Source: a virus. Taken from it: 37,230 nucleotides of DNA. Position numbers and translations under genes: made by a program. Shown here in pieces: positions 1 to 37,230 of this stretch. How positions within the stretch are numbered: position 1 is the stretch's first letter; the number at the start of each line of letters is the position of its first letter. Below the pieces are notes generated by a model. That model was given only the letters and a program-made list of their open reading frames with translations. It searched no databases and was not told the DNA's origin. The stretch lies in IMG/VR virus record IMGVR_UViG_3300022198_001296, positions 1 through 37,230 of that record. One strand, 5' to 3'.

Positions 1-2670
1 CCTCAAAGATACTCTATCACGGTACAGACTGATGCATCAGGAACGGTAGTAAGCCCACGCATTCGCTGCAATGTTGCCGCCACCCTCTCAATCACAAACT
101 GGCAACTAGAAGAAGTCACCGGCCAGACCAACCAGAACCCCGCAGAGTACGTTTCTACGGGTGTTCTATCCTCGCCCTATCATGGCCTGATGGTCGATGG
201 TGTCAAAGCCTTCACTTACCACAACGGCAACACGGTATCCTCCACAGGCGTAGTCACAGAGTCCACCGGCCCAGCCATATCCTCATCCACATCGAAGTGG
301 GTGGAGTTGGATGGTGCATCTGGGACGTATGTCTCGACCCCTGACAGTGCAGCGGCATCTGTTACGGGTGATATAACGCTGATTGCGTGGGTGGCGATGG
401 ATGATTGGACTCCTAGCGCAACAAGCTACGTGGTCAATAAGTGGGTTGTGACAGGTAGCCAAAGATCGTGGGTTGCCGGTATACACACAGACGGCACGAT
501 GAGGGTTCTTATTTCTGATGACGGCGCAACAAACGCAACATCAGAAAGCACCGCATCCACAGGATTTGCAAATGGAACCGGACATTGGCTGCGATGGACG
601 TATTCGACAGCCGGAACGGCGAACTTTTACACCTCAGACCAACCGCTCGGCACAGCAATATCCGCGCTTACATGGACTCAGCTAGGCGATGCCAATGTAG
701 CCAATTCAAAAACATCCATATACGACTCCACTGCTGGCATTGAAATCGGCACATTTAGCGCGGGAACAGGGAACCCGCTCACCGGCAAAGTCTCCCGCGC
801 CGTAGTCATAGCCTCGACAGACCCGACAGCCACGCCTGCTGTGGACTTTAACGCGAATGACTGGGAAGCCGGTAAGACCTGGGAATCCTCCACAGGTGAG
901 GTATGGACACTCCAAGGCACCGCTAATGCCCGTGGGCCATTCTCTCGGTGGATTGAGCTTCCGGGGTCAAATGGTGATTACATTTCCACGCCAGACAGCG
1001 CTGCGGCATCCTCGCCATCAACTGCGATATTTATTGGTGCATGGTATGCGCCAGACGACGCAACCCCGGCAATTCGAGAGGGCATAATTTCAAAGTTTCC
1101 CAACACGGCCGGGCAGCGGTCTTACGAGTTTAACCTAGAGGATGACGGCACTTTACGGCTGATATTGTCTAACAACGGCACAGATTTTGAAGCCACAGCA
1201 TCAACAGTCTCGGCTGGTTTCACCGCAGGGGTTGGCCGGTTTGTGGGTGTGGCTTGGTCAAGCAATACTGCGACGTATTATGTGTCAGATGACCCCGTAA
1301 GTACGCCGTGGCATAAAATCGCATGGACGCAACTTGGCGACCCTGTAACGATTACCATGGCTGGTATTTATGACAGCACCGCAGATCTTTGGATTGGCGC
1401 GAGGTCTGGTAACGGTGCCGTTCTCAATTTATCGGGCAAAATAGCCCGAGGCTCAGTATGGAACAGCACTTCCCTCGCTGACCCTGCAACTAATTTGAAG
1501 GTAGACTTCGACGCACGAGCCTTTACGCCCGGAGTCTCCACTGCCACGATGAGTACAGGCGAGGTCTGGACGCTACAGGGCAATGCGGCGGTTGAATCCG
1601 GCATTCCTGCCCCATGGGACGCAGACGGACCCTACGGCTATCTCTCTGAAGGTGCGAGAACTAATCTGCTGAAGTATTCCACTCCGGGGGATTTGGGGAC
1701 TACGTGGACTGATACAAACGCCACACCGGTTGCGAATTATGCTATTGCGCCCGATGGCTCAAAAACCGCTGTCAGGTTGATTGATGACGCAGCAACGGGT
1801 ACGGGTGCGGTTTATCTTCAGCAAGCGGTAACGATTACCGCAACCGCGCACACCTTTTCCGCATACCTCAAAGCAGACCAACTGTCCGAGGCCATACTAA
1901 GAACTAGGGCGTATGATGGGACGGATACGCTGACCACGTTTGACTTGTCTGCGGGAACAACAGGCGGCCCCAACAATGACCACGACTCTGCTGGAATTGA
2001 GTCTATTGGCAATGGGTGGTATAGGTGCTGGGTTGTATGGGATTCGACGACTGACCTTGTTGGAGAAATAAGGATTCACGTTGCTGACGGCGGTTCGGCC
2101 ACTGTAGACCGCGACGGCACCTCCAGCATCCTAGTCTGGGGCGCACAAGTCGAAGCAGGCTCATTCCCCACAACCTACATCCCCACCACCTCCGCAGCAG
2201 TCACACGCAATGCGGATGCAGGCGACACATATTCGGCAGTTGGTAACGCTGACTCATTCCCGCAGACGTTATCGCTGGAGTACACGCCCACGCAGATCAG
2301 TCAGGTTGCATACTTGGCATCAGTGGACGACGACTCGGCCGACAACAGAGCAGAACTGTACGTGGATGCGACAGGCCATCCGGTGCTGCTGGTGAGGTCT
2401 GGCGGCACGACCACGGCGACTATCACCTCTGCCGATGCGCTGGTAGCCGGTGTCACATATCGAATAACAGGCATTATCGGCACGAATGACGCAGAACTCT
2501 TGGTAGATGGCGTTTCCAAGGGTACAGACACCACTGTAACGGTTCCAGTATCGCCTACGGTGCTGAGAGTTGGGCAGGACTACAACGGTGCAAACCAGCC
2601 CTACGGCTCTATCCGACTGCTGCGTGACTACAATAAGCGGTTAAGCACTACGCAGGTCGCCGGACTATGA
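1..2670 (+). CDS. LamG/carbohydrate-binding tail fibre, 3' part (5' end outside window)
   Basis: The frame is open from base 1, so the 5' end is missing and the first internal ATG is not the true start. The visible 889 residues are modular. A jelly-roll-like end (ITNWQLEEVTGQ) is followed by two LamG/concanavalin-like repeats, each starting W-V/I-E-L then Y-V/I-STPDSAAAS and ending GEVWTLQG. Next comes a head-spike/CBM-like domain (from YLSEGARTN to EAGSFPTTYIPTTSAAVTRNAD), then a C-terminal LamG-like fold. These folds bind sugars in many phage fibres and spikes, so receptor binding is the likely job. The stop overlaps the next gene (ATGA). The gene at the other end of the window is a diverged copy of the same region. 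Family-level role is well supported; the receptor is unknown. Confidence 0.8.
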   Translation, partial: PQRYSITVQTDASGTVVSPRIRCNVAATLSITNWQLEEVTGQTNQNPAEYVSTGVLSSPYHGLMVDGVKAFTYHNGNTVSSTGVVTESTGPAISSSTSKWVELDGASGTYVSTPDSAAASVTGDITLIAWVAMDDWTPSATSYVVNKWVVTGSQRSWVAGIHTDGTMRVLISDDGATNATSESTASTGFANGTGHWLRWTYSTAGTANFYTSDQPLGTAISALTWTQLGDANVANSKTSIYDSTAGIEIGTFSAGTGNPLTGKVSRAVVIASTDPTATPAVDFNANDWEAGKTWESSTGEVWTLQGTANARGPFSRWIELPGSNGDYISTPDSAAASSPSTAIFIGAWYAPDDATPAIREGIISKFPNTAGQRSYEFNLEDDGTLRLILSNNGTDFEATASTVSAGFTAGVGRFVGVAWSSNTATYYVSDDPVSTPWHKIAWTQLGDPVTITMAGIYDSTADLWIGARSGNGAVLNLSGKIARGSVWNSTSLADPATNLKVDFDARAFTPGVSTATMSTGEVWTLQGNAAVESGIPAPWDADGPYGYLSEGARTNLLKYSTPGDLGTTWTDTNATPVANYAIAPDGSKTAVRLIDDAATGTGAVYLQQAVTITATAHTFSAYLKADQLSEAILRTRAYDGTDTLTTFDLSAGTTGGPNNDHDSAGIESIGNGWYRCWVVWDSTTDLVGEIRIHVADGGSATVDRDGTSSILVWGAQVEAGSFPTTYIPTTSAAVTRNADAGDTYSAVGNADSFPQTLSLEYTPTQISQVAYLASVDDDSADNRAELYVDATGHPVLLVRSGGTTTATITSADALVAGVTYRITGIIGTNDAELLVDGVSKGTDTTVTVPVSPTVLRVGQDYNGANQPYGSIRLLRDYNKRLSTTQVAGL
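91..165 (+). repeat. High-identity fibre segment matching 35955-36029
   Basis: About 75 bp coding for ITNWQLEEVTGQTNQNP and flanking residues are nearly identical to 35955-36029. Flanks on both sides differ. This is part of the mosaic relation between the two fibre copies. Confidence 0.85.
791..994 (+). repeat. 204-bp exact direct repeat, copy 1 (inside fibre gene)
   Basis: Bases 791-994 are identical to 37027-37230, the last 204 bases of the window, at a constant offset of 36236. The sequence just upstream of the two copies is clearly diverged. The repeat codes for the end of one LamG module and the start of the next. Confidence 0.95.
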
Positions 2671-3338
2671 ACTTCTACGTCAGCATCTGCACCGACATGA
2701 ATGCCCTGCTTGCTACGGGACTGGTGTCTGAGGATTCCCCCTACAGGGGCATGATAGATGGCCGCTCAGGTGCCTACGTGTACCGCAACGGCAACCAGTC
2801 GATGATAGTCCTGACTGACATTGGTGGGCTTGAAGGGCTTGCAGAACTGCCCTTTGTGACTGTGACCTCATTCGAGGAGATATTCGGCTACCGTAGGCAG
2901 GCGGTGATTGATGATGTGCCGCAGTGGACGACTGAAACGGGTGTGACTCCAGGTTATTACCGTGATGTATCGACAGGCGAATACGTGGATGGTGACCCTA
3001 TCTACCGTGTTGAGCGTGTTGAGACACCGACGACTCGGACTATCACCGACGAAACCGGTAATACCACCGAAATAGCCGGTGATCCCATCGTGGAATACAT
3101 CACCACAGACGAGATTGAAGGCTACAAGCAGGTCGCAGTGACCGAACAAGTATGGGTAGAAGCTGAACCATACTCCAACACTGTACCTCTGTATGAGGAC
3201 GTGGACGCTGCTCCCGAAATGGGAGCTTTATACGCCTCGATATACGACAGAACACCCGTCACAGACGCTGAAGGGACTCACACGCCCCCCAAGCTGTTCG
3301 CAGTGCCAGGTGGGTACGATGTGAGCCATATCCGATAA
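2667..3338 (+). CDS. Hypothetical protein in tail fibre cluster
   Basis: A 223-residue soluble protein I do not recognise. It starts four bases inside the fibre gene (ATGA) and its stop overlaps the next start (TAATG), so it is translated in series with the fibre. The middle is rich in Thr, Val and Glu with alternating charged/hydrophobic residues (for example IVEYITTDEIEGYKQ), which suggests beta structure. No signal peptide or membrane segment is visible. Position directly after a fibre gene makes a fibre-associated or chaperone role possible, but this is inference only. Confidence 0.75.
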   Translation: MNFYVSICTDMNALLATGLVSEDSPYRGMIDGRSGAYVYRNGNQSMIVLTDIGGLEGLAELPFVTVTSFEEIFGYRRQAVIDDVPQWTTETGVTPGYYRDVSTGEYVDGDPIYRVERVETPTTRTITDETGNTTEIAGDPIVEYITTDEIEGYKQVAVTEQVWVEAEPYSNTVPLYEDVDAAPEMGALYASIYDRTPVTDAEGTHTPPKLFAVPGGYDVSHIR

Positions 3339-3730
3339 TGTTTGGTTGGTTCTCAAGCCCGTATAAGCAGCTTGCAAGGGCTGTCTTTAACCTGATGCAG
3401 CCCATTCACTACAAGACTGAGCGGGTGGAGACATCATTCTCCGTCAAACAGGGCTTGGAACGTGGCGGTATGGACTGCGACGACTACGCGAGGATGTGGC
3501 ACGACACGCTGAAGGTCATGGGATTCGACCCGCAGGTGATTCATGGCTACTACAAGGGTGTTTATCACGCTGCCTGTGTCTGCGAAATGGATGGAACCGA
3601 ATACGTTTTTTGTAATGCCCACGGAAGGCTGACGACTATGGATAGATACCCAATGACCGACATTACCCGCTTATCAAAGGGGATGTACCAAGCATGGAGA
3701 ACCCGTTACGAGGCGCGTGATGGTGAGTGA
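3338..3730 (+). CDS. Transglutaminase-like cysteine protease family protein
   Basis: The 130-residue protein has the layout of the transglutaminase-like/BTLCP cysteine peptidases. The motif GGMDCDDYARM carries the likely nucleophile Cys47, YHAACV carries His77, and VFCNA carries Asn93 in the usual Asp/Asn place. The spacing and the aromatic residues after Cys fit the papain-like core. There is no signal peptide. It sits between fibre genes and small membrane proteins, overlapping both neighbours (TAATG at the start). It could act on peptidoglycan peptides or process a virion protein; substrate cannot be told from sequence. Confidence 0.6.
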   Translation: MFGWFSSPYKQLARAVFNLMQPIHYKTERVETSFSVKQGLERGGMDCDDYARMWHDTLKVMGFDPQVIHGYYKGVYHAACVCEMDGTEYVFCNAHGRLTTMDRYPMTDITRLSKGMYQAWRTRYEARDGE

Positions 3731-4016
3731 TCAAGAATTAAGGCGCAGAAAAGACGACGAATGGCACATCGGGAAAACGGTGGATGTTGGACACATTCTT
3801 ACTACTGTCATCCTCATCATTGGCGGAATGCTCTATGTCGGGGACATTGATAAGCGTTTGACTGTATTGGAAAGCAACGTCAAGGTAACGGACGAGATGC
3901 GCCAAGACATTAAAGACATTAAGGATTTGGTGGTGCCGCTGCCTGAGTTTATGAGCAGAAAGAACGGCACAGACAAAGAGCAGTGGGAACGCATCAGGGA
4001 ATTAGAACGCCAATGA
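3720..4016 (+). CDS. Membrane-anchored coiled-coil protein (spanin- or holin-like)
   Basis: The start could be GTG at 3717 or the ATG at 3720; I prefer 3720. A charged N-terminus ending in WHIGKTVDVG is followed by one membrane helix (about residues 23-42, HILTTVILIIGGMLYVG) and then a long charged helix likely to form a coiled coil (DKRLTVLESNV to the end). This topology is common in small phage proteins next to lysis genes that are annotated as holin-like or inner-membrane spanin-like. It overlaps both neighbours, including the 32-codon membrane ORF that follows. The role in lysis is inferred. Confidence 0.55.
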   Translation: MVSDQELRRRKDDEWHIGKTVDVGHILTTVILIIGGMLYVGDIDKRLTVLESNVKVTDEMRQDIKDIKDLVVPLPEFMSRKNGTDKEQWERIRELERQ

Positions 4017-4111
4017 TGGCACTCAATGCACGAAATAAATATGTAGTGGTTTCATGCGTGGCATTCGTTGCTGCGGCATGGATTGACGTTATTAACTGGA
4101 TTACACGATGA
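4013..4111 (+). CDS. Small single-pass membrane protein (32 aa)
   Basis: This short ORF begins at ATGATG with the first ATG overlapping the upstream stop and ends with a TGA that overlaps the downstream ATG (ATGA). It therefore fills the gap between two genes exactly. The product starts MMALNARNK and has one hydrophobic helix (YVVVSCVAFVAAAWIDVI). Exact tiling with coupled starts is the main argument that it is real. A lysis accessory role is possible given the upstream gene. Confidence 0.6.
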   Translation: MMALNARNKYVVVSCVAFVAAAWIDVINWITR

Positions 4112-4425
4112 GCTACGATAAGTCAGAAGCACTCACGGCCACCAAGGACTTCACGATTGATGGCAAGGTCTACACGCTCGGCGTATGGACTCTGGCTATT
4201 GATGGGTCCGACCTGCTGGCCATGGTGCATAACGGCCAAGGTGTGTGGAACAAGATATGTGAGCCGAACATGATTCAAGGATTGGGTGGATACGCGGGTT
4301 TCTTTGCCAAGTGCCTTGAGGAAATCAGGGCAGTGATGGCGCAACGACATGCTTCGAGTGGCGATGAACACCTTAAAGAAATTGAAAACTGGATCATGGG
4401 GCTAACAGCTCAAGACATTAGATAA
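4108..4425 (+). CDS. Hypothetical protein, 105 aa
   Basis: A small soluble protein I do not recognise. It has a beta-rich N-terminal half (FTIDGKVYTLGVWTLAIDGS) and a helical C-terminal half with a glycine-rich turn (GLGGYAGFF). The start is coupled to the 32-aa membrane ORF by an ATGA overlap. It lies upstream of a gene with a very strong ribosome binding site, suggesting the end of one translation unit. No function assigned. Confidence 0.7.
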   Translation: MSYDKSEALTATKDFTIDGKVYTLGVWTLAIDGSDLLAMVHNGQGVWNKICEPNMIQGLGGYAGFFAKCLEEIRAVMAQRHASSGDEHLKEIENWIMGLTAQDIR

Positions 4426-4439
4426 ATTAGGAGGCCATC

Positions 4440-4724
4440 ATGGTCAAAGCAGGTACTTTTGCAGCAAACGGATCTAGCGACTGGTTTTTGGTCGAGAGGC
4501 ATCCGGTGCATATCGCGATTAACGGGACGTTTGGATCAGGAACTGTTGCCATTGAGCAAGAGGTTCAGGGCGTTACATCGACTGTACTGGACAACGGGAC
4601 GGCTATTGGCGTGACATCCAATGACAACTCGTCATACAACTTCCAGGCTGGCGACACCATTCGTTTAACGCTCTCTGGCGCAACCTCGCCCGACCTGGAC
4701 TACAAGATTACCGGAGTCGTTTAA
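4440..4724 (+). CDS. Small beta-rich probable virion protein
   Basis: The 94-residue product is almost all predicted beta strand, rich in Gly, Thr and Val, without membrane segments. It has a perfect AGGAGG ribosome binding site seven bases before the start, the strongest in this block, which suggests high expression as for a structural protein. It is followed with a TAATG overlap by a fibre-like gene. A decoration, tail or fibre-associated protein is plausible; I do not recognise a named family. Confidence 0.65.
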   Translation: MVKAGTFAANGSSDWFLVERHPVHIAINGTFGSGTVAIEQEVQGVTSTVLDNGTAIGVTSNDNSSYNFQAGDTIRLTLSGATSPDLDYKITGVV

Positions 4725-5434
4725 TGGCTAATTACACCAAGGCTACAGACTTTGCTGCCAAAGACGCTCTGCCTTCTGGTGATGCCGACAAGGTTATCAA
4801 GGGCACTGAGTTCGAGACAGAGTTTGATGCCATTGCTACGGCTATAGCCTCTAAAGCTAACAGTGGGGCGGTGAGCCTGACCAGTGATGTCACTGGTGCC
4901 TTGCCTGTTGCAAACGGAGGCACAGGGTCTACGAGCGCCGCTGACGCCAGAACAGCGTTGGGCGTGGATGCAGCCGGAACTGACAATAGTACAGATGTTA
5001 CGCTAGCAGGCACCCCTGACTACCTCACCATCTCAGGGCAAGAGATTACACGCGGCCTTATAGATCTTGCGGCTGACGTTACCGGGGCGCTACCAGCCGC
5101 GAATGGCGGCCTGCCAGCCCTCCACGCATACGGGGTGGTAAGGTCTGGGGCGTTGCAGAGCGGCTCATATGGGATTAGCAGCGTAAGCACCATTTCCGGC
5201 GGGGTGTTTGATGTAACCTTGTCATCAGCCGTGTCTAGCGCTACCACGGCGTTTTGTATGGCGACTATAGTGAATGACCCAGATTCCTTTAAGGATAGCA
5301 TCTACTTGGCGCAGGCTGATTTTATTGACACGACATCTATAGAGGTCGGCACGGTACTCCATGAGTGGAGTGGAGTACTGTCTTCCACTTACTTTTCCAA
5401 GGACTTTGCCATCCTTGTCATGGACTTGAGCTAG
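4724..5434 (+). CDS. Short tail fibre-like protein
   Basis: The 236-residue protein carries the tail fibre motif SDVTGALPVANGGTGSTSA, followed by a second copy (AADVTGALPAANGGLPA) about 70 residues later. Such repeats form trimeric beta shafts in many phage fibres. The N-terminal region (MANYTKATDFAAKD) resembles virion-attachment ends of small podovirus fibres. The C-terminal 90 residues have no repeat and may be a tip domain. The start overlaps the previous stop (TAATG). A fibre or collar-fibre role is well supported; its partner is not known. Confidence 0.7.
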   Translation: MANYTKATDFAAKDALPSGDADKVIKGTEFETEFDAIATAIASKANSGAVSLTSDVTGALPVANGGTGSTSAADARTALGVDAAGTDNSTDVTLAGTPDYLTISGQEITRGLIDLAADVTGALPAANGGLPALHAYGVVRSGALQSGSYGISSVSTISGGVFDVTLSSAVSSATTAFCMATIVNDPDSFKDSIYLAQADFIDTTSIEVGTVLHEWSGVLSSTYFSKDFAILVMDLS

Positions 5435-5443
5435 GGGATTATT

Positions 5444-5761
5444 ATGAAGAAGCTAAACAACGCCAGCCCAGTAATGATCGAACTTGACGGAGCCAATCTT
5501 GAGCTAAACATTTGGGAGAGGAAGAGCGGTGAGTGCGAGTTCTCGCTCTTTGATGGCAATCTTCCGGTAATCTCAGGACCATACGACCCGGATGATGAGG
5601 GCGGCTCACTTGATTCATTCTTGAGCAAGGTCAACTCCATCAATCAAGCGGCTGCAGTGCGGCGGAAGAGTCGGGCAATGCCAAGCGACAAGCTGGATGG
5701 AGCACTAGGCAAAGTTCTATCTGTCAGCAAAGTGGGCGGAAAATGGAGGAGGGCGCCTTGA
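5444..5761 (+). CDS. Hypothetical protein, 105 aa
   Basis: Not recognised. The protein is acidic in the middle (GPYDPDDEGGSLDS) and basic at the C-terminus (VRRKSRAM and GGKWRRAP). It has no membrane segment. The ribosome binding site before the ATG at 5444 is weak. Its stop overlaps the TTG start of the lipoprotein gene, so the two are probably translated together. Confidence 0.65.
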   Translation: MKKLNNASPVMIELDGANLELNIWERKSGECEFSLFDGNLPVISGPYDPDDEGGSLDSFLSKVNSINQAAAVRRKSRAMPSDKLDGALGKVLSVSKVGGKWRRAP

Positions 5762-5970
5762 GGCTAATGATTATCCTTCTGCTAACTCTTTTGCTTCTAT
5801 CTGGCTGTACATCCCCACAGCAAGCGGCGGTACTACATGCCGCGACTATCCCCGGCACTGACGAGCGGTGCGTGATGGGCTTCTGCTACAAACGTGTGCG
5901 TAACGTCGATGTTGAGGCGCTGAAGGCCTTGGCAGAGTACATGGGCGCACAGAAAGAGGTAGTGGAGTGA
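5758..5970 (+). CDS. Small lipoprotein (outer spanin candidate)
   Basis: The product begins with a hydrophobic signal (MIILLLTLLLLSGC) ending in a clear lipobox, LSGC, so the mature protein should be lipidated and membrane-bound. The mature part is about 50 residues and contains two further cysteines (RCVMGFCYKR). I chose TTG at 5758 because an AGGAGG-like site lies 5 bases upstream and it overlaps the previous stop; ATG at 5767 is also possible, while an ATG at 5743 would put charged residues before the signal. A short lipoprotein next to membrane-anchored coiled-coil genes fits an Rz1-type outer spanin, but the link is inference. Confidence 0.6.
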   Translation: MRLMIILLLTLLLLSGCTSPQQAAVLHAATIPGTDERCVMGFCYKRVRNVDVEALKALAEYMGAQKEVVE

Positions 5971-6326
5971 GCTTTACAGACCTGACGCTAAGGGTTCTCG
6001 ATGAGCCTGGATGGTTTGAGGGCGTGAACGCTTGCGAGTGGGCTGGCGTCTTTAATGGCGAAGACATCATGATTCACATTCCTGCTGGCACAAAGACAGA
6101 CTTAGCCTCGATTCCGTGGGGTCTGCGTAACTTCTTCTCCAAAACGGGAAGGTCACGGAAGCCTGCATATTTCCATGACTTCAACTACGGCAGGAAATGG
6201 AGAACCCGCAAAGAGTGCGACCAGTTACTGAGGCAGATGCTCAAAGAGCGCGGCATGAATGGCTTTGCTGCATGGGCATATTACACCGGAGTACGAGCAG
6301 GCGGGTGGACAAGGGGTAGCTGGTAA
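5967..6326 (+). CDS. DUF1353 family protein
   Basis: A 119-residue protein with the hallmarks of DUF1353: PAGTKTDLASIP at about residues 39-50, then AYFHDFNY at 67-74 and a C-terminal YYTGVRAGGW. This family is widespread in tailed phages near tail or lysis genes and has no established function. The GTG start overlaps the lipoprotein stop (GTGA), and the stop overlaps the next gene (TAATG). Family assignment is firm; role unknown. Confidence 0.85.
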   Translation: MSFTDLTLRVLDEPGWFEGVNACEWAGVFNGEDIMIHIPAGTKTDLASIPWGLRNFFSKTGRSRKPAYFHDFNYGRKWRTRKECDQLLRQMLKERGMNGFAAWAYYTGVRAGGWTRGSW

Positions 6327-7978
6327 TGCCACAAAGAGCGCGGGGAGCAGGAGGCACGTCACTTGGTGGCAGCAGTGGGTCACTCTACAATGACATTTTA
6401 AGCAAAAAACTAGATGGCGGTGGCGGCAGACTTAGCCCAAGAGATACTACCAGACGATTTGGCGGAGAAAGCCCGTATAATGAGAGGGGTTCTGGGTCCG
6501 TTATTGGAAACCTGAATGACCTTGTAGTAGAAACTGCCCCGCTTATTGATGACGATAGCGAAGATAACACGGTAATTCCGTGGGTCACCATCGCTGATAC
6601 GATGAAGAAATACGGTATCATGCCGTTGTGGGAAGGCGACATCACTTCGATGGACTCCCGCGAGGATGCCTACGACCAGATTTACAACGCGGTTGCCAGT
6701 GGCGCAATTCCAATAGATGAGTTTCCGTATTCTACGCTAAACAATGTTGGGTTCAAGAAAGACGACCTATTAAGAAATATCTCAAATGGCAATATTGATC
6801 CGTCGATGGTCTCAGAGGACGCCTACACTGAATTTGGCATATCTACAGACGAATGGGACGCTAGCCTGCCAGATGAGTTTGCAGATTTAAGTGGTGATGC
6901 AGATCTTGAGGGTGATAGCAATCTTTCCGGTGCCGAAGAACTTCCTGATATCGGAATAGAGACTCTTGCATCAGGCTTTCAGGGTCAGGCTAATGACATG
7001 CTGGAAGAAGTCCTAAAGAATTCAGGAGAGGACATTGATGTAACCCTCCAAAAGTGGCTAGAGGAGCAGATGCTTGGCGGCGGCGGGTTCGGCATTAGGG
7101 TTAATGGTGATGGATCAAGGGATCTTATCTACAGCCTTCCATTCCCATTACCGCTTCCTGGCGTTGGCGAGATACAACTTGTAGACAAGGATGGCAATGT
7201 TACGGTTAGCACAAAAGCCATCAAGGATCACGTAGGTCAAATCTGGGAGAACGTATCCTCTATACCCGGAGACTTGATCGGACAGGCTAAGGATACCGTT
7301 GGAGAGCTAATCAAAGCCGGTAAAGACATTGGCGGGGTAAGTAGTGCTGGCGACATCTTAGACATTGCTGGAAACGTCATAGGGTCTATATTCAAGCCTG
7401 AGTTCGGGGCTATTGCTGACTCTGGAGACTTGGCGCTTGGTGAGCTTCTTGGAAACGTACTGAACTCTACCTCAGAGGACTTAGGCCTAAAGTACGGTGA
7501 TCAGGATCAGTTGATAGCAGACCTAAAACAACCTGTATCGGAAGACCCCCTAACACCGGCTAGCGATGTGGCCACAGAAACGGTGCAAGACAATATTTAT
7601 CCTGACGATGGCGGGTATCTTCCTGGAACTACGCAAGAGCCAGTTGTCCAAGAGCCGGTATCAGCACCCGCAGTAGATACAACTGCCCCAGAGGTAGCAC
7701 AGGATAACATCTACCCAGACGAGGGCGGGTTTATCCCAGGCGGCACACAGGACGCAGTTGACCAAGGTGGTGCACAGGACGACGTTTTTAGTGATGACGC
7801 AGGCGCTCAGAATGGTGCTGCATCCGGTGGTGGTGGCGGAGTTTCTCAGAGAGACGGATACATGGGCGGACTGAGCTATCAACTAGATGCGCCGAGAAGT
7901 GTTGTCTACGACGCCAGAGACCCCATGATTCAACTGAACGACATTATTAACAGAAGTTTGTTTAAGGACATTATCTGA
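6326..7978 (+). CDS. Large acidic hypothetical virion protein (550 aa)
   Basis: I do not recognise a family. The N-terminal 60 residues are Gly/Ser/Arg rich and probably disordered. The middle is strongly acidic and helical, with hydrophobic stretches around LPFPLPLPGVGEIQLV. The last 150 residues contain an imperfect repeat, DNIYPDDGGYLPG then DNIYPDEGGFIPG, in Pro/Val/Gln-rich linkers, and the protein ends in a likely helix. It lies directly upstream of the tail adaptor gene with a TGATG junction, so it is probably a virion protein. Function open. Confidence 0.7.
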   Translation: MPQRARGAGGTSLGGSSGSLYNDILSKKLDGGGGRLSPRDTTRRFGGESPYNERGSGSVIGNLNDLVVETAPLIDDDSEDNTVIPWVTIADTMKKYGIMPLWEGDITSMDSREDAYDQIYNAVASGAIPIDEFPYSTLNNVGFKKDDLLRNISNGNIDPSMVSEDAYTEFGISTDEWDASLPDEFADLSGDADLEGDSNLSGAEELPDIGIETLASGFQGQANDMLEEVLKNSGEDIDVTLQKWLEEQMLGGGGFGIRVNGDGSRDLIYSLPFPLPLPGVGEIQLVDKDGNVTVSTKAIKDHVGQIWENVSSIPGDLIGQAKDTVGELIKAGKDIGGVSSAGDILDIAGNVIGSIFKPEFGAIADSGDLALGELLGNVLNSTSEDLGLKYGDQDQLIADLKQPVSEDPLTPASDVATETVQDNIYPDDGGYLPGTTQEPVVQEPVSAPAVDTTAPEVAQDNIYPDEGGFIPGGTQDAVDQGGAQDDVFSDDAGAQNGAASGGGGGVSQRDGYMGGLSYQLDAPRSVVYDARDPMIQLNDIINRSLFKDII

Positions 7979-8625
7979 TGACATACCTCCAACTGGTCAA
8001 CGGACTTCTCCGCCGCTTGAGAGAGTCTACTGTCAGCACTGTGAGCGAGACAGACTACAGCGCAATGATGGGGGACTTTATCAACGACGCTAAGGTACTC
8101 GTGGAAAACGCATGGGACTGGTCTGCACTGAGATCGACAATCAGCATCAATACCGTTAATGGCACCAAGAACTACGCTCTAACCGGGACGGGTTGGCAGG
8201 GAAAAGAATTGAACGTCATCAACGATACCTCTAATCTGGTCATGGAGTACCGCCCTAATAGCTGGTTTGACGAAAAGTATTACATCAGCTCACCGTTGAG
8301 CGGCTCACCTACGGTCTATACCTACGCAGAAACTGACGCCAGCGGCGACCAGACTATTGATGTATACCCATTACCAGACGGGGTGTACACCCTTCGTTTT
8401 GATGCAGTTCTCCGTAATGCCGCTCTGAGCGCAGACAGTGATGTACTTGAGATACCCGACCAACCCGTTCTTCATCTGGCTATTGCGTTAGCTGCTAGGG
8501 AGCGGGGCGAGACTGGAGGGACTTCTACAGCAGAATACTTCAATATCGCAAACCAGTATCTTGCAGACGCTGTTGCTTTAGACGCCGCGTTGCACCCAGA
8601 AGATACTGTCTTCTACGCGCCCTGA
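7978..8625 (+). CDS. Head-to-tail adaptor (gp4/gp11-like) protein
   Basis: A 215-residue protein with the pattern of podovirus portal-tail adaptors: an N-terminal helical start (YLQLVNGLLRRLRE), then DFINDAKVLVENAWDWSALR, a beta insertion, and a helical end (LHLAIALAARERGE). Length matches T7 gp11 (196 aa) and P22 gp4 (166 aa) type adaptors. It is directly followed by the nozzle-like gene, as in other podoviruses. I infer that it forms the ring under the portal. Remote homology rather than clear identity. Confidence 0.65.
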   Translation: MTYLQLVNGLLRRLRESTVSTVSETDYSAMMGDFINDAKVLVENAWDWSALRSTISINTVNGTKNYALTGTGWQGKELNVINDTSNLVMEYRPNSWFDEKYYISSPLSGSPTVYTYAETDASGDQTIDVYPLPDGVYTLRFDAVLRNAALSADSDVLEIPDQPVLHLAIALAARERGETGGTSTAEYFNIANQYLADAVALDAALHPEDTVFYAP

Positions 8626-8632
8626 GGAGTCT

Positions 8633-10162
8633 ATGGGAAAGCCGTTAACAAGCATTAACCTGATAGCCCCTGCGTTCAAAGGGCTGAATACTGAGGACGC
8701 TGCGCTTGCACAAGACCCGTCATTTGCGGAGGTTGCCGATAACGCTGTCATTGACCGGCGTGGGCGACTGGCCGCCAGAAAGGGATTGGATGTTATAACA
8801 ACGACCAAGACAGAGCTTGGATCAGCATCTCTACGGGCAATCCATGAGTTCAGGGATAGTGCTGGCAACGAAGTAACATTCTCTGTGGGTAACAATAAGA
8901 TACTTAGCGGGGAAACCACGCTTGTAGATGAAACCCCTGCTGGCTACCCTATATCGGTAGATAACTGGAAGATCGTCAACTTTAACGATTCGGTGTACTT
9001 TTTCCAGCGCGGATACCAGCCGCTTGTGTACTCCGATGCTACGGGCGCTGTGGAGACTCTCAGCTCGATTGCCGGGGCATCTGGCCTAACCTCTGCCATG
9101 TACGGGAACGAGGTTCTAGCGGCTTATGGGAGGCTCTGGACGGCTGATTTCGCTTCGGACAAGTCAACTATCTACTGGTCTGATCTTCTACAGGGTCATG
9201 TATGGACTGGCGGGACTTCAGGATCAATAGACCTGACTAACGTATGGCCTACAGGGTATGATGAGATTGTCGCGCTTGCTGCTCACAATGGCTTCTTGGT
9301 CATCTTTGGGCAGAACAGCATCCTGGTTTATTCTGGTGCAACTTCGCCGTCAACCATGACCCTATCAGATACCATTCCTGGAGTGGGGTGCGTAGATAGA
9401 GACACGGTACAGAGTACAGGTTTAGACTTGATATTCCTGTCTCATACTGGACTGTCAAGCCTTGGGCGGACGATACAAGAAAAGTCCATGCCAATCAACA
9501 GCCTGTCCAACAATGTTACTAAAGACTTAGCAGACCTGATTGCAGGCGAGAATAGTTTTTTCCGGTCTGTCTATCGACCAGAAAGCCAGTTCTACCTATT
9601 GGCATTTGTAGGACAGCAGACTGTTTACTGTTTTGACACCAGAGCAAAGCTGGAAGAAGGATCATATCGGGTTACAAGATGGCCATCGTATCCGTACACC
9701 TGTTTTCACTCTAGCGATAGGGATAACGGTAGACTCCTCATTGGCGGATCTCACGGGATTGGTACTTACTCGACGTACAGGGACGATGCTGCTAGTTACA
9801 GGTTTAAGTATTCAAGCCCTGAGTTGTCTTTTGGTGATACTGCAACCCTCAAGATGCTCAAGAAGATCAGGCCTACAATTATCGGCGGGAGCGGCCAGCC
9901 AGTGACTTTGAAGTGGGCGTATGACTTCGGGTCTAAGTCCAAGTCATTTGCAATCGTAACAACAGCATCTGCGCCAGCCGAGTACAACGTGGCAGAGTTT
10001 AACGTAGGCGAGTTTTCTTCTGGAAGCCTTGTCATTCGGGATAGCGTTAACACCAATGGTAGCGGAACTACTTTGGCTATCTCAGTAGAGGCAGACATTG
10101 ACGGAACAGAATTATCTATACAGGAAATTAACGTGTTAGCACTAACAGGGAAGATTCTATAA
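8633..10162 (+). CDS. Tail nozzle / DNA stabilisation protein (P22 gp10-like)
   Basis: The 509-residue protein shows the repeated beta-blade pattern of podovirus tail nozzles, with strand clusters such as RLWTADFASDKSTIYWSDL and NGFLVIFGQNSILVYSG. The GVGCVDRDTVQSTG and IFLSHTGLSSLGR segments are typical of the gp10-like packaged-DNA stabilisation family. A good GAGGAG site precedes the ATG. Together with the adaptor just upstream this makes the short-tail tube. Size is close to P22 gp10 (472 aa). Confidence 0.75.
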   Translation: MGKPLTSINLIAPAFKGLNTEDAALAQDPSFAEVADNAVIDRRGRLAARKGLDVITTTKTELGSASLRAIHEFRDSAGNEVTFSVGNNKILSGETTLVDETPAGYPISVDNWKIVNFNDSVYFFQRGYQPLVYSDATGAVETLSSIAGASGLTSAMYGNEVLAAYGRLWTADFASDKSTIYWSDLLQGHVWTGGTSGSIDLTNVWPTGYDEIVALAAHNGFLVIFGQNSILVYSGATSPSTMTLSDTIPGVGCVDRDTVQSTGLDLIFLSHTGLSSLGRTIQEKSMPINSLSNNVTKDLADLIAGENSFFRSVYRPESQFYLLAFVGQQTVYCFDTRAKLEEGSYRVTRWPSYPYTCFHSSDRDNGRLLIGGSHGIGTYSTYRDDAASYRFKYSSPELSFGDTATLKMLKKIRPTIIGGSGQPVTLKWAYDFGSKSKSFAIVTTASAPAEYNVAEFNVGEFSSGSLVIRDSVNTNGSGTTLAISVEADIDGTELSIQEINVLALTGKIL

Positions 10163-10974
10163 TGTGGGAATGGCTAAAAGATAACATGGATCTGCTTGGC
10201 GGTGCCGCTGGAGCAGGGATGCTTGCTAAAGGCTATAGCGACCTCGGTGATATTGGTCAGCGGGCCTATGAAGAATTCTCCGCCCCCGGAGGACTGGCAG
10301 ACAGGCTTTCTAGTGACCTGGAGTTCAAGCCATATACGGTGACTAGCGCGACTGGTGGCCAGTTCGGCATGACCCGAGGCGCAGACGGACAGATGAACTA
10401 CAATATGTCTTTGTCGCCAGAAGAACGAGCCTTCCAGCAGCAGCAACTATCAAACGCTAGCATGTTCTTTGGTAACGCCGCAATGCCTGTTGCAGACCGA
10501 GAAATGGAAGTGTACAATAGGATGCGGACAGCTATGGCCCCTGAAGAGGAGCGACAACGCCTTCAGATGGAAGAGCGTATGTTCAACCAGGGCAGAGGCG
10601 GTGTAAGAACGTCTATGTTCGGCGGCACACCTGAACAACTCGCAATGTTCAAGGCGCAAGAAGAGGCCAAGAACAACGCCATGCTCAACGCTATGCAGTT
10701 TGCTGGACAAGAACAGCAGCGGTACGGTCAGATGGGTCAGGGCATGTTGGCGTCTAGCTTCCTTCCACAGGCTCAGCTAGTTGGCGCACTAAATCCGGGC
10801 ATGACAGCAGCAGAACGCGCTAGAATGGCACAGGAAGCACAAGCACAGGGTTACGGTGAAACTTACGCTACTGGTCTTGAGGCCTTGTTGCAGTCAGGTC
10901 TGGGTCGGGCAAACATGCTCGGCGGTACCGGTGCTAACATTCTCGGCGGCGCACTCGGCGGTCTATTTAGTTAA
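10162..10974 (+). CDS. Probable internal virion/ejection protein (270 aa)
   Basis: A Gly/Met/Gln/Ala-rich protein with a small glycine-rich hydrophobic patch at the N-terminus (LLGGAAGAGMLAKG) and another at the C-terminus (LGGTGANILGGALGGLF). The centre is helical and Gln/Met rich. Such composition is usual for ejection or internal head proteins in podoviruses. It follows the nozzle gene with a TAATG overlap and precedes two larger coiled-coil genes, the usual position of the ejection set. Role is inferred from context and composition. Confidence 0.6.
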   Translation: MWEWLKDNMDLLGGAAGAGMLAKGYSDLGDIGQRAYEEFSAPGGLADRLSSDLEFKPYTVTSATGGQFGMTRGADGQMNYNMSLSPEERAFQQQQLSNASMFFGNAAMPVADREMEVYNRMRTAMAPEEERQRLQMEERMFNQGRGGVRTSMFGGTPEQLAMFKAQEEAKNNAMLNAMQFAGQEQQRYGQMGQGMLASSFLPQAQLVGALNPGMTAAERARMAQEAQAQGYGETYATGLEALLQSGLGRANMLGGTGANILGGALGGLFS

Positions 10975-10985
10975 GGAGAGTAGTA

Positions 10986-12323
10986 ATGGCTACATTTTCA
11001 CAAGGATTCCTTAGCAATCTAGGGCGTCCAGCAATGACTCAGAGCATGTTCGACCTGGGCACTACAATTGGGCAGATGCCACAGCAGTATCGCGCCAAGC
11101 AGACAAGAGATGCAAATGCTAGTGAGTTGGCGGGTATTCGGCAAGGTTCTCCAGAGTTTTATGAGGCTCTTTCCCGGCAGGCAGCAGCAGCGGGAGATTC
11201 CGCCAAAGCAGCCCAGTACGCAGAGGCAGCAAGAAGGGTGGCGCGACTATCTGTTGTCGAGGGAAGAGAAGACACGGCTTACGAGAGGGAGAAAGCGGCA
11301 GAAGAAAGCCAAAAGAATGCCAGTATTGCAACGTCATCCTTAATGAAAGACAGGCTACAGGCGTTTATTGATAACGAAAACACATCTCCAGAAGACAGGG
11401 CTAAAGCAAGCAATCTGATGAAGGCGATTAATGCTGCCGGTGAACTGGGCGGAGAGAAGTTTTCGGCAAGAGTAGACAAGCTGGTTAGTGAAGATTTGTC
11501 ACACATCATTAGTGTTGGTGGGGGCGTGGTATACGACAAGAAGACGGGCCAGTTTTCCTCCATGCCATCTTCCGGCAAGATTCCGACGCAAGCAGATGTG
11601 CTAGAGGCGCTTGCAGATGAATATACCGCAGACAGTATTCTCAAGTCATACGACCAGGAAACCGGAAAGTTCAGCACTGAAACCCCGCTGGTAAGGATTG
11701 CGGAGGAGCCTAAGACTGGATCAATCACCACAACCGCAGAGAAGTGGTTGCAGGAAAAGAACGAGGCAGCAGCTAAGGCAGACGTTTCCATTCAAAGGAA
11801 TATGGATCTTGAAGCGAGATTACTGTCAAACCCAAGCTACACTGGCGGTATCGCGGGAGAGCTAAGGACTGTGGCCCTTGGTGCTGCCGGATTACGTGAT
11901 GCGTCAGAAGAAGATAAAACGGCCTTCCTGAGAACCAGGAATACAGAGATCATACAGGGCTTGCCACCCGGAGTCGCTTCAGACAGGGATATTCAGATAT
12001 TCAGCCAAGGCCTTCCTCCAGAAAACGCGGGCAGAGATGAAATCATTTCTTATCTGCGTGGAGAAAGGAAAGTGGCGAGAATGACCGCTGACATGGCGAT
12101 GTTGGCTGACAACATGCTTGCAAGAAAGCGGCAGGCAGGAGAGAAGGCAGACACGGTTGGGTTTCAGTCGCAAAAGGCAGCGTACCGTCGAGCATTGGAA
12201 ATCGCCGTAAGTATGCTTGAGAGTGCGCCACCAGAGCAAAAGATGGCGGTTGCAGAAGAAGCAAGGAGAATGCTGATAAAGTCTATAGGGTTTGTTCCGT
12301 CCGCCCTTGGCGAGTATTTATAA
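10986..12323 (+). CDS. Probable internal virion/ejection protein (445 aa)
   Basis: A helical, Ala/Glu/Lys-rich protein with long predicted coiled coils (for example EDTAYEREKAAEESQKN) and no membrane helix. A strong AAGGAGAG site lies before the ATG. It sits second in a three-gene set after the nozzle, as podovirus ejection proteins do. I do not see an enzymatic motif. Its stop overlaps the next start (TAATG). Function is inferred from position. Confidence 0.6.
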   Translation: MATFSQGFLSNLGRPAMTQSMFDLGTTIGQMPQQYRAKQTRDANASELAGIRQGSPEFYEALSRQAAAAGDSAKAAQYAEAARRVARLSVVEGREDTAYEREKAAEESQKNASIATSSLMKDRLQAFIDNENTSPEDRAKASNLMKAINAAGELGGEKFSARVDKLVSEDLSHIISVGGGVVYDKKTGQFSSMPSSGKIPTQADVLEALADEYTADSILKSYDQETGKFSTETPLVRIAEEPKTGSITTTAEKWLQEKNEAAAKADVSIQRNMDLEARLLSNPSYTGGIAGELRTVALGAAGLRDASEEDKTAFLRTRNTEIIQGLPPGVASDRDIQIFSQGLPPENAGRDEIISYLRGERKVARMTADMAMLADNMLARKRQAGEKADTVGFQSQKAAYRRALEIAVSMLESAPPEQKMAVAEEARRMLIKSIGFVPSALGEYL

Positions 12324-15100
12324 TGGCAAAAAGCATCATAACAGGCGAAGAAATACCGGACAATAGCCCATTTGCGGCTGCCGTGTCAGGAGTTTCGTAT
12401 GAATCACAGATGGATGCTGCAACTATTTCCCCAGAGGAGAGGCAAGAGCAGTATACCGCTGAAGGAATGCAGGCTTTCGCAGAGAAAGTTTCTTCTGATG
12501 AGGGGTTAACTGCTGATGACATGATGATGGCTGCCAGGTCTTTTGTTGACGGGCTTTGGTTTAACAAGTCAGAAGAGGTTGGGTCTGCAATCACGGCATT
12601 GGCGGTGAGTGTGCTTAACCCAGAATTGGCGAAAGGAAAGGATTTCTCGCAGATAAGAAAAGAAGTTCTGTCCGCAATGGAGGCTAACACCGCAGCGTTC
12701 GAGGAGGAAAACCCCTGGCTTGCACTTGGCTCAAACGTGGCGGGCGGGATTCTCAACCCAGTGGCTCTCACTGGCGGACAAGTAATATCACAGGCTTATA
12801 ACCTAAAGAAAGGGTATGACGCAGCTCGAGTAGCTGATGATGTAGCCGCAGCAGTTGCCAAAAGCCCAATGGCCTCTGCGATTTACGGTACAACCGCCGC
12901 ACGATCTGGTGACGCCGGTAGACTTGCCGCTCAGTATGGTGCTCAGCAGGCCGGACAGAATATGGGCATGAGATTTGCCGCAGATCCTCTGGGTAAGATT
13001 ACACAAAGAATTGCGTCAGTGCAAAACAAGGCGGCGCTCCCCGCTGTGACTGCTGGCCTGATGGGTGCAGAGGGCGCGGTATTCGGATACGAAGGAGACA
13101 CCACTCAGGACAAGATAACTAACGCCGCTATCACTGCCGGTATTTCTGCCGCCATCCCGTTTGCGTGGGCCGGAGCGAAACAGACATACAGCTCTTTGGC
13201 TAAAAATAGGCTTGCACAGCAACTTGGAGAGGGAGGAAACTTTGTCTCGCTCATGTTCACTGAACACGCCCTTGCCCCTGTATACCGCCATGTAGTGTCA
13301 AAGGCCTACGGCGGGTTTGGTCTTATGGAGCAGCAGGCAAGGAGAATCGCGGGTCTTGCGTTAACTCCAAATATGGCAAAACGTGCCGGTGCTGAGATGC
13401 GGGAAGAGGCCGCAAAGCGTGCAGCAAGCGCCAAAGAAGCACTAAAGGTCAAGTCTCTGTCAGACCTCAACAAGACTACCGCTGGGCTAGACGACGAAAT
13501 AGCAAGGCTTAAACTTGCGGCAGAGGAGGCGGTTGGCGTAGAGAAAGCCAAGTACAAACAATCCATAGAGCTGCTAGAGCAAGCTAAGTTTGACTCTTCC
13601 GCCTTAAAAGCAGAGGCCGTCAAGCAGGGTGATGCTGCTGTGAGTGCGGCTGAGGCTTCTTTCCGTGGACGAGCATTCCAAGAGTCTGTGCCACCTGGGG
13701 CCATTGACGAATTCGGTGACGAGCTTGCAGAAATGGGTTCTCTCAGGCCGCAAGACGCAAACGAGCTGCTAGACTCCCTGTGGAAGCAACACGGGTTCAA
13801 GTCCGCAGACAACTACACATACACTGTCAACCCAAAAGAAGCCATAGCAGAGTTAGACAGGCTGGCCTTAGGATATCCAGAACTCGCATTGGTCGGCGGA
13901 GAGAAGGGCAACATCGTATCTCTAGCCAGACAGTTTGTTAAACAGGTCTTACCGCCAGAGGGTCAGCAGATATCTGGGCCAGCATTGCTGCAAGTGCGAA
14001 GCGATATTGGCAGGGCCATCAACGGCATGAGTGACAACGCTCCGTCTGCAAGAAGGTTTGCCTCTGAGCTACAGGACTACTTCCACGACATCCTAGAGAA
14101 GAGCATGAGCGAGGCCGATAGGGTCACGTTCGCAAAAGATAGGGCTGCGTGGTCTGTCAGGTCAATGGTGGATGACAGTATCGCGCAGGCTAGCAGCACT
14201 GCCGGGAAGCAAGGGGCATTCACACCGGATGACTGGCTGTCTACTGTGAAGAAGTTTAGCTCTCGGTTCGCAGCAAGGGGTCAGGGTAGGCTACAGAGAG
14301 AGGCTGATGAGGTTGCTGCCGCAGCAAAACAGAACGAACAAAACATCCTTGAATTGGCAAACCAGGAAGCAAAGAAGATTTCGCAAGAGGCGCTATCCAA
14401 TAGAGCAGCAACTCTAAAGCAACTAGAGTCTGCCAAGGTCAGCATCAAGAGGGAGTTGGCATCAGATATTGCCAAGCTGCAAAAAGCAAAACGGGCTGCC
14501 AAGGCTGGGTCTGACGAGAAGATCAGGATTGGAAACGAGATTGCTGAAAGACGAAACCATGGGGCCATGCAACTCGATGAGATTGACAGGCTCAAGGCTC
14601 GAGCAGAACAGGAAACTGACGCGCTTAAAGACCTTATGCCAAGCAGCTTCAAGGCATCGGTGTTCGAGCGGCTATTCAACACCTCAATGATTGGGCAGGT
14701 TCTTGCTCGTGGTGCCGGCGTGGACTCGGCAGCGGGGGATATTGCGGCAACGCTTGCAACAGGTGCAGTTGGCGCAAGAATACTCGCAGCAGAGGCAACC
14801 CAGAGAATGCTGGCTGGGCAAACAGGCTGGCAGGCGACTATGAGGAGCCTACCAAGTGGTCGGGCTGGAGATGCTGTAAGGACTGCTGCTAAGGCCGCTG
14901 GTGGCGCTCCTGCTGCTGTGGCTCAGGGCGTTACCCCGACTGGCCTGACGATACCCAAGGACAAGCAACAGCAAATCCTTGCTGCACCAAAAGCGGTCAG
15001 GGTTGGAGTCTACAGGAATCTGGAGAAAACAGGGAGATTGGAGAAGCTAAAGGCCGAGTCGCCCGCGTTTTACAGGGAGCTGAAGAAGGCGGCTAACTAG
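12323..15100 (+). CDS. Large internal virion/ejection protein (925 aa)
   Basis: The largest complete gene. It starts with an acidic helical part, then Gly/Ala-rich hydrophobic segments (about residues 140-160, and VTAGLMGAEGAVFGYEG near 240) that could insert in membrane, followed by several hundred residues of Ala/Lys/Glu/Gln coiled coil. Large proteins of this type form the DNA ejection channel in podoviruses. No lytic transglycosylase motif was found. It is the last gene of the rightward structural block and its end converges on the leftward operon with a 4-base overlap. Confidence 0.6.
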   Translation: MAKSIITGEEIPDNSPFAAAVSGVSYESQMDAATISPEERQEQYTAEGMQAFAEKVSSDEGLTADDMMMAARSFVDGLWFNKSEEVGSAITALAVSVLNPELAKGKDFSQIRKEVLSAMEANTAAFEEENPWLALGSNVAGGILNPVALTGGQVISQAYNLKKGYDAARVADDVAAAVAKSPMASAIYGTTAARSGDAGRLAAQYGAQQAGQNMGMRFAADPLGKITQRIASVQNKAALPAVTAGLMGAEGAVFGYEGDTTQDKITNAAITAGISAAIPFAWAGAKQTYSSLAKNRLAQQLGEGGNFVSLMFTEHALAPVYRHVVSKAYGGFGLMEQQARRIAGLALTPNMAKRAGAEMREEAAKRAASAKEALKVKSLSDLNKTTAGLDDEIARLKLAAEEAVGVEKAKYKQSIELLEQAKFDSSALKAEAVKQGDAAVSAAEASFRGRAFQESVPPGAIDEFGDELAEMGSLRPQDANELLDSLWKQHGFKSADNYTYTVNPKEAIAELDRLALGYPELALVGGEKGNIVSLARQFVKQVLPPEGQQISGPALLQVRSDIGRAINGMSDNAPSARRFASELQDYFHDILEKSMSEADRVTFAKDRAAWSVRSMVDDSIAQASSTAGKQGAFTPDDWLSTVKKFSSRFAARGQGRLQREADEVAAAAKQNEQNILELANQEAKKISQEALSNRAATLKQLESAKVSIKRELASDIAKLQKAKRAAKAGSDEKIRIGNEIAERRNHGAMQLDEIDRLKARAEQETDALKDLMPSSFKASVFERLFNTSMIGQVLARGAGVDSAAGDIAATLATGAVGARILAAEATQRMLAGQTGWQATMRSLPSGRAGDAVRTAAKAAGGAPAAVAQGVTPTGLTIPKDKQQQILAAPKAVRVGVYRNLEKTGRLEKLKAESPAFYRELKKAAN

Positions 15101-15327
15101 TCGCCACACTCATCGCACTCCAGTCCTTCTGGCATCTCGGGTATCTCGGGCGGCTCAGGAGCTTCTGAGGCCACCTGTAAGGCGATTAGAGTATGGTAGC
15201 ACCACTCTAGCGCCTTACCCCAAGCGGCCCTCTCAACGTCGCTCAGGGACTTCTCGCGGTTAAGATATTTCCGCTTTAGCTCAATCCTGTCGTACAGGGC
15301 TTCTATTAACGTCGAGTATTCCATCAT
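15097..15327 (-). CDS. Small acidic protein with Pro/Glu and Cys-pair tail
   Basis: Last gene of the leftward operon. I start it at the ATGATG at 15327, which has a GGAGAGG site just upstream; an ATG at 15351 lies inside the previous gene without such a site. The product (76 aa) is helical, then ends in PEPPEIPEMPEG followed by LECDECGD, a CxxC that might bind metal. It overlaps the previous gene by 47 bases. Function unknown. Confidence 0.6.
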   Translation of the reverse strand: MMEYSTLIEALYDRIELKRKYLNREKSLSDVERAAWGKALEWCYHTLIALQVASEAPEPPEIPEMPEGLECDECGD

Positions 15328-15484
15328 AATCCTCTCCAGGTTCTGCCACAAAGCCTAGTAGGGTCTTGCAGGCCTGCCGGACATCTTCTTTCTCGGCGCA
15401 TTCGTAGTATGTGATGCAAAACTGCCTCATAATCTCCTCTCGGATCTCATAAGTAAATACATCGTCCAGGGTATACCTATTCAT
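15281..15484 (-). CDS. Hypothetical protein, 67 aa
   Basis: A small acidic protein starting MNRYTLDDVFTYEIREEIM with three cysteines. Its ATG lies inside the end of the upstream gene, an 8-base overlap typical of this operon. No family recognised. Confidence 0.55.
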   Translation of the reverse strand: MNRYTLDDVFTYEIREEIMRQFCITYYECAEKEDVRQACKTLLGFVAEPGEDYDGILDVNRSPVRQD

Positions 15485-15662
15485 TGCTGTCTAGCCAGTT
15501 AATCAAGATTATGTAGACAGGGCCAATAACCCATGCCGCCAGTAACAGCCAAGGGTGACGCCATGCACCATAAAAGAGCATAAACACCACAAAAACTGCT
15601 GTTCCTAGTATCATACCATCAATTACAAGCTCTACAAGCTCTTTTTCTGCTGGGTCATTCAT
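15477..15662 (-). CDS. Small membrane protein with two helices
   Basis: I use the ATG at 15662 (MNDPAEKE); a GTG at 15686 in the same frame would add eight residues but has no ribosome binding site. There are two predicted membrane helices (MILGTAVFVVFMLFYGAW and WLLLAAWVIGPVYIILI) with a short basic turn between them. It is the middle member of a run of coupled tiny genes. Inner-membrane location is likely; role unknown. Confidence 0.6.
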   Translation of the reverse strand: MNDPAEKELVELVIDGMILGTAVFVVFMLFYGAWRHPWLLLAAWVIGPVYIILINWLDSNE

Positions 15663-15717
15663 CCTTGCACCGGCATTTTGGATCACCAGTCTCTAACCAG
15701 CAGTCACCACACATCAT
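15655..15717 (-). CDS. Possible 20-aa Cys-rich peptide
   Basis: A 20-codon ORF starts 2 bases after the stop of the 35-aa membrane ORF and ends overlapping the ATG of the next gene. The peptide has a CGDC pair near the start and a CRC pair near the end, enough for a tiny zinc knuckle. It has no clear ribosome binding site, so it would depend on coupling. Evidence is position and Cys pattern only. Confidence 0.3.
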   Translation of the reverse strand: MMCGDCWLETGDPKCRCKDE

Positions 15718-15719
15718 TG

Positions 15720-15827
15720 TCAAGCCCCGCTAATCAGGTAGTGGATGAAGATCCCCATCAAAAATCCAGATATCCCCACTAAGGCCATTCCAACTGCAAC
15801 CATTGACTTATCTTCTTCAGGTGTCAT
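15720..15827 (-). CDS. Small single-pass membrane protein (35 aa)
   Basis: The ATG overlaps the stop of the DUF551 gene (TAATG). The product begins MTPEEDKS and then has one long hydrophobic helix (MVAVGMALVGISGFLMGIF) and ends HYLISGA. It fills the gap between two genes and looks like other small phage membrane proteins. Function unknown. Confidence 0.55.
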   Translation of the reverse strand: MTPEEDKSMVAVGMALVGISGFLMGIFIHYLISGA

Positions 15828-16213
15828 TACTGCTCTCCCTTGGCTGGTAGTGGTCGAATCGGCGTCCAGTAATCAGGGGCATAAATTTCTATTTGCTCAG
15901 AGTCACGCCACTTACCATCATTAGAAACGTATCCAGTGCAGTAATACCTTGGCATCTTCTTATTTAGGAAACCGTAGTTTGTAACCAAAACAAGATCGCC
16001 CTCATCAGGCAACCGATCCTCAACAGGCACCCACTGACTAGCCTCAACCTGCCTCCGCAGGGATTCGATCTCTGCTTCGGCTATGTCGCCGCGAATGTAC
16101 TCAACTTCCCCGTGCTGATAGTTGATTTTTGAATACCACGCACCGCCAGCAATTAAGCCGGGTACGTCCAGACTGGCCTTTGCTGCCCATATCTTCTCTG
16201 GCATATCACTCAT
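15827..16213 (-). CDS. DUF551 domain protein
   Basis: A 128-residue protein with a C-terminal DUF551 signature: WVPVEDRLPDEGDLVLVTN and a final YWTPIRPLP. The N-terminal half has a short helix (EAEIESLRRQVE). DUF551 proteins are common in early regions of phages of Proteobacteria and have no known role. A GGAGGCGGG site lies just before the ATG. Confidence 0.75.
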   Translation of the reverse strand: MSDMPEKIWAAKASLDVPGLIAGGAWYSKINYQHGEVEYIRGDIAEAEIESLRRQVEASQWVPVEDRLPDEGDLVLVTNYGFLNKKMPRYYCTGYVSNDGKWRDSEQIEIYAPDYWTPIRPLPAKGEQ

Positions 16214-16246
16214 CGCCCCGCCTCCAATGCTGTATCTGCTCGATGC

Positions 16247-16636
16247 TCATTTGGCCTCCACGAATATCTTGTCTGCATGTTTGCGGATGAACTTCGCCAT
16301 GTCTGCGTGAGTCCAGTCGGGGTTATTGTCGTTGACATCTACCAGGTTGCGATAGCCGCTAAACCACGCATCAAAACTCCCCGCCCCGCTACGCAGCCCT
16401 AGCGCCTGCCAGTCCTCAGCAGCCAAACTCGCTAAGTTCCTTCTGGCAAATCTGTCTCGGTAAAACGCATCGCCGCCCTTGTCTATTTCCCACGGGGCAG
16501 GAGAGAACAGTTCAGCCGCTACGCCAAGACAGCAGAAGCCTTCTCCCGGAATGTACAGCGCCCCCTCAGTCTTGGCGTACTTCGGCAGTTCCCGCAGCCA
16601 CTTCCGCTGGTTCGGTCCTAGTTTGAAATTGCTCAT
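16247..16636 (-). CDS. Conserved phage protein (FCCLGV type)
   Basis: A 129-residue protein with the segment GFCCLGVAAEL and a C-terminal WTHADMAKFIRKHADKIF. This FCCLGV plus C-terminal helix pattern is seen in many phage early proteins of unknown function. The start overlaps the stop of the upstream gene (ATGA). Family pattern is seen; function is not known. Confidence 0.65.
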   Translation of the reverse strand: MSNFKLGPNQRKWLRELPKYAKTEGALYIPGEGFCCLGVAAELFSPAPWEIDKGGDAFYRDRFARRNLASLAAEDWQALGLRSGAGSFDAWFSGYRNLVDVNDNNPDWTHADMAKFIRKHADKIFVEAK

Positions 16637-16884
16637 AATGCCTCCAGGTGGTCAGTATAGATGCCATGGGCCGGATCATGCTGCGCCCGCAGATCCTCGT
16701 AATCACTCTCGTACTTCTCTGTCAGCTTCTCCAGCTTCAAGGCCATAGCAACTAGGTCTTTTTCATCATGCCATAGGAACCTGTCACCGGCCTGTCTGCG
16801 GATAAACTCCAGGTTAAAGGCACAGCCCTCAATGATCTGTAGTGCGTCCTTGAGCGTTTTTCCGTTAATCGTGTGTAGCTTCAT
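16633..16884 (-). CDS. Hypothetical protein, 83 aa
   Basis: A small, mostly helical protein with charged C-terminal half (LEKLTEKYESDYEDLRAQHD). No family recognised. It is followed with an ATGA overlap by the FCCLGV gene and preceded by a 4-base gap. Confidence 0.6.
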   Translation of the reverse strand: MKLHTINGKTLKDALQIIEGCAFNLEFIRRQAGDRFLWHDEKDLVAMALKLEKLTEKYESDYEDLRAQHDPAHGIYTDHLEAL

Positions 16885-16888
16885 GGCC

Positions 16889-17029
16889 TTAACTCCTCGC
16901 GGTGTAGTATTCCATTATCTGTCTGGCGGCTCTTCTGATGTGGGACTCTTCTGCATCACCTGCAACAAAAGCCATCTCCTGCCGGACAACGTACTCTGTG
17001 GTCAGTACATTATAGATATCATTTGGCAT
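16889..17029 (-). CDS. Hypothetical protein, 46 aa
   Basis: The ORF is open further upstream, but the ATG at 17029 has a CGGAGG site and overlaps the end of the DUF6378 gene by 11 bases, so I take it as the start. The product starts MPNDIYNVLTTEYVVRQEM and ends in a basic helix. Function unknown. Confidence 0.55.
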   Translation of the reverse strand: MPNDIYNVLTTEYVVRQEMAFVAGDAEESHIRRAARQIMEYYTARS

Positions 17030-17300
17030 TGTCAACCTCCGTACACCACTTTCCGACCTGTGCATAACCAGCAATGTCAACCCATGTGTCCTCATGTTCA
17101 GGGGTGTTCATCAGCCTGGCAACCTTTACCAGCATCATCATTATGGCTACGTTATGTGGATCAAACCTCATGTACGAATCTCCCCGGCAACAGTAGGCAT
17201 TCCACAAGTTTGCAATGCGCTGGTGGTTCTCCTTTGGATCTCCGTAGTCCTGCTGCCTGTCACCGTTGACCAACTCGTTGGCCTTTTCTAGTATGTTCAT
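17019..17300 (-). CDS. DUF6378 family protein
   Basis: A 93-residue protein with the family pattern: GDRQQDYGDPKENHQRIANLW, then a central VAIMMMLVKVARL and the end DTWVDIAGYAQVG. The family is very common in phages of Proteobacteria and is of unknown function. It directly follows a DUF7220-type membrane gene. Confidence 0.8.
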   Translation of the reverse strand: MNILEKANELVNGDRQQDYGDPKENHQRIANLWNAYCCRGDSYMRFDPHNVAIMMMLVKVARLMNTPEHEDTWVDIAGYAQVGKWCTEVDNAK

Positions 17301-17530
17301 TATCGCTCCTGCGTCTTGATGTGAAACCAGTTACCGCACCGCCTGACCACGTAGCCCCTGCCTATTGATGCAGCGGTGAATATGAGCGTGATAACCAGGT
17401 TGTCTGCAATGTTAAGCTCAAGCCCCCATAGAGGGACTATCACCAGTACCTGTATTGCCAGTGACACCAGAAAGCCGGACAGGGTATTGGCTGATGCCTC
17501 CAGTAAGCTGTGCAGTTTTGGTTGACTCAT
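17300..17530 (-). CDS. DUF7220-like membrane protein
   Basis: A 76-residue protein with two membrane helices separated by a short loop. The pattern E-x-x-x-NT-x-x-G (SANTLSGFLVSLAIQ), then VPLWGL and finally IFTAASIGRGYVVRR, matches the small membrane family DUF7220 found in many phages. The ATG overlaps the stop of the endonuclease gene (ATGA). Role unknown. Confidence 0.7.
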   Translation of the reverse strand: MSQPKLHSLLEASANTLSGFLVSLAIQVLVIVPLWGLELNIADNLVITLIFTAASIGRGYVVRRCGNWFHIKTQER

Positions 17531-18006
17531 AATGAGGCGCGGCCATGATTTGCATGAAACCCGTACTTCTTTTCTGCATCTTTCCTAGCCTGCAATGCCT
17601 CCGGCAAGGTATCGTAAGTTCCAAGGTGTATATGCTTGTCATCAACGCAAATCTGCGCCCTCCACCTTCTATCGCCAAACTTGTAAACACCTGTGTGCCC
17701 AGTTGTGTTGGTGCTGTGACGCTTAACGTTGCGCTCATTCTCTTTCTTGGAAACGCTCCGTAAATTGGTGATGCGATTGTCTGCCCTGTCTCCGTTCACA
17801 TGGTCTACATATTCAGGGTCTTCTCCATGAACCAATTTGTAAATTAGTCTATGCGTAAAGTATAAAACGCCATCAACTGTAGTTCTGTGGTATCCGTGCG
17901 AACAAGATCTTCCGCCAGCAGTCCTGCCTGTCTTTCTGTAAACTAGGTTTCCGTCATCATATACAAACAGATCGTTTAACCTTAACCTATACGGCAACTT
18001 AAGCAT
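17527..18006 (-). CDS. Free-standing HNH homing endonuclease with AP2 domain
   Basis: The 159-residue protein has an HNH core, VDHVNGDRADNRITNLR at about residues 67-83, with the preceding THRLIYKLVHGE helix. It is followed by an AP2-type DNA-binding domain (TGHTGVYKFGDRRWRAQI to the ALQARKDAEKKYG helix). This pairing is typical of mobile, site-specific nicking endonucleases. The gene is squeezed between a phosphoesterase gene and a membrane gene with 8- and 4-base overlaps, so it inserted without disturbing either. Likely a selfish element. Confidence 0.85.
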   Translation of the reverse strand: MLKLPYRLRLNDLFVYDDGNLVYRKTGRTAGGRSCSHGYHRTTVDGVLYFTHRLIYKLVHGEDPEYVDHVNGDRADNRITNLRSVSKKENERNVKRHSTNTTGHTGVYKFGDRRWRAQICVDDKHIHLGTYDTLPEALQARKDAEKKYGFHANHGRASL

Positions 18007-18724
18007 ACTCAGCCCTCAGGCTGTGCAGAGATACCTCTCTAAGATCGTACATTCCTCTCCTTACGTTTGTCTTATGGATGATGCCTCTCCAGTGGTTATT
18101 CCCCTGCGGCCCTTTGTAGTCTTCGTCATGTAGGTAAAACGCACCAGCAATAAGCCCTCGGACGTATCTATCGGAGTCGGGCATGTGATCCATCCAGTCG
18201 TCCTTGGTTTGGAGGTGCCCAGCGGTGCAGCTTTCGTGCGTTGCTTTGACCATTAGCCTGGCGCTGGCAAACGGCCTCCCAGAGTTTGCATTATAGAAGT
18301 AATGCGAATACTTAACCCCGTCCAACTTTACAGGCTTTAGAAAGCTATGAGCCTTAATGCCGAAAGACTCAACATCACAGTCACGGGTTGACATATGCCC
18401 CTCCATGTTAGGGAAGTCGTCAACATACCTGTCAATCCTGTTTTCGTGGTTGCCAAAACAGAAGTGGTACTCTGTAAGCTTTGGCCTATGTCTCATAAAC
18501 AGCTCCATTGCCTCCATTCCAGCATCAATATCCTTTTTGTACCTCTGCCCCTCCGCTTCTCTTTTCTTCGACCAAGAAGACAGGCTAGGCATGTCCCACC
18601 AGTCCCCTATTATGATGACCTTATCTGGCTTAACATCCTTAATGAATTTGGCTGCCCACAACAGATGATCCAACTTGACTCCAGGCTTAACCTGTGTATC
18701 AGGTATTAGTACGTGGCTGCTCAT
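17999..18724 (-). CDS. Calcineurin-like metallophosphoesterase
   Basis: The 241-residue protein has the metal-binding motifs of the family in order: IPDTQ (residues 7-11), IGDWWD (39-44), FGNHENR (90-96) and later ATHESCTAGHL. The first motif has Gln where many members have His, as is usual in the phage subgroup. It may cut phosphodiesters or phosphomonoesters; the substrate cannot be read from sequence. It starts at a TAATG junction. Confidence 0.85.
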   Translation of the reverse strand: MSSHVLIPDTQVKPGVKLDHLLWAAKFIKDVKPDKVIIIGDWWDMPSLSSWSKKREAEGQRYKKDIDAGMEAMELFMRHRPKLTEYHFCFGNHENRIDRYVDDFPNMEGHMSTRDCDVESFGIKAHSFLKPVKLDGVKYSHYFYNANSGRPFASARLMVKATHESCTAGHLQTKDDWMDHMPDSDRYVRGLIAGAFYLHDEDYKGPQGNNHWRGIIHKTNVRRGMYDLREVSLHSLRAEYA

Positions 18725-18960
18725 TACGGCGTCTCCAGTTCAACAATGTGTGTGATCATGTCCTTTGGTATAGACACCCCGCCCTGTTGAGTCTTCATGT
18801 CGGCGGTAACGCTTGACGCAACCAGGATGAAATACTCGTCTTCATCCAGAACAATCCCAACAGTATAGCAGTTTCCTGAGTATTCCTCCAACGTTACTCG
18901 ATCATCCCAGCCTTGAGCGCACCCGCAGGCATCCGTCCACTCGATAAACACTAGTCTCAT
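18724..18960 (-). CDS. Conserved small phage protein, 78 aa
   Basis: A 78-residue protein of beta pattern with the phrase VGIVLDEDEYFILVAS and the end SIPKDMITHIVEL. Similar small proteins with a W-x-D/GW start and IPK end occur in phage early regions, function unknown. The ATG overlaps the stop of the upstream gene (ATGA). Confidence 0.65.
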   Translation of the reverse strand: MRLVFIEWTDACGCAQGWDDRVTLEEYSGNCYTVGIVLDEDEYFILVASSVTADMKTQQGGVSIPKDMITHIVELETP

Positions 18961-19487
18961 TTTGCTTCCCTGTATTCACTTGGTGGTTGTGGTAGCGGTA
19001 TGCCCAACGTGCCTATAGACCACTCCTCGATTCTTCTCAGCAGGTCTACCATCTCGCCCTTGCTCATCTCTGGACTAGATAGCGTCTTCTGCCTGCCGTC
19101 GATTAGCATCTTGCCGACCTTCTTTGGTTTCGTCTTGCCAAGGAACAGTGTGCAGACAACATCGTGCATGGCGAACCCGTCCTTGTCCAGCATCCCGTAG
19201 GCGTCCGGCCACTTCTCTTTCATCTTCTCTGACAGGTGACGCATCCAGATCCAGAACACTGCCCGACAACTAATTAGTCCAGAGTCATGCTCTATCCTGA
19301 TCTTAACTGGGTACTTGAACTGAAAGAACTCTGTTGCGTTCTTCACTGCGTCCACCAGGGCTTCTTTAGAGTCAGCCGTTCCTTTGTATCCCTGTGCTGT
19401 TAGCCTTGCTTTGTCACCTGACGCCATAGCCTTCTGGCTCGCTGGAGGCGCTTTTCTAGCTGCTGAATTTCCCATTTTAGTTGCCAT
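18957..19487 (-). CDS. Orf/NinB-like recombination accessory protein (tentative)
   Basis: A 176-residue protein with a basic, Ala/Lys-rich N-terminus. The middle (LISCRAVFWIWMRHLSEKM) and the end (TLSSPEMSKGEMVDLLRRIEEW then GIPLP) resemble the order of motifs in lambda Orf/NinB, which loads recombinases on SSB-coated DNA. The match is remote and I rely partly on context: it lies in the same operon as a helicase, an SSB-tail protein, an annealing protein and an exonuclease. Confidence 0.45.
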   Translation of the reverse strand: MATKMGNSAARKAPPASQKAMASGDKARLTAQGYKGTADSKEALVDAVKNATEFFQFKYPVKIRIEHDSGLISCRAVFWIWMRHLSEKMKEKWPDAYGMLDKDGFAMHDVVCTLFLGKTKPKKVGKMLIDGRQKTLSSPEMSKGEMVDLLRRIEEWSIGTLGIPLPQPPSEYREAK

Positions 19488-19636
19488 ACCTCTAACTCTA
19501 ACTCTGTGTTTCGGTTATGCGCGTCGATGAAGAGGGCTTGGTAGAACGCCTCCTTTTCATCGCGTTCTTGATGTTCAGGTGTTTGATGTAGTTCTTCACC
19601 CTCTGGCTTGGCTCCACCGGCTTCACTTTCCCGCAT
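19400..19636 (-). CDS. Possible overlapping coiled-coil protein
   Basis: A 78-codon ORF in another frame covers the end of the helicase gene and the start of the next gene. Its product has a good heptad-like helix (NTELELEVWQLKWEIQQLEK). The helicase C-terminus over the same bases is low-complexity and could be dispensable. There is no obvious ribosome binding site. Either this is a nested gene or a chance ORF. Confidence 0.3.
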   Translation of the reverse strand: MRESEAGGAKPEGEELHQTPEHQERDEKEAFYQALFIDAHNRNTELELEVWQLKWEIQQLEKRLQRARRLWRQVTKQG

Positions 19637-20958
19637 GGATATTCTCCGGTCATCTCTTTCGTCTTGTGATACGCCCAGCCATCTTTGTAGCCTTTCTGTC
19701 TGGCGTGATGCAGGAACATAGCGTAAGCCTCGTCCCGTTGTTGGTCAGTAAAGGCAACCGTCTTGACCTCTACTAACTCTCCCTCCTCTGTCTCGATGAG
19801 AGATGACGGAGTGTACTTGTATCCACACGCAGGACAGATAGCTGTCGTCTTCAGTGCACCACAACTAGGGCAGGGCTTTGGGAGCTTCTCCTGTTGCTCT
19901 CTGGCCTCTCTGGGCTGCGGAGTACCGTCGCACAACTCATCCCTGTGAATGTCTGTCACAAACCCAAGCCTCTGAGTGGTGTCAGAGTGATCAAGGATCA
20001 GTGCGTAGTCCTTACCCTCTGCGGTACGGAGCGCCCTGCCAACCATCTGCACGTACTTAATCTCTGATCGAGTGGGAGCCGCCAGGATAAGTGTCCTGAC
20101 GTCCCAATCAACACCGGCAACAAGGCAGCCAACATTACACACCACCTTGATCTCGCCAGCGTGAAACCTCTCTTTGATCACCTCCCGGTCTTCTGTTTTA
20201 GTCAGCGCGTCTATGTAGCCCGCATTAATCCCGCTCGAGATAAACTTACCCTGTAATTCAGCAGCGTGTGCTCTGTTGACTGCAAACAGGATGGTCTTCT
20301 CATGCGTGGACTTCTCCTTCCATGTATCGACAATAGAGGCGATGAGCTTGGCATTGGAAACTTGGCTATACAACTGCCCCTGATGGTACTCACCAGCAAC
20401 CAGCTTGACCCCTTTCAGGTCAGGCGATGACGGCGCGAATACCCGGAAGTCAGAAAGATAACCCTGATCTATTAGGCCTCTCACTGTCTCACCGATAACC
20501 AGGGAGTCCCAGTGATTAGCCATGCCTTTAGCCCAAGGCGTAGCGGTAAGACCCACGAATGTCGGCCCGTTCTTTATCCACCCATTGACAAACGATGACC
20601 TTCTGTGCGCTTCGTCTACAATGACGAGATCTACATCTGGGCAAATCCCGCGCCTTGCCAGTGTGTCAACAGAGCAGACCTGTACCGCTGCCCGTGGGTC
20701 GTACAGCATGTGATCAGCCTGCACAACGCCTATGTCTCTAATCCCCTGCTGGACGAAAGACTGCCAGGTTTGGTCGACAAGAGATATGTACGGCACAAGA
20801 AAGGCTACTGTTTTACCCTTCTCTAACGCTCGGTTTATCATATCTCCGGCGACTACGGTCTTACCTGCACCCGTGGGGAGTTGCAGAATTACGCTCCCCT
20901 TGGATGCAGCCCGACGAGTGTCGGCAACCGCCTTAACCTGGTAATCTCTCAGCTCCAC
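19498..20958 (-). CDS. Superfamily 2 DNA/RNA helicase with zinc finger
   Basis: A 486-residue SF2 helicase. Motif I is LPTGAGKT, motif II DEAH (VIVDEAHRR), motif III GLTATPW, and motif VI QMVGRALRTAEGK. After the second RecA domain there is a CPSC-x8-CPAC zinc finger at about residues 363-378. This is the form of many phage helicases used in replication or recombination. The GTG start overlaps the previous stop (TAGTG). With no polymerase or DnaB-type gene in the window, it may be the main phage replication or recombination helicase. Confidence 0.9.
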   Translation of the reverse strand: MELRDYQVKAVADTRRAASKGSVILQLPTGAGKTVVAGDMINRALEKGKTVAFLVPYISLVDQTWQSFVQQGIRDIGVVQADHMLYDPRAAVQVCSVDTLARRGICPDVDLVIVDEAHRRSSFVNGWIKNGPTFVGLTATPWAKGMANHWDSLVIGETVRGLIDQGYLSDFRVFAPSSPDLKGVKLVAGEYHQGQLYSQVSNAKLIASIVDTWKEKSTHEKTILFAVNRAHAAELQGKFISSGINAGYIDALTKTEDREVIKERFHAGEIKVVCNVGCLVAGVDWDVRTLILAAPTRSEIKYVQMVGRALRTAEGKDYALILDHSDTTQRLGFVTDIHRDELCDGTPQPREAREQQEKLPKPCPSCGALKTTAICPACGYKYTPSSLIETEEGELVEVKTVAFTDQQRDEAYAMFLHHARQKGYKDGWAYHKTKEMTGEYPCGKVKPVEPSQRVKNYIKHLNIKNAMKRRRSTKPSSSTRITETQS

Positions 20959-21218
20959 TAGAAGGGTATATCTTCGTCAACAGCAACCTTTGGCTCCTGA
21001 GCCTGAGAGCCTCCGGCGGAGTACTTGTCAGACACCTTGCCCTTCAGCTTAGGCGCATTCGGGTTGTCGCTGTCATTCTTCCAGAGAGCAACTTCAATCT
21101 GCTCACCCTCCTTAATATCCCGGTGGGCAAAGAAATGACCCTTCGCTGCTGGTGCGCTGTCTGAATCCGTGGGCTTCTTGCCCCACAGTGCGATTTGTCC
21201 TCGGTTATCGTATTCCAT
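20958..21218 (-). CDS. Small protein with SSB-type C-terminal tail
   Basis: An 86-residue protein. The body has strands such as NRGQIALWGKK and GEQIEVALWKND, and the end is a flexible stretch finishing DEDIPF. That is the classic acidic tip by which bacterial SSB recruits repair and replication proteins. The body is much shorter than a normal OB-fold SSB (about 110 aa), so it may be a minimal ssDNA-binding protein or a tail mimic. AGGAG lies just before the ATG. Its place between helicase and annealing protein supports a recombination role. Confidence 0.6.
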   Translation of the reverse strand: MEYDNRGQIALWGKKPTDSDSAPAAKGHFFAHRDIKEGEQIEVALWKNDSDNPNAPKLKGKVSDKYSAGGSQAQEPKVAVDEDIPF

Positions 21219-21226
21219 AGTAACTC

Positions 21227-21367
21227 CTATGCGTAGTAAAGGTGTGGTTTAGTGTAAAGCCCTTCGATTTGTCGTAATCCCGGCGGAACCCACGGCATTG
21301 ATAGCCATTTCCACGCGTTTTCTGAGATCGCTGGGTAGTCCTCGTCCTTCATTGGCATGATCCTCAT
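21227..21367 (-). CDS. Small protein, 46 aa, in recombination operon
   Basis: The ATG overlaps the stop of the annealing protein gene (ATGA) and the gene fills the gap before the SSB-tail gene. The product starts MRIMPMKDEDYPAISENAWKW and is rich in Trp, Pro and Tyr. It is short, but spacing and coupling suggest it is translated. No family recognised. Confidence 0.55.
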   Translation of the reverse strand: MRIMPMKDEDYPAISENAWKWLSMPWVPPGLRQIEGLYTKPHLYYA

Positions 21368-21861
21368 AACAGGTCATCCAGGTTTTCGCTATGCTGCTTG
21401 AACATCTCTTTCTCCTCTTTTGGCGTGTATGGTGACGGCTCAGCCCCTTCTGGAACGTCCTCGCCAGCGTAGATGTACAATCCAAGGCCAAGCATTGCTA
21501 TCGCCTTGACCAGACAACGCTGTAGTGACGTATTGACGTCAAACGCGCTTGGGTTTTGTATCGGCTTGTTCAGGTGATTCAGCACCGGGAACACCTCTGT
21601 CTGCGTGTCGTCATTGGTTAACACCGTCACCTTCACGTAAGCAAACCCCTGAGAGTCCACCATAAACGGCTGCTCTGTCTCAATGGTTACGTCTTTGCCG
21701 TATGGCACTGAAAACGAGTGCTTTATAAACCTCGCTTCTGGACACTCTCGCTTCAAGGTGTCCCACGCCCACGCCCATGACAGGTAAGAAAACTTGCCCT
21801 TCTTCTCGATATGATCCCGGCAGTCAATCGCTGACAGTCGTTCAAATAGACTCTTTTCCAT
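21364..21861 (-). CDS. Single-strand annealing protein (DUF1071, Rad52-like)
   Basis: A 165-residue protein with the DUF1071 layout: FSYLSWAWAWDTLKRECPEA near the N-terminus, a beta region ending VFPVLNHLNKPI, and the key segment RCLVKAIAMLGLGLYIYAGEDVP. The family belongs to the Rad52-like single-strand annealing recombinases. Together with the exonuclease two genes upstream it should form a two-part recombination pair like Red beta/exo. Start at TAATG junction. Confidence 0.85.
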   Translation of the reverse strand: MEKSLFERLSAIDCRDHIEKKGKFSYLSWAWAWDTLKRECPEARFIKHSFSVPYGKDVTIETEQPFMVDSQGFAYVKVTVLTNDDTQTEVFPVLNHLNKPIQNPSAFDVNTSLQRCLVKAIAMLGLGLYIYAGEDVPEGAEPSPYTPKEEKEMFKQHSENLDDLL

Positions 21862-22052
21862 TATCGTTTCGCTCCGCTGTAAACGCCTTTCAGCTTCTTG
21901 AGTATCTCTCTCTCGAACTGAGCCATCCAGGTAGGCGTGACGTTGTGATTTGAACCTGCCGGGGCTTTGTTAATTGCCAGTAGCTCCAGTTCCGCCAGGT
22001 TTCTTTCTGTTCGCGCAATGGCGTGTTCTATTGTTTCTCGTCTAGCTATCAT
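21861..22052 (-). CDS. Hypothetical protein, 63 aa
   Basis: A short, charged helical protein (RETIEHAIARTERNLAELELL, written here in part as ETIEHAIARTERNL) between the exonuclease and annealing protein genes. The ATG follows the exonuclease stop by two bases. Position suggests an accessory to that pair, but no motif shows this. Confidence 0.55.
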   Translation of the reverse strand: MIARRETIEHAIARTERNLAELELLAINKAPAGSNHNVTPTWMAQFEREILKKLKGVYSGAKR

Positions 22053-22054
22053 GG

Positions 22055-22906
22055 CTACCTCTGCATAAAGCTCATGTATGTGGTTTCTGGCTTCCGGTAA
22101 GCCTCGATATCGTAACCGTCCTTCTCCATCTTGGCGGTGTCGATAGACCCTTTCCGGCTACGCTTAACGTAAACCAGGCCGTTGGGAAACTCTGTGTCCT
22201 TCTCACCGGACATGCGCTTCAGCTCAGACTCAACCTCGCCCAACTCAGCCTTGATGCTGGCCTCACTCGCCTTGAGAGAAGCTCTGCGGTCAACCAGGAT
22301 TGCTGCCTGCTCAACGTCAAACCCCTGTTCTGTCTCTGGATTCTCGAAAGCCTCCCAGCCTGCCTTTAGCTGCTCGATCTGTTCGTCAGATACGAAACAC
22401 TCAATCAACCGGAAGTCCTCGTTGGGAATGAACACGAAGAAGTACGTCCTCGCCGTGGGGACAACCAGGTGTTGATGGACAATCTGCCAGACGTAATTCT
22501 CGGGGATTACCTGATCCCAACTACCTTCTGCCTGCAACTGCGCCCACAGTTTCGAGTCCTGCTTTCGGAACGGACACTTAATCTCAACCTTTATCGACTC
22601 GTTGCCGTTCTCGCCGTAGCCGTCCAGAGAGGCCGAGTAGACACCATCCCGGAATACTGCTGGCTCCAGGCCAACGCCCAGCAGGAACTCGACCTTCTCC
22701 TTTGCAGACTCCTCCCATTTGTTACCGTAGTCAGTAGCCAAGTTACCCTGAAAGGTGTCCTCGTGGGTTTCCTTAATCTTGCGTAGCTGGCTGATGCTCT
22801 GGAACGGATTGCACCTCATAACAGTAGGCGCTTCACTCGCGTTCCGGTGCTGATAGCGGTATTCCAGCCACTCTTGTGTGCCTTGTACTAAATCTACTTT
22901 TTCCAT
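22055..22906 (-). CDS. YqaJ-type 5'-3' exonuclease
   Basis: I place the start at the ATG at 22906, which has AAGGAG just upstream, rather than the ORF limit 48 bases earlier. The 283-residue protein has the lambda exonuclease/YqaJ core: GTQEWLEYR near the N-terminus, SASLDGYG with Asp95, then KVEIKCP with Glu108 and Lys110 as the D-ExK catalytic set, and YVWQIVHQHLVV. It should resect double-stranded ends to give single strands for the annealing protein coded downstream. The C-terminal third is a charged helix region. Confidence 0.9.
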   Translation of the reverse strand: MEKVDLVQGTQEWLEYRYQHRNASEAPTVMRCNPFQSISQLRKIKETHEDTFQGNLATDYGNKWEESAKEKVEFLLGVGLEPAVFRDGVYSASLDGYGENGNESIKVEIKCPFRKQDSKLWAQLQAEGSWDQVIPENYVWQIVHQHLVVPTARTYFFVFIPNEDFRLIECFVSDEQIEQLKAGWEAFENPETEQGFDVEQAAILVDRRASLKASEASIKAELGEVESELKRMSGEKDTEFPNGLVYVKRSRKGSIDTAKMEKDGYDIEAYRKPETTYMSFMQR

Positions 22907-22925
22907 ATCGTTCTCCTTTAGAGTT

Positions 22926-23216
22926 TTATCGCCCTTCGTACTGCCACAAAACACCGTTGCATTTAGCGTGTACTGCGCCCTCAGTTAGCCCCGTATAGTG
23001 GTCGTGCTGAAGATGTACTGGGTGCTTTAAAAAGTTCGGCGGGAACAGGCTAAGGTCAAGTTTCTTTTCCATAACCTTGGCAGCAGGTTGACATGATAGC
23101 GGCTCCTCGCAATACCAGCACTTCCCGCTCTGTTCCCTGATGTACTGCTCGCGAACCCTCCTCCTAGTTACTGGATCACATTCATGATACATGACTGGCA
23201 ATTCATAATTACCCAT
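22926..23216 (-). CDS. HNH nuclease-like zinc protein
   Basis: The 96-residue protein starts at ATG 23216 with a GGGAGAAAAG site; longer forms lack one. It has CWYC, then HLQHDHYTGLTEGAVHAKCNGVL, which matches the HNH/endonuclease VII-like zinc fold with two Cys pairs. Such proteins are frequent in phage early regions and may act as recombination or packaging nucleases. It is first gene after the strong leftward promoter at 23242-23269. Confidence 0.75.
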   Translation of the reverse strand: MGNYELPVMYHECDPVTRRRVREQYIREQSGKCWYCEEPLSCQPAAKVMEKKLDLSLFPPNFLKHPVHLQHDHYTGLTEGAVHAKCNGVLWQYEGR

Positions 23217-23241
23217 TTCTTTTCTCCCGAAACCTGAGCGA

Positions 23242-23269
23242 ATAATACCAGACCCCACGACACTGTAAA
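23242..23269 (-). promoter_or_regulatory. Leftward sigma70 promoter for recombination operon
   Basis: On the minus strand TTTACA (23269-23264) is followed after 16 bases by an extended -10, TGG TATTAT (23247-23242). Both boxes match five of six consensus bases. The expected start is near 23235, about 19 bases before the HNH gene start at 23216. Confidence 0.6.
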
Positions 23270-23586
23270 CCAAAACCCGACGAACGGTAGCAAAAACAGG
23301 ATAAACGGTATCCATTCCAAAAAGGAATAGGTGGTCTTTTGAGGGCTTTAGGTGGCCCCCTTACTCATTCTCTGTAGACATCCTCTCTCAGTATGCAGAA
23401 CAGTTTTTAGAGTTGTCGCTCCGGCCCCTGGTCGTTCTCTCGAACCCGCCACCTTAAACCTGCTTTGTCCCCGCCCTCAAAGGTCGAGAAAGGATGAATC
23501 ACGTAGATTACGCTCTACCGTTGGTATACCCGTCAGCGGACGACCAGTGTAACAGAATGAACACAGAGAGGCAAGTCTGGCACGAT
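23270..23586. other. Intergenic region between leftward HNH gene and rightward ninG
   Basis: No convincing gene. The minus strand at 23429-23548 has tRNA-like parts (acceptor-like TGGTCGT/ACGACCA, GGTAGAGCG, GGTTCGAGA) that do not fold as a proper tRNA. The rest is unremarkable apart from the two promoters at its ends. Confidence 0.5.
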
Positions 23587-23598
23587 TTGTGCTATACT
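23587..23598 (+). promoter_or_regulatory. Extended -10 promoter just before ninG
   Basis: TGC followed by TATACT (23593-23598) forms an extended -10 box. No good -35 is visible. The expected start point, about seven bases downstream, falls on the A of the ninG ATG at 23605, so the mRNA would have no leader. There is no Shine-Dalgarno before that ATG, which agrees. Confidence 0.5.
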
Positions 23599-23604
23599 CA
23601 CCCG

Positions 23605-24000
23605 ATGAAGCAGACAATCCCAAAGTTGAAAAAGAAGTTGGACACGGTGTTCTCTAAGTACATCAGGTACTCTTACTCAGAGGACGGCGAACACGTTGCG
23701 TGTTATACCTGTGGAATCGTCAAACCAATAAAGGAGATGCACAACGGACACTACATCCCCAGAACCCAAAGCCCGACCAGGTATCATGAATCAAACTGCC
23801 GCCCACAGTGTCCTGGGTGCAACTCGTTCAGATCTGGTATGCCGCACGTATTCAGAGAGAATCTTTGTATTGAGATAGGCGCTTATGCCGTCGAACAGAT
23901 GGAGGAGGAATCCAAACAGCCCCACAAGTGGGACAGGGGCTGGTTAGAATCTCAAATTGAATACTACAAGCATGAGAACAAGCTACTCGGTACGCATTAG
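23605..24000 (+). CDS. ninG: NinG/Rap-like recombination protein
   Basis: I start at ATG 23605 (MKQTIPKLKKKLD); a longer form from 23494 would run through the promoter. The 131 residues match the lambda NinG family: KLDTVFSKYIR, then CYTCG, the MHNGHYIPR motif with two His, and NCRPQCPGCN. NinG acts on branched recombination intermediates in lambda. It is the only rightward gene among leftward early genes and has its own promoter, so it is regulated apart from the exonuclease operon. Confidence 0.9.
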   Translation: MKQTIPKLKKKLDTVFSKYIRYSYSEDGEHVACYTCGIVKPIKEMHNGHYIPRTQSPTRYHESNCRPQCPGCNSFRSGMPHVFRENLCIEIGAYAVEQMEEESKQPHKWDRGWLESQIEYYKHENKLLGTH

Positions 24001-24153
24001 CCGTACCGCAACGGCGATATTTTGCCAGTGTTCCTCCGCTTCATCCGTCATGGCTGATTCAGCGCGATTAGCAGCGATGATCTCCGCCCGTTCCGGCCCG
24101 TAACGCTTAACCAGGCTTTCCGCAGTTCTTTTATCCATGTCTAATCTGCTCAT
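23983..24153 (-). CDS. Conserved small phage protein, 56 aa
   Basis: The ATG overlaps the stop of the upstream gene (TAATG). The product, with VKRYGPERAEIIAANRAESA and a Trp-containing end (EEHWQNIAVAVRLM), matches a pattern of small early phage proteins of unknown function. Its last 18 bases converge on ninG. Good case for a real gene missed by length cut-offs. Confidence 0.65.
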   Translation of the reverse strand: MSRLDMDKRTAESLVKRYGPERAEIIAANRAESAMTDEAEEHWQNIAVAVRLMRTE

Positions 24154-24419
24154 TACAAGTCCTCCAGCTCAACAACGATTGTTTTGATGTATCCGCCGTG
24201 AGATTTCATGCTTGGGTCGGTGTCTGCGCGCATTTCTCCGGGAAATACTTGACTGCGATAAATATGTACCTCCACAGTCTTAGGCTTGACCCTGTAGTAT
24301 TGCTTGGCGTAGCCCTCTAAACCCTCCAACGTAATGTCTGCCCGCTTCCCGGATCTCGAAAGACACTGTAGCTGTTTTCCAGCCTTTGCAGCCTCGTATA
24401 AATCTGTTAATGCGCTCAT
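24153..24419 (-). CDS. Hypothetical protein, 88 aa
   Basis: A small soluble protein with helical N-terminus (TDLYEAAKAGKQLQ) and beta C-terminal half (YRVKPKTVEVHIYRSQ, then YIKTIVVELEDL). ATG overlaps the upstream stop (ATGA). No family recognised. Confidence 0.6.
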   Translation of the reverse strand: MSALTDLYEAAKAGKQLQCLSRSGKRADITLEGLEGYAKQYYRVKPKTVEVHIYRSQVFPGEMRADTDPSMKSHGGYIKTIVVELEDL

Positions 24420-24556
24420 TTTTCCACCTCTTTTTGTTGGTCAGTAATAGACGTTAGAATTGCTTTCGCAATCTCGGCCACTGAAATATCATCGGTAGTT
24501 GAGATAGAAAACTCATCTATGTAATTGACTTTGATAATCACCTTGATCTCTTTCAT
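24416..24556 (-). CDS. Small protein, 46 aa (beta-alpha)
   Basis: The product MKEIKVIIKVNYIDEFSIST has a regular strand pattern and then a helix (VAEIAKAILTSITDQQ). It begins one base after the previous stop, with AAGAGGAAG (inside the previous gene's end) as ribosome binding site, and its TGA overlaps the next ATG. Function unknown. Confidence 0.6.
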   Translation of the reverse strand: MKEIKVIIKVNYIDEFSISTTDDISVAEIAKAILTSITDQQKEVEK

Positions 24557-24557
24557 G

Positions 24558-24692
24558 TTACTTCCTCTTTGCTAGTTGTTCGTCACGGTACTTGCGCCAC
24601 AATAACAGCTCTAAGTACTTAATGCTATTGTTGTCAGCATAAACTTGCAGTCTATCGCGGTACTCTTTCCGGCGGTCAATGGTCGTTATCAT
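24558..24692 (-). CDS. Small basic protein, 44 aa
   Basis: The product (MITTIDRRKEYRDRLQVYAD, then a Lys/Arg-rich helical end) overlaps the end of the preceding 35-aa ORF and is followed by another small gene at one base. Strong positive charge suggests nucleic acid contact, but that is a guess. Confidence 0.5.
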   Translation of the reverse strand: MITTIDRRKEYRDRLQVYADNNSIKYLELLLWRKYRDEQLAKRK

Positions 24693-24783
24693 CTTTAAAC
24701 TCCACTATCATTCTTACGGGTGATTCGTTGTACTCTTTCACAGCGGCTTCTAGTTCCGCCAGTAGCTCTATCAGGGTTTTCAC
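24676..24783 (-). CDS. Small protein, 35 aa
   Basis: GTG start overlapping the methyltransferase stop (GTGA). The product has a helix (TLIELLAELEAAVKEY) and then a strand (PVRMIVEF) and an acidic tail. It fits the tight series of tiny coupled genes here. No function. Confidence 0.45.
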   Translation of the reverse strand: MKTLIELLAELEAAVKEYNESPVRMIVEFKDDNDH

Positions 24784-25382
24784 AGTAACCGCGCCCACTG
24801 TTCAGCCATAGCATCTGCGACACCTTGCCTGGTTTCAGACCTGAATCTTGCCCTATCAGGACCTGGGGAAGCATAGTGTACCAATGCCCTGTCCTTGTAC
24901 GGTAAGGCCATTGTTTCCTCTTTCAGGTCACTGGTCGGCACCAGCTCTGGCAGACCACGTAGCCATAAACAGGTCCGTTTCGTTTCCAGATGACCAAACT
25001 GGTATAGTTGGATTGACTGGGACTGTTCACCGATCAGAGCCTTTGCATACTTGTGCATGACATGGTTTTCAACGGCTACACGGTTACAACTACCCAAGAT
25101 AGCGTTAAACAGGGCCGCACCTTCCTCCATTTGCTGCCACCGTTCAGGGCGTTCATGTAGCCACCTTACCCCTGAATTGCACAAATAGGTACACGGTGGA
25201 AACCCTATGATCATATCCCAGTCATCTTGTAACACTTCCAGTACATCACCCTTGATGTGATATTCCTTATACTCGCTGGACCTACAGTCCAGGATGTCAC
25301 ATGACCACGCATTGTGCCCACGTTCACGGAAAGCATCCCTGACCCTGCCCGATTCCTCGCATGCTATTAATATCTTCCCCAT
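24780..25382 (-). CDS. Cytosine-C5 methyltransferase-like protein
   Basis: The 200-residue protein starts with an SAM-binding type beginning (KILIACEESGRVRDAFRERG), has the catalytic motif FPPC with Cys64 (in GFPPCTYLCNSG), and VENHVMHKYA, where cellular enzymes have ENP. QFGHLETKRTCLWLRGLP and AMAEQWARLL close the domain. This is a common compact phage methyltransferase-like family; it could protect phage DNA from restriction, but a target-recognition domain is not obvious. The Pro to His change in ENP is noted. Confidence 0.75.
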   Translation of the reverse strand: MGKILIACEESGRVRDAFRERGHNAWSCDILDCRSSEYKEYHIKGDVLEVLQDDWDMIIGFPPCTYLCNSGVRWLHERPERWQQMEEGAALFNAILGSCNRVAVENHVMHKYAKALIGEQSQSIQLYQFGHLETKRTCLWLRGLPELVPTSDLKEETMALPYKDRALVHYASPGPDRARFRSETRQGVADAMAEQWARLL

Positions 25383-25383
25383 G

Positions 25384-25584
25384 CTATACCCCTGTATACC
25401 TAATGATTGATTTGTTACCTGCCCAGCATACTACCTCATAGGCACAATTACTGCCAGTGTATACGGGTCCTGGCTCTGGTATTGGTGTCTGCCTGCTTTC
25501 CCTGATTACAGGGTTTTCTGCCCTATAATCACCGCTGATACGAAGTCTGCGGATACAGTGCTGGCTGTCGTGGTTCTGGTTCAT
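25384..25584 (-). CDS. Hypothetical protein, 66 aa
   Basis: A short basic protein (MNQNHDSQHCIRRLRISGDY) with a Pro-rich middle (RQTPIPEPGPVY). The ATG overlaps the upstream stop (ATGA) and the stop lies next to the methyltransferase ATG. No family recognised. Confidence 0.5.
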   Translation of the reverse strand: MNQNHDSQHCIRRLRISGDYRAENPVIRESRQTPIPEPGPVYTGSNCAYEVVCWAGNKSIIRYTGV

Positions 25585-25829
25585 ATCCTGTCCTCAACCG
25601 TTATTAATGGCCCACATACATAAATGAAGTAGTCGCTAGTCGTGTACTGCGTGGTGCCATTGCCCCAGTCATGGTCAACCTCGGCATTAATCAGCAGATC
25701 ATATAGCATTTCCGCTTCTAGCTGGCTGACCCCTATAGCGCCCAGATAGGCCCCATCCTGAAGGGCAAATATTGCCGTATCCAGATCGCCGTGCGCATCA
25801 TTCATGATTCTTTCTAGTAAAGCCTTCAT
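25581..25829 (-). CDS. Hypothetical protein, 82 aa
   Basis: An acidic protein with a helical first half (ALLERIMNDAHGDLDTAIFA) and a beta second half (TTSDYFIYVCGPLITV). It begins four bases after the Gp88-like gene. No function. Confidence 0.6.
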   Translation of the reverse strand: MKALLERIMNDAHGDLDTAIFALQDGAYLGAIGVSQLEAEMLYDLLINAEVDHDWGNGTTQYTTSDYFIYVCGPLITVEDRI

Positions 25830-25833
25830 TCTG

Positions 25834-26469
25834 TTATCCCTTGGCTATCAATCGCGTCATTTTCTGCCCGTGGGCGGGATATGCAATAACCTGTACTGTC
25901 TTATCCCAGCATGCCCGGCATGTTCCACACTTACCTTCACGCTCGTATGCTGTGCATACAGTGTGCATACTGTCAGCATGTGCAGGGGAATGAATGATTG
26001 TTGACGTATTGCGGCCCCGTATCACCTTGCCTTCGATGCTATCACTGGACCGACGTACAACAACGTGGGGCAGTCTTTCCATAGCGCGTATCACGGGCTG
26101 AAACTTGGCAAACTTGGCCATCCTGGTCGGCATCCAGTGCTTAACCCATGGTGTCCGTTTCATGACATCAAGGATTTTAGCCGCAAGCCGAATATCATAC
26201 ATATCACCGCTGTCGAACCAGCGGAAATATCGCTCGGTATCCAATGCCTGCACCATATCAGACACCCATTCATCGCGCTTCCAGTCTTCTCGGTTATGCT
26301 CGCGTGGGGCCTTGACGTTGGGGAAGCGGTAATTGCCAGTAGTGGCGTAGCATCCCTTGCAGGCATCCACCAGCGTACCGTCGCTATTCTTAGAACCCGG
26401 GCAGGTATCTAATGCCTGCAGGGACCATGATTTACTGGGCATCTTTCCAGCTTGTGATAGTTTGATCAT
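25834..26469 (-). CDS. Gp88 family protein
   Basis: A 211-residue protein of the mycobacteriophage gp88 type: KMPSKSWSLQALDTCPGS, then CKGCYATTGNYRFPNV, RWFDSGDMYD and VKHWMPTR. A second Cys cluster (CGTCRACW) lies near the C-terminus. The CxxxxCxxC groups suggest a metal or iron-sulphur site, and the family is sometimes compared to radical-SAM-like folds, but no function is proven. GGAG lies before the ATG. Confidence 0.8.
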   Translation of the reverse strand: MIKLSQAGKMPSKSWSLQALDTCPGSKNSDGTLVDACKGCYATTGNYRFPNVKAPREHNREDWKRDEWVSDMVQALDTERYFRWFDSGDMYDIRLAAKILDVMKRTPWVKHWMPTRMAKFAKFQPVIRAMERLPHVVVRRSSDSIEGKVIRGRNTSTIIHSPAHADSMHTVCTAYEREGKCGTCRACWDKTVQVIAYPAHGQKMTRLIAKG

Positions 26470-26493
26470 GTTTGTTGCTCCATTATGTGTGTG

Positions 26494-26781
26494 TTAGTTT
26501 GCCAGCCTAGAATAGCACCCAACTACGCAAAGATCATTCATTTTCCAGTAGAATGTGCCTGCCGCTATAGGTGAATCAATGCTGGCAGTTCTGCTAGACA
26601 CCTTTTTACATTCGTTGCCATTAGCGTGAAATATGGTGCCAATAGGCAAATCTTTAAAATACGCGTACATTTTGTCCATCTTTCTATGCTCCCATGCCCT
26701 GTGGGCGTTGTGTGTTTGTGGCGCATCGCACTCAAAGCAATGGCCGGTTTCATCGTAGTAGTGTTGTTTGCAATCCATCAT
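26494..26781 (-). CDS. Zinc-knuckle protein with conserved small phage domain
   Basis: The 95-residue protein starts with a likely zinc knuckle (CKQHYYDETGHCFECDAP) and a His-rich segment (HNAHRAWEHRK), then a separate part, FKDLPIGTIFHANGN and KKVSSRTA, a pattern seen in small phage early proteins. The His-rich segment is repeated before the next gene upstream. The product looks like a fusion of two small modules. Function unknown. Confidence 0.6.
   Translation of the reverse strand: MMDCKQHYYDETGHCFECDAPQTHNAHRAWEHRKMDKMYAYFKDLPIGTIFHANGNECKKVSSRTASIDSPIAAGTFYWKMNDLCVVGCYSRLAN
26684..26720 (-). repeat. Dispersed repeat copy 1 (codes HNAHRAWEHRK)
   Basis: About 37 bp nearly the same as 27297-27333, in the same frame and coding for matching His/Arg-rich residues. 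Confidence 0.7.
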
Positions 26782-27107
26782 GGTGTTACCCCAGCGGCTG
26801 TGTGCGGGTGCTGTGCAACGTTGCGGCCCTTCCCTGTTGGCTTTCCGACGTACGTCCGATCAACCGTAGCGGACACTTCAAAGCGGGTTCCGAATTTGTA
26901 ACGCTTCATTACTTCAGCCGGACGGCTGCGCTCTGTCACCTCTATCAGGCCACGCGATACCAACGCCTTGCGTGTTGCTGTTGGGATATTTACCGCGATA
27001 GTGTCGATGCTCTGGCCCCAGACCTTTTGCTCGTGGTTGTTGGCTGCATCAAAATCGGCAATAAATTCTCTCAAGCTGTTGAGCATTTTTCTGCTGATAG
27101 GCTTCAT
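26778..27107 (-). CDS. Possible winged-helix-like protein
   Basis: I start at ATG 27107, which overlaps the upstream stop (TAATG); a GTG nine bases earlier is less likely. The 109-residue protein has a segment TATRKALVSRGLIEVTERSR that fits a recognition helix plus wing. This suggests DNA binding, possibly as an early regulator close to the control region. Evidence is weak and based on pattern only. Confidence 0.55.
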   Translation of the reverse strand: MKPISRKMLNSLREFIADFDAANNHEQKVWGQSIDTIAVNIPTATRKALVSRGLIEVTERSRPAEVMKRYKFGTRFEVSATVDRTYVGKPTGKGRNVAQHPHTAAGVTP

Positions 27108-27292
27108 TACACCCACTCCGAAATTTCCACGCTGTGGTTCCAGTTACCCCGTTCAATGTCAGCGAGCGCCAACTTTGCTTCGCGCTTAGTGTCGAACAGG
27201 TAGCTAAGACGCTCCCGACCATCGTTGCGGGTGATAACCCAAAAGTCCCCGCTTCGGTCCGCGCTTTCGATGTGTCGCTTTTCTATGTTCAT
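27107..27292 (-). CDS. First gene of leftward operon, 61 aa
   Basis: Start at ATG 27292 with CAGGAGC upstream. The product (IEKRHIESADRSGDFWVITR, then FDTKREAKLALADIERGNW) resembles short proteins that read as a strand-strand-helix unit. The frame stays open upstream and there codes for HRAQEHRY, matching a segment of the next-but-one gene. It is the first gene downstream of the operator cluster. Confidence 0.6.
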   Translation of the reverse strand: MNIEKRHIESADRSGDFWVITRNDGRERLSYLFDTKREAKLALADIERGNWNHSVEISEWV

Positions 27293-27296
27293 GTAT

Positions 27297-27333
27297 CTAT
27301 GCTCCTGTGCCCTGTGGGCGTTTGTGTGTGTTG
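27297..27333 (-). repeat. Dispersed repeat copy 2 (codes TNAHRAQEHRY)
   Basis: Matches 26684-26720. Here it lies just upstream of the ATG at 27292 and supplies the ribosome binding site of that gene. Confidence 0.7.
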
Positions 27334-27344
27334 CACCGATATAT

Positions 27345-27362
27345 AAGCATATTTTGTGCCAA
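27345..27362 (-). promoter_or_regulatory. Possible sigma54-type -24/-12 element
   Basis: On the minus strand TTGGCAC AAAAT ATGCTT has GG and GC separated by 10 bases as in sigma54 promoters, with one mismatch in the -12 box. It lies about 55 bp upstream of the first leftward gene. No activator site is evident, so chance is likely enough to keep confidence low. Confidence 0.25.
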
Positions 27363-27450
27363 CAATGGCCAAAATGGCTGAAGGCCGCGTATCTGCTGGG
27401 TTGTAGCCAATATGGGGTACTTGGCATGGTCTGTGCATGGTGTGTCAAGA

Positions 27451-27510
27451 TGTGACCATTTACGTCACTTTCTGACCTTGTGCGCGTCACAATGTGACCA
27501 TTTGCGTCAC
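27451..27510. promoter_or_regulatory. Operator cluster of GTGAC/GTCAC half-sites
   Basis: Two direct copies of TGTGACCATTTRCGTCAC begin at 27451 and 27493, 42 bp apart (four helical turns). Each is a dyad GTGAC-N7-GTCAC. A further palindrome GTCACAATGTGAC lies at 27486-27498. Five half-sites in 60 bp upstream of the leftward operon suggest a dimeric repressor or activator bound cooperatively. Confidence 0.6.
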
Positions 27511-27576
27511 TTTCCTTGGTACCATGCAATGCCTATACCAACTAATGCGTCTCCATTATTCCTCCATTATTACTAC

Positions 27577-27605
27577 ATTATATCTGCAGAATGATATGGT
27601 ATAAT
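27577..27605. promoter_or_regulatory. Back-to-back divergent promoters
   Basis: TATAAT occurs on the plus strand at 27600-27605, with TG one base upstream (extended -10), and on the minus strand at 27582-27577. They are 17 bp apart, so each -10 sits where the other promoter's -35 would be. Rightward transcripts would lead to the tmRNA-like gene and packaging genes, leftward ones to the early operon. Confidence 0.5.
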
Positions 27606-27775
27606 CATATGTAGCTTGAGGACGTTCAGTAGCATATCGGTGCAGTATGTAGGACGTCAGGTAGGCTCATAGGCATGGCATTAAGGCAGCTCATAGGCCG
27701 CACCACAACCATCCACGCATAGCATAACAGTGCGCCACGTAGCGGCCGATCAGGCCCGACCACACGGGAATTGAT
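27606..27775. other. Non-coding spacer in control region
   Basis: No gene supported; a 67-codon minus-strand ORF over part of it has poor composition. Short repeats (two copies of a GGCTCATAGG-like string) are the only visible structure. Confidence 0.4.
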
Positions 27776-27821
27776 GGGGGGGAGGGGGAATACGGTGGCA
27801 TTATTATAGTAGTACCCCCCC
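27776..27821. other. G7/G5 tract and matching C7 tract
   Basis: G7-A-G5 (27776-27788) is followed 26 bases later by C7 (27815-27821). The tracts could pair across a roughly 32-base loop. Such homopolymers are unlike the rest of the genome and lie 310 bp before terS. Confidence 0.5.
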
Positions 27822-27909
27822 AAATACAAAATAAGGCAATTAGCAACACCCTCGCAAGTCCTTGATTCCCCTAATCTTATTTACAACGAGCATTTATTCA
27901 TTAAATCGC

Positions 27910-27939
27910 TTGACATTCAGGTGGTTATCGTGTTGTAAT
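27910..27939 (+). promoter_or_regulatory. Rightward sigma70 promoter before tmRNA-like gene
   Basis: A perfect -35 TTGACA (27910-27915), an 18-base spacer and -10 TGTAAT (27934-27939, five of six). Expected start near 27946, about 48 bases before the tmRNA-like sequence and 183 before terS. Confidence 0.6.
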
Positions 27940-27993
27940 CCTGTACATTAAACGTCAATGTATATTACTAATATACACGTTAAATAGATGAAC

Positions 27994-28070
27994 GGGGCTG
28001 AAAAGGGTGTCGATTCTGGCTAAAACCCAACGGGAAGCAGAAGACGGTGGTTCGACTCCACCCAGCTCCA
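27994..28070 (+). ncRNA. tmRNA-like tRNA domain without tag region
   Basis: The ends match the tRNA-like domain of tmRNA. GGGGCTG (27994-28000) pairs with CAGCTCC (28063-28069) as a 7-bp acceptor with one G-U, followed by A. GGTGG-TTCGACT-CCACC (28046-28062) is a perfect T-arm. As in tmRNA there is no D-stem; the loop AAAAGGGTGTCGA resembles the tmRNA D-loop. TTCTG (28014-28018) pairs with CAGAA (28038-28042) in the place of helix P2, closing on a CCC-AAC-GGG hairpin. The whole is only 77 nt, so no mRNA-like part, tag ORF or pseudoknots. CCA is not encoded. It may be a processed RNA or an ssrA-derived attachment-site relic. Confidence 0.65.
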
Positions 28071-28128
28071 GCCCAACAACCAACCTTGTGTATCATAAAA
28101 CGTAATTCACAAGACACAAGACGGAATA

Positions 28129-28560
28129 ATGCTGACTGACAAGCAGAAAGAGGCCGTAGCAGAGCGAAAAGAGATTAATCTCCGCAAGCGTAAGCGTGGC
28201 CGTCCTCCCAAGAAGGAGATTGCTGCTAAAAAGGCTGGTAACCGGAAGGAAGTAGGCCGCCCTAAAGGGGATGCCGCTATCATCAACGAGTACAAGGCTC
28301 GTATGTTGGCCTCTCCGAAGAGCAAGAAAGTCCTCCAGACCATACTAGATGCGGCTTTGGACGATGATCACAAGCACCAGGCTGCTGCATGGAAGCTTTG
28401 TATGGACAGATTGCTACCGATAGCGGCTTTTGAGAATGAAGTCAGCAAGGGAGCAGGCAAGAGCCAGATCCAGATCAACATATCCGGCGTAGGACAGGTA
28501 GATATTAGCGACCAACCTGATGACCAACCCCTAGAGGCAGAGTTCCATGAAGTTGACTGA
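28129..28560 (+). CDS. Terminase small subunit (putative)
   Basis: The 143-residue protein begins with a helical basic region and two AT-hook-like motifs (KRGRPPKKE and VGRPKGD), followed by a helical core (MLASPKSKKVLQTILDAALD, then AAWKLCMDRLLPIAAFE) typical of podovirus small terminase candidates. The acidic tail follows. It lies two genes before the large subunit. It should bind the packaging site; DNA contact by the AT-hooks is likely. Confidence 0.7.
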   Translation: MLTDKQKEAVAERKEINLRKRKRGRPPKKEIAAKKAGNRKEVGRPKGDAAIINEYKARMLASPKSKKVLQTILDAALDDDHKHQAAAWKLCMDRLLPIAAFENEVSKGAGKSQIQINISGVGQVDISDQPDDQPLEAEFHEVD

Positions 28561-28575
28561 TCGGCACGTCGTGAT

Positions 28576-28926
28576 ATGACCTACCAATATTTCGACATAT
28601 CGGAGTTCGACTGCCAGCACACGGGTGAAAACAAGATGAATCCCATCTTCCTGTCCCTGTTAGACCGACTCCGGAGCGAATGCGGCTTCCCGTTTGTCAT
28701 CACATCAGGATATCGCAGCCCTGATCACCCCATTGAGGCTGCTAAATCAAAACCAGGCACTCATTCTGAGGGAATAGCGGCAGATATCAAGGTTCGAGGC
28801 GGATTCCAACGCTTCACTCTGGTCAATGAGGCTATTAAGATCGGATTTACCGGAATAGGTGTAGGAAATGACTTCGTTCACGTTGATTTGCGGGAATACC
28901 CCGTGATGTGGACGTATGGGGGCTGA
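28576..28926 (+). CDS. M15 peptidase endolysin
   Basis: The 116-residue protein is a compact peptidase M15 domain. ITSGYRSPDHP contains the Arg of the active site, GTHSEGIAADI provides zinc ligands His63 and Asp70, and FVHVDLRE provides His102. These L-alanyl-D-glutamate or D-Ala-D-Ala type enzymes cut peptidoglycan peptides and serve as endolysins. No signal peptide, so export would need a holin. Placement between the terminase subunits rather than in a lysis cassette is noted; its end overlaps terL by 11 bases. Confidence 0.85.
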   Translation: MTYQYFDISEFDCQHTGENKMNPIFLSLLDRLRSECGFPFVITSGYRSPDHPIEAAKSKPGTHSEGIAADIKVRGGFQRFTLVNEAIKIGFTGIGVGNDFVHVDLREYPVMWTYGG

Positions 28927-30166
28927 TCTCAATATTGAGTTAATCCCGTGGCAGCAAGAGCTATGGGTAGATGAGACTAGATTCCAGGTTATCGCCGCTG
29001 GTAGACGCTCTGGCAAGTCCAGATACGCTGCATGGAAGATGATTGTTAACGCCCTGCAAGACGGATCAGGGGCGGTGTTCTACGTTGCACCAACCCAAGG
29101 ACAGGCCAGAGACATTATGTGGCATCTCCTGCTTGAACTGGCTGCTCCGGTCGTCAAATCATCGCATATCAACAACTTACAGATTACCCTGATCAACGGC
29201 GCAGTCATTAGCCTGAAGGGTGCGGATAGACCCGAGACAATGCGTGGTGTGTCTCTCAAGTATTTGGTCTTGGATGAGTACGCGGACATGAAGCCGTCTG
29301 TATTCGAAGAGATCCTGCGACCAGCACTGGCTGACCAAAAGGGAAGTGCGCTGTTCATTGGTACTCCGATGGGTAGAAACCACTTCTACGACCTGTACAA
29401 GTACGCCGAGCTAGAGGACGACCCGACATACAAGGCATGGCACTTCACCTCCTATGATAACCCCCTGTTAGACCCAGCAGAGATAGACATTGCCAAGAGA
29501 TCCATGTCGTCTTACGCCTTCCGCCAGGAGTTCATGGCCTCGTTTGAGGCTAGAGGCTCTGAAATGTTTAAGGAAGAATGGATACAATATGGAGAGAAAA
29601 TGGAGGGTGATGTCTACATCGCAGTAGACCTTGCTGGATTTGAGGAGGCGGGAAAGAAGAAGAGTAAAAACTCAAGACTAGACGAAACGGCTATCGCGGT
29701 GGTTACTGTCTCACCAACTGGATGGTTAGTAGAGAACGTGATTCACGGCAGATGGACGCTAGACGAGACTGCTGTGAAGATATTCCAAGCGGTTAGGGAC
29801 TACGACCCCGTCTCGGTGGGGATAGAGAGAGGCATAGCTAAACAAGCGGTGATGTCTCCCCTTGTTGACCTCCAGAAAAGACATGGCGCGTTCTTCCGGG
29901 TAGTGGAGTTAACCCACGGCAACAGGAAAAAGACCGATAGAATCATGTGGGCACTACAAGGAAGGTTTGAGAACGGGTACATATCTCTCAAGAGGGGCGA
30001 ATGGAATACACGCTTCCTTGACCAACTCTTTCAATTCCCTGACCCACTGACTCACGACGACTTGATCGACGCATTGGCTTACATTGACCAACTGGCTAAC
30101 GTCGCATACGACTACGAATACGAAATAGAAGACCACCAAATTTTAGATATTGTTGCAGGCTACTGA
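28916..30166 (+). CDS. Terminase large subunit
   Basis: A 416-residue packaging motor. The ATPase has Walker A AGRRSGKS (residues 28-35) and Walker B YLVLDEYADM with Asp120-Glu121; FIGTPMGRNHF follows as the coupling motif. The nuclease domain starts with YIAVDLAG (Asp238) and ends with HDDLIDALAYI. It cuts and pumps DNA into the prohead through the portal coded next. Size and motif spacing are normal. Confidence 0.95.
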   Translation: MGADLNIELIPWQQELWVDETRFQVIAAGRRSGKSRYAAWKMIVNALQDGSGAVFYVAPTQGQARDIMWHLLLELAAPVVKSSHINNLQITLINGAVISLKGADRPETMRGVSLKYLVLDEYADMKPSVFEEILRPALADQKGSALFIGTPMGRNHFYDLYKYAELEDDPTYKAWHFTSYDNPLLDPAEIDIAKRSMSSYAFRQEFMASFEARGSEMFKEEWIQYGEKMEGDVYIAVDLAGFEEAGKKKSKNSRLDETAIAVVTVSPTGWLVENVIHGRWTLDETAVKIFQAVRDYDPVSVGIERGIAKQAVMSPLVDLQKRHGAFFRVVELTHGNRKKTDRIMWALQGRFENGYISLKRGEWNTRFLDQLFQFPDPLTHDDLIDALAYIDQLANVAYDYEYEIEDHQILDIVAGY

Positions 30167-30167
30167 T

Positions 30168-32144
30168 ATGAGCGAATTGTTTGAAGTCGACCCCTTGATG
30201 GTTGACCAGAGTGTTGAAGAATGGGTAATGAGCAAGTGTGACAACTGGCGCGACCATTACGAAGGAAACTACGAGGACAAGCACCAGGAGTATTACCGGC
30301 TGTGGCGCGGCATCTGGGCCGAAGAGGACAGAACCCGAGAGTCAGAGCGAAGTAGAATCATCGCCCCGGCACTCCAGCAGGCCGTTGAGTCAAACGTCGC
30401 AGAACTGGAAGAAGCAACATTCGGCAGAGGCAAGTGGTTTGACATCTCTGATGACATGTCTGATCAAGACAATCAAGACGCACAGTTCCTGAGGAACAAA
30501 CTCACTGAAGACTTTGGACAGACTCGAATCAGGAAGTCCGTAGCGGAGTGTCTCATTAACGCAGCCGTATTCGGTACGGGTATTGGCGAAGTCGTTATTG
30601 ACGAAATCAAGGAAATGTCCCCTGGCAGCCAACCCCTCATGGACGGTGAGCTAAAGGCTATCGGTGTCAACATCAGGGATCGAGTCCGCGTAAGGCTAAA
30701 CCCTGTCATGCCGCAGAACTTCCTGATCGACCCAGTGGCTACCTGCATCGAAGACGCGATGGGAGTCGCTATTGACGAGTTTGTATCTGCTCACTACGTT
30801 GAGGCATTACAAGAAAAGGGCGTCTACAAGGATGTATACGTTGGATCTGCCTCTCCTGATACGGACTTAGAGCCTGACCAAGACCTCACTATCTACCACG
30901 ACGATAAAGTCAGATTAACTAAGTATTACGGGCTTGTGCCGCGAGAAATGCTCGAGGCAGAAACGGACGTAGAAGAGGAAGGCGCTTACGTTGAAGCCGT
31001 GGTTGTCATTGCTAACGGCGGGGTTCTTCTAAAGGCCGAAGCCAATCCTTACATGATGCAAGACCGCCCTGTAGTCGCGTTCCCATGGGATGTTGTTCCA
31101 TCAAGGTTCTGGGGGCGAGGCGTTTGCGAAAAAGGGTATAACTCTCAGAAAGCCCTTGATGCCGAGATCAGGGCGAGAATCGACGCGCTGGCACTCACTG
31201 TCCACCCCATGATGGCCATTGACGCCACCAGAATGCCAAGAGGCGCAAAACCCCAGATCAGGCCAGGACAGATTCTGTTAACCAACGGTGATCCCAGAGA
31301 AGTCCTCCAGCCGTTCAACTTCGGTGATGTCAGCCAGATTACGTTCGCTCAAGCAGCGGCGTTACAACAGATGGTACAACAAGCCACTGGCGCAGTAGAT
31401 TCAGCGGGTATCGCAGGACAAGTCAATGGTGAGGCCACTGCTGCCGGTATTTCTATGTCTCTTGGAGCGATCATTAAGAGACACAAACGCACACTGATTA
31501 ACTTCCAAGAATCCTTCCTGATACCCTTCGTCAAGAAGGCGGCTTACAGGTACATGCAGTTTGACCCCGATTCGTATCCTGTTGCTGATTACAAGTTCAA
31601 CGCTACGTCTACCCTGGGGATTATCGCCAGAGAATACGAGGTGAGCCAGTTGGTGCAGTTACTTCAAACAATGAAGCAGGACTCTCCTCTGTACGGCACG
31701 TTAGTACAGTCTATTATTGAGAACATGAACCTGTCGAACCGCGAAGAGCTTATCGCTTCACTACAACAAGCAATGAAGCCCTCTCCAGAAGAACAGCAGA
31801 TGCAGCAGCAGATGCACCAGGCACAGATGGACTTCCAGGCTTCTCAGACAGCCGCGCTGAAGGCTCAGGCACAGGAGTCAATGTCAAGGGCTAATAAGTA
31901 CGCTGTAGAGGCTCAGTACGTCCCGATGGAGATGGAGATCGACAAGATCGAGGCTGTTACGAGGAATCTCGACAAGGGGAGTCAGGACGACAAGGAGTTC
32001 GAGCGTAGACTCAAGGTCGCTGAACTGACCCTCAAGGAGAAGGACTTGAAGCTCAAGGAGTCCGCTGCCAAGCAGTCCTCTAAGGATTCGGAGCGCAGTT
32101 CGCAGATGGAAGAAGAACTGATGAGGCGCTTGAATGGAGGTTAA
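30168..32144 (+). CDS. Portal protein
   Basis: The start is ATG at 30168; a TTG at 30150 lies inside terL and would add six residues. The 658-residue protein follows terL, as portals do, and has the long podovirus form: an N-terminal alpha/beta body, GEATAAGISMSLGAIIKRHK with the stem helix region, and a C-terminal Gln/Lys/Glu-rich coiled coil (EEQQMQQQMHQAQMDFQASQ) which may form the barrel. It forms the dodecameric DNA entry ring for the terminase and adaptor. Confidence 0.85.
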   Translation: MSELFEVDPLMVDQSVEEWVMSKCDNWRDHYEGNYEDKHQEYYRLWRGIWAEEDRTRESERSRIIAPALQQAVESNVAELEEATFGRGKWFDISDDMSDQDNQDAQFLRNKLTEDFGQTRIRKSVAECLINAAVFGTGIGEVVIDEIKEMSPGSQPLMDGELKAIGVNIRDRVRVRLNPVMPQNFLIDPVATCIEDAMGVAIDEFVSAHYVEALQEKGVYKDVYVGSASPDTDLEPDQDLTIYHDDKVRLTKYYGLVPREMLEAETDVEEEGAYVEAVVVIANGGVLLKAEANPYMMQDRPVVAFPWDVVPSRFWGRGVCEKGYNSQKALDAEIRARIDALALTVHPMMAIDATRMPRGAKPQIRPGQILLTNGDPREVLQPFNFGDVSQITFAQAAALQQMVQQATGAVDSAGIAGQVNGEATAAGISMSLGAIIKRHKRTLINFQESFLIPFVKKAAYRYMQFDPDSYPVADYKFNATSTLGIIAREYEVSQLVQLLQTMKQDSPLYGTLVQSIIENMNLSNREELIASLQQAMKPSPEEQQMQQQMHQAQMDFQASQTAALKAQAQESMSRANKYAVEAQYVPMEMEIDKIEAVTRNLDKGSQDDKEFERRLKVAELTLKEKDLKLKESAAKQSSKDSERSSQMEEELMRRLNGG

Positions 32145-32214
32145 ACTCCTAGCCATACTCGACTTCCTTGAGAAGAAGATTGAGTCTGTCTCCAAAAGTC
32201 TTGATGCCGTATAG
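32134..32214 (+). CDS. Tiny helical protein, 26 aa
   Basis: A 26-codon ORF overlaps the portal end by 11 bases and codes for one amphipathic helix (MEVKLLAILDFLEKKIESVS). It resembles the N-terminal part of the small coiled-coil protein that follows. It may be real by position, but evidence is thin. Confidence 0.35.
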   Translation: MEVKLLAILDFLEKKIESVSKSLDAV

Positions 32215-32235
32215 AAACAACTAAAAAGGAATAAC

Positions 32236-32376
32236 ATGATCAGCCAACCACAGTTTAACAAAGCAATGAACGAGATCAACGAGGCGTTCGCCAAGGCCTC
32301 TAGACGTATTGATGCGCTGGAGAAGCAGGTAAAAGACCTCGAGAAAGCAGATTCTGCAAAGAAAAGTGGTAAATAA
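32236..32376 (+). CDS. Small coiled-coil protein, 46 aa
   Basis: AAGGA precedes the ATG. The product is a single charged helix with heptads (NEINEAFAKASRRIDALEKQ, then VKDLEKA). Small helical proteins between portal and scaffold genes are frequent in podoviruses; role unknown. The stop overlaps an 8-codon ORF that I do not annotate. Confidence 0.6.
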   Translation: MISQPQFNKAMNEINEAFAKASRRIDALEKQVKDLEKADSAKKSGK

Positions 32377-32387
32377 TGAAAAACCTC

Positions 32388-32416
32388 TTGACTTTGATTT
32401 GACATGCTGATACAGT
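32388..32416 (+). promoter_or_regulatory. Possible promoter before scaffold/capsid genes
   Basis: TTGACT (32388-32393), a 17-base spacer and TACAGT (32411-32416). Five and four of six consensus bases. It would give a separate transcript for the head genes starting at 32441. Confidence 0.4.
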
Positions 32417-32440
32417 CCATTAACCATAGCAGGATATTGT

Positions 32441-32686
32441 ATGACGCCTGAGCTAGAAGACTACTTTGATAACTACAATTCTTTGTTTAATCATGCTGGG
32501 TACACCCAGTTAATTGAAGAAATAAACAATAGAATCAGCAACTTATCAGAGTTGTCTACCATATCTAGCGCAGACGACCTGTTTTTTCGCAAGGGTCAAT
32601 TGGACGCATTTCGTGCAATCCTGGCATTTCAGGACGCGGTAGGCTTCGCAAGAGAGCAAGCGGAAGAAGATGTACAAGATATTTGA
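32441..32686 (+). CDS. Small helical protein, 81 aa
   Basis: An acidic protein with a Tyr/Phe/Asn-rich first part (LEDYFDNYNSLFNHAGYTQL) and a second helix (KGQLDAFRAILAFQDAVGFA). It overlaps the zinc ribbon gene by 17 bases. Such a gene is usual in this place in small podoviruses. Function unknown. Confidence 0.65.
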   Translation: MTPELEDYFDNYNSLFNHAGYTQLIEEINNRISNLSELSTISSADDLFFRKGQLDAFRAILAFQDAVGFAREQAEEDVQDI

Positions 32687-32888
32687 CTTTAGGTGTCCTA
32701 ACGGGCACGTATTTGAAAAAATGGTTAGCGACAACGCCTCAGTCTGTAGGTGCGATTGTGGTGAAGACGCGGCCAAACAGTTGTCAGCTCCGGCTTTCAT
32801 TCTAGAGGGTGCTTCTGGGGACTTCCCAGGCAGGCACATGAGATGGGTGAGAGAACACGAAAAGGCTGGCAGAAAATCACCTCCATAA
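32670..32888 (+). CDS. Zinc ribbon protein (FmdB-like)
   Basis: The 72-residue protein starts with a beta hairpin (YKIFDFRCPNGHVFEKMV) and then CRCDCGE, giving the four cysteines of a small zinc ribbon like FmdB-type regulators. The sequence APAFILEGASGDFPGRH is typical of the phage version, found near head genes. It could act in head assembly or gene control. Confidence 0.7.
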   Translation: MYKIFDFRCPNGHVFEKMVSDNASVCRCDCGEDAAKQLSAPAFILEGASGDFPGRHMRWVREHEKAGRKSPP

Positions 32889-32912
32889 TGGTTTGTCCAC
32901 GGAGTTTAATGT

Positions 32913-33692
32913 ATGTCCCGAGCCACAATGTTAGATCTGCCTCCTGAAGGGGAACAAGTAGACGTCATTGAAGACGATCTCGATGAGACTCAATCGTTAG
33001 ATGAGCAACCTCAACCACAACCACAGATCCCAGAAAAGTATCAAGGAAAATCTCTTGAAGAAATTGTCCAGATGCACCAAGAGGCGGAAAAGGCGCTTGG
33101 CAAACAAGGGTCGGAGGTTGGCGAGCTTCGTAAAGTTGTAGATGAGTATATCTCGTCGCAGCAAGCACCTCAACAGACCGTTGAGCCTGAAGATGAATTA
33201 GATTACTTTACCGATCCTCAGTCAGCCGTTAACAGGGCTATTGAGAATCACCCGAGAATACGAGAGGCATCGCAAGCAGCTTCTGAGCACCGCAAGCAGA
33301 CCGCACTATCCGCGCTTCAATCGAAGCACCCGGACATGCAGCAAATCTTGCAGGACTCAGCATTTGCAGAGTGGATCAAGGCCTCGAATATTCGCAAGCA
33401 GCTCTTTGTTAGAGCGGATCAAGAGTACGATTCCGAAGCTGCTGATGAACTGTTTTCACTCTGGAAAGAGCGGAAGTCAGTATCACAGCAAACAGTGGAT
33501 GTCGAAAGGCAGGCGCGCAAGAATCAACTCAAAGCCGCCAGCACAGGAGGTTCGCAGGGTGGATCAGATGGGTCAAGGAAGAAAGTTTATCGCAGGGCCG
33601 ACATTATTAAACTAATGAAGACAGACCCTGATAGATATACCGCGCTTGCCGACGAGATAATGCAAGCGTATCAGGAAGGGCGAGTTAAGTAG
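32913..33692 (+). CDS. Scaffolding protein
   Basis: A 259-residue, highly charged, Gln/Glu-rich protein directly before the capsid gene. It has an acidic Pro/Gln N-terminus, helical centre with KYQGKSLEEIVQMHQEAEKA, and basic C-terminal helix (RKKVYRRADIIKLMK), the part that in scaffolds binds the coat protein. GGAG lies upstream of the ATG. Order portal-scaffold-coat is typical. Confidence 0.8.
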   Translation: MSRATMLDLPPEGEQVDVIEDDLDETQSLDEQPQPQPQIPEKYQGKSLEEIVQMHQEAEKALGKQGSEVGELRKVVDEYISSQQAPQQTVEPEDELDYFTDPQSAVNRAIENHPRIREASQAASEHRKQTALSALQSKHPDMQQILQDSAFAEWIKASNIRKQLFVRADQEYDSEAADELFSLWKERKSVSQQTVDVERQARKNQLKAASTGGSQGGSDGSRKKVYRRADIIKLMKTDPDRYTALADEIMQAYQEGRVK

Positions 33693-33701
33693 GAGTAATT
33701 C

Positions 33702-33770
33702 ATGGCTACAGCCACTTATCCTGGTGCGGGGGGTAATACCGCCAAGACAGAAGCAGCAACGTTCATTCCT
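33702..33770 (+). CDS. Major capsid protein, exon 1 (23 codons)
   Basis: AGGAG lies just before the ATG. The exon codes MATATYPGAGGNTAKTEAA and ends T-F-I-P. Without splicing it would stop three codons later at TAA. Joined to 34355 it gives the usual FIPEIWSDE sequence of this capsid family. The last bases, CATTCCT, pair with the intron guide sequence. Confidence 0.85.
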
Positions 33771-34354
33771 AACCTTTAATTTTTGGGAATGTAAAACCTT
33801 CTCTGAATAACTGGGACGGCTTAACAGGTCTACCAGAGGGAACACGACAGACTAACACACGCAGTTCGGAGGCAATCCATGAAGCGTATCAGTTGGAAGT
33901 ATTTAGCAGGATTGATTGACGGCGAGGGCTGCATAGACGTTCAGGTAACAAATGGCGTTTATGTAAAACCAAGACTGAGAATTGGAATGGCAGATAACGC
34001 TATCGCCCTTCTCGGGATGCTACAAAACTCGCTTGGTGGGCACATGGACCACCGTGAATCTAAGAACGAAAACTGGCAGAGCAGCACCTGCCTATCCTGG
34101 GATGGCTACAAAAGAGCCTGCCCAGTTCTTAGAAACATCGTCAAGCATCTTCTCCTGAAGAGGGAGCAAGCCAGGTTTTGTCTTTGGATGGAGACAAACA
34201 TCAAGGGGCAGCAGGTCAGCACAGAAGTGCGGGACGCTATCCGAGACGAGCTTAAGCTAATGAAGCGTGACCCGCACAGACTAAGTGAGAAGGCGCAGGA
34301 GAGGATTCTTTCTCTGCTGTGATGCTATAGTCGGACGCCCCGAGATGGGCGTTG
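33771..34354 (+). ncRNA. Group I intron in the major capsid gene
   Basis: A 584-nt intron. P1: exon bases CATTCCT (33764-33770) pair with GGGAATG (33785-33791), with the conserved U-G at the splice site. P10: ATTTT before the guide can pair with GAAAT of exon 2. P7: GACTA (33850-33854) pairs with TAGTC (34328-34332). P9: ACGCCC (34335-34340) and GGGCGT (34347-34352) form a hairpin, and the intron ends in G at 34354. The P-Q-R-S-like core (AACTGGGACGGCTTAACAGG, CAGACTA, GCTATAGTC) is in order. The endonuclease gene sits between the P7 strands, in the P3/P8 region. Confidence 0.85.
33879..34322 (+). CDS. LAGLIDADG homing endonuclease (intron-encoded)
   Basis: The 147-residue protein has one LAGLIDADG motif, LAGLIDGEG at residues 9-17, so it should work as a dimer. 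YVKPRLRIGMAD and LLKREQARFCLWME follow the usual fold. GGAGG lies 6 bases before the ATG. Its TGA stop ends just before the P7 3' strand of the intron. It should cut intronless capsid genes and help the intron move. Confidence 0.9.
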   Translation: MKRISWKYLAGLIDGEGCIDVQVTNGVYVKPRLRIGMADNAIALLGMLQNSLGGHMDHRESKNENWQSSTCLSWDGYKRACPVLRNIVKHLLLKREQARFCLWMETNIKGQQVSTEVRDAIRDELKLMKRDPHRLSEKAQERILSLL

Positions 34355-35269
34355 GAAATCTGGAGTGATGAAATCATCGCTGCGTATGAAAGATCACTAA
34401 AGGTTGCACCCCTTGTCAAGAAGATTTCAATGTCTGGCAAGAAGGGCGACAAACTGCATATTCCCAAGCCTACTCGTGGTGACGCGAACGCAAAGGCTGC
34501 GGATACGGCAGTAACGATCATTGCGAATACTGAGAGCGAACTGACTATCGACATTGATCGTCACTTTGAATACTCACGTTTGATCGAAGACATCGTTGAA
34601 GTACAGGCACTCAACAGCCTGCGACAGTTTTACACCTCCGATGCTGGTTACTCACTGGCAAAGCGTGTTGATACCGACCTCCACTCTTGTGGTACTGGTT
34701 TTGGTGACGGCGGCGCTGTTGTGTACTCTGATGCGGTTGCTGAAACTGACTACCAGCACACCGGTTGTTTCTTCAACGACAACGGTACGACCACTCAGTA
34801 CACGGACGACACCCAGGTAGCTTCTGACGTGTTCACGGATGCTTTCTTCCGCGACATGATCCAGAAGCTCGATGACAACGACGTGCCGATGGAAGATCGA
34901 CACCTGATCATCCCGCCTTCGGTTCGTAACGCCATCATGGGCATTGACCGCTACGTGTCTTCTGACTTCGTAAACGGTACTGGTGTCCAGAGCGGCCTGA
35001 TCGGTAATCTGTACGGCGTGGATGTGTATGTATCATCTAACTGTGCGACTATCGAAGCCGTTGGTGACAACACTGCTGCAACGGGTATTGCTACTCGAGC
35101 TGCATTGCTGTTCCACCGTGATGCGATTGTACTTGCTGAGCAGATGTCTGTCCGCTCACAAACTCAGTACAAGCAGGAATACCTCTCCAACCTGTACACG
35201 GCTGATTGCCTGTATGGTGTTGAAGTGTACCGTCCTGAAGCTGGATTTGTACTCGCAGTACCTGAGTAA
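34355..35269 (+). CDS. Major capsid protein, exon 2
   Basis: Codes EIWSDEIIAAYERSLKVAPL and the rest of a HK97/P22-type podovirus coat protein: NSLRQFYTSDAGYSLAKRVD, PPSVRNAIMGIDRYV, LIGNLYGVDVYVSSN and FHRDAIVLAEQM are typical of the family. With exon 1 the protein has 327 residues. The frame could be read alone from a TTG at 34352, but that lacks the N-terminus and a ribosome binding site. High Asp/Thr and regular codon use agree with high expression. Confidence 0.9.
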   Translation, partial: EIWSDEIIAAYERSLKVAPLVKKISMSGKKGDKLHIPKPTRGDANAKAADTAVTIIANTESELTIDIDRHFEYSRLIEDIVEVQALNSLRQFYTSDAGYSLAKRVDTDLHSCGTGFGDGGAVVYSDAVAETDYQHTGCFFNDNGTTTQYTDDTQVASDVFTDAFFRDMIQKLDDNDVPMEDRHLIIPPSVRNAIMGIDRYVSSDFVNGTGVQSGLIGNLYGVDVYVSSNCATIEAVGDNTAATGIATRAALLFHRDAIVLAEQMSVRSQTQYKQEYLSNLYTADCLYGVEVYRPEAGFVLAVPE

Positions 35270-35277
35270 GACCTTTA

Positions 35278-35318
35278 GAGGCTCTGGGGCGGCTGATCGT
35301 CGCTCCATCCTCTATCTT
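35278..35318 (+). terminator. Possible terminator after the capsid gene
   Basis: GAGG and GGGGCG pair with CGCTCC and CCTC around a 9-base loop, with one G-U and small internal loops, and the hairpin is followed by TATCTTTA. Weak U-tract, so it may only slow transcription into the fibre gene. Confidence 0.35.
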
Positions 35319-35333
35319 TAAAGAGGTAGTCGT

Positions 35334-37230
35334 TTGAGAACCGCCATAGTAAATTCTATCCGGCAAGGCATCCGCCAATCCATTCGGGGATCTGGTGAGC
35401 CTGTGCCCACGCTCGGACTACCGTTACAGAATTCTTTAGTATCCAACATTGCTAGCACCAGGGTAACCCCCACCTACACCCGCGCCACTACAGCCACAGT
35501 AGAGGACTACGAGGGCCGCATTATTGATGTGCCCTCTAACGCCGCCAGAATGCGTGGTGCGCGTTATGTGCAGAACCTGATTACTGCGTCTGAGGACATG
35601 ACTAATGCTGGTTTTATTGAGCAAAACGGTGGCTCGGTAACGGCGACAGAACTAACCACTGACGGGACTACTGATAGCGGTGTTTTTTGGACGCACACAA
35701 TAACTGATGATGGCTCTGGCGCTGGTGGCAGAACCTTTGTGTTTAGCGCGTCGATACGGCTGGTTAGCGGGACAATCAGCGCAAGCAGTTCACTGCAATT
35801 TAGGCTTCAGGGTAGCGCGGTTACACAGGCCACTGCCGGGATTGGATATGAGGTTTCGTCAACAGCAAAACGTTTTTCTGTGTCAGCATCCACCGATGCC
35901 TCTGGCACAACAGTAATTCCTAAAATTGATTGCGACGACGCAGTAACCCTAGAAATCACAAACTGGCAACTAGAAGAAGTCACAGGCCAGACGAACCAGA
36001 ACCCAGGCGAGTATGTTTCCACGGGTGTTGGGACTGGGGTGGAGCTTGTTACCAATGGTACGTTTGATAGCAATGTAGACAACTGGACAGACACGGGAGG
36101 CTCCCCGGCTACGTGGGTAGACGGAGCGATGAGCGTCCAGAAGCTGATTATGTTCAACAACGTCAAACAGGTTGGTTCTGACTTAAATGTTATAGGGAAG
36201 CAATACACCTTCTCTGTCGAGTTAATCTCTGGCAGCGTAAAAATGATCTTGTTTGCCGGAGCATCGACCGGGGGAACCAGATACGTTAATGAGGTTATCA
36301 ATACGCCCGGTGTTTACACGTGGACGTATACCGCCATCAGGACGAGTTACCTGATCTATTTTGAGAACAACAACGGATCGGGAGACTCCTACGTTGTTGA
36401 CAACATCTCAGTCAAAGAAGCAGACCACGGCCTCAACGTCGATGGCATCAAGGCCTTCACCACCCTCAACGGCAACACGGTATCTTCAGGCGTAGTCACA
36501 GAGGCCACTGGCCCGAGCATTGCACAGCAGCATGTGGAGCTGGATGGGGTATCGGGGACGTATGTATCGACCCCTGACAGTGCAGCGGCATCGGTTACGG
36601 GTGATATAACGCTGATTGCCAATGTTGCTCTTAACGACTGGACACCAAGCAGCGGCGAGGATGTTATTTCCAAGTGGCTCGGCACCGGAGATCAGCGCAG
36701 TTATTTGCTTCGAGTTATCAGCGGGAACCTGTATTTATTCACTTCATCTAGTGGCGCAGCAGGGACACAGGTCAGCAGCAACTCAACCGCAGCGGTCGGA
36801 TTTGCTGATGGGACGATGGGTTGGATTCGTGTCACTTGGGATGAATCTGCGGATACGGCTTACTTCTATACCTCTGACGACCCCATAGGCACACCTGTAG
36901 ATCAGGTCACATGGGTTCAGCTTGGCACATCTGTTAGTCATGTCTCATCCGGCATATTTGACGGCACCGCGAGCGTAAATGTCAGCGGTATCAACAACGG
37001 CGCAAGTTCAACTGTAAACGGCAAAATCTCCCGCGCCGTAGTCATAGCCTCGACAGACCCGACAGCCACGCCTGCTGTGGACTTTAACGCGAATGACTGG
37101 GAAGCCGGTAAGACCTGGGAATCCTCCACAGGTGAGGTATGGACACTCCAAGGCACCGCTAATGCCCGTGGGCCATTCTCTCGGTGGATTGAGCTTCCGG
37201 GGTCAAATGGTGATTACATTTCCACGCCAG
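35334..37230 (+). CDS. LamG/carbohydrate-binding tail fibre, 5' part (runs off window)
   Basis: The frame is open from a TTG at 35334 with AAGAGG 7 bases upstream to the last base. The N-terminus (RTAIVNSIRQGIRQSIRGSG) is probably the virion anchor. Then come a jelly-roll-like domain (IEQNGGSVTATELTTDG to ITNWQLEEVTGQ), an extra CBM-like domain (NGTFDSNVDNWTDTGG to VVDNISVKEAD, about 36040-36425) and a LamG module (VELDGVSGTYVSTPDSAAAS to GEVWTLQG). The stretch from about 35850 is a diverged copy of the fibre at 1-994, without the extra domain there. It is either the 5' half of that same gene in a circular genome or a second fibre. Confidence 0.8.
   Translation, partial: MRTAIVNSIRQGIRQSIRGSGEPVPTLGLPLQNSLVSNIASTRVTPTYTRATTATVEDYEGRIIDVPSNAARMRGARYVQNLITASEDMTNAGFIEQNGGSVTATELTTDGTTDSGVFWTHTITDDGSGAGGRTFVFSASIRLVSGTISASSSLQFRLQGSAVTQATAGIGYEVSSTAKRFSVSASTDASGTTVIPKIDCDDAVTLEITNWQLEEVTGQTNQNPGEYVSTGVGTGVELVTNGTFDSNVDNWTDTGGSPATWVDGAMSVQKLIMFNNVKQVGSDLNVIGKQYTFSVELISGSVKMILFAGASTGGTRYVNEVINTPGVYTWTYTAIRTSYLIYFENNNGSGDSYVVDNISVKEADHGLNVDGIKAFTTLNGNTVSSGVVTEATGPSIAQQHVELDGVSGTYVSTPDSAAASVTGDITLIANVALNDWTPSSGEDVISKWLGTGDQRSYLLRVISGNLYLFTSSSGAAGTQVSSNSTAAVGFADGTMGWIRVTWDESADTAYFYTSDDPIGTPVDQVTWVQLGTSVSHVSSGIFDGTASVNVSGINNGASSTVNGKISRAVVIASTDPTATPAVDFNANDWEAGKTWESSTGEVWTLQGTANARGPFSRWIELPGSNGDYISTP
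37027..37230 (+). repeat. 204-bp exact direct repeat, copy 2 (window end)
   Basis: Identical to 791-994 and in the same reading frame of a fibre gene. It ends exactly at the window edge, so the true length of the match is unknown. It is either the overlap of a circular assembly or a true second copy. Confidence 0.95.

Follow-up and report, generated by a model that had tools for sequence, protein, structure and literature searches.

Locus and architecture of the element

A 77-nt RNA gene lies on the plus strand of the window, which is the whole 37,230-base virus record that was analysed, and its sequence is GGGGCTGAAAAGGGTGTCGATTCTGGCTAAAACCCAACGGGAAGCAGAAGACGGTGGTTCGACTCCACCCAGCTCCA. The gene sits in a gap of ~600 bases without plausible genes, with leftward replication and recombination genes on one side and rightward packaging genes on the other. 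The rightward side presents a gene in the small-terminase position, followed by endolysin, large terminase, portal and capsid genes. The coordinates of the RNA, its parts and the adjacent gene are given in Table 1.

Table 1. Coordinates of the RNA gene, its structural parts and the neighbouring packaging gene in the window
Feature	Position	Strand	Basis or remark
TLD-only (tag-less) tmRNA-like RNA gene	27994..28070	+	RF00023 full-model match, held-out covariance model R1, fold
Acceptor stem, 5' strand GGGGCUG	27994..28000	+	pairs with 28063-28069, 7 bp; sequence
Stemless D-loop	28001..28013	+	position count from 5' end
P2 stem and closing hairpin	28014..28042	+	28014-28021 pairs with 28036-28042, one bulge; fold
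GAC	28043..28045	+	A28044 taken as equivalent of E. coli A334 (SmpB Trp122 pocket)
T-arm GGUGG UUCGACU CCACC	28046..28062	+	sequence
Acceptor 3' strand and discriminator A28070	28063..28070	+	sequence
143-aa gene in small-terminase position, first coding gene of packaging/late operon	28129..28560	+	ORF

The acceptor and T-arm of a tmRNA, with a P2 stem closed by a small hairpin and with no D-stem in the fold of these 77 nucleotides, had been described in a sequence-only reading, and both its coordinates and its fold were exact; the fold is that of a tmRNA tRNA-like domain (TLD). The G-U pair that it placed at position 3-70 is seen in the sequence as G27996·U28067 (G3·U70). The inner hairpin closing P2 consists of three base pairs (CCC-AAC-GGG, 28026-28034), and P2 with this hairpin stands in place of the mRNA-like region and the pseudoknots. 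On reading the sequence, the tag reading frame, the resume codon and the pseudoknots are absent; CCA is not encoded either, as the bases after A28070 are GCC. Within the D-loop, U28010, C28011 and G28012 fall where E. coli tmRNA has U17, C18 and G19, and position 15 is a U. These positions and that of A334 were assigned by counting against the E. coli sequence.

The promoter that had been placed 50 bp upstream proved to be weak. The candidate, TTGACA (27910) followed after 18 bases by TGTAAT, has no A at the key second position of its -10 box and is not picked up by a sigma-70 consensus scan. No terminator-like site was seen at the element. The window contains a single perfect palindrome of 19 nt, TGTATATTACTAATATACA, at 27959-27977, 16 nt upstream of the RNA, which may serve the RNA or the late operon as an operator. 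Elsewhere in the record, ORFs near both ends (678-920 and 36938-37156, minus strand) are identical over an N-terminal stretch; part of the tail-protein region is repeated there, and no exact terminal repeat of 20-399 bases was found.

Model scores, covariation and the viral family

Covariance models score both the sequence and the pairing of a candidate RNA. The Rfam tmRNA model RF00023 aligned to the window element from end to end (1-374) with 39 bits and an E-value of 6e-16, which falls under its curated gathering cut-off of 47 bits; a standard Rfam scan is silent on the element for this reason. Comparison with tmRNA and tRNA models, as the sequence-only reading had proposed, therefore bore it out in the alignment along the whole tmRNA model, with the Rfam tRNA model RF00005 at 26 bits (cut-off 29), and fell short in the tmRNA score itself. 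A second covariance model, R1, was built from 13 other elements with the window excluded; it returned 27994-28070 as its sole hit at 61.8 bits (E 2.6e-12), whereas ordinary tRNAs from tRNA-rich loci did not exceed about 39 bits. The geometry of the acceptor and T-arm occurred at one site in the window and in none of 200 random windows matched to it in dinucleotide statistics. A chance hairpin is rejected by this geometry, the model scores and the family described below, although the folding energy of the element alone is unremarkable (z -1.2). The TLD-only tmRNA-like gene at this locus is thus confirmed as real.

An unusual decoding tRNA, either of alanine type or intron-bearing, is a highly improbable description of the element. 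The 26 bits obtained with the tRNA model and the presence of some elements within phage tRNA clusters speak for it. Against it, that score is below the cut-off, position 8 is an A, the D-stem and a 7-nt anticodon loop are missing, ARAGORN made no call on the element, and ordinary tRNAs stay well under the family-model score reached here. An ordinary tRNA is rejected on the score, the missing D-stem and A8. The permuted two-piece tmRNA was also rejected: its model, RF04321, gave 9 bits (E 8.7), mainly in the T-arm, and the 5' acceptor comes first in the window element.

The family was collected by running short-TLD DNA patterns (GGGG..GA, T-arm and CTCC within about 110 nt) on viral contigs, which yielded 29 stretches and then at least 120. 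A filter for a full 7-bp acceptor and a 5-bp T-stem left at least 89 distinct sequences among the viral matches listed. Dropping near-duplicates, fragments of tRNAs and a handful of atypical forms left at least 65 divergent compact TLDs of about 58-90 nt, including those of the window and of contig L002, nearly all of them in virus contigs. The general pattern matched at least 119 stretches of bacterial and archaeal contigs; a single stretch survived the pairing filter, and it looks spurious. No credible compact TLD was present among the bacterial matches listed. The contrast between virus and bacterial contigs is strong among the matches listed, which are not a census. RF00023 matched end to end in all 50 of the element-bearing contigs tested, and 35 of these matches were over the cut-off. 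Such elements escape standard annotation, as the one in the window is missed by ARAGORN and some do not reach the Rfam cut-off.

Matches were also obtained in eight cultured Streptomyces phages (BRock, Alone3, LuckySocke, GiJojo, Tomas, Naboo, Riptide and pSt2308), the sequences having been inspected for BRock and Alone3 and the pSt2308 match spanning 69% of the query. They are unannotated except in GiJojo, where a hypothetical protein overlaps the match. This unannotated presence in cultured phages makes the family testable now. A blastn comparison of the window region with cultured phages gave short hits only, many of them to tRNA T-arms. Two contigs presented further peculiarities. L276 holds two elements, one at 1298-1373 and a very divergent TLD-like one at 3208-3288, which also has G3·U70. 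At 665-967 of L002, ARAGORN calls a 303-nt tmRNA with a tandem repeat (VPIMGLIVPIMGLI...) as its "tag", and the covariance models place a compact TLD at 890-964 instead; the ARAGORN call is likely an annotation artefact.

The pairing of the family was analysed in an alignment of 67 elements that was fitted to the structure, in which 96.3% of pair cells held standard pairs compared with 71.4% in shuffles, and the covariation score was 0.556 compared with 0.122 +/- 0.009. Across these 67 elements the acceptor (helix 1) was covarying and 100% paired, the T-arm (helix 5) was 99.4% paired, and every P2 pair changed on both sides. A swap of P2 strands between elements is the cleaner of the two tests, and P2 was not required when the elements were chosen. 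Cognate P2 strands paired better than swapped ones, with a summed score of 436 against 255 +/- 8.8 over 5,000 permutations, the highest of which reached 293.5. An inner motif, AAAnCC(4-5 nt)GGnA, recurs within P2 in many members.

Covariation also bears on whether the element could derive from the 3' end of a host ssrA, as a relic or a copy that served as a phage attachment site, as the sequence-only reading had suggested for a phage that had lost its integrase. The gene ssrA is a common integration target, and a partial ssrA-like 3' end does lie beside an integrase gene in Mycobacterium phage Milly (NC_026598.1, ~34159-34199; L476). The Milly sequence is probably an attP and stands in contrast to the TLD-only elements. 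Here both halves and P2 are conserved and covarying, which an attachment-site copy would not yield; the window record yielded no integrase, and PF00589 occurred in 2 of the 50 element-bearing contigs, in neither case adjacent to the element. The relic reading is disfavoured, and we regard it as improbable in the extreme.

Recognition features were assessed in a search free of the acceptor, in which only the D-loop and T-arm were fixed. It yielded 31 distinct sequences, one of them cut by the record end. All 30 complete elements had a 7-bp acceptor, G3·U70 and A73; acceptor pairs 4-6 varied among them, and CCA was encoded in 12. G3·U70 and A73 are the determinants for AlaRS (PMC3968760). In E. 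coli, G19 packs on SmpB, the G19C change abolishes trans-translation, and the pocket for SmpB Trp122 is formed by A15, U17 and A334 (PMC8363625). Within the 67-element set, which was selected without a D-loop constraint, the equivalents of G19, U17 and A334 were G in 63, U in 51 and A in 64 elements. The AlaRS and SmpB recognition features are thus conserved, and both charging and binding are predicted from them.

Comparison with known tmRNAs

The sequence-only reading had regarded a trimmed phage tmRNA as new, which is wrong as to the kind. Mycobacteriophage DS6A has a published TLD-only tmRNA (Mao et al. 2009, RNA Biol 6:355), as described in PMC4131195 and PMC11915505. The DS6A molecule resembles the window element in having little beyond the tRNA-like domain and no tag reading frame. 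It belongs to a different phage group, and the likeness is one of published description. According to PMC4131195, a DS6A-like molecule strongly inhibits tmRNA whether it is chargeable or not, perhaps through titration of SmpB; PMC11915505 adds that this was shown by expression in E. coli. The published inhibition concerns that DS6A-like molecule and not the window element.

Compared with standard tmRNA (ssrA, RF00023), the window element has in common the acceptor with G3·U70 and A73, P2, the T-arm with GAC before it, and a stemless D-loop with U17-C18-G19. E. coli tmRNA is longer by almost 290 nt, and the window element has none of the pseudoknots, resume codon, tag ORF or encoded CCA. The mRNA-like region has also been lost in CDS-less organellar tmRNAs, namely those of jakobid and other mitochondria and of Mallomonadaceae plastids (~65 bp). 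These belong to organellar lineages, and the mitochondrial ones coexist with imported SmpB (PMC11915505). Judging by the counts of each form in the tmRNA database given below, the mitochondrial forms appear permuted, whereas the window element has the standard order; many of the phage elements also differ from the organellar ones in having P2 closed by a small CCnnnGG hairpin. The Melnitz-type two-piece tmRNA (PMC9004378) and the tagged Streptomyces phage tmRNAs are likewise carried by phages, but keep a tagged mRNA-like part.

The 2025 tmRNA database holds 97,179 sequences, of which 79 are from phages; 72 entries are "permuted, no CDS" and only 9 are "standard, no CDS". In the literature searched, beyond whose reach most subscription journals and preprints lay, no account of a widespread TLD-only family was found. 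The TLD-only kind is therefore already known, from very few examples, and the window element adds to a kind that is barely described.

Proposed function and rival readings

Trans-translation is near-universal in bacteria and is an antibiotic target. The fold, the tmRNA relationship, the conserved AlaRS and SmpB features and the viral bias of the family are what can be read from sequence, and they support the core of the sequence-only reading, namely a tmRNA-like RNA with no tag domain that could in principle be charged with alanine and may compete with host tmRNA. We consider it reasonably probable that the element is a TLD chargeable with alanine, and that it binds SmpB and obstructs or redirects the trans-translation of the host. 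The 77-nt RNA would be transcribed at the start of the late/packaging operon or immediately before it, and host tRNA-processing enzymes would trim its 5' and 3' ends and add CCA. Host AlaRS would then charge it with alanine via G3·U70 and A73, and the charged RNA would bind SmpB and EF-Tu. Having no tag, it would compete with host tmRNA-SmpB for partners and stalled ribosomes, and trans-translation would be inhibited or diverted in late infection. No SmpB gene was found in the 50 element-bearing contigs; therefore, host SmpB would have to serve.

Several observations stand against an inhibitor. Titration of SmpB calls for an abundant decoy, and the match of the promoter to consensus is weak. 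In some phages a TLD-only RNA coexists with a full tmRNA; Streptomyces phage Riptide (PV654398.1), for instance, has an unannotated TLD-only-like match at 83298-83374 and a full tmRNA at 94862-95128, which encodes the tag ANSKFAFALAA. The element is also dispensable among close relatives of the window. Its nearest syntenic relatives are L183, with the near-copies L187 and L189, and also L002. L183 encodes a homologue of the small-terminase-position protein (72% identical), 49 nt after a shorter related RNA, and in L002 the equivalent site is occupied by an element that differs greatly. A similar element was found in none of 48 other close relatives. The element is thus an accessory gene, since only two other lineages among about 50 close relatives were found to have one.

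The strict retention of G3·U70 suggests that charging, and probably entry into the ribosome, matters, because SmpB titration alone needs no G3·U70. Simple titration may therefore be incomplete as an explanation, the published inhibition having needed no alanylation. The same strictness of alanine identity (30 of 30 for both G3·U70 and A73) favours the main rival to an inhibitor, a working tag-less rescuer. Here, Ala-TLD with SmpB and EF-Tu would enter stalled ribosomes and add one alanine, with release but no tagging. Such rescue would spare phage proteins degradation and would resemble the role proposed for CDS-less mitochondrial tmRNAs, whose coexistence with imported SmpB also speaks for it. 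With no mRNA-like segment, there would be no resume codon and no known release step, and the only experiment found described for such a molecule showed inhibition (PMC4131195). We judge rescue, and the sparing of phage proteins with it, to be rather unlikely.

The position of the element at the head of the packaging operon, where no terminator was seen, could also mark a site of RNA processing. Cuts by RNase P and RNase Z would define where the late mRNA begins at its 5' side, and the released RNA would be functionless. Many related elements start 3-13 nt after a same-strand stop codon, as in co-transcripts, which fits such a mark. It needs neither G3·U70 nor G19 and A334 nor a conserved P2, and an ordinary tRNA would suffice; processing as the sole role is thus quite improbable. 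Neighbourhoods differ widely across the family, and no recurrent partner gene was present among the PHROG families listed for the neighbours.

Beyond the window element, we give even chances to a broader proposition. The tag-less TLD RNAs would form a widespread, virus-biased family with its own P2 and AAAnCC...GGnA hairpin, kept alanine-chargeable and serving as charged, ribosome-entering decoys or as tag-less rescuers. They would represent a general phage strategy against trans-translation, of which DS6A is the tip. The literature searched yielded a single phage RNA with a described action against trans-translation. If the proposition is true, these phage RNAs of about 58-100 nt, tag-less but with the AlaRS and SmpB recognition features retained, would be natural inhibitors or re-routers of ribosome rescue.

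Follow-up and report, generated by a model that had tools for sequence, protein, structure and literature searches.

A probable self-splicing group I intron with an I-CreI-like LAGLIDADG gene in the major capsid gene of a virus record, and its relatives at the same site

HNH and GIY-YIG enzymes are among the usual types of homing endonuclease found in phages (PMC3984707). A capsid-gene intron with an I-CreI-like LAGLIDADG gene has been described in the mycobacteriophage LittleE (Cluster J), and its splicing was demonstrated by RT-PCR and protein sequencing (PMC3706429), so that a LAGLIDADG capsid intron is a kind already known. The locus analysed here shares with LittleE a probable group I intron in the major capsid gene with an I-CreI-like LAGLIDADG gene inside, and differs in that LittleE has another insertion, of 819 bp, in a Cluster J capsid gene, with its ORF on the opposite strand. 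The introns of T4 td, nrdB and nrdD are likewise group I introns of a phage and carry homing endonuclease genes. They differ from the present one in residing in nucleotide-metabolism genes, in encoding GIY-YIG or HNH enzymes, and in their core subgroup (T4 nrdB is missed by the family core model R1 described below). I-CreI, I-CvuI and I-MsoI are intron-encoded and have the single-motif LAGLIDADG fold that is predicted for our enzyme, but they come from algal organellar introns and not from a phage capsid intron.

The window, by which we mean the whole stretch of DNA that was analysed, is a virus record of 37,230 bases from IMG/VR. A 212-bp repeat, 99.5% identical, is found at 783-994 and 37019-37230, and the right end of the record repeats part of the left-hand lectin-like (Laminin_G_3) gene, so the record probably ends where the assembly broke within a repeated gene. 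The minus strand at 17530-18006 has a free-standing endonuclease gene of the HNH_3 type (plus weak AP2), probably a second homing gene of the genome.

The original prediction from this DNA, a major capsid gene interrupted by a group I intron with a LAGLIDADG gene, is borne out by the comparative evidence. The capsid ORF begins with ATG at 33702 and reads MATATYPGAGGNTAKTEAATFIP up to 33770; a frame that runs past this position meets TAA at 33777-33779, as had been noticed. Joining 33770 to 34355, where exon 2 opens with GAA ATC TGG AGT GAT GAA (EIWSDE), restores FIPEIWSDE and, in agreement with the prediction, yields a full-length capsid of 327 aa that matches intronless relatives. Such relatives had been suggested as a comparison: among the 80 closest capsid genes in public viral contigs (L001-L080), 79 have no insert at the FIP/EIWS site (the slash marks the insertion point), the sole exception being L002, which carries a different intron. 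In the intronless members of this set, exon 1 and exon 2 form a single unbroken match, except that in a few of the 80 contigs the first capsid residues fall outside the match. The joined junction was aligned across 56 loci, and the listed rows, of intronless relatives, have a DNA identity of ∼78-84%. Since the exons are contiguous in intronless relatives and the joined junction aligns, the junctions at 33770 and 34355 are right. The coordinates are collected in Table 1. That an endonuclease gene was misjoined into the capsid gene during assembly would be conceivable for an IMG/VR record that is probably a fragment, but we regard it as extremely improbable and in effect refuted, since an identical intron is present in a separate contig (L081) and 50 more contigs carry the insertion with consistent boundaries.

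Table 1. Features of the capsid locus (window coordinates unless a contig is named) and of related insertions.
Feature	Position	Strand	Evidence or remark
Capsid exon 1 (MATATYPGAGGNTAKTEAATFIP)	33702..33770	+	continuous with exon 2 in intronless relatives
Capsid exon 2	34355..35269	+	phrog_267 major head protein, 2.3e-48; Pfam Phage_capsid_2
Probable group I intron, 584 nt, site A (after Pro codon of FIP/EIWS)	33771..34354	+	P1/P10, final G, intronless relatives, core profiles
P1 5' strand CAUUCCU, in exon 1	33764..33770	+	pairs with IGS 33785-33791 GGGAAUG; U.G at splice site
Internal guide sequence (IGS; P1 3' strand) GGGAAUG	33785..33791	+
Probable P10 strand AUUUUU	33779..33784	+	pairs with GAAAU 34355-34359 (exon 2 start); sequence inspection
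P3 5' strand CCUUCUC	33797..33803	+	pairs with GAGAAGG 34287-34293; covariation
P4 (33811-33814/33833-33836) and P5 hairpin between	33811..33836	+	P4 paired in 104/104 cells
P6 (GGG) and P6a (CACG) 5' strands	33838..33846	+	partners 34271-34273 and 34266-34269; covariation
Decoy P7-like CAGACUA	33848..33854	+	not conserved in relatives
Shine-Dalgarno GGAGG of endonuclease gene	33868..33872	+	sequence
Gene in loop L6 for a predicted LAGLIDADG homing endonuclease of 147 aa	33879..34322	+	Pfam LAGLIDADG_1, E 3.7e-6
Dual-use stretch: last 18 codons and stop of ORF, serving as P6a', P6', P7 5', P3', P8	34266..34322	+	covariation
P7 5' strand CAGACUA, bulged A	34277..34283	+	pairs with 34328-34333
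P3 3' strand GAGAAGG, inside endonuclease gene	34287..34293	+	covariation
P8 hairpin	34294..34321	+	hairpin present in all relatives folded
P7 3' strand UAGUCG	34328..34333	+
P9 hairpin	34334..34353	+	double changes in 5/5 pairs tested
Terminal G (omega-G)	34354	+	sequence
Intronless capsid site, candidate endonuclease target	TTCATTCCTGAAATCTGGAGTGATGAA
Register A	after Pro codon		window intron
Register C	just before/inside TGG		L124, L086
Register B	after TGGT		L090-L101 in part, L100, L104, L105, L118, L121; also L002
Putative mini-intron	L329 3237-3291	+
Putative mini-intron	L325 4864-4922	-
Putative mini-intron	L327 4145-4200	-
Putative mini-intron	L247 ∼2895-2945	+

The core helices were placed by comparing the flanks of the 51 loci that carry relatives of the endonuclease. 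The group I core is hard to spot because the endonuclease gene splits it, and for this reason the minimum-energy fold of the whole insert (z -2.1) gave a wrong core and was discarded. A P3 formed by the Shine-Dalgarno GGAGG and CCUUC was likewise rejected, as it is displaced by the covarying GAGAAGG inside the ORF. P1 with its U-G pair, P9, P10 and the final G, all of which had been predicted, were found (33764-33770/33785-33791; G34354), with P10 read as AUUUU/GAAAU and the terminal G identified by sequence inspection. The predicted P7 is also real, its 5' strand being located inside the endonuclease gene (34277-34283); the upstream CAGACTA copy at 33848-33854 varies freely in relatives and was rejected as P7.

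Covariation supports this fold. In an alignment of 18 sequences, 99.0% of the cells of the whole structure, with P7 treated as a pseudoknot, are paired, compared with 35-40% (about 37%) in slid controls in which partners were moved by 1-3 columns. Double changes are seen in 84 cells (mean of the shuffles, 24), and 0/500 shuffles were as good. Among 26 distinct core combinations, P3 is paired in 181/182 cells, 27 cells in 5/7 pairs show double changes, and 2000 re-deals of partners never exceeded 164 paired cells; both P3 and P6a lie above all 2000 shuffles. P6a is paired in 104/104 cells and occurs as CACG/CGUG, CUCG/CGAG, CCCG/CGGG and CCUU/AAGG, and P6 covaries as GGG/CCC, AGG/CCU and GAG/CUC. 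P7 has the G-binding G-C pair, and all six of its pairs form in all sequences, but its covariation says little because the helix is nearly invariant: C(A)GACUA/UAGUCG is found in all but L127, where the change is compensatory. For P1, the U.G is kept in 25/25 distinct site-A cores, and two other pairs covary between C-G and U-A and between A-U and G-C. The Pro codon ends in T (U in the RNA, CCU) in 40/40 intron alleles versus 9/77 intronless ones (Fisher p 6e-23, which overstates the significance as the rows are related). Profiles of the 5' and 3' parts of the core, both built without the window, found exactly 33762-33847 (E 2e-21) and 34264-34359 (E 1e-23).

These patterns bear on whether the insert is spliced at all. 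A 305-aa ORF opens at TTG 34352, and the capsid could be made from exon 2 alone, starting there or at an internal start, with the insert left unspliced. We consider this very unlikely, because exon 1 is conserved in relatives both with and without the intron, intron alleles invariably have U at the 5' splice site, and the ribozyme core is held by compensatory changes that a dead insert would not need. The preferred reading, in which we place high confidence on the comparative evidence, is that 33771-34354 represents a mobile self-splicing group I intron with an I-CreI-like homing enzyme. After transcription, the RNA would fold into P1-P9 with the ORF looped out of P6a; guanosine would attack after U33770, exon 1 would then attack after G34354, and the exons would join to give a normal capsid mRNA.

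The Rfam family model RF00028 (Intron_gpI) has the helix order P1, P3, P4-P6, P7, P3', P8, P7', P9 in common with the window intron, and its consensus shares the P7 strands (AGACUA/AUAGUC). A search of the region with this model had been proposed as a check on the original prediction. It returned no match in the window at E ≤ 10, and the sensitivity of the model is poor here: T4 nrdB, a proven intron that served as control, scored 35.7 bits, below the cut-off of 50. The model gave no match to the ORF-less relative intron in L162 at E up to 1, and Rfam searches of the window and its relatives with gathering and E-value thresholds made no group I call for the window subfamily. RF00028 gave scores of 62-83 bits to other introns that lie within distant capsid genes or close to them. 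Since these are called by Rfam and the window subfamily is not, at least two subgroups of group I are represented among the capsid introns. We also used a family core model, R1, of 18 sequences with the window's own core included. R1 found the ORF-less introns of L162, L142/L244 and L234, which are outside its training set, with 63-92 bits, and, with that core among its sequences, also matched the 3' half of the window intron; it had zero matches in five intronless loci. T4 nrdB and the Rfam-type introns were not matched by R1, so that R1 alone gives no bridge to a known subgroup. The assignment to group I rests on helix order, P7 sequence and covariation, and not on Rfam.

The predicted structure of the endonuclease (AlphaFold, mean pLDDT 93.7) has the single-motif alpha-beta-beta-alpha-beta-beta-alpha fold. 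Its best solved neighbours by Foldseek are I-CvuI and I-CreI (E 5e-8, 16-26% identity), and a profile search agrees with this fold. In the motif LAGLIDGEG, D14, G15 and E16 are invariant in 29/29 relatives. The median dN/dS is 0.16 over codons 1-125, and synonymous change is low at codons 126-137, which encode P6a', P6', P7 and P3' (0.12 versus 0.49 elsewhere, p 5e-5). With dN/dS low and synonymous change suppressed, the protein is under selection as a protein and its tail also as RNA. The ORF is no separate passenger, its 3' end belonging to the ribozyme as well; overlap of homing-endonuclease ORFs with the intron core is known in general (PMC3984707). The best PHROG for the endonuclease, PHROG 5046, is labelled 'HNH endonuclease', which looks like a mislabel, the match here being a LAGLIDADG protein. 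The Shine-Dalgarno sequence is in the loop of a small hairpin (33862-33878 in the window; also in L089, L097, L100, L112 and L113), the stem of which changes in step (AAUAC/GUAUU, ACUAC/GUAGU, ACAUC/GAUGU). Perhaps this hairpin limits translation of the endonuclease.

The LAGLIDADG gene would give a homodimeric I-CreI-like enzyme, whose most likely cutting site is the FIP/EIWS codons of intronless capsid genes, so that repair could copy the intron in. Enzymes of the I-CreI type cut a pseudo-palindromic intronless site of 20-24 bp; the pseudo-palindromic symmetry of the capsid site is weak and its signal unclear. It could be argued that the intron splices but has lost homing, the LAGLIDADG protein serving mainly as a maturase or its gene being retained solely on account of the ribozyme sequence at the 3' end: such proteins can assist splicing (reviewed in PMC3984707), and the 3' end of the ORF is constrained as RNA. 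This we judge to be unlikely, since codons 1-125, which are outside the core, are under purifying selection, the motif acids D14 and E16 are kept in 29/29 relatives, and the intron is scattered among relatives that are otherwise intronless.

Relatives of the endonuclease were found in viral contigs at 51 loci, 51/51 directly upstream of capsid exon 2, and when the endonuclease alignment was searched against bacterial and archaeal genomes, none turned up. The prediction that a LAGLIDADG gene is an unusual partner for a phage intron thus holds among described phages but not in nature, where 51 viral loci carry the pairing. The closest relatives in isolate phages (31-34%) are in Gordonia phage Getalong, Mycobacterium phage DotProduct and others (H41-H60); these sit within or beside DNA methylase genes and are maybe the insertion elements described for the DNA methylase gene (PMC9957025, PMC11855218).

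All 51 loci are inserted at FIP/EIWS in one of three staggered registers (A, B and C) within ∼10 nt, in capsids that are 98% down to 29% identical to that of the window. P1 is rebuilt in every register to match the exon sequence there (UUUGGU/GCCAAA at B). The intron of L002, in register B, has a two-motif enzyme. In L086 (3260-4900), a C intron and a B intron, both with P3 and P7, are separated by a 3-nt exon, GGT, and taking out both restores EIWSDE. As this is a single contig, the tandem arrangement may be a chimaera. Tandem group I introns are known from Twort orf142 and Coxiella 23S (PMC10136302); compared with these, L086 has an exon of 3 nt and the window a single intron. The P1 of the second L086 intron fits better once the first intron is removed. 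The capsid gene of L152 (8300-9850) has a window-type intron at site A and, ∼33 nt downstream, a second intron with a two-motif LAGLIDADG gene. An intron encoding a two-motif LAGLIDADG enzyme apparently splits the capsid gene of L187 (4500-6300) close to residue 97, at what would be a further insertion site. On these comparisons, the window intron belongs to a large family, almost undescribed so far, whose members have entered the same short stretch of phage capsid genes again and again, sometimes two or more together.

Twelve much shorter inserts, putative mini-introns of 34-57 nt, occur at capsid site A or B of relatives, none of them in the window, and introduce stops. Eight are in capsids of the FIPEIWSAKLVEKFYASTVLSAISNTDYEGE type (L162, L247, L249, L325, L327, L386, L244 at site B, and L234), two in related types (L330, L387) and two in WSDE-type capsids like that of the window (L329, L406). 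Other matches to the pattern, in L323, L333, L335, L338 and most others, were set aside as they are not in capsid genes. Every mini-insert has P1 with U.G, a P10 of 4-9 bp and a final G, and is without P3-P8. Each precedes another group I intron, ∼20-80 nt downstream, confirmed by Rfam beside L249, L325, L327 and L386 and by R1 beside L162, L244 and L234, the downstream 5' splice sites being positioned manually with the help of P1 and the intronless protein. The 3' part of the mini-insert, a putative tether, pairs with the exon: the 12 inserts, which are not entirely independent of one another, give a combined p of 3e-13, and the pairings of L162, L247 and L234 are not significant individually. 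This pairing stops 3-15 nt, mostly 8-9 nt, upstream of the 5' splice site of the next intron, and does so whether it begins 3 or 62 nt from the insert. In L327, the Rfam alignment takes the P1 of the mini-insert as that of the downstream core.

The full intron next to a mini-intron could supply the ribozyme core that splices it, with the tether binding the exon just before the next 5' splice site and serving as a P2 helix. We infer that a shared core with the tether as P2 is the simplest reading of the mini-inserts. Translational bypass was rejected by inspection, there being no matching take-off and landing codons. It is conceivable, at somewhat less than an even chance, that FIP/EIWS is a hot spot of staggered and serial group I introns, some of which have shrunk to core-less mini-introns spliced by the core of a neighbour. 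If real, these staggered, serial and core-less relatives would mean that ribozyme cores are shared between introns, of which, to our knowledge from a limited literature search, there is no report.

Our findings suggest that self-splicing introns in many environmental phages settle preferentially in a structural gene that is highly expressed. The endonuclease family is rarely described in phages and the introns are largely invisible to the standard intron model, and capsid genes split by such introns will be mis-annotated as truncated. The enzyme code overlapping the ribozyme core would offer a clean test of dual selection.
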